From Pseudomonas sp. BN417 (lineage in GTDB: Bacteria; Pseudomonadota; Gammaproteobacteria; Pseudomonadales; Pseudomonadaceae): DNA of 51,296 nucleotides. The translations under genes were made by a program, and so were the position numbers. Every line of letters starts with the position of its first letter. Within the stretch, counting starts at the first letter, position 1. Below are positions 1-51,296 of this stretch, in pieces. Location: positions 1-51,296 of the forward strand of contig NZ_SSOJ01000125.1 of the NCBI RefSeq assembly GCF_029871205.1. Reading direction: 5' to 3'. A model generated the notes under the pieces. It was not told the DNA's origin. It did not search any database and saw nothing but the letters and a program-made list of their open reading frames with translations.

Positions 1-97
1 CGCTCGGCCTTCTGACGGGGCAGAGTCGCTGCCCCACCTCTGCTGCACAGGTTCAGGCAATGACCAGGCGTCAGGATTGCCGCGTCCTGTCAGGCGC

Positions 98-141
98 GAG
101 TCACCCCTCTACCCCTGGGAGAGGGGCGGGGGTGAGGGATG
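98..141. repeat. CCCTCTCCC-type intergenic hairpin repeat
   Basis: A GAGTCACCCCTCT half is followed by a GAGAGGGG...GGGTGAGGG half, giving a strong GC-rich hairpin. The same element recurs at 8271-8318 and, shorter, at 41255-41301. The stretch 1-251 otherwise holds no gene that I can support; a partial copy of the GAATTC-containing dispersed repeat lies near 222-243, next to the stop of the TerC-family gene. Confidence 0.6.
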
Positions 142-251
142 TGTCAGGCCGGTGTGGAGGCCTGAAAGAACCGTGCTAGACGCCTCTATTCGGTGCTGCA
201 ACAGCTAACGCAGACATAGCCAATGAATTCGCCCCTACAAGGCCTCCCAAC

Positions 252-1805
252 CTACGCCAGCGGTTTCAGCAGCAGCCGGTTCACCCGCCGCTCCTTCACC
301 TCGATCACCTGCAGCTGCCAGCCGGCGAACTCCAGGGAGTCGCCCGTCACCGGCAGGCGGTCGAGCAGGCTCATGGCCAGGCCGGCCAGGGTCTGGTAGT
401 CCTCCCCGGGCTTGGCCGAAAAGCCCAGGCGCTCGCCCAGGAGGCTCAGGTTAACCGCGCCGCTGACGGCCCAGCCGTCCTCGCAGGGCTCGATATCCAG
501 GCCGTCCATCTCGCTGGCATCAGGCAGTTCGCCGGCGATGGACTCGAGGATATCGGTCATGGTCAGCAGGCCCTCGAAGCCACCGAACTCATTGACCACG
601 AAGGCCACGTGGGTCGACGCCTTGCGCATTTCCTCCAGGGCACCCAGCACCGAGGCGCTTTCCGGCAGGTTCGGCGGGATGCGCAGCAGTTGCTCGATAT
701 CCGGGTCCTCGCCCTGCAGCAGTTCGCGCAACAGTTCCTTCTTGTGTACGTAGCCCAGGGGCTCGTCGACATCGCCGCCACGGATCACCAGCAGGCGCGA
801 GTGGGATGAGCGCAGCAGGGCATCGTGGATGGCCTCGCGCGGGTCATCCAGGTCGATGCGCTCCGCCTCTCCCCTATTGGTCATCAGGGTGCGGATCGGG
901 CGCTCGGCCAGGCCCAGCACGCCGCTGATCATGATCCGTTCGCGGCGGTCGAAGGGCACTGCACCAGCATCGTTGCCGCCCAGCAGGTCGGCGATCTCCT
1001 CGCCCACCTCTTCGGCCTCGACGCTGCGCCCGCCCATCAGACGCAGAACCGCATGGGCGGTGCGTTCACGCAGGTCGCGGCCGCCCTGCAGGTGGCGCTT
1101 GCGGCGCCAGCGCACCAGCTGGTTGGCGGCCTCGATCAGCAGCGAGAAGCCGATGGCGGCGTACAGATAGCCTTTTGGGATGTGGAAGCCCAGGCCTTCG
1201 GCGGTGAGGCTGAAGCCGATCATCATCAGGAAGCCCAGGCACAGCATGATCACCGTCGGGTGGGCGTTGACGAAGGCGGTCAGCGGCTTGCTCGCGACTA
1301 TCATCAGGCCGATGGAAACGACCACCGCGATCATCATCACTTCCAGGTGCTCGACCATGCCGACGGCGGTGATGACCGCGTCCAGGGAGAACACCGCGTC
1401 CAGCACCACGATCTGCGCCACCACCGGCCAGAACAGGGCATAGGTACGGCTGCCGCCCTGGCTATGGACGCGGCCCTCCAGGCGCTCGTGCAGCTCCATG
1501 GTGGCCTTGAACAGCAGGAACACACCGCCGCCCAGCATGATCAGGTCACGGCCGGAGAAGCTCTTGCCGAAGATGTCGATCAGCGGCTCGGTCAGGGTCA
1601 CCAGCCAGGAGATGCTGGCCAGCAGTCCGAGGCGCATGATCAGCGCCAGCGACAGGCCGAACAGCCGCGCGCGGTCACGCTGATGGGGCGGCAGCTTGTC
1701 CGCCAGGATGGCGATGAACACCAGGTTGTCGATGCCCAGGACGATTTCCAGGACGATCAGGGTCAAGAGGCCCAACCAGGCCGTGGGATCAGCTATCCAT
1801 TCCAT
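252..1805 (-). CDS. TerC-CBS-CorC family integral membrane protein (YoaE/YegH-like)
   Basis: This 517-residue protein has the size and layout of Escherichia coli YoaE (about 518 residues). Residues 1 to about 240 form a TerC-type membrane domain with about seven hydrophobic segments and the acidic motif [12 protein letters not shown] near the N-terminus, where the two acidic residues are thought to bind metal. Residues about 300-415 form a CBS pair, and residues about 430-510 form a CorC/HlyC transporter-associated domain. The family is linked to metal-ion export at the inner membrane, notably manganese for TerC relatives, but the substrate of this subtype is not known. It is a single-gene unit with no close partner on the same strand. 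Confidence in family is high and in substrate is low. Confidence 0.93.
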
Positions 1806-2029
1806 GGGGGTCAGGCTCTCGGGGGAAAGTTACGGGCGCGCGCGAGCTGCGCCGGCTGGCGTTGCTTCGACCTGTGCGGGGAGCGTGCAGCGGGGCGCTG
1901 CGATTCGGATTGGCGCGCCGGGGCGCCGGAGGGATGGGATGCCGCCCCCTGGGGCGCAGGAGGCGGCTTGCAACAATCGCTGTTCATTGGTTTCCGGTTC
2001 GGATAAACGAACTGCGAATGCTAGGTCAG

Positions 2030-2055
2030 AAAATTGCCGGCTTTAAGCCGGAAAT
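2030..2055 (-). terminator. probable intrinsic terminator of the cysI-DUF934 unit
   Basis: On the minus strand a CCGGC-TTAAA-GCCGG hairpin (2037-2051) is followed by CAATTTT, about 30 bases after the stop of the DUF934 gene. The stem is short but the uridine run is in the right place. Confidence 0.55.
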
Positions 2056-2080
2056 CTTTACCAATGATGTATGAAATCTC

Positions 2081-2557
2081 TTAACGGCGTCTGAACAAGG
2101 GCCTCGGCTCTATGACAGAACGTCCGTAGAGCACGCTCACCCCAGCCAGCCCCTTGAGCGCATCCTCGGCGGATTTGTCCTCGCGCACGGCAAAGGCATC
2201 GAAGCCGCACTGGCGCATATGGCTGAGCTGGTCGCGCAGCACGTCGCCCACCGCTCGCAGCTCGCCACGCCAGCCCAGGCGGGTACGCAGCAGGTAGGCC
2301 TGGCTGTAGCCACGGCCATCGCGGAAGCTGGGGAAGTCGATGGCGATCAGAGGCAGCCCGACGAGACAGGGCACCAACTCCTCCACCTCGTCATCCGGCT
2401 GCAGCAGCAGGCCGTCGACTCCACCACGCTCGCGCCAGAGCGCCATGGGCAGGATCAGCGGCCCTGCCGGCAGCGGCTCCTGCGCCTCGCGCACCAGGGT
2501 CCAGGGGTCGTCCACCAGGCGCGCCTGGCCATCCAGCAGCTTGATCAGGTTGTTCAT
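2081..2557 (-). CDS. DUF934 family protein, partner of sulfite/nitrite reductase
   Basis: The 158-residue protein belongs to the DUF934 family, whose genes sit directly after nitrite/sulfite reductase genes in many proteobacteria. The motifs DFPSFRDGRGYSQA and LRTRLGWRGELRAVGDVLRDQ are typical of that family. Its ATG overlaps the stop codon of the upstream reductase by four bases (ATGA), so the two are translationally coupled. It is soluble and has no recognised catalytic motif; a role in reductase assembly or electron delivery is inference from the conserved pairing. In P. aeruginosa the equivalent gene is PA4129, by my recollection of the locus. Confidence 0.9.
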   Translation of the reverse strand: MNNLIKLLDGQARLVDDPWTLVREAQEPLPAGPLILPMALWRERGGVDGLLLQPDDEVEELVPCLVGLPLIAIDFPSFRDGRGYSQAYLLRTRLGWRGELRAVGDVLRDQLSHMRQCGFDAFAVREDKSAEDALKGLAGVSVLYGRSVIEPRPLFRRR

Positions 2558-4224
2558 GCCGGCACCTCCGCCTTGGCGTAGACCCGCTCCTTGAAGGGCT
2601 CCAGGCCGATGCGCCGCACGGTGTCGACGAAGCGCTCCTCCGGCTCGCGGTAGTCGCGGAAAGTGTCCACCACGCGAACGATGACCTCGGGCACCTCTGC
2701 GGCGCTGAAGGACGGGCCTATTACCTTGCCCAGTTCGCTATCCATGCCCTGGGCGCCGCCGAGGGTGATCTGGTACCACTCGCTGCCGCCCTTGTCGACG
2801 CCGAGGATGCCGATGTTGCCGATGTGGTGGTGGCCGCAGGCGTTCATGCAGCCGGAGATGTTCAGGCTCAGCTCGCCCAGTTCCTGCAGCGCGGCCGGGT
2901 CCGGGAAGCGTGCCTGGATGGCCTGGGCAATGGGGATGGACTTGGCGTTGGCCAGCGAGCAGTAGTCGCCGCCGGGGCAGGCGATGATGTCGGTGAGCAG
3001 GCCGATATTGGGCGTCGCCAGGCCCTGCTCGCGGGCCCGCAGCCAGAGGTCGTGCAGGTCGGCCTTGCGCACGTCCGGCAACACCAGGTTCTGTTCGTGG
3101 GCGATGCGGATCTCGCCGAAGCCGAAGCGCTCGGCCCAGTCCGCCACTGCTTCCATCTGTGCGGCGGTCACGTCCCCAGGCGGGGCGTCGGGCCCCGGCT
3201 TGGTGGAGAGCACTACCGAGGCGTAGCCCGGCACCTTGTGCGGTTGCAGGTTGCGCGCCGTCCAGCGGGCGAACTCCGGATCCTGCGCCAGGTGGCTGCC
3301 GAAGCCCAGGTCGGTGTCGTCCAGCCGCGCGTAGGGCGGCGTGTCGAAGTTGGCGGCGACCCGCTGGTATTCGGCCTCGGTCAGCTCGGCGGGGCCGTCC
3401 TTCAGGTGCTGCCACTCGGCTTCCACCTCGCGGGCGAAGGCCTCGATACCCAACGCCTTGACCAGGATCTTGATCCGCGCCTTGTACTTGTTGTCGCGCC
3501 GCCCGTGGCGGTTGTAGACCCGCAGGATGGCTTCGACATAGGACAGCAGGTGCCGCCAGTGCAGGCCGTCGCGGATCTGCTGGCCGAGGATCGGCGTGCG
3601 CCCCAGGCCGCCACCCACCAACACCCGCAGGCGCATTTCACCGGCGTCGTCGCGGTAGAGGTAGAGGCCGATGTCGTGCATCTGTATCGCTGCGCGGTCT
3701 TCCTCGGCGGCGCACAGGGCGATCTTGAACTTGCGCGGCAGGAAGAGGAATTCCGGGTTGATGGTCGACCATTGGCGGAGGATTTCGGCCAGCGGGCGCG
3801 GGTCCAGCAGCTCGTCGGCGGCCACCCCGGCGAAGGCTTCGGTGGTGATGTTGCGCACGCAGTTGCCGGAGGTCTGGATGGCGTGCATCTCCACCTCGGC
3901 CAGTTGCTGGAGAATGTCCGGCACCTCGGCGAGCTCGATCCAGTTGAACTGGATGTTCTGCCGGGTCGTGAAGTGGCCGTAGTCGCGGTCGTGCTCGCGG
4001 GCGATCCGCGCCAGGCAGCGCAGCTGGTTCGACGAAAGGGTGCCGTAGGGGATGGCGACCCGCAGCATGTAGGCGTGCTTCTGCAGGTAGAGGCCGTTCT
4101 GCAGCCGCAGTGGCAGGAACTCCTCCTCGGTGAGCTCGCCGCTGATACGCCGCGCCACCTGGTCGCGGAATTGCGCGACGCGCTCCTGCACCAGGGCGCG
4201 GTCGTAGTCGTCGTAGTGGTACAT
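2554..4224 (-). CDS. cysI: nitrite/sulfite reductase hemoprotein (CysI/NirA-like)
   Basis: The 556-residue protein is a siroheme/[4Fe-4S] sulfite or nitrite reductase. The cluster ligands are visible as CPGGDYC (C-x5-C) followed by CMNAC (C-x3-C) near residues 430-475, and the N-terminal repeat contains the RQNIQFNWIEL motif. It would reduce sulfite to sulfide (or nitrite to ammonia) in the cytoplasm, taking electrons from ferredoxin or a flavoprotein. I chose the second methionine (MYHYDDYD) because the first begins only five codons upstream in a poor context. The neighbours match the P. aeruginosa PA4130-PA4134 cluster, which I recall as cyanide-induced. Sulfite versus nitrite specificity cannot be read from the sequence. 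Confidence 0.93.
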   Translation of the reverse strand: MYHYDDYDRALVQERVAQFRDQVARRISGELTEEEFLPLRLQNGLYLQKHAYMLRVAIPYGTLSSNQLRCLARIAREHDRDYGHFTTRQNIQFNWIELAEVPDILQQLAEVEMHAIQTSGNCVRNITTEAFAGVAADELLDPRPLAEILRQWSTINPEFLFLPRKFKIALCAAEEDRAAIQMHDIGLYLYRDDAGEMRLRVLVGGGLGRTPILGQQIRDGLHWRHLLSYVEAILRVYNRHGRRDNKYKARIKILVKALGIEAFAREVEAEWQHLKDGPAELTEAEYQRVAANFDTPPYARLDDTDLGFGSHLAQDPEFARWTARNLQPHKVPGYASVVLSTKPGPDAPPGDVTAAQMEAVADWAERFGFGEIRIAHEQNLVLPDVRKADLHDLWLRAREQGLATPNIGLLTDIIACPGGDYCSLANAKSIPIAQAIQARFPDPAALQELGELSLNISGCMNACGHHHIGNIGILGVDKGGSEWYQITLGGAQGMDSELGKVIGPSFSAAEVPEVIVRVVDTFRDYREPEERFVDTVRRIGLEPFKERVYAKAEVPA

Positions 4225-4322
4225 CGCAGGCTCCAGCAAGGCGGGCGGGGGCCTTCACTATGACCACGCGGGCAAGACGAAAACAGCTTCAGGTTCGACA
4301 CGAAAAACCGTATCAGACTGAG

Positions 4323-4381
4323 CTGTAGGGGCGAGCTTGCTCGCGAATGGCTACGGTTCGCGAGCAAGCTCGCTCCTACAG
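4323..4381. repeat. intergenic inverted repeat (REP-like)
   Basis: Two arms of about 20 bases, beginning TGTAGGGGCGAGCTTGCTCG and ending in its near-perfect complement, flank a 13-base centre. It lies between the divergent cysI and ccoN genes and does not encode anything. Arms of this type (flanked by TGTAGG/CCTACA) are common dispersed palindromes in Pseudomonas. Confidence 0.7.
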
Positions 4382-4414
4382 GGTGCCATCTCTATCTGAA
4401 CACTAAAAAGTGCC

Positions 4415-4455
4415 TTGATCTGAGTCTGTTTCCTTTTCGCAGGGCTTTTCAGAAT
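4415..4455 (+). promoter_or_regulatory. degenerate ANR/FNR-like site and -10 upstream of ccoN
   Basis: TTGAT-CTGA-GTCTG (4415-4428) has a perfect left half and a poor right half relative to the TTGAT-N4-ATCAA consensus. CAGAAT at 4450-4455 is a plausible -10, which would put the site near -40, the position of an activating ANR site. The weak right half keeps this tentative. Confidence 0.35.
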
Positions 4456-4491
4456 GGCGGCCGCTCAGTCTTCCAACCGAAAGGCCCGCAC

Positions 4492-5928
4492 ATGAACAGC
4501 GCAATCCCGGAACCGACCTACGACTACAAGGTGGTTCGCCAATTCACCCTGATGACCCTGGTCTGGGGCATCGTCGGCATGGGCATGGGGGTGTTCATCG
4601 CCGCCCAGCTCGTCTGGCCGGATCTGAACCTCGACCTGCCCTGGACCAGTTTCGGCCGCCTGCGCCCGCTGCACACCAACCTGGTGATCTTCGCCTTCGG
4701 CGGCGGCGCCCTATTCGCCACCAGCTACTACACGGTGCAGCGCACCTGCCAGGCGCGGCTCTATGGAGGCCAGCTGGCGGCCTTCACCTTCTGGGGCTGG
4801 CAGGCGCTGGTGGTGATCCTGCTGGTCACGCTGCCCCAGGGGCTGACCTCGACCAAGGAATACGCCGAGGTGGAATTCACCGGCGCGGTGTGGATGGCCA
4901 TCGTCTGGGTCGCCTATGCGGCGGTCTTCTTCGGTACCATCCTGAAGCGCAAGACCAAGCACATTTACGTCGGCAACTGGTTCTTCGGCGCCTTCATCCT
5001 GGTCACCGCCATGCTCCACGTGGTCAACCACCTGGCCATCCCGGTGAGTTGGTTCAAGTCCTACTCGGTCTACTCCGGCGCCACCGACGCCATGGTGCAG
5101 TGGTGGTACGGCCACAACGCCGTGGGTTTCTTCCTCACCACCGGTTTCCTCGGGATGATGTACTACTTCATCCCCAAGCAGGCCGGGCGTCCGGTGTATT
5201 CCTACCGGCTGTCCATCGTCCACTTCTGGGCGCTGATCACCCTGTACATCTGGGCCGGCCCGCACCACCTGCACTACACCGCCCTGCCCGACTGGGCGCA
5301 GTCCCTCGGCATGGTGATGTCGATCATCCTGCTGGCGCCCAGCTGGGGCGGCATGATCAACGGCATGATGACCCTCTCCGGCGCCTGGCATAAGCTGCGC
5401 GACGACCCGATCCTGCGCTTTTTGGTGGTGTCCCTGGCCTTCTACGGCATGTCCACCTTCGAAGGCCCGATGATGGCCATCAAGACCGTCAACGCCCTCT
5501 CCCACTACACCGACTGGACCATCGGCCACGTACACGCCGGCGCTCTCGGCTGGGTGGCGATGATCACCATCGGCTCGCTCTACCACCTGATTCCGCGCCT
5601 CTGGGGCCGCGCGCAGATGCACAGCGTCGGCCTGATCAACGCGCACTTCTGGCTCGCCACCATCGGCACCGTTCTCTACATCGCCTCGATGTGGGTCAAC
5701 GGCATCACCCAGGGCCTGATGTGGCGTGCAGTCAACGAGGACGGCACCCTCACCTACTCCTTCGTCGAGGCGCTGGAGGCCAGCCATCCGGGCTTCGTGG
5801 TACGCATGATCGGCGGCGTGTTCTTCCTCACCGGCATGTTCCTCATGGCCTGGAACACCTGGCGCACGGTGCGGGTGGGCAATGCCCGCACCACCGAAGC
5901 CGTGCCGCAGGCGGTGGCCCATGGATAG
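4492..5928 (+). CDS. ccoN: cbb3-type cytochrome c oxidase subunit I, orphan isosubunit (CcoN4-like)
   Basis: The 478-residue protein is the catalytic subunit of a cbb3 heme-copper oxidase with about 12 membrane segments. Visible ligand regions include RPLHTNLV (low-spin heme histidine), WWYGHNAVG and GPHHLHYT (CuB), and [12 protein letters not shown] (heme histidines). Unlike canonical ccoNOQP operons there is no ccoO or ccoP here; only a CcoQ-like gene follows. This matches the orphan ccoN4-ccoQ4 pair of P. aeruginosa (PA4133-PA4134), whose product mixes with other cbb3 subunits and confers cyanide-resistant respiration. The divergent sulfite reductase neighbour supports that assignment. Isoform identity is inference from context; the family call is firm. 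Confidence 0.95.
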
Positions 5929-6166
5929 CGAAAGCGCCTACGCCCTGCTCAGCCTGAGTGCCCTGGCCTTCTTCTACCTCGCCACCCAGACCAGCCTGGG
6001 TGGCAGGAGCCAGCGCCAGCTGGACGAAGCCACCATGCTGCCCTTCGCCGATGACGAGCCCGTCGCCCGCCGCATGGAACACGCCACCGGGCGCAGCAGC
6101 ACGGGGTGCAGCTGTCCGGGAAGGTGTGATGGGAGTTGTGCGGGGCGAATAGAAATCGAGGCCTGA
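5921..6166 (+). CDS. small CcoQ-like membrane protein with cysteine-rich tail (CcoQ4-like)
   Basis: This 81-residue protein starts inside the end of ccoN (ATG eight bases before the end of the ccoN stop), so the two are translationally coupled. Residues about 5-22 form one membrane segment. The soluble tail ends in a cysteine cluster C63-x-C65-x3-C69-x3-C73 within [11 protein letters not shown], which ordinary CcoQ proteins do not have as far as I recall. Position and size make it the counterpart of P. aeruginosa PA4134 (CcoQ4). A metal- or sulfane-binding role for the tail is speculation. Confidence 0.82.
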
Positions 6167-6205
6167 GGGGGAATCCCCACAAGAGAAAGCCAAGGCAGTC
6201 CTGCC

Positions 6206-6982
6206 TTACCAGTAATTTTCCACCGCCACCTGCCCCGGCCGGCGGCTCAGGCTCAGGTTCATGTCGCGGGTCTTCAGCACCGCGCGGGTGTCATCGATCA
6301 TCTGCGGGTTGCCGCAGAGCATCACCCGGGAATGTTCCGGGGTCAGTTCCAGGCCGGCGGCGCGCTCCAGCTCGCCGTTCTCGATCAAGGTGGTGATGCG
6401 CCCGTGCAGCGCACCGGGCACTTCCTCGCGGGTGACCACCGGGATGAACAGCAGCTTGTCCGCCACCCCTTCCAGATACTCCTTGTCCTTGAGTTCGGCG
6501 ATCAGCTCCTGGTAAGCCAGCTCAGCGGCCTGGCGCACGCTGTAGACCAGGATGATGCGCTCGAAGCGCTCCCAGACTTCCAGGTCCTGGAGAATCGAGA
6601 GGAAGGGCGCGAGGCCCGTGCCGGTGGCCAGCAGCCAGAGGTCACGGCCGTCGACGAAACGGTCCAGGGTGAGGAAGCCGAAGGCCTGCTTGTCCACCAT
6701 CAGGGTGTCGCCTTCCTGCAGGCGGCTCAGCTCGCTGGTGAATTCGCCACCGGGTACCACGATGGAAAAGAACTCCAGGTGTTCGTCATAGGGCGCCGAC
6801 ACCATCGAATAGGCGCGCCAGACGGTGCTGCCGTCGGCCTTGGTCACCCCCAGGCGGGCGAACTGCCCGGCGCGGAAGCGAAAGCCCGCATCGCGGGTGG
6901 TGCGCAGGGTGAACAGGCTGGGCGTCAGGGTCTGCACATCCAGCAGGGTCTGACGGGTGAACTTCTCTTCGCTGGCGGTCAT
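6206..6982 (-). CDS. fpr: ferredoxin-NADP(+) reductase
   Basis: The 258-residue protein is a bacterial FAD-dependent ferredoxin/flavodoxin-NADP reductase. FAD-binding motif RAYSMVSAP lies near residue 56, the NADP-binding segment LLATGTGLAPFLS near residue 113, and MLCGNPQM near residue 225; the C-terminus VENYW is typical of the P. putida FprB-like branch. I chose the internal methionine (MTASEEKF) because the upstream in-frame start adds an unconserved tail that runs to the divergent rlmG promoter. It is convergent with ccoQ. It could feed electrons through ferredoxin to the sulfite reductase 2 kb away, but that is inference. Confidence 0.93.
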   Translation of the reverse strand: MTASEEKFTRQTLLDVQTLTPSLFTLRTTRDAGFRFRAGQFARLGVTKADGSTVWRAYSMVSAPYDEHLEFFSIVVPGGEFTSELSRLQEGDTLMVDKQAFGFLTLDRFVDGRDLWLLATGTGLAPFLSILQDLEVWERFERIILVYSVRQAAELAYQELIAELKDKEYLEGVADKLLFIPVVTREEVPGALHGRITTLIENGELERAAGLELTPEHSRVMLCGNPQMIDDTRAVLKTRDMNLSLSRRPGQVAVENYW

Positions 6983-7065
6983 ACTCCGCTCCCATCCTTT
7001 TCCGATTCTTTCCAAGACCGCTCCAGTGTCTCGCAAAGCGGTCTTCAGAAACACCGCTGGTTCTT

Positions 7066-8190
7066 ATGCCTATATTCGCTACGCCTTTTGCCCAGCTCGA
7101 CCTGGTGCGTCAGCCCGAGCAGCAGGACGACCCGCTGCAAGCCTTCGACGCCGCCGACGAATACCTGCTCAATCACCTGCACGAGCAGGGCATCACAGCC
7201 GACACGCGCATCCTGGTACTGAACGACAGCTTCGGCGCCCTGGCCGCCAGCCTGGCGTCCTGCGCCCGGGTTACCAGCAGCGGCGATTCGCACCTGGGGC
7301 ATATCGCCCTGCAGCGCAACCTGGCGCGCAATGGCCTGGACGATGCAGCGGTGCGCTTCGTGCCCGCCAGCGAGCGGGCGGACGGTCCGTTCGACCGGGT
7401 GCTGATCCGCGTGCCCAAGACCCTGGCCCTGCTGGAAGAGCAACTGATCCGCCTGCATGGCCAATTGGCTCCGGGCGCCACGGTGGTGGCCGCCGGCATG
7501 GTCAAGCACCTGCCCCACGCCGCCGGCGACCTGCTGGAGAAGTACATCGGCCCGATGCAGCCCTCACTCGCGATGAAGAAGGCCCGCCTGCTGATCGCCA
7601 CGCCTGTGGATAAACCCGCCGTGGCCTCGCCCTACCCCACGCGCTACCAACTGGATCAGCCTCGCCTGACCCTGACCAACCACGCCAACGTGTTCTGCCG
7701 CGAAGGCCTGGATATCGGCACCCGCGCCTTCCTCCCGCACCTGCCGCGCAGCCTGGCGGCCGTCCGCGCGGCGGACCTGGGCTGCGGCAACGGGGTGCTG
7801 GGCATCGCCTATGCCCTGGCTAACCCGCAAGCCGAGATGACCCTGGTGGACGAGTCCTATATGGCCGTGCAGTCGGCGCGGGAGAACTGGCGGGCGGCCC
7901 TGGGCGAGCGCCCGGCGGATATCCGCGCCGGCGACGGCCTGGCGGAACAGCCGGCGCACTCCCTGGATCTGGTGCTGTGCAATCCACCCTTCCACCAGCA
8001 GCAGGTGGTGGGCGACTTCCTCGCCTGGCGCATGTTCGTCCAGGCGCGCAATGCCCTGGTGAAGGGCGGCGAGCTGTGGATAGTGGGTAATCGCCATCTG
8101 GGCTACCACGCCAAGCTCAAGCGCCTGTTCCGCGGTGTGGAGCAGGTGGCGGCGACACCGAAGTTCGTGGTGCTCAAGGCGACCAAGTAA
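7066..8190 (+). CDS. rlmG: 23S rRNA (guanine(1835)-N(2))-methyltransferase RlmG
   Basis: The 374-residue protein aligns along its length with E. coli RlmG (378 residues). Shared features include NPLQAFDAADEYLL-like sequence at the start, VPKTLALLEEQL, the SAM-binding motif DLGCGNGVLG near residue 237, and the catalytic NPPFHQQ near residue 305. The protein is a duplicated Rossmann methyltransferase in which the N-terminal copy lacks the SAM motif. It modifies G1835 of 23S rRNA. It is divergent from fpr and stands alone on its strand. Confidence 0.93.
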   Translation: MPIFATPFAQLDLVRQPEQQDDPLQAFDAADEYLLNHLHEQGITADTRILVLNDSFGALAASLASCARVTSSGDSHLGHIALQRNLARNGLDDAAVRFVPASERADGPFDRVLIRVPKTLALLEEQLIRLHGQLAPGATVVAAGMVKHLPHAAGDLLEKYIGPMQPSLAMKKARLLIATPVDKPAVASPYPTRYQLDQPRLTLTNHANVFCREGLDIGTRAFLPHLPRSLAAVRAADLGCGNGVLGIAYALANPQAEMTLVDESYMAVQSARENWRAALGERPADIRAGDGLAEQPAHSLDLVLCNPPFHQQQVVGDFLAWRMFVQARNALVKGGELWIVGNRHLGYHAKLKRLFRGVEQVAATPKFVVLKATK

Positions 8191-8210
8191 GTCCGAGCAT
8201 GGCCTGGCTT

Positions 8211-8318
8211 CCCTCACCCCAACCCTCTCCCAGAGGGAGAGGGGGCTGTCCGCGCAAGGGGCAGGCCGGCGTGAGTCACCCCTCTCCCTCCGGGAGAGGG
8301 GCCGGGGGTGAGGGTGAT
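8211..8318. repeat. composite CCCTCTCCC hairpin element
   Basis: The outer arms CCCTCACCCC (8211-8220) and GGGGTGAGGG (8305-8314) are complementary. Inside are two hairpins, CTCTCCCagaGGGAGAG type at 8224-8245 and CCTCTCCCtccGGGAGAGG at 8280-8300. It lies between the convergent rlmG and cioB-side genes and could end transcription from both sides. Related copies are at 98-141 and 41255-41301. Confidence 0.65.
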
Positions 8319-8339
8319 TGAAGTCCGCTCGGACTCCAG

Positions 8340-8480
8340 TCAGTGCGTACTCAACCCCGCCGCCGTCATGACCATCCGCAGCAGGTAGGCCACCGCGCCC
8401 AGGGCCAGCACGCTGAGGGCCCAGATGCCCACCAGCCAGCCCAGGCGCTGCCACAGGGGTTTCTTTTCCGGCTCGTCCAT
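8340..8480 (-). CDS. DUF2474-type small subunit of cyanide-insensitive oxidase (CioZ/CydX-like)
   Basis: A 46-residue protein lies ten bases after the cioB stop codon on the same strand. It begins MDEPEKKPLWQRLGWLVG and holds a single membrane helix (about residues 14-36) with the W-x-RL-x-W...IW-x-LS pattern of the DUF2474 family. Such proteins are the third, small subunit of cytochrome bd-type oxidases and help stabilise the heme-bearing complex. It is short enough to be missed by routine gene calling. Functional assignment is by family and position. Confidence 0.85.
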   Translation of the reverse strand: MDEPEKKPLWQRLGWLVGIWALSVLALGAVAYLLRMVMTAAGLSTH

Positions 8481-8490
8481 GGCGACGCTC

Positions 8491-9498
8491 CTAGTGGTAG
8501 CCATCTTCCACCCGCACCTTGCCGCGGAACACGTAGTAGCTCCAGGCGGTGTACATCAGGATGAAGGGGATGATGAACAGCGCACCCACCAGCATGAAGC
8601 CCTGGCTCTGCGGCGGCGCCGCCGCGTCCCAGATGGAGATGGACGGCGGCACCACGTTGGGCCAAAGGCTGATGCCGAGACCGCTGTAGCCGAGGAAGAT
8701 CAGCACCAGGGTCAGCACGAAGGGCGCATGGTGGGCGTTGTTCGCCACCGCGCGCAGCAGGGCCCAGGTGCACACCAGCACCAGGATCGGCACCGGCATG
8801 AACCAGAACAGGTTGGGCAGGCTGAACCAACGTTCGGCGATATCGGCATGGGCCAGCGGGGTCCAGATGCTGACGATACCGGTGATACCGAGCAACACCA
8901 GCACCAGCGGCCGCGCCAGGTCGTGCATCTGCTGTTGCAGGCGGTCTTCGGTCTTCATGATCAGCCAGGTGCAGCCGAGCAGCGCATAGGCGGCAATCAG
9001 GCCCAGGCCGCAGAACAGCGGGAAGGGCGCCAGCCAGTCCAGTGAGTCGCCGGCAAAGGTGCGGTCCACCACCGGGAGGCCTTCGATGTAGGTGCCGAGC
9101 GCCACGCCCTGGAAGAAGGTGGCGGCGATGGAGCCGCCGATGAAGGCCTTGTCCCACAGGTGGCGCTTCTCCGGCCGGGCCTTGAAGCGGAACTCGAAGG
9201 CCACGCCACGGAAGATCAGCCCCAGGAGCATCAGGATCAGCGGCAGGTAGAGGGCGGAGAGCACCACGGAATAAGCGAGGGGGAAGGCGCCGAACAGCGC
9301 CGCGCCGCCCAGCACCAGCCAAGTTTCGTTACCGTCCCAGACCGGCGCGACAGTGTTCATCATCACATCGCGCTCGCCATCGTCCTTGACGAAGGGGAAG
9401 AGGATGCCGATGCCCAGGTCGAAACCGTCCATCACCACGTACATCATCACGCCGAAGATGATGATGATGGCCCAGATCAGCGAAAGGTCGACGCCCAT
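8491..9498 (-). CDS. cioB: cyanide-insensitive terminal oxidase subunit II (CioB/CydB)
   Basis: The 335-residue membrane protein is the CydB-type subunit of a bd-family quinol oxidase. The signature DGFDLGIGILFPF lies near residue 24 and WDGNETWLVLGGAALFGAFP near residue 54, with about nine membrane helices. It follows cioA with only three bases between genes. The CIO branch reduces oxygen with ubiquinol as donor and tolerates cyanide; the short Q-loop of the partner subunit supports the CIO rather than the classical bd-I type. Confidence 0.95.
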   Translation of the reverse strand: MGVDLSLIWAIIIIFGVMMYVVMDGFDLGIGILFPFVKDDGERDVMMNTVAPVWDGNETWLVLGGAALFGAFPLAYSVVLSALYLPLILMLLGLIFRGVAFEFRFKARPEKRHLWDKAFIGGSIAATFFQGVALGTYIEGLPVVDRTFAGDSLDWLAPFPLFCGLGLIAAYALLGCTWLIMKTEDRLQQQMHDLARPLVLVLLGITGIVSIWTPLAHADIAERWFSLPNLFWFMPVPILVLVCTWALLRAVANNAHHAPFVLTLVLIFLGYSGLGISLWPNVVPPSISIWDAAAPPQSQGFMLVGALFIIPFILMYTAWSYYVFRGKVRVEDGYH

Positions 9499-9501
9499 GG
9501 T

Positions 9502-10941
9502 TCAGTTCCTCCCCTCGATTGCAGCGGTGTCGTCATCGTCCATGCCCTCTTCGGTCGCGGAGAGCGGGCGCGCGGGGGTGCGGTGCTGGCCAGGGCCGCC
9601 GATGCCCTGTTCCTTGCCTTCGTCGGTGACCGGGCCCTTGCGCACCAGGCGCATCATGTAGCCGAGGCCCGCGCCGAATAGCAGGAAATACACCACCACG
9701 AACGTCACCAGGGTCAGGCTCATCTGGGTCACGCTCTGGTTGGACACCGCGTCCGCGGTGCGCATCAACCCGTAGACGACCCAGGGCTGGCGCCCCATCT
9801 CGGTGGTGAACCAGCCGGCGAGGATGGCGATCAGCCCCGAGGGCCCCATCCACAGGCAGAGGTAGAGGAAGGGCCGCGAGCCGAACAGCCCACCGCGCCA
9901 GCGCAGCCACAGGCTCCAGACGCCGGCCAGGATCATCAACAGGCCGAGGGCGACCATGATGCGGAAGGACCAGAACACCACGGTGGAGTTGGGGCGGTCC
10001 TCCTTGGGGAACTCCTTCAGCGCCGGCACCTGCTTGTCCAGGCTGTGGGTCAGGATCAGGCTGCCGAGGTAGGGAACCTCCACCTTGAAACGGGTTTCCT
10101 CGCGCTCCATGTCCGGCCAGCCGAAGAGGATCAGCGGGGTGGCCTCGCCGCTGCTGTTGTCCCAGTGGCCCTCCATCGCGGCGATCTTCACCGGCTGGTG
10201 CTTGAGGGTGTTGAGCCCGTGCAGGTCGCCGATGAAGGCTTGCACCGGGGCCACCAGCAGGGCCATCCACATGGCCATGGAGAGCATCTTGCGGATTGCC
10301 GGGTTGTCTCGGCCGCGCAGCAGGTGCCAGGCCGCCGAGGCGCCGACGAAGAAGGCGGTGGCGAGGAAGGCGGCGGTGGCCATGTGCAGCAGGCGGTAGG
10401 GGAAGGACGGGTTGAAGATCACCGCCAGCCAGTCCACCGGCACCACACGGCCGTCGATGATCTCGTGGCCTTGCGGGGTCTGCATCCAGCTGTTGGAGGC
10501 GAGGATCCAGAAGGTGGAGATGATGGTGCCGATGGCCACCATCACCGTGGCGAAGAAGTGCAGGTTCGGCCCCACGCGGTTCCAGCCGAACAGCATGACG
10601 CCGAGGAAGCCGGCCTCGAGGAAGAAGGCGGTGAGCACCTCGTAGGTCAGCAGCGGCCCGGTGACACTGCCTGCGAAGTCGGAGAAGGCGCTCCAGTTGG
10701 TGCCGAACTGGTAGGCCATGACCAGGCCGGAGACCACGCCCATGCCGAAGTTGACGGCGAATATCTTCGACCAGAAGTGATAGAGGTCGCGGTAGACCTC
10801 CTGCCCGGTCTTCAGCCACAACCCTTCCAGCACCGCGAGGTAGCTGGCCAGGCCAATGGTGATGGCCGGAAAGATGATGTGGAAGGACACGGTGAAGGCG
10901 AACTGCATTCGGGCGAGATCGAGAGCCTCCAATCCGAACAT
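9502..10941 (-). CDS. cioA: cyanide-insensitive terminal oxidase subunit I (CioA/CydA)
   Basis: The 479-residue protein is the heme-bearing subunit of a bd-type quinol oxidase. It starts MFGLEALDLARMQFAFT, the usual N-terminus of CydA proteins, with the heme-ligand histidine in FHIIFPA just after it; I therefore rejected an in-frame start 55 codons upstream that runs through the promoter region. The segment EMGRQPWVVYG follows a short Q-loop, as in CioA. The last part is an acidic, Pro-rich cytoplasmic tail. It is transcribed with cioB and the small DUF2474 gene. A perfect ANR box lies 148 bases upstream. Confidence 0.95.
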   Translation of the reverse strand: MFGLEALDLARMQFAFTVSFHIIFPAITIGLASYLAVLEGLWLKTGQEVYRDLYHFWSKIFAVNFGMGVVSGLVMAYQFGTNWSAFSDFAGSVTGPLLTYEVLTAFFLEAGFLGVMLFGWNRVGPNLHFFATVMVAIGTIISTFWILASNSWMQTPQGHEIIDGRVVPVDWLAVIFNPSFPYRLLHMATAAFLATAFFVGASAAWHLLRGRDNPAIRKMLSMAMWMALLVAPVQAFIGDLHGLNTLKHQPVKIAAMEGHWDNSSGEATPLILFGWPDMEREETRFKVEVPYLGSLILTHSLDKQVPALKEFPKEDRPNSTVVFWSFRIMVALGLLMILAGVWSLWLRWRGGLFGSRPFLYLCLWMGPSGLIAILAGWFTTEMGRQPWVVYGLMRTADAVSNQSVTQMSLTLVTFVVVYFLLFGAGLGYMMRLVRKGPVTDEGKEQGIGGPGQHRTPARPLSATEEGMDDDDTAAIEGRN

Positions 10942-11088
10942 GGCGAATCCTCTAATCAGATTGATACGGGTATGCCCCACGCGCGGCTCCATGGGGTCTG
11001 GAGCCAGGCAGGGCCGAATTGTTCTTCTGGGGTCTGCTGCGACTGGATGTGGACCAGGCCGGCCCTTCACAGATCCGCGCCCGGTATT

Positions 11089-11102
11089 TTGACGCGGATC
11101 AA
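11089..11102 (-). promoter_or_regulatory. perfect ANR/FNR box upstream of cioA
   Basis: TTGAC-GCGG-ATCAA is an exact match to the ANR/FNR/DNR consensus, located 148 bases before the cioA start. In P. aeruginosa, ANR represses cioAB at low oxygen, so a repressing role is likely. I could not place a convincing -10/-35 pair, so the mode of action is inference. Confidence 0.75.
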
Positions 11103-11207
11103 GCAATGCCTAGAGATTAGCCGGTCGAGGCATTTTGGAAGCTGTGGTTCGTTGCCGCGCGACAGGTTGCCGCGCGGCCGACCGCCGCAGGATGGGTTGG
11201 CGCCCTT

Positions 11208-11291
11208 GTAGGTTGGCGCTGAGCGAAGCGAAGCCCAACATGCGCACCAACCCGGGATCGTTGGGCTTCGCTGCGCTCTGCCGCAACCTAC
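11208..11291. repeat. GTAGGTTGG...CCTAC inverted repeat, copy 1
   Basis: The arms GTAGGTTGGCGCTGAGCGAA and GTTGGGCTTCGCTGCGCTC...CAACCTAC form a long imperfect hairpin. The right edge supplies the stop codon (TAG, complement of 11288-11290) of the MobA-like gene. A second copy is at 44617-44704. Confidence 0.65.
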
Positions 11292-11857
11292 GGTTCGAGA
11301 GCCTCGGGGCTGTCCACGTCGCGCAGCACACCCGGGTCGTCGACATCGACCGCTATCCAGGCCGAGGCGTGGGTGCGCAACACCCGGCGGGCGCCTTCGT
11401 CGCCGCTGAGCGCTTGCAGCTCGGGCCAGAAGTCGCGGCCGAACAGCACCGGGTGGCCGCGTTCGCCCTGGTGGACCGGGAAGACGATGCGCGCGGCGTC
11501 GGCCCTGGCCACCAACGTGCGCAGGCTGGGCTCGGCAATCCAGGGCATGTCACCGAGCAGCACGGCGATGGCCTCGGCCGGGTCTGTGGATAACGCCCGC
11601 ACACCCGCTGCCAGACTATGGCCCATGCCCTGCCCGGCATCTTCGCAAAGGATGATGCTGCATCCGTCCGGCAGCCCCAGCGAGGCCGGGTCATCCTCCG
11701 GGCGCAGCACCAGGTGCACGTCGTCGAACACCCGCAACGCCCCCTCCAGGCTGGCCGCCAGCAGGGTGCGACCGTCGGCCAGGGTGGCGCGGCGCTTGTC
11801 GCTGCCGAAGCGGGTGCCGAAACCGGCGGCGAGGATCAGGGCGGTGACGTTGGGCAT
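11288..11857 (-). CDS. MobA/MocA-like molybdopterin nucleotidyltransferase
   Basis: The 189-residue protein is an NTP-transferase of the MobA/MocA type. The nucleotide-binding signature LILAAGFGTRFGSDKR is at residues 7-22, with LLGDMPWI near residue 100 for the metal-binding aspartate. MocA-type enzymes add CMP, and MobA-type add GMP, to molybdenum cofactor. Lying next to xdhC and a molybdenum hydroxylase operon, it most likely makes the MCD-type cofactor for that enzyme. It is separated from xdhC by a 100-base dispersed repeat, so it may have its own transcription. Its stop codon lies inside another repeat. Confidence 0.85.
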   Translation of the reverse strand: MPNVTALILAAGFGTRFGSDKRRATLADGRTLLAASLEGALRVFDDVHLVLRPEDDPASLGLPDGCSIILCEDAGQGMGHSLAAGVRALSTDPAEAIAVLLGDMPWIAEPSLRTLVARADAARIVFPVHQGERGHPVLFGRDFWPELQALSGDEGARRVLRTHASAWIAVDVDDPGVLRDVDSPEALEP

Positions 11858-11893
11858 GCATCAACTCCGGGTTGCCATTGCGGACTCGGACAC

Positions 11894-11993
11894 TGTGGGG
11901 GCGAATTCATTCGCTAAGCAGGCCGGAGGTCTGCCCTACCGAATCCATGGGGGCAGCTGCGCTGCCCTTAGCGAATGAATTCGCCCCCACAAG
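11894..11993. repeat. GAATTC-containing dispersed repeat, copy A
   Basis: TGTGGGGGCGAATTCATTCGCTAAG at the left is matched by its complement ending CGCCCCCACAAG at the right, with inner arms GGCCGGAGGTCTGCC and GGGCAGCTGCGCTGCCC. It fills the gap between xdhC and the MobA-like gene. Other members are at 19088-19188, 33716-33818, 39791-39888 and 51082-51182. Confidence 0.8.
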
Positions 11994-12018
11994 AACAGGC
12001 AAGGCCTGGCAACAGGCC

Positions 12019-12990
12019 TCAAAGCCTATCCCGCGCAATCCCATTGCGCACCCGCAGGATGTCCGCCAGCACCGCCAGGGCGATCTCGGACGGGGTCTTG
12101 CTGCCCAGGTTGAGGCCGATGGGGGCGATGATGCGGGCGATTTCCGGTTCATTCAGCCCACCGACCCGGCGCAGGCGCTCGAGGCGTTTGCTGCTGGTGG
12201 CCATGGAGCCCATCACGCCGATGTAGAAGGCCTCGGTGCGCACGGCCTCGATCATTGCCAGGTCGTCGATCTTCGGGTCGTGGGTCAGGGCGACCACGGC
12301 GGTATCGGCATGGCAGCCGCCCAGGCGGATGAATTCCGAGGGCAGTTCGCGGCGGATTTCCACGCCGGGCAGTTCGACGCCCTGAAGCGCTTCCTCGCGG
12401 GGGTCACAGAGCACCACTTCGAAGCCCAGGCTCTGACCGAACTCGGCGCAAACCTGGGCCACCGTGGAATAGCCCGCCAGCAGCAGGCGCTGGGCCGCGC
12501 CGACGCGCAGGCGCAGCAGATCGCCCAGGCGCTCCACCCGGGGGCCCTGCTCGTGGTCCGGCAACAACCGGCGCCCGCCATCGGGCAGCGAGACTTCGCG
12601 AATCAACCGGCGCTGACCGGCCAGGGCGCTTTCCAGCTCGCGCAGGTGGGCCTGAACGTCGCAGTCGGACGGCAGGTTCTCCACCAGCACTTCCAGCACG
12701 CCACCGCAGGGCAGGCGGATCTGCGAGCGCTCGTCGCTGCCGTCGCCATAGCGCACCATCCGGACGGGCTCGGGGAAGGCGCCGGCAGCCAGGCGTTCCA
12801 GGAAATCATCCTCCACGCAGCCGCCGGACAGCGAGCCGATCCAGTGGCCGGACGCATTGGCCGCCAGCAGGGAGCCCGGCGCGCGGGGCGCCGAGCCATA
12901 GGTGGCCAGTACGGTGCAGAGCCACACACGCTGGCCGGAACTCGACCATTCCAGGGCCTTGCGCACCACCAGCAGATCAAGGTGTTGCAT
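12019..12990 (-). CDS. xdhC: XdhC/CoxI family molybdenum enzyme maturation factor
   Basis: The 323-residue protein has the two XdhC domains: an N-terminal XdhC_CoxI part with GSAPRAPGSLL and the motif SGGCVEDDF (about residues 54-62), and a C-terminal Rossmann part starting LLLAGYSTVAQVCAEFG near residue 165. XdhC binds molybdenum cofactor and helps insert its sulfurated form into xanthine-dehydrogenase-type enzymes. It follows the cytochrome c gene by 14 bases and is likely the last gene of the hydroxylase operon proper. Confidence 0.92.
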   Translation of the reverse strand: MQHLDLLVVRKALEWSSSGQRVWLCTVLATYGSAPRAPGSLLAANASGHWIGSLSGGCVEDDFLERLAAGAFPEPVRMVRYGDGSDERSQIRLPCGGVLEVLVENLPSDCDVQAHLRELESALAGQRRLIREVSLPDGGRRLLPDHEQGPRVERLGDLLRLRVGAAQRLLLAGYSTVAQVCAEFGQSLGFEVVLCDPREEALQGVELPGVEIRRELPSEFIRLGGCHADTAVVALTHDPKIDDLAMIEAVRTEAFYIGVMGSMATSSKRLERLRRVGGLNEPEIARIIAPIGLNLGSKTPSEIALAVLADILRVRNGIARDRL

Positions 12991-13004
12991 GGGAAAACTC
13001 GCCG

Positions 13005-14219
13005 TTAGTGGGATTGGACTTCGCCGCGCAGCTCAGCCACCTGCTCCGGGGTCACCTCGCTGTCGAGGCCGCCCCAGGTCTGGCGCAGGTAGTTGAGCAG
13101 GTCGCGCATCTGGCTGTCGTCGAGTTTATCCCTGAAGCCGGGCATCGGCTGCATCCGTTCGAAGCCGGTGAACTGCTGCTCGCGGATGCCGTCGTCGATG
13201 ACCCGCAGCAGGTTGCGCGAGTCCGCCAGGCGCAGGGTGGTGTTGCCGTTCATCGCTACCGCCACATGGGGCACGCCCTCCCCCGCCGCGCCGTGACAGC
13301 CGGCGCAGACATTCAGGTAGTCCTGGCGCCCGCGGGCGGCGCTTTCGCCCAGCTTGTCCTCGGCCACCGCGGCGATCTTGCGCGGTGCCGGTGGCTGCTC
13401 GCCGAGCAGGTAGGTGGCCATGGCGCGGTGATCGTCCTGGGGCAGGTACTGGGTGCTGTGGTGCAGCACCGGGTACATCTCGTTGAACACCGAGCCCTGG
13501 GCGCTGATGCCGTGCTTGAGGAAGGTGGCCAGGTCGTCGGTGGTCCAGCCTCGTTCGGCCAGGTCGTCGGCCAGCAGGCTGGGCGCCTGGTAGCCGAGGA
13601 GCTCACCGCCGCTCATGCGCAGGTCCTGCTGCAGGGCGCCCACGGCGTTGCGCGGGGTGTGGCATTCGCCACAGTGGCCAAGCACTTCCACCAGGTACTG
13701 GCCGCGCTGCCATTCCTCGCCCTTGCCGTCGGCCGGCAGCAATTGCACGCGGTTCTTGTAGACCATGTTCCAGAAGGTCATGCCGAAGCGCACGTTGAAC
13801 GGGAAGGCCAGGTCGGTCTTCGGGCTCGGCTTGGCAATCGGCTCCAGGCTCATCAGGTAGGCGTAGATGGCGTCGGAGTCCTCCCGCTTCAGCAGGTGAT
13901 AGGAGGTATAGGGCATCGCCGGATAGAGCTTGCTGCCATCCTTGCGTTCGCCCTGGGTCACCGCCTTGAAAAAGTCGTCGGCGCTGTAGTGGCCGATGCC
14001 GTGCTCCTTGTCCGGAGTGATGTTGGTGCCGTAGATGGTGCCGAACGGCGACACCAGCGGCAGGCCGCCGGCGTACTCGGCGCCGCCTTCGATGCTGTGG
14101 CAGGCCACGCAGTCGGCGGCATTGGCCAGGTACTTGCCGCGTTCGATCAGCACCTGGTCCGCCGCCTGGGCGGCCAGGGGGGACAGCAGTGCCGCGAGTA
14201 GAAGCGCGCGCATCCTCAA
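13005..14219 (-). CDS. triheme cytochrome c subunit of a molybdenum hydroxylase
   Basis: The 404-residue protein carries a signal peptide (MRMRALLLAALLSPLAAQA) and three heme c motifs: CVACH (residues 37-41), CGECH (183-187) and CAGCH (305-309). This is the layout of the cytochrome subunit of membrane-associated alcohol or aldehyde dehydrogenases and of isoquinoline-oxidoreductase-like enzymes. It would take electrons from the [2Fe-2S] subunit and pass them to the respiratory chain in the periplasm. Its ATG overlaps the stop of the [2Fe-2S] gene by four bases. Confidence 0.93.
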   Translation of the reverse strand: MRMRALLLAALLSPLAAQAADQVLIERGKYLANAADCVACHSIEGGAEYAGGLPLVSPFGTIYGTNITPDKEHGIGHYSADDFFKAVTQGERKDGSKLYPAMPYTSYHLLKREDSDAIYAYLMSLEPIAKPSPKTDLAFPFNVRFGMTFWNMVYKNRVQLLPADGKGEEWQRGQYLVEVLGHCGECHTPRNAVGALQQDLRMSGGELLGYQAPSLLADDLAERGWTTDDLATFLKHGISAQGSVFNEMYPVLHHSTQYLPQDDHRAMATYLLGEQPPAPRKIAAVAEDKLGESAARGRQDYLNVCAGCHGAAGEGVPHVAVAMNGNTTLRLADSRNLLRVIDDGIREQQFTGFERMQPMPGFRDKLDDSQMRDLLNYLRQTWGGLDSEVTPEQVAELRGEVQSH

Positions 14220-14755
14220 CCCTCCTTGACCAGGCCGAGACCTTCCACCACATCACGCGCGGCGCTGTAGTAGCGGACGTAGCCGGTGCAGCGGCAGATG
14301 TGCTTGCCCAGGGCGTTCTCGATCTCCCCTTCCAGTTCGCTGCGCTTGACCGGCTGGCGCTGGAGCTTCTCCACCAGCACGGTGGCGGCATTGACGTAGC
14401 CGGGAGTGCAGTAGCTGCACTGGAAGGCGAACTGGTCGATGAACTTCTGCTGGATAGGGTTCAGCTCGGCGACTTCGCCCTTGGCATCACGCTTGGCGTG
14501 GCCTTCGATGGTGCGCACTTTCTTGCCGTCGAAGAAGTGCGCGCCGGTGATGCAGGTGCGGATTTCCTCGCTGGTGCCGTCCGGCTTGTCGAGGATGGCC
14601 ACGCAAGCGTGGCAGATGCCCTGGCCGCAGCCCAGGCGCGAACCGGTGAGGTTCAGGTGCTCGTGCAGGAAGTCGATCATCATCAGGTCGTCGTCCACGG
14701 TGAAGGGGCCGACGGCCTGGCCGTTGATGGTCATGCTGAGTGCGCGCTTAGCCAT
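14216..14755 (-). CDS. [2Fe-2S] subunit of molybdenum hydroxylase
   Basis: The 179-residue protein has both cluster domains of the xanthine oxidase small subunit: a plant-ferredoxin-type motif around GCGQGICHACVA (residues 42-53) and a C-terminal pair CSYCTPGY and CRCTGYVRYYSA. It starts eight bases before the end of the large-subunit gene and overlaps the next gene by four bases, so the three are translationally coupled. No signal peptide is seen; it may be exported with the Tat-targeted large subunit. No FAD subunit is encoded nearby. Confidence 0.93.
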   Translation of the reverse strand: MAKRALSMTINGQAVGPFTVDDDLMMIDFLHEHLNLTGSRLGCGQGICHACVAILDKPDGTSEEIRTCITGAHFFDGKKVRTIEGHAKRDAKGEVAELNPIQQKFIDQFAFQCSYCTPGYVNAATVLVEKLQRQPVKRSELEGEIENALGKHICRCTGYVRYYSAARDVVEGLGLVKEG

Positions 14756-17576
14756 GGAGGGCCTCCTTGATGCGAGCCGGAGTCAGGGGAAGGTCGCGCA
14801 GGCGCTTGCCGGTGGCATGGGCCACGGCGTTCACGATGGCGCCGACCACGGGGATCATCACCACCTCGGCAATGCCCTTGGCCGGGTCGCTGGGCGACAG
14901 CGGCGGGAGGATTTCGGCGGTCTGGGTCCAGACCGCGCAGTCCTTGGCGCGGGGCAGCTGGTAGCGGTTGAAGTTCCAGGTGCCTTCGCCGGGGCCGCCT
15001 TCATACAGCGGCATCTCTTCCAGCAGCGCGTGGCCGATGCCCATGGCGATGCCGCCCTCCAGCTGGCCGCGCACCAGCTCGGGCACGATCACCCGGCCGC
15101 ACTCCAGCCAGGAATGGTGGTTGACCACTCGCGCCTCACCACTGCCCTTGTTCACCTTCACTTCCACCAGGGTCGCCACCGGACTGTAGTAGGTGACCAT
15201 GGCGTTGTTCAGTTGGGTCGGCGGGTAGCTGACGGAGACACGGTTCAGCAGGTGGAAACCGTGGCTGGTCATCTGCGCCTTCTTCGCCGGAGTGGCGCCG
15301 TCACCGTACTTCACCGCCACTGCATCCAGGGGGAAGGTGTCGCGCTTGCCGTCGATCTCGAACTCACCCGTGGCCCAGGACCAGCGGTTGAAACCGTGGA
15401 CGCTGACGCCGGTGACCAGGCCCAACTCGTGGGCCTTGTGCGCCAGCAGCTCGAAGGGAATCGGCGGCAGGCCGTTGGCGGTCAGCTTGCCCTCAACCCA
15501 GTGGGCGTCCTCACGGCGCACCACGTAGGGGTTGGCCAGGCCGCCGTACTCGCCACGACCCCAGATGCTCAGGGCCGCCGGCCAAAGTCCGTGGTTGAAG
15601 AGGATACGCGCCGCCTCACGGGTGCCGTGCCCCGAGTAGTAGGCCGAGTTGGTGGCCGAGGACGGCGAAGCCAGCTTGCCGACCCAGCGCGGATTCTTCA
15701 GCGCGGCGTCCTGTTCGGCCTGGCTGATCAGGTAGGGGTTACCGCTGGTGGTCAGCGCCAGCTCGGCCCATTCGGTGTCGCCGGTGCGGATCTCGTCGGC
15801 CGGGTGCCCCAGGTAGTCGGCCACCAGCAGCGCCTGCGAGGTGGCCATGCCGGTGCCCATGTCGATGGCGATCTGGCGCAGCTTCACGCGGCCCTCGGCG
15901 GTGAACTCCAGGCTGGCCATGGGCGCTTCGGAACCGGTGCCGAAGTCCTTCTGGCAGATGGCGAAGCCGACGCCGTAGTAGTGGTCCGGGTCCTTGGCCT
16001 CTTCTTCGCGCTTGCGTGCGTCGCGGTTCTTCCAGACCTCGTGCTGCGCGGCCTTGTCGAGGATCTCCTCCAGGCGCAGGGCGCCGGCGGGAATGGCGCC
16101 CTGGGTGTTCTTCATGCCGGACTTGAAGACGTTCTTGCGGCGCAGTTCGATGGCATCCACACCCAGGCGGGCGGCCACCTCGTCCACCATCATTTCGGTG
16201 GCGGCCATGGTCTGCAGGGTGCCGTAGCCGCGCATGGAGCCGGCCTCGACGCCGCGGGAATGATAGGCGGTGGCGGCCAGGTCGCTCTGCGGCAGGTAGT
16301 AGATGGACTGCGCGGCAGTGGCACCCACGGCGGCCACCGAGGGGCTGTAGTTGATGCGACCGCCGCCGTCGACATCCATGTGCGCGCGGAAGATCTGGAA
16401 CGACAGGTCGTCCTTCTTCACCGCCAACTGGTAGTGCATGTCGAAGGGGTGGCGCTTGATGCCGCTCTGGAACTGCTCGTAGCGGTCATTGGCCAGGCGC
16501 ACCGGTACACCGTCGCCGTACATCGCGGCGAGGGCGGCGTAGAAGACGAAGATGTTGTTGTCCTTGGAGCCGTAACCCACGGTATAGCCCGGGTGCATGT
16601 TCAACGTCGCGACCTTGAAGCGCGACGGCGCCAGCATGTGGGCGGTCTGCTCGGCCACTTCGAAGGGGCACTGGGTGGCGACGACGAAATGCAGGGTGCC
16701 GCTGGCCGCGTCGTACCAGCCATTGCCGTTGTCCGCTTCCAGGGCGGCCGGCTCGATGGACTGGGTCTTGTAGCGCTCGTCGAAGACCATCCAGCCTTCC
16801 GGCGGGGTCGCCAGCGTCGCTTGCATCTGCTCGGCGTGGAACAGGCCCTGGGCGGTCAGGTCGCCGGTCGGGTTGCCCGCGCCCCAGGTGGGTTTGCGCT
16901 CGCGGATCAGCGGGAACAGCATGCTGTCCTTGAGGCTGGAGAAGCTGTCCGGGTCGAAGGGCGTGGCGCCGCCGACGCGGACGAAACGGAAGCTGCCGTA
17001 CGGGTCGCGCTGGTAGAGCGAGGCCTTGGCACCGTAGCGGATCACCTTCTCGTTGAACTTGAGGATGTTCTTCGCCCGGCGGTAACGGTCGAAGTCCTTC
17101 CAGATCAGCAGCGCCACCGGATGGCCGATGAACATCGGCACCTGGCCCTCGGGCAGGAAGGGGTCAGGGCTGTGGCCCTCGGGGAAGGCGATGCCGTCCC
17201 GCGCGAGGTCCTCGGCAGTCACCACGCGGTCGGGTGCGAGCTCAGCGTCCAGCATGGACAGGTCGAAGCCCTGGTACAGCTGGTCGGCACGGGTCGCCTT
17301 GAGCAACAGGGCATGGCCCTGCTGCTGCGGCCAGCCGGGCATGTCCTTGGCGCGGATGTCGCGGGCGAAGACCTTGCCGCCACAGACCTTGCTGACCCCG
17401 TCGATGCGCCCGCGGGCCTGGCCGCCTGCGGTGTACCAGGTTTGCGGAGTGCTGGTGACCTGCGCCTCGAACAGCGCGGCGAAGGCCTTGCTGCCGAGCG
17501 GCGCCAGAGTGATGCCGATACCGGCTACGACGCTGCCTTGGAGGAAGGCGCGGCGGGACAGTTCAGGAGTGGACAT
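14748..17576 (-). CDS. molybdopterin-binding subunit, xanthine dehydrogenase family, Tat-exported
   Basis: The 942-residue protein is the large subunit of a molybdenum hydroxylase of the aldehyde dehydrogenase/isoquinoline 1-oxidoreductase (IorB-like) type. It begins MSTPELSRRAFLQGSVVAGI, a twin-arginine signal, which fixes the start; an in-frame ATG 51 codons upstream runs through promoter DNA. Cofactor regions include GSMRGYGTLQTMAATEMMVD near residue 440 and the C-terminal GIGHALLEEMPLYEGG near 850, with the expected glutamate in KGIAEVVMIPVVGAI. The substrate (aldehyde or N-heterocycle) cannot be told from sequence. It heads an operon with the [2Fe-2S] and cytochrome c subunits and xdhC. 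Confidence 0.92.
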   Translation of the reverse strand: MSTPELSRRAFLQGSVVAGIGITLAPLGSKAFAALFEAQVTSTPQTWYTAGGQARGRIDGVSKVCGGKVFARDIRAKDMPGWPQQQGHALLLKATRADQLYQGFDLSMLDAELAPDRVVTAEDLARDGIAFPEGHSPDPFLPEGQVPMFIGHPVALLIWKDFDRYRRAKNILKFNEKVIRYGAKASLYQRDPYGSFRFVRVGGATPFDPDSFSSLKDSMLFPLIRERKPTWGAGNPTGDLTAQGLFHAEQMQATLATPPEGWMVFDERYKTQSIEPAALEADNGNGWYDAASGTLHFVVATQCPFEVAEQTAHMLAPSRFKVATLNMHPGYTVGYGSKDNNIFVFYAALAAMYGDGVPVRLANDRYEQFQSGIKRHPFDMHYQLAVKKDDLSFQIFRAHMDVDGGGRINYSPSVAAVGATAAQSIYYLPQSDLAATAYHSRGVEAGSMRGYGTLQTMAATEMMVDEVAARLGVDAIELRRKNVFKSGMKNTQGAIPAGALRLEEILDKAAQHEVWKNRDARKREEEAKDPDHYYGVGFAICQKDFGTGSEAPMASLEFTAEGRVKLRQIAIDMGTGMATSQALLVADYLGHPADEIRTGDTEWAELALTTSGNPYLISQAEQDAALKNPRWVGKLASPSSATNSAYYSGHGTREAARILFNHGLWPAALSIWGRGEYGGLANPYVVRREDAHWVEGKLTANGLPPIPFELLAHKAHELGLVTGVSVHGFNRWSWATGEFEIDGKRDTFPLDAVAVKYGDGATPAKKAQMTSHGFHLLNRVSVSYPPTQLNNAMVTYYSPVATLVEVKVNKGSGEARVVNHHSWLECGRVIVPELVRGQLEGGIAMGIGHALLEEMPLYEGGPGEGTWNFNRYQLPRAKDCAVWTQTAEILPPLSPSDPAKGIAEVVMIPVVGAIVNAVAHATGKRLRDLPLTPARIKEALHG

Positions 17577-17686
17577 ACCCGTACCTCGTGGGCGGACCGG
17601 AGCCTGCCCAAGTGTTTGTGCAATAAACAGCCGCCAGCCCCAGCCATGCGGAAGGGCTGTCAGAAAGAATAGTCGGAGAGTGAATC

Positions 17687-17764
17687 TGACTTGAAAGTCA
17701 AATATTAGCGAAATCCCTGACGCAGACAAAGAGGAAATCTGTCTCTTTAGTCAGAAATTTCTGA
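17687..17764. promoter_or_regulatory. cluster of three palindromes between the Mo-hydroxylase operon and MFS gene
   Basis: Within an AT-rich dip of the 288-base divergent region lie TGACTTGAAAGTCA (17687-17700), AAAGAG...CTCTTT (17728-17748) and the perfect palindrome TCAGAAATTTCTGA (17751-17764). They have the size and symmetry of regulator operators. No regulator gene is adjacent, so the binding protein is unknown. Confidence 0.45.
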
Positions 17765-17864
17765 TGACGAACCGCTGATCGAACGCTCTGTTCAGCAAAT
17801 GCAACCGCATGTTTCCACCGCCGTGCTAGGCTGCGCACCGATAGCAACCTAAGCATTTTCGGAT

Positions 17865-19073
17865 ATGTCCCAGGCCACTCTCCTACGCCATCACCGTCCT
17901 TTCCTGGCTTTCTGGTTCGCGCGCGTCTGTACGGCGAGTGGCTTCCAGATGATCACCGTCGCCATCGGCTGGCATATCTACGAACTCACCGGAAGCGTCC
18001 TCGACCTGGGCCTGGTGGGCTTGGTGGAATTCCTGCCCCGTGTGCTCTTCATGCTCCACACCGGGCATGTGGCCGACCGCTTCGATCGCCGCCGCGTCGC
18101 CGCCCTCTGCCAGGTGGTGCAGGCGCTGGTGGCCGGGGCGCTGGTGTTCGCCAGCGCCACCGACAGCGCCAGTCGCGAGCTGATCTTCCTCATGGCCTTC
18201 GTCCTCGGCGCCGCCCGCGCCTTCGAGATGCCGGCCACCCAGGCGTTGCTGCCGAACATAGTCCCGGCCGAACTCTTTCCCCGCGCCGTAGCAGCCTCGG
18301 CCTCGGCCATGCAGGCTGCCACCATAGTTGCGCCGGCCCTGGGCGGGCTGCTCTACGCCTTCGGCAGCCTCTGGGTCTATGGTCCGACGGCCGTCCTCTA
18401 TATCGCCGCCTGTTTGCTGATGCTGGGCCTTGCCAGCAACCAGCAGCAGGCGAGCAAGGCCCCGGCCAACCTGGACAGCCTACTGGCGGGCATCCGCTTC
18501 ATCCGCAGCCGCCCGGACATACTCGGCGCCATTTCCCTGGACCTCTTCGCCGTATTGCTGGGTGGCGCCACCGCCCTGCTCCCGGTGTTCGCCAAGGACA
18601 TCTTGCTCACCGGCCCCTGGGGCCTGGGCCTGTTGCGCTCGGCACCCGCGGTGGGGGCACTGCTGATGTCCTTCTGGCTGGCGCGCTTCCCCATCGAGCG
18701 CAACGTGGGGCGGATCATGTTCACCTCGGTGGGGGTGTTCGGCGTGGCGACTATCGCCTTCGGCCTGTCCACCTCCTTCTGGTTCTCCCTGGCGGTGCTG
18801 GCCGTGCTCGGCGCCGCCGACATGATCAGCATGGTGATCCGCGGCGCCTTCGTGCAGCTGCACACTCCGGACGAGATGCGCGGCCGGGTCAGCGCAGTGA
18901 ACGGCCTGTTCATCGGTGCTTCCAACCAGCTGGGGGAGTTCGAGTCCGGCGTCACCGCCGCCTGGTTCGGCACCGTGCCGGCGGTGGTCATGGGCGGGGT
19001 GGGCACCCTGCTGGTGACCGGGCTGTGGATCAAGCTGTTCCCGAGCCTGGCCAGGCGGGACAAGCTGCACTGA
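17865..19073 (+). CDS. MFS transporter (EntS-like exporter family)
   Basis: The 402-residue protein has about 12 membrane segments and the MFS motif between helices 2 and 3 as GHVADRFDRRRV (about residues 64-75). The sequence resembles the EntS/enterobactin-exporter branch (MFS_3 type) that includes macrolide and siderophore efflux pumps. It is divergent from the molybdenum hydroxylase operon, with palindromic sites between. Its substrate is not predictable from the sequence. Confidence 0.88.
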   Translation: MSQATLLRHHRPFLAFWFARVCTASGFQMITVAIGWHIYELTGSVLDLGLVGLVEFLPRVLFMLHTGHVADRFDRRRVAALCQVVQALVAGALVFASATDSASRELIFLMAFVLGAARAFEMPATQALLPNIVPAELFPRAVAASASAMQAATIVAPALGGLLYAFGSLWVYGPTAVLYIAACLLMLGLASNQQQASKAPANLDSLLAGIRFIRSRPDILGAISLDLFAVLLGGATALLPVFAKDILLTGPWGLGLLRSAPAVGALLMSFWLARFPIERNVGRIMFTSVGVFGVATIAFGLSTSFWFSLAVLAVLGAADMISMVIRGAFVQLHTPDEMRGRVSAVNGLFIGASNQLGEFESGVTAAWFGTVPAVVMGGVGTLLVTGLWIKLFPSLARRDKLH

Positions 19074-19087
19074 GCCTGTGCGGCTAT

Positions 19088-19188
19088 CTGTGGGGGCGAA
19101 TTCATTCGCTAAGGGCAGCGCAGCTGCCCCCTGGAATTTTTGCAGGGCAGGTCTGCGACCTGCTCAGCGATTGAAATCGCCCCCACAA
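19088..19188. repeat. GAATTC-containing dispersed repeat, copy B
   Basis: CTGTGGGGGCGAATTCATTCG opens the element and GCGATTGAAATCGCCCCCACA closes it; the right arm uses the GATTGAAATCGC variant instead of GAATGAATTCGC. It lies between the convergent MFS and yajL-like genes. Confidence 0.8.
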
Positions 19189-19218
19189 TAAAGCCCCTTC
19201 TGATAGCCCTTCGCTCCC

Positions 19219-19785
19219 TCAAGGCACCAGCATCGCCTTGGCCACCTCATTGCGCTTGGCCTTGCCGCACAGCTGCTCCACCAGAGTCAGGGCGAAGGCC
19301 AGGGCGGTGCCGGGGCCCTGGCTGGTGATGCAGTTGCCGTCCACCACCACCGGTTGATCGACGAAGGTGCAGCCGGACAGGCGATCGCTGAAGGAGGGGT
19401 AGCAGGTCATGCGCCGCTGGCGCAGCACGCCGTAGGGTTGCAGGGCCAAGGCCGGGGATGCGCAGATGGCGGCGAAGAAGCCGCCGGCGGCGGCCTGCTC
19501 GCGCACCCGCTCGGCCAGCGGCTCGTGCTCGCCCAGGCGCTGGGCGCCGGGCATGCCGCCGGGCAGCACGATCAGGTCGTAGTCCTGGGCCAGCACGTCC
19601 AGCAGCATGGCGTCGGCGGTCAGGCGGGTGCCGCGGGCCAGGGTGATCATGCGCCGGTTCTCGACGCTGGCCACCACCGTCTTCACCTCGGCGCGCCGCA
19701 GCACGTCGATCAGGGTCACGGTTTCCAGGTCTTCCACGCCATCGGCGACGGCGATCAGGGCATGGGGATGTGTGGGATGTGTCAT
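19219..19785 (-). CDS. YajL/DJ-1 family protein (DJ-1/PfpI superfamily)
   Basis: The 188-residue protein matches E. coli YajL along its length: VLPGGMPGAQ, the nucleophile motif AAICASPAL (cysteine near residue 104) and TSQGPGTALAFALTLVE. DJ-1 proteins protect against oxidative and carbonyl stress; glyoxalase or deglycase activity is debated. A strong AGGAGG site lies a few bases before MTHPTHPH, which sets the start; longer frames run into the divergent promoter region. Confidence 0.9.
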   Translation of the reverse strand: MTHPTHPHALIAVADGVEDLETVTLIDVLRRAEVKTVVASVENRRMITLARGTRLTADAMLLDVLAQDYDLIVLPGGMPGAQRLGEHEPLAERVREQAAAGGFFAAICASPALALQPYGVLRQRRMTCYPSFSDRLSGCTFVDQPVVVDGNCITSQGPGTALAFALTLVEQLCGKAKRNEVAKAMLVP

Positions 19786-19833
19786 GTCTATCCTCCTTGT
19801 CCCGGGAACCGAAGCTGTCTGTCCGGTCATAAA

Positions 19834-19862
19834 TTCACCGCCCCGGGGTGAGCTGGTATGAT
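19834..19862 (+). promoter_or_regulatory. predicted sigma-70 promoter of the purine permease gene
   Basis: TTCACC (19834-19839) and an extended -10 TGG-TATGAT (TATGAT at 19857-19862) are separated by 17 bases. Transcription would start near 19869, giving a leader of about 110 nucleotides ahead of the permease start. Confidence 0.55.
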
Positions 19863-19868
19863 GCGCGC

Positions 19869-19978
19869 CTTTTTTCAGACTGGCAGAGAAAAGTCCATGG
19901 CGCCCGGCCGCCGTGCATTTGTGCTTTTCTTTCTGCCAGCTGCATAACAACGACGCTGTGCGTCACGGGGAGCCACAC
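19869..19978 (+). promoter_or_regulatory. structured 5' leader of NCS2 permease (riboswitch candidate)
   Basis: CTGGCAGAGAAAAG (19880-19893) pairs with CTTTTCTTTCTGCCAG (19924-19939) across a 30-base GC-rich loop, leaving a two-base bulge. A second hairpin, GACGC-TGT-GCGTC (19952-19964), sits directly before the GGGGAG ribosome site. The layout suits control of translation by the second hairpin. I could not match it to a known riboswitch class; proteobacterial xanthine/purine-type RNAs are one possibility. Confidence 0.4.
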
Positions 19979-21271
19979 ATGCTGGAGAAGCTGTTCCAAC
20001 TCAAGGCGCACGACACCAACGTGCGCACCGAGGTACTGGCCGGTCTGACGACCTTCCTGACGATGGCCTACATCCTGTTCGTCAACCCGGCCATCCTGGG
20101 CGAGACCGGCATGGACAAGGGCGCGGTCTTCGTCGCCACCTGCCTGGCCGCTGCCATCGGTTCGGCCACCATGGCGCTGATCGCCAACTACCCCATCGCC
20201 CTGGCTCCCGGCATGGGCCTGAACGCCTTCTTCACCTACACCGTGGTGCTGCAGATGGGCCACACCTGGCAGGTGGCCCTGGGCGCGGTGTTCCTCTCCG
20301 CCTGCATGTTCTTCCTGCTGTCGATCTTCAAGATCCGCGAATGGATCATCAACAGCATCCCGCTGGAGCTGCGCTCGGCCATCGCCGCGGGCATCGGACT
20401 GTTCCTCGGGCTGATCGCCCTGCAGAAGGCCGGCATAGTCGCCGCCCACCCGGTGACCATGCTGACCGTCGGTGACCTGACCAAGCCCGAGCCGATCCTC
20501 GCCGTGCTCGGCTTCTTCTTGATCATCGCCCTGGAAGCGCGCAAGGTGACCGGCGCCGTGCTGATCGGCATCCTCGCCGTGACCCTCTTCGGCATCGCCC
20601 TCGGCGTCTCCCAGTTCGGCGGCATTTTCTCCATGCCGCCGTCGCTGGCGCCCACCTTCCTCCAGCTGGACATCAAGGGCGCACTGGAAATCGGCCTGGT
20701 CAGCGTGATCTTCGCCTTCCTCTTCGTCGACCTGTTCGACAACTCCGGCACCCTGATCGCCGTGGCCAAGAAGGCCGGGCTGATGCGCGCCGACGGCTAC
20801 ATGCCGAAGATGGGCCGCGCCCTGATCGCCGACTCCACCGCCGCCATGGGCGGTTCGCTGCTGGGCACCTCCACCACCACCAGCTACATCGAATCCGCCG
20901 CGGGCGTCAGCGCCGGCGGCCGTACCGGCCTCACCGCCATGGTGGTGGCCGTGCTCTTCCTGCTGGCCCTGTTCCTCTCGCCGCTGGCGGGTAGCGTGCC
21001 GGCCTACGCCACCGCGCCGGCGCTGTTCTTCGTCGCCGTGCTGATGGCGTCGGGCCTGGCCGAGATCGACTGGCATGACCTGACCACCGCCGCGCCGGTG
21101 CTCATCACCACCCTGGCCATGCCCTTCACCTATTCCATTGCCGACGGCATCGCCTTCGGCTTCATCGCCTGGGCCGCGATCAAGACCCTGGCCGGCCGCT
21201 ACAAGGAACTCAGCCCGGCCCTGGTGATCCTCGCCGTGCTCTTCGTTATCAAGATGGGTTTCTTCCACTGA
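19979..21271 (+). CDS. NCS2 family purine permease (adenine/guanine/hypoxanthine type)
   Basis: The 430-residue protein has about 12-13 membrane segments and the AzgA/PbuG-type NCS2 motifs: [20 protein letters not shown] at residues about 18-37, [18 protein letters not shown] near residue 75, [10 protein letters not shown] near 248 and [19 protein letters not shown] near 290. It takes up purine bases by proton symport across the inner membrane. I chose [14 protein letters not shown], the usual N-terminus, after a GGGGAG site; longer frames would read through the leader hairpin. It overlaps trmA by one base. Confidence 0.93.
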
Positions 21272-22365
21272 TGAGTCGTCCCCAGTTCGACCCGGCGGCC
21301 TACGCCGCCCAACTCGCCGAGAAGACGCAGCGCCTGAAGGCGCTGCTGGCGCCCTTCGATGCGCCGGAGCCTGAAGTCTTCGACTCCCCCCGCGAGCATT
21401 ACCGCCTGCGCGCCGAATTCCGCCTGTGGCGCGAGACCGGTGGCGAGAACCGCCATTACGCCATGTTCGAGGCCGGCGACAAATTCACCCCGGTGCTGAT
21501 CGAGGACTTCCCCATCGCCAGCCGCCGCATCAACGAGCTGATGCCGCGTCTGAAGGCCGGCTGGCAGGCGAGCCAGGTGCTCTCCTTCAAGCTGTTCCAG
21601 GTGGAGTTCCTCACCACCCTGGCCGGCGATGCGCTGATCACCCTCTGCTATCACCGTCCGCTGGACGAGGCCTGGCAGGTGGAAGCGGAGAAACTCGCCG
21701 CCGAGCTGGGCGTAAGCCTGGTGGGCCGTTCCAAGGGCAAGCGCATCGTCATCGGCCGCGACTATGTCGAGGAAGAGCTGACCGTGGCCGGCCGCGCATT
21801 CCGCTACCGCCAGCCGGAAGGCGCCTTCACCCAGCCCAATGGCGAAGTGAACCAGAAGATGCTCGGCTGGGCGTTCGAGGCGCTCGGCGAGCGCAGCGAC
21901 GACCTGCTGGAACTCTACTGCGGCAACGGCAACTTCACCCTGCCGCTGGCCACCCGCGTGCGCAAGGTGCTGGCCACCGAGATCAGCAAGACCTCGGTCA
22001 ATGCCGCCCTGGCCAACCTGGCCGACAACGCCGTGGACAACGTCACCCTGGTGCGCCTTTCCGCCGAAGAGCTGACCGAAGCCCTGAACGACGTGCGCCC
22101 GTTCCGCCGCCTGGCCGGCATCGACCTCAAGAGCTACGAGTTCGGCAGCGTCTTCGTCGACCCGCCGCGCGCCGGCATGGACCCGGACACCTGCGAACTG
22201 ACCCGGCGCTTCGACCGCATCCTCTATATCTCCTGCAATCCGGAGACCCTGGCGGCGAACATCCAGCAGCTGAGCGATACCCATAAGGTCACGCGCTGCG
22301 CCCTGTTCGACCAGTTCCCCTATACCTACCACATGGAGTCGGGCGTCCTGCTGGAGCGCCGCTGA
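21271..22365 (+). CDS. trmA: tRNA (uracil-5-)-methyltransferase TrmA
   Basis: The 364-residue protein is TrmA, which makes 5-methyluridine at position 54 of tRNA. The SAM-binding part has [15 protein letters not shown] (about residues 211-225), the conserved VDPPRAG lies near 295, the nucleophile cysteine in ISCNPETL near 322, and the general-base glutamate in YHMESGVLL at the C-terminus. Its length is as expected (E. coli 366). Its ATG shares the last base of the permease stop codon, so the two genes form one transcription unit. Confidence 0.96.
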
Positions 22366-22382
22366 AAGGCTCGGGGCATAGG

Positions 22383-22414
22383 TCGGGTGGACAGGAAAAG
22401 CGCTGTCCACCCTA
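22383..22414. repeat. GGGTGGACAG...CTGTCCACCC hairpin after trmA
   Basis: GGGTGGACAG and CTGTCCACCC are perfect complements around an eight-base loop. It lies between the convergent trmA and DUF4345 genes and could end transcription in both directions. The GTAGGGTGGA/TCCACCCTAC edges link it to the tandem repeats at 25283-25651. Confidence 0.65.
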
Positions 22415-22434
22415 CGCCAGCCCCCGCGCCAGCC

Positions 22435-22821
22435 TTATTCCCCATCCAGCTTGCGCAACGCCGCAAAGGCCAACCCCGCCGAGACCACTTCGAACAGCAG
22501 CGCATAGAGGTTGAAGGTCTGCCCCAGGCTGCCGTCCAGCCAGAGTCCGCCGATCCGGCCCAGGGCCAGGGCGATGTAGACCAGCACCAGCAGGTCCAGC
22601 GCCGCCCGCGCCAGTTGCAGGCGCAACTGGGCCAGCAGGAGGAAGGCGGCGATGCCCAGCGGCAGGCAGCCGTAGTAGGCGCGCACATCGGTGACCGCAG
22701 AAGGGTCCATCAGCAGCATGCCACTGAGGCTGGCCATCAGCTCCGGACGGATGAAGTAGGCCAGGCCTGCGCCTGTGAGTATCAGGGCCTGCAGGCCGAG
22801 CAGGATGCGGGTGAAGAGCAT
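22435..22821 (-). CDS. DUF4345-like small membrane protein
   Basis: The 128-residue protein has four predicted membrane helices (about residues 4-24, 46-66, 74-95 and 105-122) and the pattern VRAYYGCLPLGIAAFLL, which resembles DUF4345 proteins. Nothing catalytic is visible and the function is unknown. I used the methionine of MLFTRILLGL, which begins the first helix; a much longer frame upstream is antisense to the DUF411 gene. It is convergent with trmA and divergent from the DUF411 gene. Confidence 0.75.
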   Translation of the reverse strand: MLFTRILLGLQALILTGAGLAYFIRPELMASLSGMLLMDPSAVTDVRAYYGCLPLGIAAFLLLAQLRLQLARAALDLLVLVYIALALGRIGGLWLDGSLGQTFNLYALLFEVVSAGLAFAALRKLDGE

Positions 22822-22962
22822 CGCCTGGTCTCGCGTGGAGTGCAGGAAAAAGCATAGGCCGCCGGGGAACAGTCTGAAACAGACCTGTGCTTGGGGCCTG
22901 CGAGGCACGGCGCTATGCTGCCCTTCTTTGTCACAGGCCTGACTCACCGCAAGGAGCCCAGC

Positions 22963-23397
22963 ATGCGTTCCCTCGTTCTCCTCACCACCCTGCTCGCCGG
23001 CATCGCCCAGGCTGCGGAATCCGTCACCATGGACGTCTACCGCGACCCCAACTGCGGCTGCTGCAAGGCCTGGATCAGTCACCTGCAGGAAAACGGCATC
23101 CAGGTCCGCGACCATGAGGAATCCGACATGGCCTCGGTCAAGACCCGTCTCGGCGTGCCCCACAGCCTGGGCTCCTGCCACACCGGCGTGGTGGACGGGA
23201 AATTCGTCGAGGGCCACGTGCCGGCCAGCGATGTGCTGAAGCTGCGCGACCGTCCCGACCTGCTGGGCGCTGCCGTACCTGGCATGCCCGTCGGCTCGCC
23301 GGGCATGGAGATGGGCGATCGCGTTGATGCCTACCAGGTCATAGGCGTGGCGCAAGGTGGCAAACAGAGCGTGCTGAGCGAGTATCCTGCGCACTGA
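22963..23397 (+). CDS. DUF411 periplasmic metal-binding protein (CopG-like)
   Basis: The 144-residue protein has a signal peptide (about residues 1-17, ending AQAA) and the DUF411 signature DPNCGCCKAW with cysteines 31, 33 and 34, plus C72-H73 in SLGSCHTG. A methionine-rich patch PGMPVGSPGMEMG lies near residue 105. The family is tied to copper or other metal resistance in the periplasm. No other copper genes are adjacent, so its partner system is elsewhere. An AAGGAG site precedes the chosen ATG. Confidence 0.88.
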   Translation: MRSLVLLTTLLAGIAQAAESVTMDVYRDPNCGCCKAWISHLQENGIQVRDHEESDMASVKTRLGVPHSLGSCHTGVVDGKFVEGHVPASDVLKLRDRPDLLGAAVPGMPVGSPGMEMGDRVDAYQVIGVAQGGKQSVLSEYPAH

Positions 23398-23414
23398 GCC
23401 CGCCCTTTCCACGG

Positions 23415-23440
23415 ACGGCCGCTTGCAGCGGCCGTTTTTT
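23415..23440 (+). terminator. strong intrinsic terminator after DUF411 gene
   Basis: ACGGCCGC-TTGCA-GCGGCCGT is a perfect eight-base-pair stem with a five-base loop, followed by TTTTTT. It ends only 12 bases before the start codon of the PhzF-like gene, which is unusual. Confidence 0.85.
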
Positions 23441-23452
23441 CTGGAGCCTGAA

Positions 23453-24307
23453 ATGGACTACTGGCAAGTCGATGTATTCGCCGAACGTGTGCTGGCCGGC
23501 AACGGCGTGGCGGTCTTCCCCGACTGCCGCGGCCTCTCCGCCACCGCCATGCAGGAGCTGACCCGCGAACTGCGGCAGTTCGAGTCGATCTTCCTGGCGC
23601 CGCTGGACGGCCCCAACGCCTTCTCCGCGCGGGTGTTCACGGTGGAGGAGGAACTGCCCTTCGCCGGTCACCCCATACTCGGCGCGGCCGCCCTGCTGCA
23701 TCACCTGCACGGCGGCGCGGCCCATGCCGACTGGCTGCTGCACCTTTCGGAGAAGCAGGTGCGCATCGCCACCCGGCACCAGGGCAAGGGCTTCTACGCG
23801 GAAATGGACCAGGGCCGCGCCGAGTTCGGCCGGGTCCTGGACGACACCAGCGCCGATGCCTTCGCCGCCGCCTTCGGCAGCGAGCGCGACCGCCGCTTCC
23901 CCGCCCAGGTGGTCAGCACCGGCCTGCCCTACCTGCTGCTGCCGGTGACCGCCGCCGGCCTCGCCGCGGCGAAACAACGCGAATTGCTCGACGACGCCCT
24001 GGCGGGAATAGGTGCGGCCTTCGTCTTCCTTATCGAGGTCGACGCCCGCGAAGGCCGCACCTGGGACCCGCTGGGCGTGGTGGAGGACATCGCCACTGGC
24101 AGCGCCGCAGGCCCGGTGGCCGCCTGGATGGTGGAGCAAGGGCTGGAGTTCCACGGGCAACCCTTCGCCCTGTCCCAGGGGCGTTTCCTTGGCCGGCTGA
24201 GCCGGCTCGATGTGTGCGTGAGCGAGGACGACCGGGTGAAGGTCGGCGGCAAGGTCCAGCTGCTGGCCCAGGCCCGCCTGCTGGCGGCTCCAGCGGATCT
24301 GGGCTGA
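23453..24307 (+). CDS. PhzF family isomerase/epimerase-fold protein
   Basis: The 284-residue protein has the diaminopimelate-epimerase-like fold of the PhzF family. The catalytic glutamate is E44 in RQFESIFLAP, and the substrate-binding segment EDIATGSAAGPVAAWM lies near residue 214. Apart from PhzF of phenazine synthesis, most members have unknown substrates, and there is no phenazine operon here. The gene starts 12 bases after the terminator, with CTGGAG as a ribosome site, so it must be reached by read-through or by a promoter inside the preceding region. Confidence 0.9.
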   Translation: MDYWQVDVFAERVLAGNGVAVFPDCRGLSATAMQELTRELRQFESIFLAPLDGPNAFSARVFTVEEELPFAGHPILGAAALLHHLHGGAAHADWLLHLSEKQVRIATRHQGKGFYAEMDQGRAEFGRVLDDTSADAFAAAFGSERDRRFPAQVVSTGLPYLLLPVTAAGLAAAKQRELLDDALAGIGAAFVFLIEVDAREGRTWDPLGVVEDIATGSAAGPVAAWMVEQGLEFHGQPFALSQGRFLGRLSRLDVCVSEDDRVKVGGKVQLLAQARLLAAPADLG

Positions 24308-24375
24308 CGACCGGGCTGGCGGCACCTGCTGCCAGCGACAACACTGAACACTCGCACAACGAAGGGAGAGCGATC

Positions 24376-25248
24376 ATGCGCTGGCAACGTGCGCGTCGCA
24401 GCGACAATGTTCAGGATGCCGGAGGCATGGGTGGTGGCGGTATGCGCCTGGGCGGTGGCAAGGGCCTCGGCCTGGGCGGCATCGCGATAGTGGTGGTGGT
24501 GGCGCTGCTGATGGGCGAGGACCCGCTGCAGATCCTCGGCGAGATCACCCAGCAAAACGCTTCGGTCAACCCGCAACAGCAATCGGCCATGCCCACGGGC
24601 ACACCGGAAGAACGCGAATTCGTCCGCGCCATCCTCGGCGATACCGAAGACACCTGGCGCGCCATCTTCCAGTCCGCTGGCCGCCAGTACCAGGACCCGA
24701 CCCTGGTGCTGTTCAACGGCGGCGTGCAATCGGCCTGCGGCTTCGCTTCTGCCGCCGTCGGCCCCTTCTACTGTCCGGGTGATCGCAAGGTCTACCTGGA
24801 CCTGGATTTCTTCGAGGAAATGGCCCAGCGCTTCGAGGCCGCCGGCGACTTCGCCCAGGCCTATGTGATCGCCCATGAAGTGGGCCACCACGTGCAGACC
24901 CTGCTGGGCGTCTCCGCCAAGGTCAACGCCGCCCGCCAGCGCGGCGAACGGGTGGAAGGCGACAATGGCCTGCTGGTGCGCCAGGAACTGCAGGCCGATT
25001 GCCTGGCCGGTGTCTGGGCCTTCCACGCGCAGAAACGCATGGACTGGCTGGAACCCGGCGACCTGGAAGAAGCCCTCAACGCCGCCAACGCCATCGGCGA
25101 CGACCGCCTGCAGAGCCAGGCCCGCGGCCAGGTGGTGCCCGACTCCTTCACCCACGGGACTTCGGCGCAGCGGGTGCGCTGGTTCAAGACGGGGTTCGAG
25201 AAGGGGGACGTGGGAAGGTGCGATACCTTTTCGACGGCGCGGCTTTGA
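24376..25248 (+). CDS. neutral zinc metallopeptidase, YpfJ family
   Basis: The 290-residue protein belongs to the YpfJ/zinc_peptidase family. After a Gly-rich stretch (about residues 16-35) comes one membrane helix (about 34-46), then the peptidase domain with the zinc motif H167-E-V-G-H171 in VIAHEVGHHVQTLLG and a downstream glutamate in RQELQADCLAG. Its cellular substrate is unknown. The start MRWQRARRSD follows GGGAG by a few bases and is the family's usual N-terminus; an upstream in-frame ATG overlaps the PhzF-like gene. Confidence 0.92.
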   Translation: MRWQRARRSDNVQDAGGMGGGGMRLGGGKGLGLGGIAIVVVVALLMGEDPLQILGEITQQNASVNPQQQSAMPTGTPEEREFVRAILGDTEDTWRAIFQSAGRQYQDPTLVLFNGGVQSACGFASAAVGPFYCPGDRKVYLDLDFFEEMAQRFEAAGDFAQAYVIAHEVGHHVQTLLGVSAKVNAARQRGERVEGDNGLLVRQELQADCLAGVWAFHAQKRMDWLEPGDLEEALNAANAIGDDRLQSQARGQVVPDSFTHGTSAQRVRWFKTGFEKGDVGRCDTFSTARL

Positions 25249-25282
25249 GGGATATGGAGCCCCGCCCGCAGCCATGACCGGG

Positions 25283-25651
25283 TGTAGGGTGGATATCGCT
25301 TTTCATATCCACCAGCGTGGCCAGGCCTGGCTCCGCCGGTGGATCGATGAAGCGTGATCCACCCTACGGCTCTTGCCGAAACTCCATTCGCGAAGGGGCT
25401 ATGGCAAAGCGTGGACCGGCGTAGGGTGGATATCGCTTTTCATATCCACCAAGCGAGGCTGGGCCAGACTCCGATGGTGGATCGATGAAGCGTGATCCAC
25501 CCTACGGCTCTTGCCGAAACTCCATTCGCGAAGGGGCTATGGCAAAGCGTGGACCGGCGTAGGGTGGATATCGCTTTTCATATCCACCAGTGTGGCCAGG
25601 CCTGGCTCCGCCGGTGGATCGATGAAGCGTGGTCCACCCTACGGCTCTTGC
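25283..25651. repeat. 138-bp tandem repeat, 2.7 copies
   Basis: Units start at 25283, 25421 and 25559, each opening GTAGGGTGGATATCGC, with an exact 138-base period; the third stops near 25651. Each unit has an inner hairpin GGTGGATAT-cgcttttc-ATATCCACC and outer arms GTAGGGTGG/CCACCCTAC. Copies differ mainly in the segment after CCACCA (copy 2 differs most). The 408-base gap between ypfJ and the HAD gene holds nothing else that I can recognise. Confidence 0.9.
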
Positions 25652-25656
25652 CGAAC

Positions 25657-26262
25657 CTACCTTTCCACCATCCCCATCAACTCCCCACAATCCCGCGCGA
25701 ACCAGTCCGCCAGCTCTGGCCAGGGGTTCTCCGGCAGGTTCACCAGCACTGTGCTGGCCCCCGCCGCGCGGCCGCAGTCGAGGTCGAAGCGGTAGTCGCC
25801 CACCATCACCAGTCGCCGGGGCTCTACCTGCCAGCGGTCGGCCAGGTGCAGCAGGCCGCCGGGGTGGGGTTTGGGCGGGGCTTCGCCGCGGCCGAGGATG
25901 TCGTCGGTGGCGAAGCAGTCGCCGAGGCCGATGGCTTCGAGGGTGAGCAGCGCCAGTTCGTGGGCGTTGCGGGTGAGGATGCCGAGCCGGCAGCCGCGCT
26001 GGTGGAGTTCACGTACCAGCTCGATGGCACCGCTGGCGGGACGGGCGTTCTGCGCCAGTTCCCGTTCGTGCTCCAGCAGCCAGGCATGCTTGGCGTTCGC
26101 CTCCTCCTCGGGCAGCGCCGCCAGGTGGTGGAGGATGTCCTCCTCCGGCGGTATGTCCAGGGACTGGCGTATGGCGGCGAAGTCATGCACGGCGATGGTC
26201 AGGGTGCCGTCCATGTCGAACACCCAGTGGCGGAACTGCGCCAGGATCAAAGGGACGCTCAC
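25657..26262 (-). CDS. HAD-IA family hydrolase (phosphoglycolate phosphatase-like)
   Basis: The 201-residue protein carries HAD motifs I (FDMDGTLT, residues 15-22), II (ILTRNA), III (lysine in PPKPHPGG) and IV (MVGDYRFDLDCG). It would act as a small-molecule phosphatase of unknown substrate. The best start is GTG at 26262, which overlaps the tesB stop (GTGA) and precedes VPLILAQFRHWVFDMDG; longer frames run far into tesB. It is probably co-transcribed with tesB. Confidence 0.88.
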   Translation of the reverse strand: MSVPLILAQFRHWVFDMDGTLTIAVHDFAAIRQSLDIPPEEDILHHLAALPEEEANAKHAWLLEHERELAQNARPASGAIELVRELHQRGCRLGILTRNAHELALLTLEAIGLGDCFATDDILGRGEAPPKPHPGGLLHLADRWQVEPRRLVMVGDYRFDLDCGRAAGASTVLVNLPENPWPELADWFARDCGELMGMVER

Positions 26263-27128
26263 TTCCAGTCCTCGCGCAGACGGGTCAGGCCTTCCTGGGC
26301 CACGGACGCCACCAGTTGGCCGGCGCGGTTGAAGATGCTGCCGCGGGTGAAGCCGCGGGCATTGCCGGCCCAGGGGCTGTCCATGGAGTAGAGCAGCCAG
26401 TCGTCGGCACGCAGGTCGCGGTGAAACCACAGGGCGTGGTCGAGGCTGGCCACCTGCATGAACTTCTGCCACACCGAGACGCTGTGGGGCAGCATCGAGG
26501 TGGTCAACAGGCCGAAGTCGGAGGCGTAGGCCAGGATGTACTTGTGGATGGCGCGGATGTCCGGCAGGTTGCCGTCGGCGCGGAACCAGAGGTGCTTGAT
26601 CGGCTCGCCCGGCTTGGGGTCGTACGGGTTTTCCGCAGTGACCGGGCGGATCTCGATGGGCTTTTCGCAGAGGAATTTGTCGCGCACCCGCTCGGACAGC
26701 AGGTGGGCGTTCTGCCGGGCGATTTCCAGCTCGCTGGGCAGGTTCTCCGGGCCCGGCACCAGGGGCATGCCCAACTGGTGTTCGAAACCTTCCTCGTCCT
26801 GCTGGAAGGAGGCGCTGCAGGTAAAGATCTGCTGGCCCTTCTGGATCGCGGTGACGCGGCGGGTGCTGAAACTACCGCCGTCGCGGACCCGCTCGACCGA
26901 GTAGACCACCGGCAGGCTGGCGTCGCCCGGACGCAGGAAGTAACCGTGAAGGGAGTGCACGTGGCGCTCGGCCTCCACCGTCTGGCTGGCGGCGGAGAGG
27001 GATTGACCTAGTACCTGGCCGCCGAACAGCTGGCGGAAGCCGAGATCCTGGCTGACGCCGCGGAACAGGTTCTCTTCGATGGATTCGAGGCTCAGCAGGG
27101 CGACCAGTTCGTCGAGCACCTGGGACAT
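26259..27128 (-). CDS. tesB: acyl-CoA thioesterase II TesB
   Basis: The 289-residue protein is a double-hotdog TesB thioesterase. Typical segments are LFRGVSQDLGFRQLFGGQVLGQ near residue 20, the first-domain GDASLPVVYSVERVRDGGSF near 67, and the C-terminal SLDHALWFHRDLRADDWLLY (catalytic aspartate) near 232. It hydrolyses medium to long acyl-CoAs in the cytoplasm. Length matches E. coli TesB (286). It has a GGAGATT site before the ATG and is followed directly by the HAD hydrolase. Confidence 0.95.
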   Translation of the reverse strand: MSQVLDELVALLSLESIEENLFRGVSQDLGFRQLFGGQVLGQSLSAASQTVEAERHVHSLHGYFLRPGDASLPVVYSVERVRDGGSFSTRRVTAIQKGQQIFTCSASFQQDEEGFEHQLGMPLVPGPENLPSELEIARQNAHLLSERVRDKFLCEKPIEIRPVTAENPYDPKPGEPIKHLWFRADGNLPDIRAIHKYILAYASDFGLLTTSMLPHSVSVWQKFMQVASLDHALWFHRDLRADDWLLYSMDSPWAGNARGFTRGSIFNRAGQLVASVAQEGLTRLREDWK

Positions 27129-27159
27129 GGAAATCTCCTCTGCAAGGCTGCCGTCCCGG

Positions 27160-28764
27160 TCATGGCCGGGGCGGTCGTCGTAGTTCAGGATAGGCCGGCA
27201 GCGTCGTCAGGCGCTCGTCCCACAGCGCGCGGCCCAGGGTGAAATGGTAAAGGCTTTGCCAGCGGCTGTCGGCAATCTCCAGCAATTCGTGTACCGCATC
27301 ATCGAAGTAGCAGCCGATGCCGGTGCCGGACAGCCCGGCCGCCTCGGCCTCCAGGTAGAGAAGCTGGCCGATCTGGCCGCACTCCCAGTACAACCGTGGG
27401 TAATGCCAGGCGCCCTGTTCCAGGGCGGCGTCGAAGCGCGCGAGCATGGCCAGGGCGACGCAGCCGTCGGCGGCGATGTCCTGGCCGCAGGAGAGGAAGC
27501 CCGCCAGGCCACGGGCGTCGCCTTCCAGCAGGCGGTACAGCGGCAGCTCGTCGCTGGCCCGCTGCCAGAGGAAATCCTTGCGCAGGCCGGCCGCCAGCTC
27601 ATCGTCGGGGGCGGCGCCGCGGGCCAGCCAGTAAAGGCCCGGCGCCAGGCCCTGGACGCGGTGGACGAACAACAGCAGGTCCACCTGGGGCGCGCCCAGG
27701 CTGGCAAGGGGAACCGGCGAGTGCTCCGGCAGCAGGCGGCGCAGCCAGGCCAGCAGCAATTCCGCCTGGATGCCACTGCGGCCGTCCATCGACTGGGCGC
27801 TGCGTCGTCGGTGCAGCAGCGGGCGTAGCGGCAGGCCGGGGTTATCCACAGTGGCGGCGGCCACCGCTGCGCGCCAGTCGGCCAGGGGCTGGCGCGGCGC
27901 ACGGCACTGGGCGTGGACGCGCTCCAGCTCCGGCCAGTGGTGCTGCTCACGGGACAGACGATTGGGCGTGCCCTGCAGCTCCAGCGCCGCCAGGCCGGAC
28001 AGCAGCTGTTGATCCAGGGCGAACTCCGCATCCCGGGGCGGGCCTATCCAGAGCAGCACATCGGCGTACTCGCCTTCGACGAAGCCGGGCCGGTCCAGTC
28101 CCAGCACGCCGTCCAGCGCTTGCTCGGCGACATTGCCGAGCAAACGCACTTGCCAGCCCAGGGCGCTGGCGGCCAGGGCCAGGGCCGCCAGGGCGTGGCC
28201 GAGGTCGTGGTGGCAATAGCGGTAGGCGCGCTCGCCGTACTTCCAGGCCTCGCGCCACGGGATGCTGGCCAGACCGAGGAGCAAGCCCCCCGCCGGCAGA
28301 GCCGCCGCCAGCTGCGCGGCCAGGGGCGCCGGCAATTGGGCGCGGACCTCCAGGGCGTGGAGATCCGGCGCGTAGTGGGCCAGCAGCGCGCCCTCCTCCA
28401 CCGCGCCGGGCGGCAGCAGCAGATAGGCCTCGGTGGGATGAAGATTGCCCGAGGACGGATTGACCCGCAGGGCCCAGCGGCTGCCGCCAGCCTCCTTCCA
28501 GGCGGAGATGGCGAGGCTGTCGTAGAGCAGCTGGGACAGGCTCTCGCGGTTCAGCGGCGCCGGCGGGCCGATCGGGCCGGCGAATACGGCGTCATAGGGC
28601 GGGGTCTCCTCCAGCGGTCGCTGCCAGAGCTCCAGCAGCCGCGCGCCGGCGAAACGACGGAAGGGCGCCGGCTGGGTGGCCCAGTCCAGCTGGCCGGGGC
28701 CGGGGGCGAAGCGATCGGGACGATGCTTGCTCAGTTCGTGGTAGGCGCGCACTGCATCGCTCAT
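27160..28764 (-). CDS. SagB/ThcOx family two-domain nitroreductase-like dehydrogenase
   Basis: The 534-residue protein contains two nitroreductase-fold halves. The N-terminal half has ISAWKEAGGSRWALRVNPSSGNLHPTEAYLLL, the SagB/ThcOx signature region, near residue 85, and the C-terminal half has LRPLLHRRRSAQSMDGRSG and GLAGTGIGCYFDDAVHE-like sequence near the end (actual LSGTGIGCYFDD). SagB enzymes use FMN to oxidise azolines in peptide natural products, but no YcaO or precursor gene is near, so this is a stand-alone member of unknown substrate. Its ATG overlaps the stop of the GNAT gene by four bases, so the two are coupled. The start MSDAVRAYHELSKHRPDRF is the usual N-terminus. Confidence 0.87.
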   Translation of the reverse strand: MSDAVRAYHELSKHRPDRFAPGPGQLDWATQPAPFRRFAGARLLELWQRPLEETPPYDAVFAGPIGPPAPLNRESLSQLLYDSLAISAWKEAGGSRWALRVNPSSGNLHPTEAYLLLPPGAVEEGALLAHYAPDLHALEVRAQLPAPLAAQLAAALPAGGLLLGLASIPWREAWKYGERAYRYCHHDLGHALAALALAASALGWQVRLLGNVAEQALDGVLGLDRPGFVEGEYADVLLWIGPPRDAEFALDQQLLSGLAALELQGTPNRLSREQHHWPELERVHAQCRAPRQPLADWRAAVAAATVDNPGLPLRPLLHRRRSAQSMDGRSGIQAELLLAWLRRLLPEHSPVPLASLGAPQVDLLLFVHRVQGLAPGLYWLARGAAPDDELAAGLRKDFLWQRASDELPLYRLLEGDARGLAGFLSCGQDIAADGCVALAMLARFDAALEQGAWHYPRLYWECGQIGQLLYLEAEAAGLSGTGIGCYFDDAVHELLEIADSRWQSLYHFTLGRALWDERLTTLPAYPELRRPPRP

Positions 28765-29321
28765 CGCAGCGCCTCCCATTCGGCGCGGCCGAGCCGATAG
28801 AGGAGATGGAGCCGCAGCGGGTGGCCGGACGGCAGACTCGGGTGCTCGAAGTTCCCGTCAAAGTCGCGCTGCATGCCGATGCGCTCCATCACGGCCTGGG
28901 AACGCAGGTTGGCCGGCACCGTAAAGGCCACCACTTCCGCCAGGAGCAGCCGCTCGAAGGCGAAGGCCAGCGCCGCCTGGGCCGCCTCGCAGGCCAGTCC
29001 CTGCCCCCAGTGCTGGGGCATGAAGCGCCAGCCGATTTCCACCGCCGGGGTGAAATGCGCCTCAAAGCTCACGTTTTGCAGGCCCAGCACGCCGACGAAG
29101 CTGCCATCGTCAAGGCGTTCCACTATCCACTGGCCGAAGCCGTGGTCCTGGAAGTGCTGGCGTATGCGCGCGGCCAGGGCGTCGCTTTCCTCGCGGCTCA
29201 TGCAGGCGGGGAAATGGCGCATCACCTCGGGGTCGGCATTCATCTCGGCGAAGGCCGTCAGGTCATCGTCGCGCCAGGTGCGCAGGCGCAGACGCGGGGT
29301 GTCGAGTTCGATGGAGGGCAC
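28761..29321 (-). CDS. GNAT family N-acetyltransferase (RimJ/RimL type)
   Basis: The 186-residue protein opens with the RimJ-type pattern ELDTPRLRLRTWRDDDL and has VEIGWRFMPQHWGQGLACEAAQAAL, the acetyl-CoA-binding region, near residue 90, followed by VPANLRSQAVMERIGM. GTG at 29321 is the best start: it immediately precedes the conserved strand, while the in-frame ATG further upstream would overlap the divergent gene's leader. It is coupled to the SagB-type gene, which may indicate a shared small-molecule substrate. Confidence 0.86.
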   Translation of the reverse strand: MPSIELDTPRLRLRTWRDDDLTAFAEMNADPEVMRHFPACMSREESDALAARIRQHFQDHGFGQWIVERLDDGSFVGVLGLQNVSFEAHFTPAVEIGWRFMPQHWGQGLACEAAQAALAFAFERLLLAEVVAFTVPANLRSQAVMERIGMQRDFDGNFEHPSLPSGHPLRLHLLYRLGRAEWEALR

Positions 29322-29391
29322 GGGAGTTTCTCTTGAGCCGGGCTCGAAGCGCCCATCATACTGCCGCCGTAACACCGCCGAGTGCTGATCG

Positions 29392-30315
29392 ATGTTCCTG
29401 CCGCTGGTCTACCACGACGACTACAGCCCGCCTTTCCCGGCGGCGCACCGTTTTCCCATGGAGAAGTTCCGCCTGCTCTATGAGCATCTGCTGGAAAGCG
29501 GCCTGGCGACCGACGAGCGCCTGCATCGACCGGACATTTGTCCGCCCGAGGTGCTGGCCCTGACCCATTGCCCTGACTACATCCAGCGTTTCCTCGACGG
29601 CGAACTCGGCCGCGAGGAACAGCGCCGCCTCGGCCTGCCCTGGAGCCCACCGCTGGCGCGGCGCACCGTGCGCGCGGTGGGCGGCTCGCTGCTGGCCGCC
29701 GAACTCGCCCTGGAGCATGGCCTGGCCTGCCACCTGGCCGGCGGCACCCACCATGCCCACTTCGACCACGCGGCGGGCTTCTGCATCTTCAATGACCTGG
29801 CGGTGGTCAGCCGCTACCTGCTGGAAGCCGGCCGCGTACAGCGGGTGCTCATCTTCGACTGCGACGTGCACCAGGGCGACGGCACCGCGCGGCTGCTGGC
29901 CGATACGCCGGAGGCCATCACCGTCTCGCTGCACTGCGAGAAGAACTTCCCCGCGCGCAAGGCCGAGAGCGACTGGGACATTCCCCTGCCCATGGGCATG
30001 GGCGACGCCGACTACCTGCAGGTTATGGAGGACGCGCTGAACTACCTGCTGCCCCTCTACCAGCCGGACCTGGTGCTCTACGACGCCGGGGTCGACGTGC
30101 ACGAGAACGATGCCCTGGGCTACCTGCAACTCACCGACGCCGGCGTGGCCGAGCGCGACGAGCGGGTGATCCGCCACTGCCTCGGGCGGGATATTCCGGT
30201 GGTGGGGGTTATCGGCGGCGGCTATGACAAGGACCGCGCGGCGCTGGCCCGGCGGCACGGCATCCTCCACCACAGTGCGGACAAGGTCTGGCGCGGGATG
30301 GGGTTGGGAGCCTGA
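29392..30315 (+). CDS. histone deacetylase-like amidohydrolase
   Basis: The 307-residue protein has the arginase/deacetylase fold. Zinc and catalytic residues are visible in GGTHHAHFDHAAGFCIFND (His-His pair near residue 120), FDCDVHQGDGTA (Asp-x-His, near 160), YDAGVDVHENDALG (third zinc ligand, near 229) and GGGYD (catalytic tyrosine, near 280). Bacterial members deacetylate small acetylated amines such as acetylpolyamines or acetoin-related compounds. It is divergent from the GNAT-SagB pair, so acetylation and deacetylation genes face each other. Confidence 0.93.
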   Translation: MFLPLVYHDDYSPPFPAAHRFPMEKFRLLYEHLLESGLATDERLHRPDICPPEVLALTHCPDYIQRFLDGELGREEQRRLGLPWSPPLARRTVRAVGGSLLAAELALEHGLACHLAGGTHHAHFDHAAGFCIFNDLAVVSRYLLEAGRVQRVLIFDCDVHQGDGTARLLADTPEAITVSLHCEKNFPARKAESDWDIPLPMGMGDADYLQVMEDALNYLLPLYQPDLVLYDAGVDVHENDALGYLQLTDAGVAERDERVIRHCLGRDIPVVGVIGGGYDKDRAALARRHGILHHSADKVWRGMGLGA

Positions 30316-30326
30316 AGGTGATCCTT

Positions 30327-30403
30327 GCGGGGGCGAATTTATTCGCCAAGGGCTGCGAAGCTGACCCGTAGGATGGGTGGAGCGGAGCGATACCCATCCT
30401 ACG
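30327..30403. repeat. partial dispersed repeat plus GTAGGATGGGT hairpin
   Basis: CTTGCGGGGGCGAATTTATTCGCC (30327-30350) is a half element of the GAATTC-type family. GTAGGATGGGT (30368-30378) pairs with ACCCATCCTAC (30392-30402) around GGAGCGGAGCGAT. The hairpin sits between the deacetylase and flavoprotein genes and could end transcription of the former. Confidence 0.6.
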
Positions 30404-30460
30404 AAAGCCTGCGCGGTGCAGTAGAATGCGCCCCTCCTCCACTCCCGCGCCCTTGCCCCC

Positions 30461-31696
30461 ATGAAAGACTCCTCCCCCTTCGTCGCCATCATCGGCGGCG
30501 GCCCTGCCGGGCTGATGGCTGCCGAAGTCCTGGCCGAGGGCGGCGCGCGGGTGGAATTGTTCGATGCCATGCCTTCGGTGGGCCGCAAGTTCCTGCTGGC
30601 CGGGGTGGGCGGGATGAACATCACCCATTCCGAAGCCAAGGTGCCCTTCCTCGGCCGCTACGGCGCGCGCCGCGATGAGGTCGCCGCGCTGCTGGAGGAC
30701 TTCGGCGCCGAAGAGCTGCGCCAGTGGATCCACGATCTGGGCATCGACACCTTCGTCGGCAGCTCGGGCCGGGTCTTCCCCACCGACATGAAAGCGGCGC
30801 CGCTGCTGCGCGCCTGGCTCAAGCGCCTGCGCGAGCGGGGTGTACTTATCCACACCCGTCGACGCTGGCTGGGCTGGGACGACCAGGGCGCCCTGCGTAT
30901 CGCCACCCCGGACGGCGAAACCCTGCTGGCCGCCGATGCCTGCCTGCTGGCCCTCGGCGGCGGCAGCTGGGCGCGACTGGGTTCGGACGGCGCCTGGGTA
31001 CCACTTCTGGAGAATCGCGGTATCCGTGTCGCGCCGCTCGAACCGAGCAATTGCGGCTTCGAAGTGGCCGGATGGAGCCCGCTGCTGCAGGAGAAGTTCG
31101 CCGGCGCGCCGATCAAGCCGGTGGCCATCCGCCTGGATGACGACGCACCGCGCCAGGGCGAATTCGTGCTCACTGCCCAGGGTGTGGAAGGCAGCCTGAT
31201 CTACGCCTTCTCCGCCGCCATCCGCGAGCGGATCAAGGCCAGCGGCAGCGCCACGGTGCATCTCGACCTGCTGCCCAACCAGCCTGTGGAAAAGGTCGCC
31301 AAGGCCCTGGCCCGGCCACGCGGTTCGCGCACCATGGCCAAGCACTTGCACGGCCAGCTCGGTATCGACGGCGCCCGTGCCAGCCTGCTGCGGGAACTGT
31401 CGGCCAAGGACGACTTCCTCGACCCCGAGCGCCTGGCCGCGGTGATCAAGAGCCTGCCGCTGACGCTGGTGCGGGCGCGACCGCTGGACGAAGCCATCAG
31501 CTCGGCCGGCGGCGTGCCCTTCGAGGCACTGGATGACGGGCTGATGCTCAAGGACCTGCCTGGGGTTTTCTGCGCCGGGGAAATGCTCGACTGGGAAGCC
31601 CCCACCGGCGGCTACCTGCTCACCGCCTGTTTCGCCAGCGGCCGCGCTGCCGCGCGCGGCATGCTGCACTGGCTTTCGCAGCGCCAGCTCACGTAG
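30461..31696 (+). CDS. BaiN-like FAD/NAD(P)-dependent flavoprotein (TIGR03862 type)
   Basis: The 411-residue protein begins with an FAD-binding motif IIGGGPAGLMAAEVLAEGG (about residues 9-27) followed by GRKFLLAGVGGMNITHSE, the signature of the BaiN/HI0933 flavoprotein family in its TIGR03862 branch. The C-terminal GVFCAGEMLDWEAPTGGYLL is also typical. Members are putative oxidoreductases whose physiological substrates are unknown. It stands alone, between the deacetylase and a VOC protein gene. Confidence 0.9.
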   Translation: MKDSSPFVAIIGGGPAGLMAAEVLAEGGARVELFDAMPSVGRKFLLAGVGGMNITHSEAKVPFLGRYGARRDEVAALLEDFGAEELRQWIHDLGIDTFVGSSGRVFPTDMKAAPLLRAWLKRLRERGVLIHTRRRWLGWDDQGALRIATPDGETLLAADACLLALGGGSWARLGSDGAWVPLLENRGIRVAPLEPSNCGFEVAGWSPLLQEKFAGAPIKPVAIRLDDDAPRQGEFVLTAQGVEGSLIYAFSAAIRERIKASGSATVHLDLLPNQPVEKVAKALARPRGSRTMAKHLHGQLGIDGARASLLRELSAKDDFLDPERLAAVIKSLPLTLVRARPLDEAISSAGGVPFEALDDGLMLKDLPGVFCAGEMLDWEAPTGGYLLTACFASGRAAARGMLHWLSQRQLT

Positions 31697-31774
31697 CATC
31701 CAGCGCCAGGCCCCGGCAGAGGGCCACCTGCACCGTGCTTGTCTGTCCATTGGAACTGTCGGGGAACCCCATCC

Positions 31775-32140
31775 ATGAACACGCTGGACAGCATCGAGAT
31801 CAAAGCCTTCGTCCCGGCGAAGGACTATCCACAGAGCAAGGCCTTCTACCTCGACCTCGGCTTCAAACCGGGCGGCGAGTCCGATGAAGTGACCTGTTTC
31901 AGCCACGGCGATTGCGCCTTCCTGTTGCAGAACTTCTACGCCAGGGAGCTGGCGGAGAACCTGATGATGCATCTGCTGGTGAAGGACGTTGAGTCCTGGT
32001 GGCGGATGGTCCAGGACTCCGGGGTGATCGAGCGCTACGGCGTGCGCGTGGTGCCGCCCCAGGACCAGCCCTGGGGCATGCGCGATTTCATCCTCTTCGA
32101 TCCCAGCGGCGTCCTTTGGCGCATCGGACAGAACATCTGA
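31775..32140 (+). CDS. VOC family protein (glyoxalase/bleomycin-resistance fold)
   Basis: The 121-residue protein has one VOC module: IEIKAFVPAKDYPQSKAFYLDLGF at the start and DFILFDPSGVLWRIGQ at the end. Metal ligands of classical glyoxalases are not clear, and the substrate is unknown. I chose the ATG of MNTLDSIEIKAF; a start 12 codons upstream has a worse ribosome site. Confidence 0.85.
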   Translation: MNTLDSIEIKAFVPAKDYPQSKAFYLDLGFKPGGESDEVTCFSHGDCAFLLQNFYARELAENLMMHLLVKDVESWWRMVQDSGVIERYGVRVVPPQDQPWGMRDFILFDPSGVLWRIGQNI

Positions 32141-32228
32141 TCGGAAGCTGCCCGAGTGGTGTCGGCTGCCGCCCGGCCAGCGACTATGCTTGCCCTGAGC
32201 CCAGCTTTTTCCATGCGGTGCCCCTAAT

Positions 32229-33236
32229 GTGATCCCCCTTCTCGTCTGCGACGACTCGATGATGGCGCGCAAGCAGTTGATCCGCGCGCTACCGCTGGAC
32301 TGGCCGGTCCACATCACTCAGGCCAGCCACGGTGAAGAAGCCCTAGAAGCTATCCGCCACGGACACGGCCAGGTGGTTCTGCTTGACCTCACCATGCCGA
32401 TAATGGACGGCTACAAGGTGCTCGGCCGGATTCGCGACGAGGGCCTGAAGTCCAAGGTGGTGGTGGTTTCCGGGGATATCCAGGAAGAGGCCCAGCGCCG
32501 TGTCCACGAGCTGGGCGCGCTGGCCTTCATCCGTAAACCGGCCGACCCGGACGAGCTGCGGGAGACCCTGATCAGCCTCGGCCTGTTGCGACCGGCGCCT
32601 TCCAGCAGCCCGGTCACCGGCGTGCCCGGCCGCGCCGACCCGGAGCTGCGGGTGAACTTCCGCGACGCCCTGCGCGAGGTGAGCAACGTTGCCATGGGCC
32701 GCGCCGCCGCACTGCTGGCGCGCGTACTCGGGGTCTTCGTGCGGTTGCCGGTGCCCAACGTCAACCTCTTCGAGGTCAGCGAACTGCACATGGCCCTGGC
32801 CGATGCACAGCGCGGCCAGCGCATCTCCGCGGTGTGCCAGGGTTTCATCGGCGACTCCATCGCCGGCGAGGCGCTGCTGCTGTTCCACGATGCCGAGAGC
32901 GCCGAGGTCGCACGCCTGCTCGGCTGGCAGCCCCAGGGCGAAGCCGGCCAGGCGGAAATGCTGCTGGACCTGGCGAGCATCCTGATCGGCGCCTGCCTGG
33001 CCGGCATCGCCGAGCAGATCGACGTGCGTTTCTCCCAGGGCCACCCGCAGCTGCTCGGCCAGCACAGCTCCATCGAGCGGCTGTTCCAGCTCAACCGCCG
33101 GCGCTGGCGCAAGACCCTGGCGGTGGAGATCAGCTACGCCATCGAGGACCACAACCTCCACTTCGACCTGTTGTTGCTGTTCACCGAAACCTCCATCGCG
33201 CGCCTGACCCAGAAGATCCACTACCTGATGGACTGA
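32229..33236 (+). CDS. response regulator with C-terminal CheC-like phosphatase domain
   Basis: The 335-residue protein joins a receiver domain (residues 1-120; D8-D9, phosphoacceptor D53 in LLDLTMPIMDGYK, K103 in IRKPADP) to a CheC-family domain (about 141-335). The CheC active-site pattern D-x3-E-x2-N-x22-P is intact once, as D146, E150, N153 and P176; the second copy is degenerate (D247, I251, G254). It would dephosphorylate a phospho-receiver partner, perhaps CheY-like, under control of its own phosphorylation. Translation starts at GTG; the ATG two bases earlier is out of frame. A PAS gene follows after three bases. Confidence 0.88.
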   Translation: MIPLLVCDDSMMARKQLIRALPLDWPVHITQASHGEEALEAIRHGHGQVVLLDLTMPIMDGYKVLGRIRDEGLKSKVVVVSGDIQEEAQRRVHELGALAFIRKPADPDELRETLISLGLLRPAPSSSPVTGVPGRADPELRVNFRDALREVSNVAMGRAAALLARVLGVFVRLPVPNVNLFEVSELHMALADAQRGQRISAVCQGFIGDSIAGEALLLFHDAESAEVARLLGWQPQGEAGQAEMLLDLASILIGACLAGIAEQIDVRFSQGHPQLLGQHSSIERLFQLNRRRWRKTLAVEISYAIEDHNLHFDLLLLFTETSIARLTQKIHYLMD

Positions 33237-33239
33237 CCC

Positions 33240-33692
33240 ATGCCGGCACAGATCGATTTCAAGGAACTCCACTGGCTGCTCGACATCGTCCAGTGCCTGG
33301 ACGTCGGCGTGGTGGTCCTGGACCGCCAGTACCGGGTCGAGGTGTGGAACAGCTTCATGGAAAACCATTCCGGCCTCGGCCCCGACCGGGTGCACGGCAA
33401 GAACCTCTTCGAGCTGTTCCCGGAGATCGACCGCACCTGGCTCAGGCGCAAGGTGGATAGCGTGCTGCAACTGGGCACCCGCACCTTCAGCCTGTGGGAA
33501 CAGCGGCCCTATCTGATCCGCTTCGAGAACTACCGGCCCATCACCGGCGAAGAAGACTTCATGTACCAGAACATCACCCTGCTGCCGCTGGCCGCCGCCG
33601 GCGGACAGGTAGAGCGGGTGTGTCTGGTGATCACCGACATGACCGAGGTGGCGCGGTTGAAGAAGCGGTTGGCGGAGGCTGGCGGGGCATAG
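33240..33692 (+). CDS. single PAS domain protein
   Basis: The 150-residue protein is essentially one PAS domain: IVQCLDVGVVVLDRQYRVEVWNSFMENHSG (split across residues 16-45), GKNLFELFPEI near 53 and the closing strand VCLVITDMTEVARLKKRL, which looks like the coiled linker that usually leads into a kinase or cyclase, but the protein stops there. It starts three bases after the receiver-CheC gene and must work with it or with a separate histidine kinase. The ligand or cofactor is unknown. Confidence 0.87.
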   Translation: MPAQIDFKELHWLLDIVQCLDVGVVVLDRQYRVEVWNSFMENHSGLGPDRVHGKNLFELFPEIDRTWLRRKVDSVLQLGTRTFSLWEQRPYLIRFENYRPITGEEDFMYQNITLLPLAAAGGQVERVCLVITDMTEVARLKKRLAEAGGA

Positions 33693-33715
33693 GTCCTGCT
33701 CCAGGGCCCTGGAAT

Positions 33716-33818
33716 CTTGTGGGGGCGATTTCAATCGCTGAGCAGGCCGAAGGCCTGCCCTCTGGAATCCCACTGGGGCAGCTGCGCTGCCCATAGCGAA
33801 TGAATTCGCCCCCACAAG
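33716..33818. repeat. GAATTC-containing dispersed repeat, copy C
   Basis: CTTGTGGGGGCGATTTCAATCGC opens and GCGAATGAATTCGCCCCCAC closes the element, so the two arms use different versions of the inner sequence. Inner arms AGGCCGAAGGCCT and GGGGCAGCTGCGCTGCCC form further hairpins. It sits between the convergent PAS and aldehyde dehydrogenase genes. Confidence 0.8.
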
Positions 33819-33832
33819 GAAAAGCGCATTCG

Positions 33833-33854
33833 CCCCCTCCCGAGGAAGAGGGGG
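33833..33854 (-). terminator. hairpin after the aldehyde dehydrogenase gene
   Basis: CCCCCTC and GAGGGGG form a seven-base-pair stem around eight bases, starting four bases after the stop codon on the minus strand. A thymine run follows only after eight or more bases, so termination strength is uncertain. Confidence 0.35.
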
Positions 33855-33858
33855 ATGA

Positions 33859-35328
33859 TCATTTTATGTACCACCCCCACGGCTCCTGGCTGCGATACTC
33901 GGTGATCTGTTTCACCTCCAGGTAGTTGTCCAGGCCCCAGCGGCCCAGCTCGCGGCCGATGCCGCTCTGCTTCATGCCGCCCCAGGGCGCCTGCGTGAAG
34001 GTCGGTTGCGAGCAGTTGACCCAGACGATGCCGGCGCGCAATCCGTTGGCCACCCGCGCGGCGCGCTCCAGATCGGCGCTCATCACGGCCGCGGCCAGTC
34101 CGAAGCGGCTATCGTTGGCCTGGCGCAGGGCCTCGGCCTCGGTCTTGAAGCGCTTCACACAGAGCACCGGGCCGAAGATTTCCTCGCGCCAGATGCGGGC
34201 GTTGTCTGCCGGCTCTGCGAACACCGCCGGCTCGACGAAGTAGCCGTGGGACAAGTGCGTCGGTCGCTTGCCGCCGGTGAGCAGGCTGGCCTCCTGGCGG
34301 CCCTGCTCGATCATGCCCAGGACCTTCTGGTGCTGCCCGGCGCTCACCAGCGGCCCCAGCAACACGCCGCGCTCCAGGCCCGGCCCGATGCTGATGCGCC
34401 GCGTCTCTTCCACCAGGCGTTCGATCAGGCGCCCGGCGATGCCCTCCTGCACCAGCAGGCGCGAGGTGGCGCTGCACACCTGGCCCTGGTTCCAGAAGAT
34501 GCCGAACATGATCCATTCCACCGCGGCCTCCACCTCGGCGTCGTCGAAGACGACGAAGGCCGACTTGCCGCCCAGTTCCAGGCTGATGTTCTTGATGTCC
34601 GCAGCGGCCGCCGACATGATCTTCGCCCCGGTCGGCACGCTGCCGGTGAAAGCCAGCTTGTCCACTCCCGGATGCTGGCTGAGGGGACCGCCCGCCTCGC
34701 TGCCCAACCCCGTGACCACGTTCAGTACGCCAGACGGCAGACCGACCCGCTCGGCGGTAGCGGCCAGTTCCAGGGCGGTCAGGGGCGTCAGCTCGGAGGG
34801 CTTGAGCACGCAGGTGGCGCCCGCCGCCAGGGCCGGGGCGACCTTCCAGGCAGCCATCAGCAGCGGGTAGTTCCAGGGGATGATCTGCCCCGCCACGCCC
34901 ACCGGCTCATAGCGGACGCGGCAGCTGAAGCGCTCGTCCGGCAGTGCCAGGGGCTGGTCCTGGCGGCCGTCCAGCTCCCGCGCCAGCTCGGCGTAGTAGC
35001 GGAAGCAGCCGATGGCATCGCTTATATCCCATTGCGCCTCCGGCAGCGGCTTGCCGTTGTCGCGCACCTCCAGCACCGCCAGGGCGTCCTGGCGGCTTTC
35101 CAGGTCCGCGGCGAGGGCCTCCAGCCAGGCGGCGCGCTCGGCTCCGCTGCTTTGCCCCCAGCCGCGATTGAAGGCCTGGCGGGCGGCATGCACGGCATGG
35201 TCGATGTCCTCCTCGGTGGCCGCCGGCACGCGCTGGATCAGGTCGCCGTTGCTGGGGTCCAGCACTTCGAAATAGCCGCCCAGGTCGGGGCGGACCCATT
35301 GGCCGTTGATGTACAGCTGGTCACGCAT
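33859..35328 (-). CDS. aldehyde dehydrogenase, ALDH10/aminoaldehyde dehydrogenase-like
   Basis: The 489-residue NAD-dependent enzyme has the catalytic glutamate E251 in LELGGKSAF and nucleophile C285 in NQGQVCSATSRLLV. The cysteine-region sequence and the C-terminus (GRWGLDNYLEVKQIT...EPWGWY) resemble plant ALDH10 betaine/aminoaldehyde dehydrogenases more than the P. aeruginosa BetB/KauB type. It would oxidise aminoaldehydes made from polyamines, which fits its place as last gene of a polyamine-type transporter operon. MRDQLYING was chosen because GGAG lies six bases ahead of it; ATG four codons upstream lacks a ribosome site. Confidence 0.9.
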   Translation of the reverse strand: MRDQLYINGQWVRPDLGGYFEVLDPSNGDLIQRVPAATEEDIDHAVHAARQAFNRGWGQSSGAERAAWLEALAADLESRQDALAVLEVRDNGKPLPEAQWDISDAIGCFRYYAELARELDGRQDQPLALPDERFSCRVRYEPVGVAGQIIPWNYPLLMAAWKVAPALAAGATCVLKPSELTPLTALELAATAERVGLPSGVLNVVTGLGSEAGGPLSQHPGVDKLAFTGSVPTGAKIMSAAAADIKNISLELGGKSAFVVFDDAEVEAAVEWIMFGIFWNQGQVCSATSRLLVQEGIAGRLIERLVEETRRISIGPGLERGVLLGPLVSAGQHQKVLGMIEQGRQEASLLTGGKRPTHLSHGYFVEPAVFAEPADNARIWREEIFGPVLCVKRFKTEAEALRQANDSRFGLAAAVMSADLERAARVANGLRAGIVWVNCSQPTFTQAPWGGMKQSGIGRELGRWGLDNYLEVKQITEYRSQEPWGWYIK

Positions 35329-35346
35329 GGTTTGCTCCATGGGCGC

Positions 35347-36159
35347 TCAGGCGCCGCTGCGGCGGTTCTGCAGATGGCGGGAGGTGAACAGCAGCGCCAG
35401 GGAGACGCAGATGATCACCGTGGAGATGGCGTTGATTTCCGGGGTGATGCCCCGGCGGATCGACGAGAAGATGTAGATCGGCAGGGTGGTTTCCGAGCCG
35501 GCGACGAAGAAGGCGATGATGAAATCGTCGAAGCTGAAGGTGAAGGCCAGGAGGAAGCCGGCGAGGATGGCCGGTGCTATCTGCGGCAAGGTCACCCGGC
35601 GGAAGGTTTCCAGCGGCGGTGCGTAGAGGTCGGCAGAAGCCTCCAGCAGCGCCTGGTCCAGGGCGTCGACACGGGTGCGGACTATCACCATCACCAGCGC
35701 CATGGTGAACAGCGAGTGCGCCGCGATCACGGTGAACAGCCCCATGCGCAGGCGCGGCAGGCCGGCGCCCAGCAGCAGGTCGAGCAGCGGGTTGACCACT
35801 TCGAACAGGCTGATGAAGGCGATCAGCGTGGCGATGCCGATGACGATGCCAGGGATGATGATGGCGCAGTAGGTCAGGGCATCGAAGAACAACCGCACCC
35901 GCCGGCCCACCCGCTGCAGGCCGAACACCGCCAGGGTGCCGAACAGCGTGGCGATCACTGCCGAGCAGAAGGCGATCAGGGTGCTGGTGCCGAGTGCCTC
36001 CATGATGAAGGGGTTGCCGAAGGCGCGGCCGAACCACTGGGTCGAACAGCATTCGAAGGACAACCCGCTGCGCCCGGCGTTGAAGGAGAACAGCACGATC
36101 AGCGCGATGGGCGCGTAAAGGAACAGGTAGAGCGAGGTGGAGTAACTGCGCAGCCACAT
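35347..36159 (-). CDS. potC: ABC transporter permease, PotC-like (polyamine/opine type)
   Basis: The 270-residue protein has six membrane segments and the EAA loop LLEASADLYAPPLETFRRVTLPQIAPAIL (about residues 160-190) that contacts the ATPase. It is the second inner-membrane subunit of the transporter. Its ATG shares one base with the potB stop codon. The aldehyde dehydrogenase gene follows closely. Confidence 0.92.
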   Translation of the reverse strand: MWLRSYSTSLYLFLYAPIALIVLFSFNAGRSGLSFECCSTQWFGRAFGNPFIMEALGTSTLIAFCSAVIATLFGTLAVFGLQRVGRRVRLFFDALTYCAIIIPGIVIGIATLIAFISLFEVVNPLLDLLLGAGLPRLRMGLFTVIAAHSLFTMALVMVIVRTRVDALDQALLEASADLYAPPLETFRRVTLPQIAPAILAGFLLAFTFSFDDFIIAFFVAGSETTLPIYIFSSIRRGITPEINAISTVIICVSLALLFTSRHLQNRRSGA

Positions 36160-37070
36160 CAGAGCATCCCCTCCGTGCCGCGCTTGCCGTAGCGCGCCAC
36201 CAGTTTCAGGTAGAGGGCGATGATGAGCAGCATCATCGCCACCAGGGTCATGGCCACGGCGCTGCCGAAGGGCCAGTTGCGCGATTGCAGGAACAGGTCC
36301 ACCAGCGCGTTACCGACGAAGAACACCTTGCCGCCGCCGAGGATGGCGGGAATCAGGAACTCGCCCATGAGCAGGATGAACACCAGCATGGAGCCGGTGA
36401 TGACGCCGGGAGCGGAGAGCGGCAGGGTCACCCGGCGGAAGGTCTCGAAGGCGCTGGCGCCGAGGTCGGAGGACGCTTCCAGCAGGCGCTTGTCGAGCTT
36501 CTCCAGGCTGACGTAGATGGGGAACACCATCAGCGGCAGGTAGCCGTAGACGATGCCGATCAGCACCGCGCTCGGGCTGTTGATCAGGCGCACGTCGTCC
36601 AGTCCGACCATGGCCAGCAGCGCCGGGATGCCCTTGCCGCCGAGGATGAAGATCCAGGCGTAGGTGCGGATCAGGAAGCTGGTCCAGAACGGCACTATCA
36701 CCAGGGTCAGCAGCAGGGAACGGCTGCGCTGCACCTTCACGGCCAGGAAGTAGGCCAGCGGGTAGGCCGCCACCAAACACACCAGGGTGCCGAGCGGGGC
36801 GAGCAGCAAGGTGTTGTAGAAGGCCTTGGCCCGGGAGCCGAGGTTCAGGTAGTTCTCCAGCGTCAGGGCCGCGCTGTAGCCGCCCACCGGGCTGCGCTCG
36901 CCCAGGCTGAAGACCAGGATGATCACCAGCGGCAGCAGGAGCAGCAGCAGGAACCAGAGGGTGGACGGCAACAGCAGGAGCAGCGTGACGCGTCGGCCGA
37001 GGCTTCGGCTTTCGACCGGCGCGACCTGGCCCGCATCGGCCAGCGCAGGGGCGCTGAGAGCAATGTTCAT
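36159..37070 (-). CDS. potB: ABC transporter permease, PotB-like
   Basis: The 303-residue protein has six membrane segments and an EAA loop LLEASSDLGASAFETFRRVTLP (in two parts, about residues 205-226). The N-terminal extension of about 30 residues before the first helix is common in PotB proteins. I chose MNIALSAPALADAG because GGAGG lies a few bases before it; a longer frame runs into the repeat element between potD and potB. It is coupled to potC by a one-base overlap. Confidence 0.92.
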   Translation of the reverse strand: MNIALSAPALADAGQVAPVESRSLGRRVTLLLLLPSTLWFLLLLLLPLVIILVFSLGERSPVGGYSAALTLENYLNLGSRAKAFYNTLLLAPLGTLVCLVAAYPLAYFLAVKVQRSRSLLLTLVIVPFWTSFLIRTYAWIFILGGKGIPALLAMVGLDDVRLINSPSAVLIGIVYGYLPLMVFPIYVSLEKLDKRLLEASSDLGASAFETFRRVTLPLSAPGVITGSMLVFILLMGEFLIPAILGGGKVFFVGNALVDLFLQSRNWPFGSAVAMTLVAMMLLIIALYLKLVARYGKRGTEGML

Positions 37071-37104
37071 GGAGGATTCCTTGATCCGCACGGTGCAACT
37101 ATCT

Positions 37105-37217
37105 CCCTCTCCCTTCAGGGGCGAGAGGCACGCTCTCGGAAGCACTGCTTCCGGTGCCGATTCGCGACTGAGCGCGAAGCGATCAGGCCGGGGCGCAGAG
37201 CGGGGCCGGGGAGAGGG
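37105..37217. repeat. hairpin-rich element inside the pot operon
   Basis: Outer arms CCCTCTCCC (37105-37113) and GGGAGAGGG (37209-37217) enclose two perfect hairpins, CGAGAG-gcacg-CTCTCG (37122-37138) and GGAAGC-act-GCTTCC (37138-37152). It separates the binding-protein gene from the permease genes. Such elements often protect the 3' end of the binding-protein message or cut downstream expression. Confidence 0.6.
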
Positions 37218-37260
37218 TCCACAGGCTCCCAGGCCCCCTACCGAGTGGAGGGGCGCTCGA

Positions 37261-38406
37261 TCACGCCGCCTTGAAGCGCGCCATCAGCTCCGCCCGCGCC
37301 GGACTGGTCAGCGTCGCCGCGGCGCCGAACTCCAGGGCGCTGAGCAGGTCGGCGGCCGGGTACATGATCGGGTCGTCGAGCATGGTCTCGGGCAGCAGCG
37401 CATCCACGCGCTTGTCGCCGCTGGGGTAGCCGTGGGCCTCCACCTCGAGCTTGTTCACCTGCGGGTCGAGCAGGAAGTTGATCAGCGCATAGGCCGCATC
37501 AGGCCGTTCGGCGCTCTTCGGAATGGCGAAGAAGTCGCTCCATATCTCGCCCCCCTCGCGGCCCAGCACGTACTGCATCTGCGGAAGGTCGCGGTGCAGT
37601 TGCGAGGCATCGCCGGTCCAGCACATGGCCATCCAGGCATCGCCGTTTCGCATGGACGGCTGGTAGTCGGAGTTGATGGCGAAGAGATGCGGCTTGACCT
37701 CCAGCAGCAACTTCTCGGCGTCGGCCATCTCCTTCGGGTCGATCGAGTTGAAGCTGTAGCCGTACGCCTTGAGGGCATTGCCGATCACGGTCAGCTGGTA
37801 GTCGTGGACCATCACCCGGCCGGTGGCTTCGCCCTTGGCGAGATCCCAGAACTCCTTCCAGGTGGTGGGCTTGGCCTTGAGCTTCTTGCTGTCGTAGACG
37901 AAGCCGGTGGTGCCCCAGTCCTTGGGCACGGCGTAAGTCTTGCCGTTGACTACGCCCTGCTCCATGAAGCGCTTTTCAAAGGAGGCCGGGTCGAAGTTGG
38001 GGATGCGCGCCAGGTCCAGCGGCTCGATCAGGCCCAGCTCGGCATAGGTGCTGATGGTGTAGTTGGTGGGCACGAAGACGTCCCAGCCGCTGCCGCCGGC
38101 CTGGAGCTTGGCGAGCATCTCTTCGTTGGAGCCGAACACGTTCATCTGCACCTGGGCGCCGGTCTGCTCGGCGAAGGCGGCGAAGTTCTCGGCATTGTGG
38201 TAGTTGGGCCAGGTGGCCAGCACCACGCGGTCGCCGATGGAGCCCTTCTCGGCGGCGAAGGCCCGATTGCCGGTCAGCAGGCCCGGCATGTTGGCGGCCA
38301 TCACCGCCATGGCCAGGCCCAGGCCGGTGCGGCCGAGGAACTCGCGACGGCTGATGGAGCCGTTCTGCCAACTGCGCAGTTGCTTGATGAAGTCTTTCCG
38401 ATCCAT
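37261..38406 (-). CDS. potD: polyamine-type extracellular solute-binding protein, Tat signal
   Basis: The 381-residue protein is a PotD-type periplasmic binding protein. Residues 19-26 (ISRREFLG) form a twin-arginine motif followed by a hydrophobic stretch to ANMPGLL, so export is probably through Tat. The mature part has VVLATWPNYHNAENF and the TNYTISTYAELGLIEPLD segment seen in spermidine/putrescine-binding proteins. The ligand could be a polyamine or a related cation such as a betaine or opine. It lies 51 bases after potA. Confidence 0.9.
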   Translation of the reverse strand: MDRKDFIKQLRSWQNGSISRREFLGRTGLGLAMAVMAANMPGLLTGNRAFAAEKGSIGDRVVLATWPNYHNAENFAAFAEQTGAQVQMNVFGSNEEMLAKLQAGGSGWDVFVPTNYTISTYAELGLIEPLDLARIPNFDPASFEKRFMEQGVVNGKTYAVPKDWGTTGFVYDSKKLKAKPTTWKEFWDLAKGEATGRVMVHDYQLTVIGNALKAYGYSFNSIDPKEMADAEKLLLEVKPHLFAINSDYQPSMRNGDAWMAMCWTGDASQLHRDLPQMQYVLGREGGEIWSDFFAIPKSAERPDAAYALINFLLDPQVNKLEVEAHGYPSGDKRVDALLPETMLDDPIMYPAADLLSALEFGAAATLTSPARAELMARFKAA

Positions 38407-38457
38407 TGCTGCTACCCGCCTGTGAGTGGTTGCTGTTGTCCGTTCCGTACTACGTCA

Positions 38458-39576
38458 CTACAAGGTCATCGCCAGCCCGCTGGCCTGATCCCAGCCGATT
38501 CGTACCGGGGTGCCATGCTCGAAGGCCGCGCGCTCATGCTGGCCATGGCGCGGCACGCGCACGCAGACGATGCCGAAGGGCTCGGTGCGTACCCGGTATT
38601 CGGTGAGGTTGCCGAGGTAGATGCGGTCCACCACCTGGCCGGGCAGGCTGACCTCGCGGGGCAGCGCCTCCTGCGCGGCGCCAATGGCGATCAGTTCCGG
38701 GCGCACGGCGATGCAGCCCGGCTCGGATGCCTTGAGCGCCGGGCCGGTGGGCGTCTGCGGGCTGGCCAGCTGCAGGCCGTGGGAGGTTTCCAGCGTCACG
38801 CGGCTGCCTTCGATGCGCCGTACCGTGCCGTCGAACAGGTTGGACTCGCCGATGAAGTCGGCCACGTAGCGGCTCGCCGGGGTCTCGTAGAGCTGCTCGG
38901 GGCTGGCGCTCTGGAGTATCTGGCCGTCCTGCATGACGCTGATGCTGTCGCTCATGGACAGCGCCTCTTCCTGGTCATGGGTGACCAGCACGAAGGTGAT
39001 GCCCACCTCGCGCTGCAGGCGCAGCAGCTCGGACTGCATTTCCTTGCGTAGCTTGCGGTCAAGCGCCGCCAGGGGTTCGTCCAGCAGCAGCACCGTGGGC
39101 TTGTTGACCAGGGCGCGGGCCAGCGCCACCCGCTGCTGCTGGCCGCCCGAGAGCTCATGGGGCTTGCGCTGGCCGAAGCCGGACAGGCGCACCATCTCCA
39201 GCGCCTGGTCGGCCAGGCGGCGCTGCCCGGCGCGGTCCGGGCGCGGCTGGTGATAACGCAGGCCGTAGGCGATGTTCTCCGCCACGGAGAGGTGCGGGAA
39301 CAGTGCATAACTCTGGAACACCATGTTCACCGGCCGCTGGTGCGCCGGCACCCCGGCCACCGATTGCCCGGCCAGCAACACCTCGCCGGCGGTGGGCTGC
39401 TCGAAGCCGGCGATCATCCGCAGGGTAGTAGTCTTGCCGCAGCCGGAGCTGCCGAGGAAGGAATGGAAGGAGCCGCGCCGCACCTTGAAGTTCAGGCCGT
39501 TGACCGCCGCCACCGCGCCATAGCGCTTGACCACATTGCGGAACTCGATATCGATGAACTCGCTTGCATCGCTCAC
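38458..39576 (-). CDS. potA: ABC transporter ATP-binding protein, PotA-like
   Basis: The roughly 372-residue protein has Walker A (GSSGCGKTT, about residue 37), the Q-loop VFQSYALFPHLSV, the signature LSGGQQQRVALARAL, Walker B (VLLLDEPLAALD), and a C-terminal TOBE domain. This is the standard PotA architecture. I prefer the GTG at 39576 (MSDASEFIDIEF) because AAGGGG lies six bases ahead; the ATG 13 codons upstream has no clear site. It is the first gene of the transporter operon. Confidence 0.9.
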   Translation of the reverse strand: MSDASEFIDIEFRNVVKRYGAVAAVNGLNFKVRRGSFHSFLGSSGCGKTTTLRMIAGFEQPTAGEVLLAGQSVAGVPAHQRPVNMVFQSYALFPHLSVAENIAYGLRYHQPRPDRAGQRRLADQALEMVRLSGFGQRKPHELSGGQQQRVALARALVNKPTVLLLDEPLAALDRKLRKEMQSELLRLQREVGITFVLVTHDQEEALSMSDSISVMQDGQILQSASPEQLYETPASRYVADFIGESNLFDGTVRRIEGSRVTLETSHGLQLASPQTPTGPALKASEPGCIAVRPELIAIGAAQEALPREVSLPGQVVDRIYLGNLTEYRVRTEPFGIVCVRVPRHGQHERAAFEHGTPVRIGWDQASGLAMTL

Positions 39577-39672
39577 GGCCGGCCCCTTGTTCCAGGTGTT
39601 CTTGGCATGTGGCAACAGGCTAGCTATAGCGGTTTTCGGCTGTATATATCCCTTGGGGGATAGGCGAGACTT

Positions 39673-39703
39673 CCACAGAAACTGTGGAGCGAGGTGTGGA
39701 TAA
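39673..39703 (+). repeat. composite DnaA-box motif, copy 1
   Basis: CCACAGAAACTGTGG, an inverted repeat, is followed by TGTGGATAA exactly 22 bases after the first base. TGTGGATAA is the complement of the DnaA consensus TTATCCACA. The sequence continues GTTATG, similar to the other copies. Confidence 0.75.
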
Positions 39704-39790
39704 GTTATGAGTTACTGTCCCCAGGCCACCTGGCGCGTGGGCTCGAAGCCATTGCCTGTTTCTTGAACAGAACCTACAGACAAGACCACT

Positions 39791-39888
39791 CGTGGGAGCG
39801 AATTCATTCGCGATGGGCTGCGCAGCAGCCCCTGGTAATCCTAAGGGCAGGCCTGCGGCCTGCTTCGCGAATGAATTCGCTCCTACAG
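39791..39888. repeat. GAATTC-containing dispersed repeat, copy D
   Basis: CGTGGGAGCGAATTCATTCGC opens the element and GCGAATGAATTCGCTCCTAC closes it, with inner arms GGGCTGCGCAGCAGCCC and GGCAGGCCTGCGGCCTGC. It sits between copies 1 and 2 of the composite DnaA-box motif. Confidence 0.75.
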
Positions 39889-39910
39889 CGTTTCCGCTCC
39901 TCACAGCTAC

Positions 39911-39941
39911 CCACAATTTCTGTGGGACCGACTGTGGATAA
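39911..39941 (+). repeat. composite DnaA-box motif, copy 2
   Basis: CCACA-ATTTC-TGTGG is followed by TGTGGATAA starting 22 bases from the first base, then CTCGTGG. Spacing is identical to the other two copies. Confidence 0.75.
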
Positions 39942-40014
39942 CTCGTGGATGACTGGCTGCAGAGCCCTTGGGGCGAGGGTTTCAAGCAAGTGCTCGGTTT
40001 TTGAGCACACGACC

Positions 40015-40044
40015 TTGCAGGGGCGAATTCATTCGCCCCTGCAA
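40015..40044. repeat. 30-bp perfect palindrome (TTGCAGGGGCGAAT core)
   Basis: TTGCAGGGGCGAAT-TC-ATTCGCCCCTGCAA is a perfect palindrome, a minimal form of the dispersed repeat with its inner part lost. The run of A after it is on the wrong side for a terminator on either strand. Confidence 0.75.
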
Positions 40045-40073
40045 AAAAGGCATCTCCCCGTCGACACCACTGC

Positions 40074-40104
40074 CCACAAATTCTGTGCAAATAACTGTGG
40101 ATAA
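40074..40104 (+). repeat. composite DnaA-box motif, copy 3
   Basis: CCACA-AATTC-TGTGC is followed by TGTGGATAA at the same 22-base offset, then GTCGTGG. The inverted repeat has one mismatch here. The 39577-40200 gap otherwise holds no gene I can support. Confidence 0.75.
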
Positions 40105-40200
40105 GTCGTGGGCATCACCACGCAAGGCCGATGGCGGCTGGCCTGCATCAGGCTGTACGGTTATTGATCAGCCAGCCACTAATCGCCTTTGGAAATAAGG

Positions 40201-41025
40201 CTAGACCGCCGTCCGCAAGGGTTCCGGATCGTCGCGCTGGCCGGCCAGGTCGCGGACGAAGAGGCCGAGCAGCTCCGACTGGCTGCCGATGCCGAGCTTG
40301 GCGTAGATGTTCTTGCGGTGGATCTTCACCGTGCCCGGGCTGATGGCCAGGTGTTCGGCCACCGAGGCGCTGGAGTGGCCGCGCAGAAGCATCTGCACCA
40401 CTTCCTGTTCGCGGGCCGTCAGCACATGGGCGCCGAACTGGTCGAAGGCTTCGCGGATCTTGTAGTCCAGGTCCTGCACCGGGCGCGGCGCATGGGCGCG
40501 GCAGAGCTCCCAGGCTTCGTTCACCACTTGCTCCACCACCGGCTGGGCGCAATCCAGCAATTGCATCTCGTCGCGGCTGTACGCCGGGCTGCAAGTGCTG
40601 CGCATCAGCGAAAGCACCGCCTTGGCGCCCTCGGCCAGGTCGACGAAGAAGGCGATCTCCTCGGTCAGGCCGGTCTGCTGGTAGTAGGTGACGTAGTACT
40701 CGCCCAGGTAGAAATGGTCCGGGGCGAACTGGCGCAGGCGCCAGAGGCCGGGGGCCTGGTTGCGGGTGCAGGCGAGGTAGAAGGGATCGAGCAGGTAGGG
40801 GCCGACCTGGTAGTCCTCGACGTAGACGTGGCGCTTGTCCGGCGGAAAGGTGTCGAACAGGGCCAGTGGCCGGTGGTTGCCTTCATAGACGAAGAGCACG
40901 AAATGGTCGATATGGCAGACCTGCTGCAGCCATTGGCTGAGCCCGAGCAGCCGGGCCCGGCCTGCCGGTTGGGCAAGCAGGTGGGCGACACCGGAGGTCC
41001 AGTGCTTGAGTTCCTTGTGGCGCAT
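40201..41025 (-). CDS. LuxR-type helix-turn-helix transcriptional regulator
   Basis: The 274-residue protein ends in a LuxR/GerE helix-turn-helix: LTAREQEVVQMLLRGHSSAS and VAEHLAISPGTVKIHRKNIY (about residues 200-240), followed by AKLGIGSQSELLGLF. The first 190 residues resemble no autoinducer-binding domain I recognise and may be a sensory or GAF-like domain. It lies upstream of, and on the same strand as, the pot/aldehyde dehydrogenase operon, so it is the likely regulator. ATG at 41025 was chosen over an upstream TTG. Confidence 0.87.
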   Translation of the reverse strand: MRHKELKHWTSGVAHLLAQPAGRARLLGLSQWLQQVCHIDHFVLFVYEGNHRPLALFDTFPPDKRHVYVEDYQVGPYLLDPFYLACTRNQAPGLWRLRQFAPDHFYLGEYYVTYYQQTGLTEEIAFFVDLAEGAKAVLSLMRSTCSPAYSRDEMQLLDCAQPVVEQVVNEAWELCRAHAPRPVQDLDYKIREAFDQFGAHVLTAREQEVVQMLLRGHSSASVAEHLAISPGTVKIHRKNIYAKLGIGSQSELLGLFVRDLAGQRDDPEPLRTAV

Positions 41026-41254
41026 GGGGGAAGTGCCTGAGGTTGGGCTGCGCTTCAATCACTATAGGCGTTCAGCATTTCGCACAAAAATGCAGGAAGT
41101 GAGCCAATATCCTGAAAGCCCTGCCAGCCGCTCTGGCGCGGGGATGGCTGCCGGCCGCCCTCTTCCGTCCGGGTAGCTGCTGCCCCGGAAGGCGTCACCC
41201 AATGCCACAAAAGGGGTGGTTCATATTTGGGTAGGTCCGCGCAGCCGGGTACGG

Positions 41255-41301
41255 CCCTCTCCCCCAGCCCCTCTCCCGCAAGCGGTAGAGGGGTGACTCG
41301 C
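41255..41301. repeat. CCCTCTCCC-type hairpin repeat
   Basis: CCCTCTCCCCCAGCCCCTCTCCC is followed after CGCAAGCGG by TAGAGGGGTGACTCGCG, the inverted relation to the copies at 98-141 and 8271-8318. Confidence 0.55.
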
Positions 41302-41359
41302 GCTGGCAAGGGCCAAACAAGTCTGAAGCCCAAACAGGTCTGGAGCCAGAAAGAGAAAG

Positions 41360-41600
41360 GTGGGGCGAGGACTTCGCCCCTTCAGGAGGCCGAGCGGAAT
41401 CGCTGTGTAAGGGGATGAGCGGCATGGATGCCGCGAGAGGCGCGCAGGGCCATGGATGGCCCTTCGCGCCGTGCCCCTGGAACAGCGATGGAGAGAGGGA
41501 ACCCCGGCGAAGCTGGGGCCGGATGCAGGGGCAAGCCCTCTTGGTTACTTCTGGGGCGACTGCCAGAAGTGACTCGCCGGGAGGCGAAACAGAGATACGA
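41360..41600 (+). ncRNA. hairpin-rich intergenic element, possible structured RNA
   Basis: Successive perfect hairpins occur on one strand: GGGGCGA-ggact-TCGCCCC (41362-41380), GGCAtggaTGCC (41421-41432), a nested GGCGCG...GGGCCATggATGGCCC...CGCGCC (41439-41470), CCCCGGC-gaa-GCTGGGG (41502-41518), and ACTTCTGG-N8-CCAGAAGT (41547-41570) inside TTGGTTACTTCTGG...AGTGACTCGCC. The last motif resembles a short sequence that I recall as repeated in many Pseudomonas and Xanthomonas intergenic regions. The 41026-41647 gap has no supported protein gene. Whether it is transcribed is unknown. Confidence 0.4.
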
Positions 41601-41647
41601 AACCCACTCAGTAATGAACTGAGCAACAAGACTCCAAGCGAACTCCC

Positions 41648-42967
41648 TCAACCTTTCTTCGCCTTGCCGAAGCCCGGTGCCTTGCGCACCGCCTTGACCT
41701 TGGGCTTCTCGCTGTCGATCCAGCGGCCGAGGGCCGCCGCCTTGCCGGCACTGGCCTGGGGCTCCTTGGGCTTCTTGGGTTTCTTAGGCTTCTTCAGCAC
41801 CTGGCCGCTGGCGTCGGTCTGCGGCACCCGGTGGTCGGGGATGAAGCCCGGCTCTTCGCGGCGTTGCAAGGTCTGACGCGTCAGCACCTCGATGGCAGCC
41901 AGCAATTGCACCTCGTCGGCGCAGACCAGGGATACCGCCTCGCCGGTGGCGCCGGCGCGGCCGGTGCGGCCGATGCGGTGGACATAGTCCTCGGCCACTA
42001 TGGGCAGGTCGAAATTGACCACCAGGGGCAGGTCGTCGATATCCAGGCCACGGGCCGCCACATCGGTGGCCACCAGCACCTGTACTTCATTGTCCTTGAA
42101 CCGCTGCAACGCGCGCAGGCGGGACGGCTGCGGCTTGTCGCCATGGATGGCGTCGGCGCTGACGCCCTGGGCCTGGAGCTCGTCTACCAGCTGGTCGACG
42201 CCCTTGCGGGTCTTGGCGAAGACCAGCACCTGGCCCCAGTTACGCTCGCCCAGCAGGTGCACGAAGAGTTCACTCTTGCGCTTCTTGTCCACCGGGATCA
42301 GCCACTGGCGCACGCTCTTGGCCGCCGCGTTGCGCGGGCTGACCTCGATGGACAGCGGGTTGCGCAGCAGCTCGCGGGCCATCTGGCGAATGGCGTCGGA
42401 GAAGGTGGCGGAGAACAGCAGGGTCTGGCGGCGCTTCGGCAATGCGGCGAAGAGTTCGTCCAGCTCACGGGCGAAGCCCAGGTCGAGCATGCGGTCGGCC
42501 TCGTCCAGCACCAGCGCCTGCAGCTGGTCGAACTTCACCGCGTTCTGCCGATAGAGGTCGAGCAGCCGGCCGGGCGTGGCGACCAGGATGTCGATGCCCT
42601 TGCGCAGCTTCATCATCTGCGGGTTGATGCTCACTCCGCCGTACACCGCGTAATTGCGCAGCGGCAAGTGCTGGCCATAGACGCGGAAGCTCTCGTTGAC
42701 CTGTTCGGCCAGCTCACGGGTGGGCACCAACACCAGGGCGCGTACCGAGTTGCTGGCCACCTGCGGGCCTTCCTGGGTCAGGCGCTGCAACAGCGGCAGG
42801 GCAAAGCCGGCGGTCTTGCCGGTGCCGGTCTGGGCCGCGGCCATCAGGTCGCGGCCCTTGAGGACGGCGGGAATCGCCTCGGCCTGCACCGGCGATGGGG
42901 TCTGGTAGCCGAGCGCTTCGGTCGCGCGCAGCAGGGGTTCGATCAGGCCGAGGGAAGCGAAGGTCAT
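41648..42967 (-). CDS. DEAD-box RNA helicase (RhlE-like)
   Basis: The 439-residue protein has all helicase motifs: Q-motif PSPVQAEAIP, AAQTGTGKTA (about residue 43), PTRELAEQV, VATPGRLLDLY, DEAD (about 155), SATF, VATDVAARGLD and HRIGRTGRAG. The C-terminal 60 residues are lysine- and proline-rich (KKPKKPKKPKEP), an RNA-binding tail of the RhlE type. It would unwind RNA in ribosome assembly or mRNA decay. It lies 61 bases downstream of the EamA gene and may have its own promoter. Confidence 0.94.
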   Translation of the reverse strand: MTFASLGLIEPLLRATEALGYQTPSPVQAEAIPAVLKGRDLMAAAQTGTGKTAGFALPLLQRLTQEGPQVASNSVRALVLVPTRELAEQVNESFRVYGQHLPLRNYAVYGGVSINPQMMKLRKGIDILVATPGRLLDLYRQNAVKFDQLQALVLDEADRMLDLGFARELDELFAALPKRRQTLLFSATFSDAIRQMARELLRNPLSIEVSPRNAAAKSVRQWLIPVDKKRKSELFVHLLGERNWGQVLVFAKTRKGVDQLVDELQAQGVSADAIHGDKPQPSRLRALQRFKDNEVQVLVATDVAARGLDIDDLPLVVNFDLPIVAEDYVHRIGRTGRAGATGEAVSLVCADEVQLLAAIEVLTRQTLQRREEPGFIPDHRVPQTDASGQVLKKPKKPKKPKEPQASAGKAAALGRWIDSEKPKVKAVRKAPGFGKAKKG

Positions 42968-43028
42968 GGGGGCAGCCGTAGTATGCGGAAAAGCCGCGAT
43001 TCTAGCAGGCCGCCCCGGCCCTCCGGGA

Positions 43029-43955
43029 TCAGTTGGTCTGCTCTTGCAGCCCTTGGGCCTTGCGCACCTGCTCTTCCTTGCGCTCGCGCCATTGCGGCAG
43101 GCCGATCAACACCACGGCGCCGATGATCACCAGCATGGCCAGGCCTTCCTCGATGCCGACGGTCTCGCCGGCGAAGCCGATACCCAATAGCACCGCCACC
43201 ACAGGGTTGACGTAGGCATAGCTGGTGGCCGCGGCCGGGCGCACGTTCTTCAGCAGGTAGAGATAGGAGCTGAAGGCGATGATCGAGCCGAAGACGATCA
43301 GATAGACCAGCGCGCCCCAGCCGGCGGCGGTGGGCGCGGCGACCATGCGCTCGCCGCTGAGCAGGCTGCCGGCCAACAAGGCAACGCCGCCAGCGAGCAT
43401 TTCCACGGCACTGGCCATGGGGCCGGCGGGCAGCTTGAGGTTCTTGCTCCACATGGAGCCGAAGGACCAGGCCGCCGCAGCGAAGATGATCAGCACCGCA
43501 CCCAGCGGGCTGGCCTGGAGGTTGGAACCCAGGTTGAGCAGGCCGATGCCGACCAGCCCGAGGAGGATGCCGGACCATTCCAGGCGCGTGGTGCGCTGCC
43601 CCCAGATCAGCCCGAGCAGCAGGGCGAACAGCGGCACGGTGGCCACGGCCAGGGCCGCGACGCCCGAGGCCACGCCCAGGTCCTCGGCCAGGGTCACGCC
43701 GCCATTGCCGCAGCTGAGCAGGAGGAAACCGATGGCGGCGGCGGACTTCCATTCCTGCCAGCTCGGGTTGGGCACCCCGCGCCAGCGCAGGAAGCCGTAC
43801 ATCAGGGCACCGGCGACCACGAAGCGGATGCCGGCCATCAACAGCGGCGGCCAGGACTCGACGCCGATGCGGATCGCGAGGTAGGTGGAGCCCCAGATCA
43901 GGTAGAGGGCGATGAAGGCACCTATCAGCAGAAGGGGAACGCGGCGCGCAGGCAT
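43029..43955 (-). CDS. EamA family drug/metabolite transporter (exporter)
   Basis: The 308-residue protein has ten membrane segments in two EamA repeats; IALYLIWGSTYLAIRIG opens the first, and VALLLGIGFAGETVGIEEGLAML marks the last, as in YedA-like exporters. Substrates are usually amino acids or metabolites. It is divergent from an Lrp-family regulator with a perfect palindrome between them, a common arrangement in which the regulator senses the exported amino acid. Confidence 0.92.
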   Translation of the reverse strand: MPARRVPLLLIGAFIALYLIWGSTYLAIRIGVESWPPLLMAGIRFVVAGALMYGFLRWRGVPNPSWQEWKSAAAIGFLLLSCGNGGVTLAEDLGVASGVAALAVATVPLFALLLGLIWGQRTTRLEWSGILLGLVGIGLLNLGSNLQASPLGAVLIIFAAAAWSFGSMWSKNLKLPAGPMASAVEMLAGGVALLAGSLLSGERMVAAPTAAGWGALVYLIVFGSIIAFSSYLYLLKNVRPAAATSYAYVNPVVAVLLGIGFAGETVGIEEGLAMLVIIGAVVLIGLPQWRERKEEQVRKAQGLQEQTN

Positions 43956-44014
43956 GATCGGAACTCGACACAGGCAGGATTGAAGTGTCTATTCTAAGTA
44001 AGGTGATGAGCGCG

Positions 44015-44037
44015 GAATAAGGACGAAAGCCTTATTC
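44015..44037. promoter_or_regulatory. operator-like palindrome between EamA exporter and Lrp regulator
   Basis: GAATAAGG-acgaaag-CCTTATTC is a perfect eight-base inverted repeat with a seven-base spacer (15 bases between arm centres), midway in the 161-base divergent region. The geometry fits an Lrp/AsnC-family binding site. A second inverted repeat, CCTCTG-N12-CAGAGG (44076-44099), lies just before the regulator's ribosome site. Confidence 0.6.
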
Positions 44038-44116
44038 ATTGCGTTATTAACCTTGGAAAGCACTGTTTTCTTGATCCTCTGCCGTTGATTCGACAGAGGC
44101 TGATTTCGGAGGTCCT

Positions 44117-44596
44117 GTGGACAAGTACGACCGCCTGCTGCTTGCGGCGCTTATCGAGAATGGCCGCGCGTCCTTCGCCGACCTGGCACGCCGGGTCAAC
44201 CTCTCGCCGCCGGCGGTGGCCGACCGGGTGGCCAAGCTGGAGGCCGCCGGGATCATCACCGGCTACCACGCCAGTGTGGACCTGGCGAAAGTGGGGCTGC
44301 CCATCGAATGCGTGATCGAACTGCGCATCACCGATCGCGACTACAAGCGGACCCAGGAAGCACTGGAAGATATTCCGCAACTCAACCTCTGTCACCGTGT
44401 CACCGGCGATGCCTGCCTGCTGATCAAGGCCGCCGTGGCCTCGATGCCGGAACTGCAGGATCTGATCGACCAGATCGGCAAGTTTGGCGCGACCAAGACT
44501 TCGCTGATCCTCTCCACGCCCTTCGAGCAAAGGATTCCCGGGGTGCTGCAGGAGCGCGGGGCGAAGGTGGAGACGCTGCGGACAGTGAAGGGTTGA
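44117..44596 (+). CDS. Lrp/AsnC family transcriptional regulator
   Basis: The 159-residue protein has an N-terminal helix-turn-helix (RASFADLARRVNLSPPAVADRVAKLE, in parts, residues about 15-40) and a C-terminal RAM effector domain with GDACLLIKAAV. Translation starts at GTG after GGAGG. It is divergent from the EamA exporter and probably controls both genes through the palindrome between them, with an amino acid as effector. Confidence 0.93.
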   Translation: MDKYDRLLLAALIENGRASFADLARRVNLSPPAVADRVAKLEAAGIITGYHASVDLAKVGLPIECVIELRITDRDYKRTQEALEDIPQLNLCHRVTGDACLLIKAAVASMPELQDLIDQIGKFGATKTSLILSTPFEQRIPGVLQERGAKVETLRTVKG

Positions 44597-44616
44597 AGCT
44601 ACACGCCGAAGCTCAC

Positions 44617-44704
44617 GTAGGTTGGTGCTGAGCCTGCGAAGCCCAACGCCCAGAGCCTCTGCGCCCGAAAATGTTGGGCCTCGCTCCGCTCGGCACCAAT
44701 CTAC
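44617..44704. repeat. GTAGGTTGG...CCTAC-type inverted repeat, copy 2
   Basis: GTAGGTTGGTGCTGAGCCTGC opens and GTTGGGCCTCGCTCCGCTC...CACCAATCTAC closes the element, matching the copy at 11208-11291. It lies between the convergent Lrp and exonuclease genes. Confidence 0.65.
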
Positions 44705-44718
44705 GGTAACGCGCTGCC

Positions 44719-45330
44719 TCACCCTGCCCGATGTCGCCTCAGCGCTTCGGGAATCTTCGCCGCCGGCACCTTCTGCAGGCTGCAGAACAGCTGGTGCGAG
44801 ACTTCGTTGATCCCATGCATGTCCCGCAGGCGACCGGCCAGGTGCAGGGTGAGGTTGGCTGCCATCTCGGCATCCGCCAGGGCGCGGTGAGCCTTGCCGG
44901 TATTGGGCAGGCGCGCCCAGGCGTTGAGGGTGCCGAGCTTGTGGTTGGGCGCCTCGGGCAGCAGGCGCCGCGCCAGCAGCAGGGAGCAGGCGAAGGCCTG
45001 GCGGCGGGTGCGGCCGATGCGCGCCAGTTCGAAGTCCCAGAACTTCTGGTCGAAGGAGGCGTTGTGCGCCAGCAGCGGCAGGTCACCGATGAAGTCGGCC
45101 GCCTCCTTCATCACCTGCGCCACGGGTGGCGCCTCCCGCAGCATGGCGGTGCTGATGCCGGTGAGGTTCTGGATGAAGGGGGGTACCGGGATGCCGGCGT
45201 TCATCAGGCTCTGGTAGCGGTCGACTATGCGCCCGCCGTCGAGGATGACCACGCCTATCTCGGTAGCGCGGCAGTCGTTGCCCGGCGTGATGCCGGTGGT
45301 TTCGAAGTCGATTACAGCTATGGGGTCCAC
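44719..45330 (-). CDS. DEDDh 3'-5' exonuclease (DnaQ-like)
   Basis: The 203-residue protein has the DEDDh exonuclease motifs: VIDFETTG (Asp and Glu, residues 6-13), NLTGIS, AHNASFDQKFWDFEL (Asp near 99) and HRALADAEMAA (His and Asp near 150). It is of the stand-alone PolC/epsilon-like type and would trim single-stranded DNA or RNA. The best start is GTG at 45330; the ATG further upstream lies inside the neighbouring gene. Its 5' end lies 25 bases after the NYN-domain gene. Confidence 0.9.
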   Translation of the reverse strand: MDPIAVIDFETTGITPGNDCRATEIGVVILDGGRIVDRYQSLMNAGIPVPPFIQNLTGISTAMLREAPPVAQVMKEAADFIGDLPLLAHNASFDQKFWDFELARIGRTRRQAFACSLLLARRLLPEAPNHKLGTLNAWARLPNTGKAHRALADAEMAANLTLHLAGRLRDMHGINEVSHQLFCSLQKVPAAKIPEALRRHRAG

Positions 45331-45355
45331 GGGTGATTCCAGGTCGGGATGGGGC

Positions 45356-45835
45356 TCAGTTGCGCAGCAGCAGGTTGCCTTCGATGGGCAGGTAGCGGTC
45401 GGCGGCACGGATCAGGGATTGCGCGGTCAGGCCGGGCACGCCATAGACCAGGGTCTCGACGCCATGGGCTTGGGCCACCCGCTCCAGCAGAAGGTCGAAA
45501 TCGCCGTCGCCCGAGGCCAGTACCACCTGGTCCACCCGGGGCGCTGCGTCGAGCACGTCGATGGTGATGCCGACGTCCCAGTCGCCCTTGGCCGAACCAT
45601 CGCTGCGCTGGATGAAAGGCTTGAGCTTCACCCGGAAGCCGAGGTTGCGCAGTATCTGCTGGAACTGCTGTTGCTTGGGGTCGCCACGGTCGATGGCATA
45701 GGCGTTGGCTTCGACTATCTCGCCTTCGGCGCTGACGCTCTGCCAGAAAACGCTGTAGTCGAAGTGACAGCCATAGGCGTGGCGCACCGTGTAATAGAGG
45801 TTCTGCACGTCGGCGAACACTGCGATTTTCTTCAA
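45356..45835 (-). CDS. NYN domain protein (LabA/DUF88, PIN-like)
   Basis: The 159-residue protein is a NYN domain: KKIAVFADVQNLYYTVR at the start, WDVGITIDVLDAAP near residue 83 and VVLASGDGDFDLLLERV near 100 carry the conserved aspartates of this PIN-like nuclease fold. An RNase role is likely but untested in this subfamily. TTG at 45835 is the best start, with GAGG seven bases ahead; ATG codons further upstream lie beyond the divergent gene's start. It precedes the exonuclease gene on the same strand. Confidence 0.85.
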   Translation of the reverse strand: MKKIAVFADVQNLYYTVRHAYGCHFDYSVFWQSVSAEGEIVEANAYAIDRGDPKQQQFQQILRNLGFRVKLKPFIQRSDGSAKGDWDVGITIDVLDAAPRVDQVVLASGDGDFDLLLERVAQAHGVETLVYGVPGLTAQSLIRAADRYLPIEGNLLLRN

Positions 45836-45920
45836 CGCGATACCTCGGCAGCTGGCTGGCGGCGGCTCGATAGGGGTAGATTGCGGCCAGTATGCCAGCC
45901 TCAGGGAGTGGAAAGTGGAT

Positions 45921-46493
45921 ATGACCGCGCAGAACTCGCCAGGTGCCCTGCTGATCATCGATCAGCAACAAGGCATCCGACGCCTGGACCGGCCCCGCAA
46001 CAACCCTGACGCCGAAACCCAAATCGCCGCACTGCTGGCGCACTGGCGCCGGGCCGGCTGGCCGCTGGTGCATATCCGCCACATTTCCCGCGAGGCGGAT
46101 TCGGTATTCGCCCCGGGCCAGCCCGGCGCGCTGTTCCAGCCGGAGCTGGCGCCACGAGAGCGCGAGCAGGTGCTGGAGAAGAATGTCCCCGATGCCTTCG
46201 CCAACAGCGGCCTGGAGCGCTGGCTGCGGGTGCGCGGCATCGAGGCGGTGGTGGTAGTGGGCGTGGCCAGCGAGAACTCGGTGGAAGCCACGGCGCGCAG
46301 CGCCGGCAACCTGGGCTTCGCCACGACCGTGGTGACAGACGCCTGCTACACCTTCGCCAAGCCCGACTTCGCCGGTCGCCCGCGCAGCGCCGAGGAAGTG
46401 CACGACATGGCCATGGCCAACCTGCATGGCGAGTACGCCGAGGTGGTCCGGGCCGAGGCGCTGCTGGCGAGCGGACCGACGCCCTTACAGTAG
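45921..46493 (+). CDS. isochorismatase-fold cysteine hydrolase homologue with Ser in place of Cys
   Basis: The 190-residue protein has the isochorismatase fold: D14 in LLIIDQQQG, K87 in LEKNVPDAF, and the usual nucleophile position is S120 in VASENSVEATARSAGNLGF, where typical members have cysteine (T-x-x-C-V). A branch of the family with this NSVEATAR pattern exists by my recollection, so this is likely a natural subtype rather than an error. Substrate and activity are unknown. A GTG two codons upstream is an equally possible start. It is divergent from the NYN gene. Confidence 0.86.
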   Translation: MTAQNSPGALLIIDQQQGIRRLDRPRNNPDAETQIAALLAHWRRAGWPLVHIRHISREADSVFAPGQPGALFQPELAPREREQVLEKNVPDAFANSGLERWLRVRGIEAVVVVGVASENSVEATARSAGNLGFATTVVTDACYTFAKPDFAGRPRSAEEVHDMAMANLHGEYAEVVRAEALLASGPTPLQ

Positions 46494-46649
46494 ACGTCTA
46501 TAGTTGCAGCTAACCCCGCGGATCCTCAGAACGGGGAATACGCCGAGACCCACCGCATGGGCCTGTTGCAGGGAGCAAGGCGCCCGCCATGGCAGGCGGC
46601 GTCGTCAAGCAGTCACTCCAGCGCAGGCCGTGCCCCAGGCAATAATCCG

Positions 46650-47375
46650 ATGCGCGCCCATGGATGCTGGCTGCTCGCCCTGCTGCTGCTCTCCTCCCCT
46701 GGCCATGCCGAAGCTCGCCTGGTATTCAGTGCCTTCCCCGACCAGGGCCTGCCACTGTTCCAGATCTGCCAGCGCATCCTGGTGGAAGCTTACGGCCAGC
46801 TGGGCATCAGCATCGAAACCCGCGCCGCGCCGGCTGCCCGTGCGCTGCAGTACGCCGAACGCGGCCTGAATGACGGCGAACTGTGCCGCACCAACCTGAT
46901 CTCCGAGCAGCGCAGCGACCTGCTGCTGATCCGCACCCCGTTGTTCGAATCCTATACGGTGGCCTTCGCCAACCGCCCGCTGCAACTGCGCGGCTGGTCC
47001 AGCCTCAAGCCCTACCTGGTGGGTTTCGAGCGTGGCAAGGCGGCCCTGGAACTTCGCCTGAAAGGGGTCCGCCTGTCGCCATCCAACGGCGTGGAGAATG
47101 GCATGCGCAAGCTGGCCGGCGGCCGCGTCGACGTGCATGTGGAGGATTACTACTCGGGCATGTGCTTCCTGCGCCAGAACGGCATGCGCGGCATCCAGCC
47201 CCTGCATCCGGTGCTGGAGCGCTTCTCCATGCATCACTACCTCAATCCCCGCCATCGCGAGCTGGCGCCGCGCCTGGAGGAAGTCCTGCAGCACATGGCG
47301 AAGAGCGGCCGCCTGCAGCAAATCGAACACCAGGTGCTGGCGGAAGCCGGACTGGATGACCTCAGCCCTCCCTGA
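46650..47375 (+). CDS. periplasmic solute-binding-like protein (SBP_bac_3 type)
   Basis: The 241-residue protein has a signal peptide (residues about 1-20, HGCWLLALLLLSSPGHA) followed by a type 3 binding-protein fold with LVFSAFPDQGLPLFQICQRIL (in two parts) and AGGRVDVHVEDYYSGM. No permease or ATPase gene is adjacent, so it is an orphan binding protein. Its ligand is unknown. The chosen ATG begins the signal peptide; an earlier ATG would place 31 unlike residues before it. Confidence 0.8.
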   Translation: MRAHGCWLLALLLLSSPGHAEARLVFSAFPDQGLPLFQICQRILVEAYGQLGISIETRAAPAARALQYAERGLNDGELCRTNLISEQRSDLLLIRTPLFESYTVAFANRPLQLRGWSSLKPYLVGFERGKAALELRLKGVRLSPSNGVENGMRKLAGGRVDVHVEDYYSGMCFLRQNGMRGIQPLHPVLERFSMHHYLNPRHRELAPRLEEVLQHMAKSGRLQQIEHQVLAEAGLDDLSPP

Positions 47376-47577
47376 GCCCTTGTCATGACGCACCCTGACC
47401 ACGTCCGGCCCGCCATGGTGCACCCTGGAGGCGGCCACCGCCGACCTCGCCCGACTGCTCCCGGCGTTGCCCAACCGGGTACTGCGCTATCGTTCCGCCT
47501 GAGGTTGCCTTTGGAGGCGGCCGTGGCTTGGGCTAAAGTGCGCAAGACCTTCTGCCGCAAGATGTGAATGCCCGCTG

Positions 47578-48240
47578 ATGAACCCGTTTGAGCTGCTGCG
47601 CGACTCTTGGTACTTCTTTTCCCGCAACGTCGGCGAGATCGTCCTGCTCTGCCTGCCGGCGATCCTCATCGAAGCCATCTCCCAGCAGGGCCTGATCGCC
47701 TGGCTCGGCCCGGACAAGTCCCAGGGCGCGTCCATAGTGGTCAGCATGCTGTTCTATCCGGTCTACGTCGGCGCGCTGATCATCTTCGTCGACAGCCGCA
47801 GCCACCGTATCCGCCTGAAGCCCAGGCAGGTCATGGAGATGGCACTGTTCCGCTGGCCATCCTTCGCCGTGCTGGCGGCCATCAGCACCCTGCTGATCAT
47901 GGTCGGCGTCTGGATGCTGATCCTTCCCGGCGTCTACGTGATGATCAAGCTGGCCTTCGCTGAATACCTGCTGGTGCTGGAGGGCAAGTCGCCGCTGGAC
48001 GCCATCAAGGAAAGCTTCGAGCTCACCAAGGGGCATTTCTTCACCATCCTGTCCTGCGTGCTGCTGGTGATGGGACCGATCTGGCTGGTGGACTGGTTCG
48101 CCTACGGCGAGCTGGGGGATAGCCCGGACCCGGTGGGCACCGTGCTGCTGGAGAGCTTCAACAGCTTCTTCCAGCTGTTCGTCAGCGTCGCCCTGTACCG
48201 GATGTTCACCCTGGTGACCGAGAGGGCGACGGAGCAGTGA
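47578..48240 (+). CDS. YciC family inner membrane protein
   Basis: The 220-residue protein has about six membrane segments and the UPF0259/YciC features SWYFFSRNVGEIVLLCLPAIL near the start (split here as residues 10-30), DAIKESFELTKGHFFTIL near 142 and a short C-terminal tail. The function of the family is unknown. It stands alone between the binding-protein gene and a VOC gene. Confidence 0.87.
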   Translation: MNPFELLRDSWYFFSRNVGEIVLLCLPAILIEAISQQGLIAWLGPDKSQGASIVVSMLFYPVYVGALIIFVDSRSHRIRLKPRQVMEMALFRWPSFAVLAAISTLLIMVGVWMLILPGVYVMIKLAFAEYLLVLEGKSPLDAIKESFELTKGHFFTILSCVLLVMGPIWLVDWFAYGELGDSPDPVGTVLLESFNSFFQLFVSVALYRMFTLVTERATEQ

Positions 48241-48343
48241 TCCGCGTCCAGCAGGCTGTTGCAAACTGTGGCGAGGGAAGGCCGGCGGAGTAGTTATTCA
48301 ATCGCCTGCTAGGCTTGCTGGTCCATTCAAGGAGGATTCCAGC

Positions 48344-48781
48344 ATGTCCGAGAACCCCAGCATCCTGTCCCATATCTCCCTGGGCACCAACGACTTCGAG
48401 CGCGCCGTCGCCTTCTACGACAAGGTACTGCCCACCTTGGGCTGCAAGCGCATCATGGAACACCCCGGCGCCGTGGCCTACGGCCGCGAATACCCGGAAT
48501 TCTGGGTCCAGACGCCCATCGACGGCCGCCCGGCCAGTGTCGGCAACGGCACCCACTTCGGCTTCTTCGCCCCCAGCAAGGAAGCCGTGCTGGCCTTCTT
48601 CGCGGCGGCGCTGGACGCCGGCGCCCAGGACGACGGCGCCCCCGGCCCACGCCCGGAGTATGGCGCCCCCTACTACGGTTGCTTCGTCCGCGACCTGGAC
48701 GGACACAAGATCGAGGCGGCCTTCTGGGACATGTCCCTGGACCCTGGCTACGAGCTCTACGTCGAGCCCCACGCTCACTGA
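48344..48781 (+). CDS. VOC family protein
   Basis: The 145-residue protein is a single VOC unit: ILSHISLGTNDFERAVAFYDKVLP (in parts, residues 7-30), GTHFGFFAPS near 67 and HKIEAAFWD near 126, which place the usual His/Glu metal ligands. It resembles uncharacterised glyoxalase-like proteins common in pseudomonads. GGAGG precedes the ATG. It overlaps the end of the convergent binding-protein gene by seven bases. Confidence 0.9.
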   Translation: MSENPSILSHISLGTNDFERAVAFYDKVLPTLGCKRIMEHPGAVAYGREYPEFWVQTPIDGRPASVGNGTHFGFFAPSKEAVLAFFAAALDAGAQDDGAPGPRPEYGAPYYGCFVRDLDGHKIEAAFWDMSLDPGYELYVEPHAH

Positions 48782-49575
48782 GCGCCGCGGCGATAGCGCC
48801 GCGCGGCATCCAGGACCCAGCCTTCATCGATCATCTGCCCCATGGCCTCGGCTATGGCCCGTCGCTGGGCCTGCAGGGGCCGCTGGCGCGAGAAGCCGAG
48901 GAATAGTTCGGTGCGCGCCGGCGGCCGGTAGGCCAGCTTGACGATGCGCCCGGCCAGATGCGGGTCGCGCAGCAGTTCGTAGTCCACCTGGCAGTCGGTG
49001 CCTATCACCAGCTGCAGCCGCTTGTGGCGCAGCATGTCCAGCAACTGCCCTTCGCTGGCGACTCCGACCTTGTGCAATGCGGTATCGGAATCGAAGGGTT
49101 CGAAATAGGCCGAGCCCCGGACGAAGCCGATGTCGTAGTGGCTCAGCTGGGGATAACCGGTGACGCCCTGGGCCAGCTCCGGTCGGCTGTAGAAGCGCGG
49201 CGCGCAGGTGAAATAGGGGCGTTCCAGATAGTCGATGTAGCGCTCGCGCTCGGGCGTCCTGGCGAGGCCCGTCATCAGGTCCGCCGAACCCCGCTCCAGG
49301 GCCGCCAACCCCCGCGACCAGGGCGCGCGCTGCACCTCGAAGCGCAGCCCGGTGCGGCGCCCGAGTTCATTCAGCAGATCCAAGTCCAGGCCGCGCAGCT
49401 CGCCCTCCGGGCCGGCGATGCGAAAGGGTGGCCAGAAGTCGGTCATCACCCGCAGCGGCACCGGCTCCTCGGCCCCGACGAGACCAGGCAGCAGCAACAG
49501 GACCGCCAGGCAGCGGTGGCGTTTCGGCCTGGCAAGGGAGGACAGCAATGACCAGAGGACTACGCCCAGCGGCAT
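48775..49575 (-). CDS. amino-acid-type periplasmic solute-binding protein (orphan)
   Basis: The 266-residue protein has a signal peptide (hydrophobic stretch LAVLLLLPGLVGA near residues 23-35) and a type 3 solute-binding fold: VMTDFWPPFRI, RGLDLDLLNELGRRTGLRFEV (in parts), and GSADLMTGLARTPERERYIDYL. No transporter subunits lie next to it. Similar proteins in Pseudomonas often act as free sensors or belong to distant transporters. Its last bases overlap the VOC gene. Confidence 0.85.
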   Translation of the reverse strand: MPLGVVLWSLLSSLARPKRHRCLAVLLLLPGLVGAEEPVPLRVMTDFWPPFRIAGPEGELRGLDLDLLNELGRRTGLRFEVQRAPWSRGLAALERGSADLMTGLARTPERERYIDYLERPYFTCAPRFYSRPELAQGVTGYPQLSHYDIGFVRGSAYFEPFDSDTALHKVGVASEGQLLDMLRHKRLQLVIGTDCQVDYELLRDPHLAGRIVKLAYRPPARTELFLGFSRQRPLQAQRRAIAEAMGQMIDEGWVLDAARRYRRGAQ

Positions 49576-49588
49576 GCCGGCTCCCGGA

Positions 49589-49837
49589 TCAATCGTTCAG
49601 TTGGTTGTGGGTACCATCGCAGCAAGGAGGCGAATGGCTATGTTTGCAACCACAGAAATACAAGGTTTCGCTAACCTCTGCATGAAATTTGAGCGGGACC
49701 AGGCCAGTCCCCTTGTGCGAACCGTCGCAGAACGGCTGTTGCTGACTGCGTCCGCAGCGACACCAGAAGTAGTCCTGGCCGGCTTCCACCTCGACTTCGT
49801 AGGGGCCCTTCTGGGCGATCAGCGGCTCACTGGTCAC
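49589..49837 (-). CDS. dual CDGSH iron-sulfur protein
   Basis: The 82-residue protein has two CDGSH motifs with identical spacing C-x-C-x8-C-x3-H: C26, C28, C37, H41 (FCDGSH) and C62, C64, C73, H77 (CCDGTH). Each should bind a [2Fe-2S] cluster with three Cys and one His. The function of these bacterial mitoNEET-like proteins is probably in redox sensing or cluster transfer. It lies 13 bases before the binding-protein gene on the same strand, so the two may share a transcript. Confidence 0.93.
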   Translation of the reverse strand: MTSEPLIAQKGPYEVEVEAGQDYFWCRCGRSQQQPFCDGSHKGTGLVPLKFHAEVSETLYFCGCKHSHSPPCCDGTHNQLND

Positions 49838-49925
49838 GGCACTCCTCCCGGGCGTGCTTGGGTTGGGCCGCGGCGGCCTCTCGGGTATGCTCGCCCTCTT
49901 CCAGCATAGTTCCCAGCCTTTGCCG

Positions 49926-51011
49926 ATGTCCCGAGTCCTGCGTTTAGCCCTGCTCAGCCTGTCGGTCCTCGCCGTTGTCCTGGTCGCCCTGATCTATGCG
50001 CTGACCTGGCATCCGGCGGCGCGCGAAGCGGCTCCCCTCGCCTGCCTGGCGGAAGCGCCGCAACTGCAGCCCGGCCAGGCGCTCAAGGTGATGACCTGGA
50101 ACCTGCAGTACCTGGCCGGCAAGCGCTACGTCTTCTACTACGACCTGCCCGACGGCAAAGGCCCGGATGAACGCCCCACCCCCGAGGACCTGGCCTACAG
50201 CCTGGACGAAGCAGTGCGGGTGATTCGCGAGGAACAGCCGGACATCGTCAACCTGCAGGAACTGCACGAAGGCACCCGGGCCACCGACTACCAGGACCAG
50301 CTGGCCCTGCTCCAGGAGCGCCTGGCCGACCTCTATCCCTGCGCCAGCCAGGCCTTCTATTGGAAGGCTTCCTTCGTGCCCCATCCGCGAATCCTCGGCA
50401 GTGTCGGCATGAAGCTGGCCACCCTCAGCCGCTTCCGCATCGAGAGTGCCGAACGCCTGCAACTGCCCCTGGCGGACAACGACCCCGTCAGCCGCCAGTT
50501 CGACAAGAAGCGTGCCCTGCTGGTGAGCTACCTGCCGATCCGCGGCGGCGGCCGCCTGGCGGCGATCAACACTCACCTGGATGCCCTGGCCGACGACCAG
50601 GAAACCCTGAAACGCCAGGTGGCCATGACCCGCGGCCTGCTCGACCAGCTGCATTCAGAAGGGATGCCCTGGGTGCTTGGCGGCGACTTCAGCCAGCTCC
50701 CCCCCGGCCAGTACGAACGCCTGGCGCCGGCCCAGCGCAGCCGCTACGCCCCCGAGAGCGAGCTGAAGGCACTCTGGAGCCGGTATCCGATGATTCCCAG
50801 CGTCGAGGAAGCCGGCGGCGCGCAACAGGCGCAGTGGTTCACCCACTTCCCCAACGACCCGCGGGTGAATGGCCCGGACCGCACCCTGGACTACCTCTTC
50901 CACAGCCCCAGCCTGACCCGCATCGAGGCACGGGTGCGCCAGCGCGATACCCTGCGCATCTCCGACCACCTGCCACTGACGGCCCGGTTCTTCCTGCCGC
51001 CTGCGCATTGA
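49926..51011 (+). CDS. endonuclease/exonuclease/phosphatase family protein, membrane-anchored
   Basis: The 361-residue protein has one N-terminal helix (about residues 4-25) and an EEP domain with the catalytic motifs MTWNLQYLAG (near 60), NLQELHEG (near 112), NTHLDAL, LGGDFSQLPPG and ISDHLPLTARF at the end. It would hydrolyse phosphodiesters, perhaps of DNA, lipid or sphingomyelin type, outside the cytoplasm. MSRVLRLALLSL begins the helix and was chosen as start. Confidence 0.9.
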   Translation: MSRVLRLALLSLSVLAVVLVALIYALTWHPAAREAAPLACLAEAPQLQPGQALKVMTWNLQYLAGKRYVFYYDLPDGKGPDERPTPEDLAYSLDEAVRVIREEQPDIVNLQELHEGTRATDYQDQLALLQERLADLYPCASQAFYWKASFVPHPRILGSVGMKLATLSRFRIESAERLQLPLADNDPVSRQFDKKRALLVSYLPIRGGGRLAAINTHLDALADDQETLKRQVAMTRGLLDQLHSEGMPWVLGGDFSQLPPGQYERLAPAQRSRYAPESELKALWSRYPMIPSVEEAGGAQQAQWFTHFPNDPRVNGPDRTLDYLFHSPSLTRIEARVRQRDTLRISDHLPLTARFFLPPAH

Positions 51012-51046
51012 GCCGCCGGGCGCTGCGTTGCCAATGCCGGCGCCAT

Positions 51047-51073
51047 CGCTCCCGGATTGCATCCGGGCTACAG
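51047..51073. repeat. CCCGGATTGCATCCGGGCTAC-type repeat, copy 1
   Basis: CCCGGAT and ATCCGGG form a small hairpin, followed by CTAC. The same family recurs, inverted, at 51265-51286 (GTAGCCCGGATGAAATCCGGG). The final 285 bases hold only repeats and no gene I can support. Confidence 0.6.
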
Positions 51074-51081
51074 GTTCATAC

Positions 51082-51182
51082 CTGTGGGGGCGAATTCATT
51101 CGCTAAGCAGACCGAAGGTCTGCCGTTCCAGATTGTCGGGGGCCGCTTCGCGTCCCTTGGCGATTGAAATCGCCCCCACAAG
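51082..51182. repeat. GAATTC-containing dispersed repeat, copy F
   Basis: CTGTGGGGGCGAATTCATTCG opens and GCGATTGAAATCGCCCCCACA closes the element, the same asymmetric arm combination as copy B. Confidence 0.8.
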
Positions 51183-51264
51183 AGTGCGATTCACCGCGCT
51201 CACTTCCTCGGCTTGGCCCTTGCCCTCGGCTCAGCCACCAGCGGGTCATCCGGCCAGCAGCTTG

Positions 51265-51286
51265 GTAGCCCGGATGAAATCCGGGG
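51265..51286. repeat. GTAGCCCGGATGAAATCCGGG repeat, copy 2
   Basis: CCCGGAT-gaa-ATCCGGG hairpin preceded by GTAG, the inverted form of the copy at 51047-51073. The repeat probably continues past the window end. Confidence 0.5.
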
Positions 51287-51296
51287 AATGCCCGCA

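What the first reader, a model, noticed from the sequence alone, without database searches (positions are those of the whole stretch)
39673..40104. Three copies of a composite motif carrying a perfect DnaA box at fixed 22-base offset
CCACA-N5-TGTG(G/C)-N7-TGTGGATAA occurs three times, same orientation, within 432 bases of non-coding DNA, and the offset is 22 bases every time. A perfect DnaA 9-mer is expected less than once in a window this size; seven are present in the whole window, and only these three have the extra arm. The cluster could titrate DnaA, as datA-like sites do, or be the operator of another protein such as the adjacent LuxR-type regulator.
Basis: seen in the sequence. Interest (0 to 1): 0.72.

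Follow-up and report, generated by a model that had tools for sequence, protein, structure and literature searches.

The report
Many-copy DARS-like DnaA-control elements, Pseudomonas
The three repeats are copies of a roughly 100-base DNA element that looks like the DnaA-recharging (DARS) sites of E. coli; about thirty such elements surround the replication origin in this Pseudomonas and its close relatives, which hints at a many-copy control of when the chromosome starts to replicate.

Summary
The box I-II-III layout is that of E. coli DARS1 and DARS2, sites that turn ADP-DnaA back into ATP-DnaA. Searched against DARS1, DARS2, datA and this genome's oriC (17.5 kb), the element model ranks the DARS1 and DARS2 cores first and second, with weak scores and a tie for second. 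This Pseudomonas genome (near P. resinovorans) has 34 copies; 17 of 17 same-genus genomes have 27-35. In five genomes of 1-2 contigs all 47 loci lie in the origin-proximal half, including an array 36-49 kb from dnaA. Class-wide, 91 of 274 genomes carry a stricter core (reversed control 0; own genome 0); 15 of 30 fetched loci lie beside priA. Best reading: a many-copy DARS-like family. No binding or nucleotide-exchange data; titration remains possible. Boxes I and II are weak and IHF sites missing in the window copies.

The parts
39669..39770 (+). element copy 1: DnaA box I (rev) 39669-39677, box II 39683-39691, box III TGTGGATAA 39695-39703, box-IV position (3 mismatches) 39706-39714, Fis-consensus site 39754-39768
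39907..40008 (+). element copy 2: box I 39907-39915, box II 39921-39929, box III 39933-39941, weak box IV (2 mismatches) 39944-39952, Fis-consensus site 39992-40006
40070..40172 (+). element copy 3: box I 40070-40078, box II 40084-40092, box III 40096-40104, box-IV position (4 mismatches, so hardly a box) 40107-40115, Fis-consensus site 40155-40169
39792..39887 (.). REP/BIME-like inverted repeat between copies 1 and 2 (arms 39792-39813 and 39865-39886); neighbour, not part of the element
   Evidence: the label REP/BIME is recalled
40015..40044 (.). second REP-like palindrome, between copies 2 and 3; neighbour
38458..39615 (-). flanking gene: ABC-transporter ATPase with TOBE_2 domain
40201..41058 (-). 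flanking gene: LuxR-family (GerE domain) regulator

Best explanation
The three repeats are members of a many-copy family of DARS-like chromosomal elements. Proposed mechanism: ADP-DnaA binds boxes I and II head to head and box III head to tail with box II; Fis binds and bends the DNA at the fixed downstream site; the complex loosens ADP so that DnaA leaves and reloads with ATP, as at E. coli DARS. With about 30 copies at 8-10 origin-proximal loci, duplicated early after initiation, the family would set DnaA-ATP recovery, and also hold DnaA by titration, in proportion to origin-proximal copy number and to Fis (growth rate). Shown here: sequence, geometry, copy number, positions, conservation. 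Inferred: binding of DnaA and Fis, nucleotide exchange, effect on initiation.
For: Box I opposite to II and III with 5-bp and 3-bp gaps, identical to E. coli DARS1 and DARS2. In 17.5 kb (DARS1, DARS2, datA and own oriC loci) model R1 ranks the DARS1 core first (11.1 bits) and the DARS2 core second (10.1 bits, tied with a reverse-strand match overlapping DARS1); scores are weak, E 0.005-0.01. Fis consensus GNNYRNNNNNYRNNC at the same column in 22 of 30 own composite places, mean 0.12 at other offsets, and in 3 of 3 window copies. 29 distant copies chosen without Fis or IHF information: Fis match at cols 85-88 in 14 of 29 (shuffles mean 0.25, max 3); IHF-like match, at most 1 mismatch, at cols 120-122 in 20 of 29 (shuffles mean 0.22, max 3), both in 12 of 29. 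Strict core in 91 of 274 class genomes, reversed control 0 in the rows shown. 27-35 copies in 17 of 17 same-genus genomes. 139 of 141 copies (rounded genome sizes) and 47 of 47 loci (true contig lengths) in the ori-proximal half of 5 genomes. A Fis homologue is in the genome, 63% identity. E. coli DnaA prefers boxes 2-3 bp apart (PMC11317965, passages); DARS architecture: PMC5742627, PMC10380432 (passages).
Against: Boxes I and II of the window copies are weak (2-3 and 1-3 mismatches to TTWTNCACA), whereas boxes I and II are crucial in E. coli DARS; the stricter class-wide core pattern has no match in this genome. No IHF-like site within 2 mismatches downstream in the window copies. My scan finds the E. 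coli DARS2 Fis-consensus match at position 146, and neither DARS1 nor DARS2 has one at the element's position. 8 of 30 own composite places lack the Fis match at that column. No functional data; none of the own-genome and genus loci held lies beside priA, unlike many distant copies.
Confidence: 0.6

Rival explanations
1. DnaA titration sites: the elements simply bind much DnaA near the origin and set the free DnaA level, without changing its nucleotide.
For: About 30 copies with 3 or more boxes each, all origin-proximal in 5 genomes, as expected for titration; E. coli shows box enrichment near oriC (PMC12371093, passages).
Against: Titration alone does not call for the fixed opposed box I at 5 bp nor for a Fis site at fixed distance.
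Confidence: 0.21
2. datA-like sites that inactivate DnaA (DnaA-ATP hydrolysis).
For: DnaA boxes plus, in distant copies, an IHF-like site.
Against: The datA locus scores at most 5.4 bits against 11.1 and 10.1 for the DARS1 and DARS2 cores and its scan shows no opposed box 5 bp away; IHF-like site absent in the window copies.
Confidence: 0.07
3. Promoter-linked DnaA/Fis operators that control the neighbouring genes (for example priA in other families).
For: 15 of 30 class-wide loci lie beside a PriA gene.
Against: The flanking genes examined in this genome are unrelated to each other (thioesterase, MVL-domain protein, EF-G-like, PhyH, RmuC, methyltransferase, ABC/LuxR); arrays of 6-10 copies.
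Confidence: 0.08
4. Operator of the adjacent LuxR-type regulator, or a mobile repeat (REP-like, MITE).
For: Intergenic and multicopy; REP-like palindromes lie between the copies.
Against: 60 of 68 LuxR loci lack it in the DNA held (with three loci cut short); order and copy number of loci are largely shared between species; two core patterns occur in only 14 and 6 stretches of the viral collection.
Confidence: 0.04

Closest known systems
E. coli DARS1 (bioD-uvrB; 101 bp)
   Same: Box I opposed to II and III with 5-bp and 3-bp gaps; about 100 bp; model alignment reaches column 85 of 104
   Different: One DARS1 and one DARS2 in E. coli against about 30 copies here; no Fis-consensus match at the element's position; stronger boxes I and II
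E. coli DARS2 (mutH upstream; 455 bp)
   Same: Same core; uses Fis (and IHF) sites at set distances (PMC4245941, passages)
   Different: My scan finds a Fis-consensus match at position 146 instead of 86 (the paper reports several Fis sites, so the scan does not recover them all); IHF essential there but no such site in the window copies
E. coli datA
   Same: DnaA boxes outside oriC
   Different: No opposed box I at 5 bp in the scan
Origin-proximal DnaA-box enrichment in E. coli (PMC12371093)
   Same: DnaA boxes dense near oriC
   Different: There boxes counted by motif; here discrete ~102-bp elements with fixed geometry

Membership tests
DARS | three DnaA boxes, box I opposite to II and III | tested here: met
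DARS | same spacing as DARS1 and DARS2 (5 bp, 3 bp) | tested here: met
DARS | boxes I and II good enough to bind DnaA | tested here: inconclusive
   2-3 and 1-3 mismatches in the window copies; near-perfect in class-wide copies, which were selected for strict boxes
DARS | chromosomal site outside oriC | tested here: met
DARS | promotes ADP release from ADP-DnaA | not testable with these tools
   needs purified DnaA
DARS2 | Fis site at a set distance | tested here: inconclusive
   Fis consensus present at a fixed place, but not at the E. coli distance found by my scan
DARS2 | IHF sites IBS1-2 | tested here: not met
   none within 2 mismatches in window copies; IHF-like site in 4 of 10 units of the C156 array and 20 of 29 distant copies
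datA | datA box layout plus IHF site | tested here: not met
oriC | lies at the dnaA origin region | tested here: not met
   own oriC region gives at most 6.7 bits; nearest own array 37 kb from dnaA
LuxR operator | tied to the LuxR gene | tested here: not met
   8 of 68 LuxR loci, three of them cut short; many loci elsewhere

The most novel reading that the evidence does not exclude
Pseudomonas runs DnaA reactivation as a distributed, many-copy system: some 8-35 compact DnaA-Fis elements, arrayed around the origin, whose summed dosage is read out as DnaA-ATP recovery. The same DnaA I-II-III / Fis / IHF module with fixed spacings is a much older gammaproteobacterial device, often placed beside priA, of which E. 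coli DARS1 and DARS2 are two derived members.
Probability: 0.45. Interest if true: 0.82.

Novelty: new variant of a known kind. Interest (0 to 1): 0.67.

Why it matters
DnaA control outside E. coli's relatives is little known (my judgement). A compact element present in about 30 origin-proximal copies would make it possible to test whether DnaA reactivation or titration sets initiation timing, by removing copies one array at a time. Its class-wide form with fixed Fis and IHF spacings gives a sequence definition with which DARS sites can be sought in many bacteria.

Tried and rejected
LuxR operator: rejected. oriC fragment: rejected. RNA element: Rfam at gathering scores found nothing at the site; the run in the middle of the 3' block is T in most copies and A in L005, L019 and L021, and the 5' dyad is broken without compensation in several copies (read by eye), so I treated it as DNA and built a sequence-only model; no formal covariation test was run. 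Mobile repeat: loci are largely shared in order between species. A general polarity towards oriC: 117 of 141 copies in the genus, but 8 of 10 loci when counted by locus in G014 (hand reading), and in the seven single-contig genomes of other families whose dnaA was placed (G072, G087, G133, G175, G178, G185, G325) only 5 of the 12 listed copies point to oriC (hand reading); so I do not claim it as a rule. PriA linkage in Pseudomonas: none in the own-genome and genus loci held. Viral copies: 14 contigs have the strict core, 0 of 14 with the Fis match, which is against the Fis site being tied to every such core. Five of the 30 composite places were left out of alignment A2 by eye (L007, L010, L020, L022, L030); the Fis count uses all 30. 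Two key papers (10.1093/nar/gkz795 and 10.1101/gad.1775809) are not held, so their species lists are unseen.

Full report
What is there. The three composite motifs are real and non-random. The source is a Pseudomonas near P. resinovorans: the LuxR protein next to the motifs is 95-97% identical to those of P. resinovorans DSM 21078, sp. BN102 and sp. JM0905a. The genome holds 30 places with the composite at up to 3 mismatches, 26 forward and 4 reverse, against 2 for the reversed control. Mean pairwise identity is 0.66 over boxes I-III, 0.41 over columns 45-84 and 0.55 over the last site in the 25 copies used.

Reading the blocks. The left arm, TTgYCCACA, and the TGTGG(A) half-sites are DnaA-box-like: one opposed, the rest in tandem, with gaps of 5, 3 and 2 bp. 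E. coli DnaA binds best to boxes 2 or 3 bp apart (PMC11317965, passages). Only box III is perfect in the window copies; box I has 2-3, box II 1-3 and the box-IV position 2-4 mismatches to TTWTNCACA. The last block fits the Fis consensus GNNYRNNNNNYRNNC in 22 of 30 own places at exactly that column, against a mean of 0.12 per other offset (22 of 25 in the alignment). The 30 places were chosen by the 5' composite alone, so this test is independent of the choice. All three window copies have it under the loose consensus, each with one mismatch to the stricter GNNYANNNNNTRNNC. The genome encodes a Fis homologue.

Comparison with E. coli. In DARS1 and DARS2 of K-12, box I is opposed to II and III with gaps of 5 and 3 bp, the same as here. 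With a sequence-only model of the element (R1) run without filters over the DARS1, DARS2 and datA loci and this genome's dnaA-oriC region (17.5 kb), the first two of 37 listed matches are the DARS1 core (11.1 bits, model 2-85) and the DARS2 core (10.1 bits, model 2-35); a reverse-strand match overlapping DARS1 also has 10.1 bits. datA's best is 5.4 and own oriC's best 6.7. The scores are weak (E 0.005-0.01), so the identity of layout is the stronger argument. Reviews state that opposed boxes I and II, equal spacing in DARS1 and DARS2, and head-to-head contact mark DARS, and that DARS1 is 101 bp (PMC5742627 and PMC10380432, passages). PMC10380432 also says that DARS-like sequences are conserved in many proteobacteria, so a DARS core outside E. 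coli is not new in itself. PMC8682772 (passages) shows DARS2 homologues in E. coli-proximal species. My ten literature searches (open-licence papers only, listings of the first results) showed no title or abstract start on DARS in Pseudomonas; most of the listed papers I did not open.

How many and where. Own genome: 34 places at E up to 0.001, 25 of them in the model by construction. 17 of 17 other genomes of the genus have 27-35; 7 of 7 other genera of the family have 2-21; 8 of 13 genomes of the rest of the order have 1-4. Sixteen named Pseudomonas genomes, chosen by me from the fetched loci, all have it: 8 in P. syringae GR12-2, 10-14 in ten others (P. ullengensis, P. putida 31800, fluorescens-type species and more), 18 in P. 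nitroreducens, 22 in P. citronellolis, 28-31 in P. alcaligenes MRY13-0052, the strain filed as P. taiwanensis xwS3 and P. resinovorans. In five genomes of 1-2 contigs (141 copies) the copies form 8-10 loci with largely the same order, copy number and strand: an array of 6-8 at 36-49 kb before dnaA (own genome 37 kb), an array of 7-10 at +0.42 to +0.48 Mb, and small groups elsewhere (the splitting into loci is mine). With true contig lengths all 47 loci lie in the origin-proximal half. The window's three copies correspond to the LuxR-ABC locus at +0.81 to +0.98 Mb in four of the five; in the fifth the fetched stretch had no LuxR or ABC match. 117 of 141 copies point to oriC, but this is 8 of 10 loci in one genome, and 5 of 12 listed copies in seven single-contig genomes of other families, so it is not a general rule.

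Beyond Pseudomonas. R1 matches 126 of 274 class genomes at E up to 1e-4, own genome included, many with only part of the model. A stricter core pattern with no Fis information matches 91 of 274, with the reversed control 0 in the rows shown; it matches 0 times in the own genome, whose boxes I, II or IV are too weak for it. Of 30 loci fetched, 29 gave a usable core; 14 of 29 have the Fis match at columns 85-88 (500 shuffles: mean 0.25, maximum 3), 20 of 29 have an IHF-like site (at most 1 mismatch, 5 of them exact) at columns 120-122 (500 shuffles: mean 0.22, maximum 3; other positions at most 1), and 12 of 29 have both. So core, Fis site and IHF-like site at set distances form one module in a good part of the class. 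In this genome's C156 array, 4 of 10 units have an IHF-like site just after the Fis site; the window copies do not. 15 of 30 class loci lie beside a PriA gene (blastp; Pfam PriA domains on one of them) and 4 beside an UPF0093/CopD-family gene (HemJ is a recalled name). In the seven single-contig genomes of other families the listed copies lie 75 kb or more from dnaA (hand reading), so they are not oriC.

Mechanism and doubt. I take it to work like DARS, with Fis giving growth-phase control as at DARS2 (PMC4245941, passages and section 26). Weak points: boxes I and II are poor in the window copies; the Fis site is not at the E. coli distance; 8 of 30 composite places lack it, and so do 15 of 29 distant cores and 14 of 14 viral cores; IHF is missing in the window copies; nothing here measures binding or nucleotide state. 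I therefore call it DARS-like, not a member of DARS2. Titration by many boxes near the origin is the main rival. A lead not followed: the reference list of PMC4285127 names a study of two putative replication origins in P. aeruginosa (title only seen); whether the second one overlaps an array is untested.

Noticed in passing
window 41412-41476 (+): Rfam match TwoAYGGAY RNA (RF01731), 43.4 bits, just over the gathering score of 43.
   Followed up: no
window 39792-39887 and 40015-40044: REP/BIME-like palindromes (GCGAATGAATTCGC core) sit between the element copies; similar ones lie beside the C126, C160, C58, C98 and C156 copies (read by eye).
   Followed up: partly
L213-L242: 15 of 30 class-wide core copies lie beside a PriA gene and 4 beside an UPF0093 gene.
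   Followed up: partly
L245-L258: 14 viral contigs carry the strict three-box core but none has the Fis match; nine of them (L246-L249, L253-L257) share nearly the same flanking sequence.
   Followed up: partly
L112 (C156:91928-93893): Array of 10 units in pairs about 124 bp apart, 37 kb from dnaA, with an IHF-like site inside 4 of 5 pairs.
   Followed up: partly
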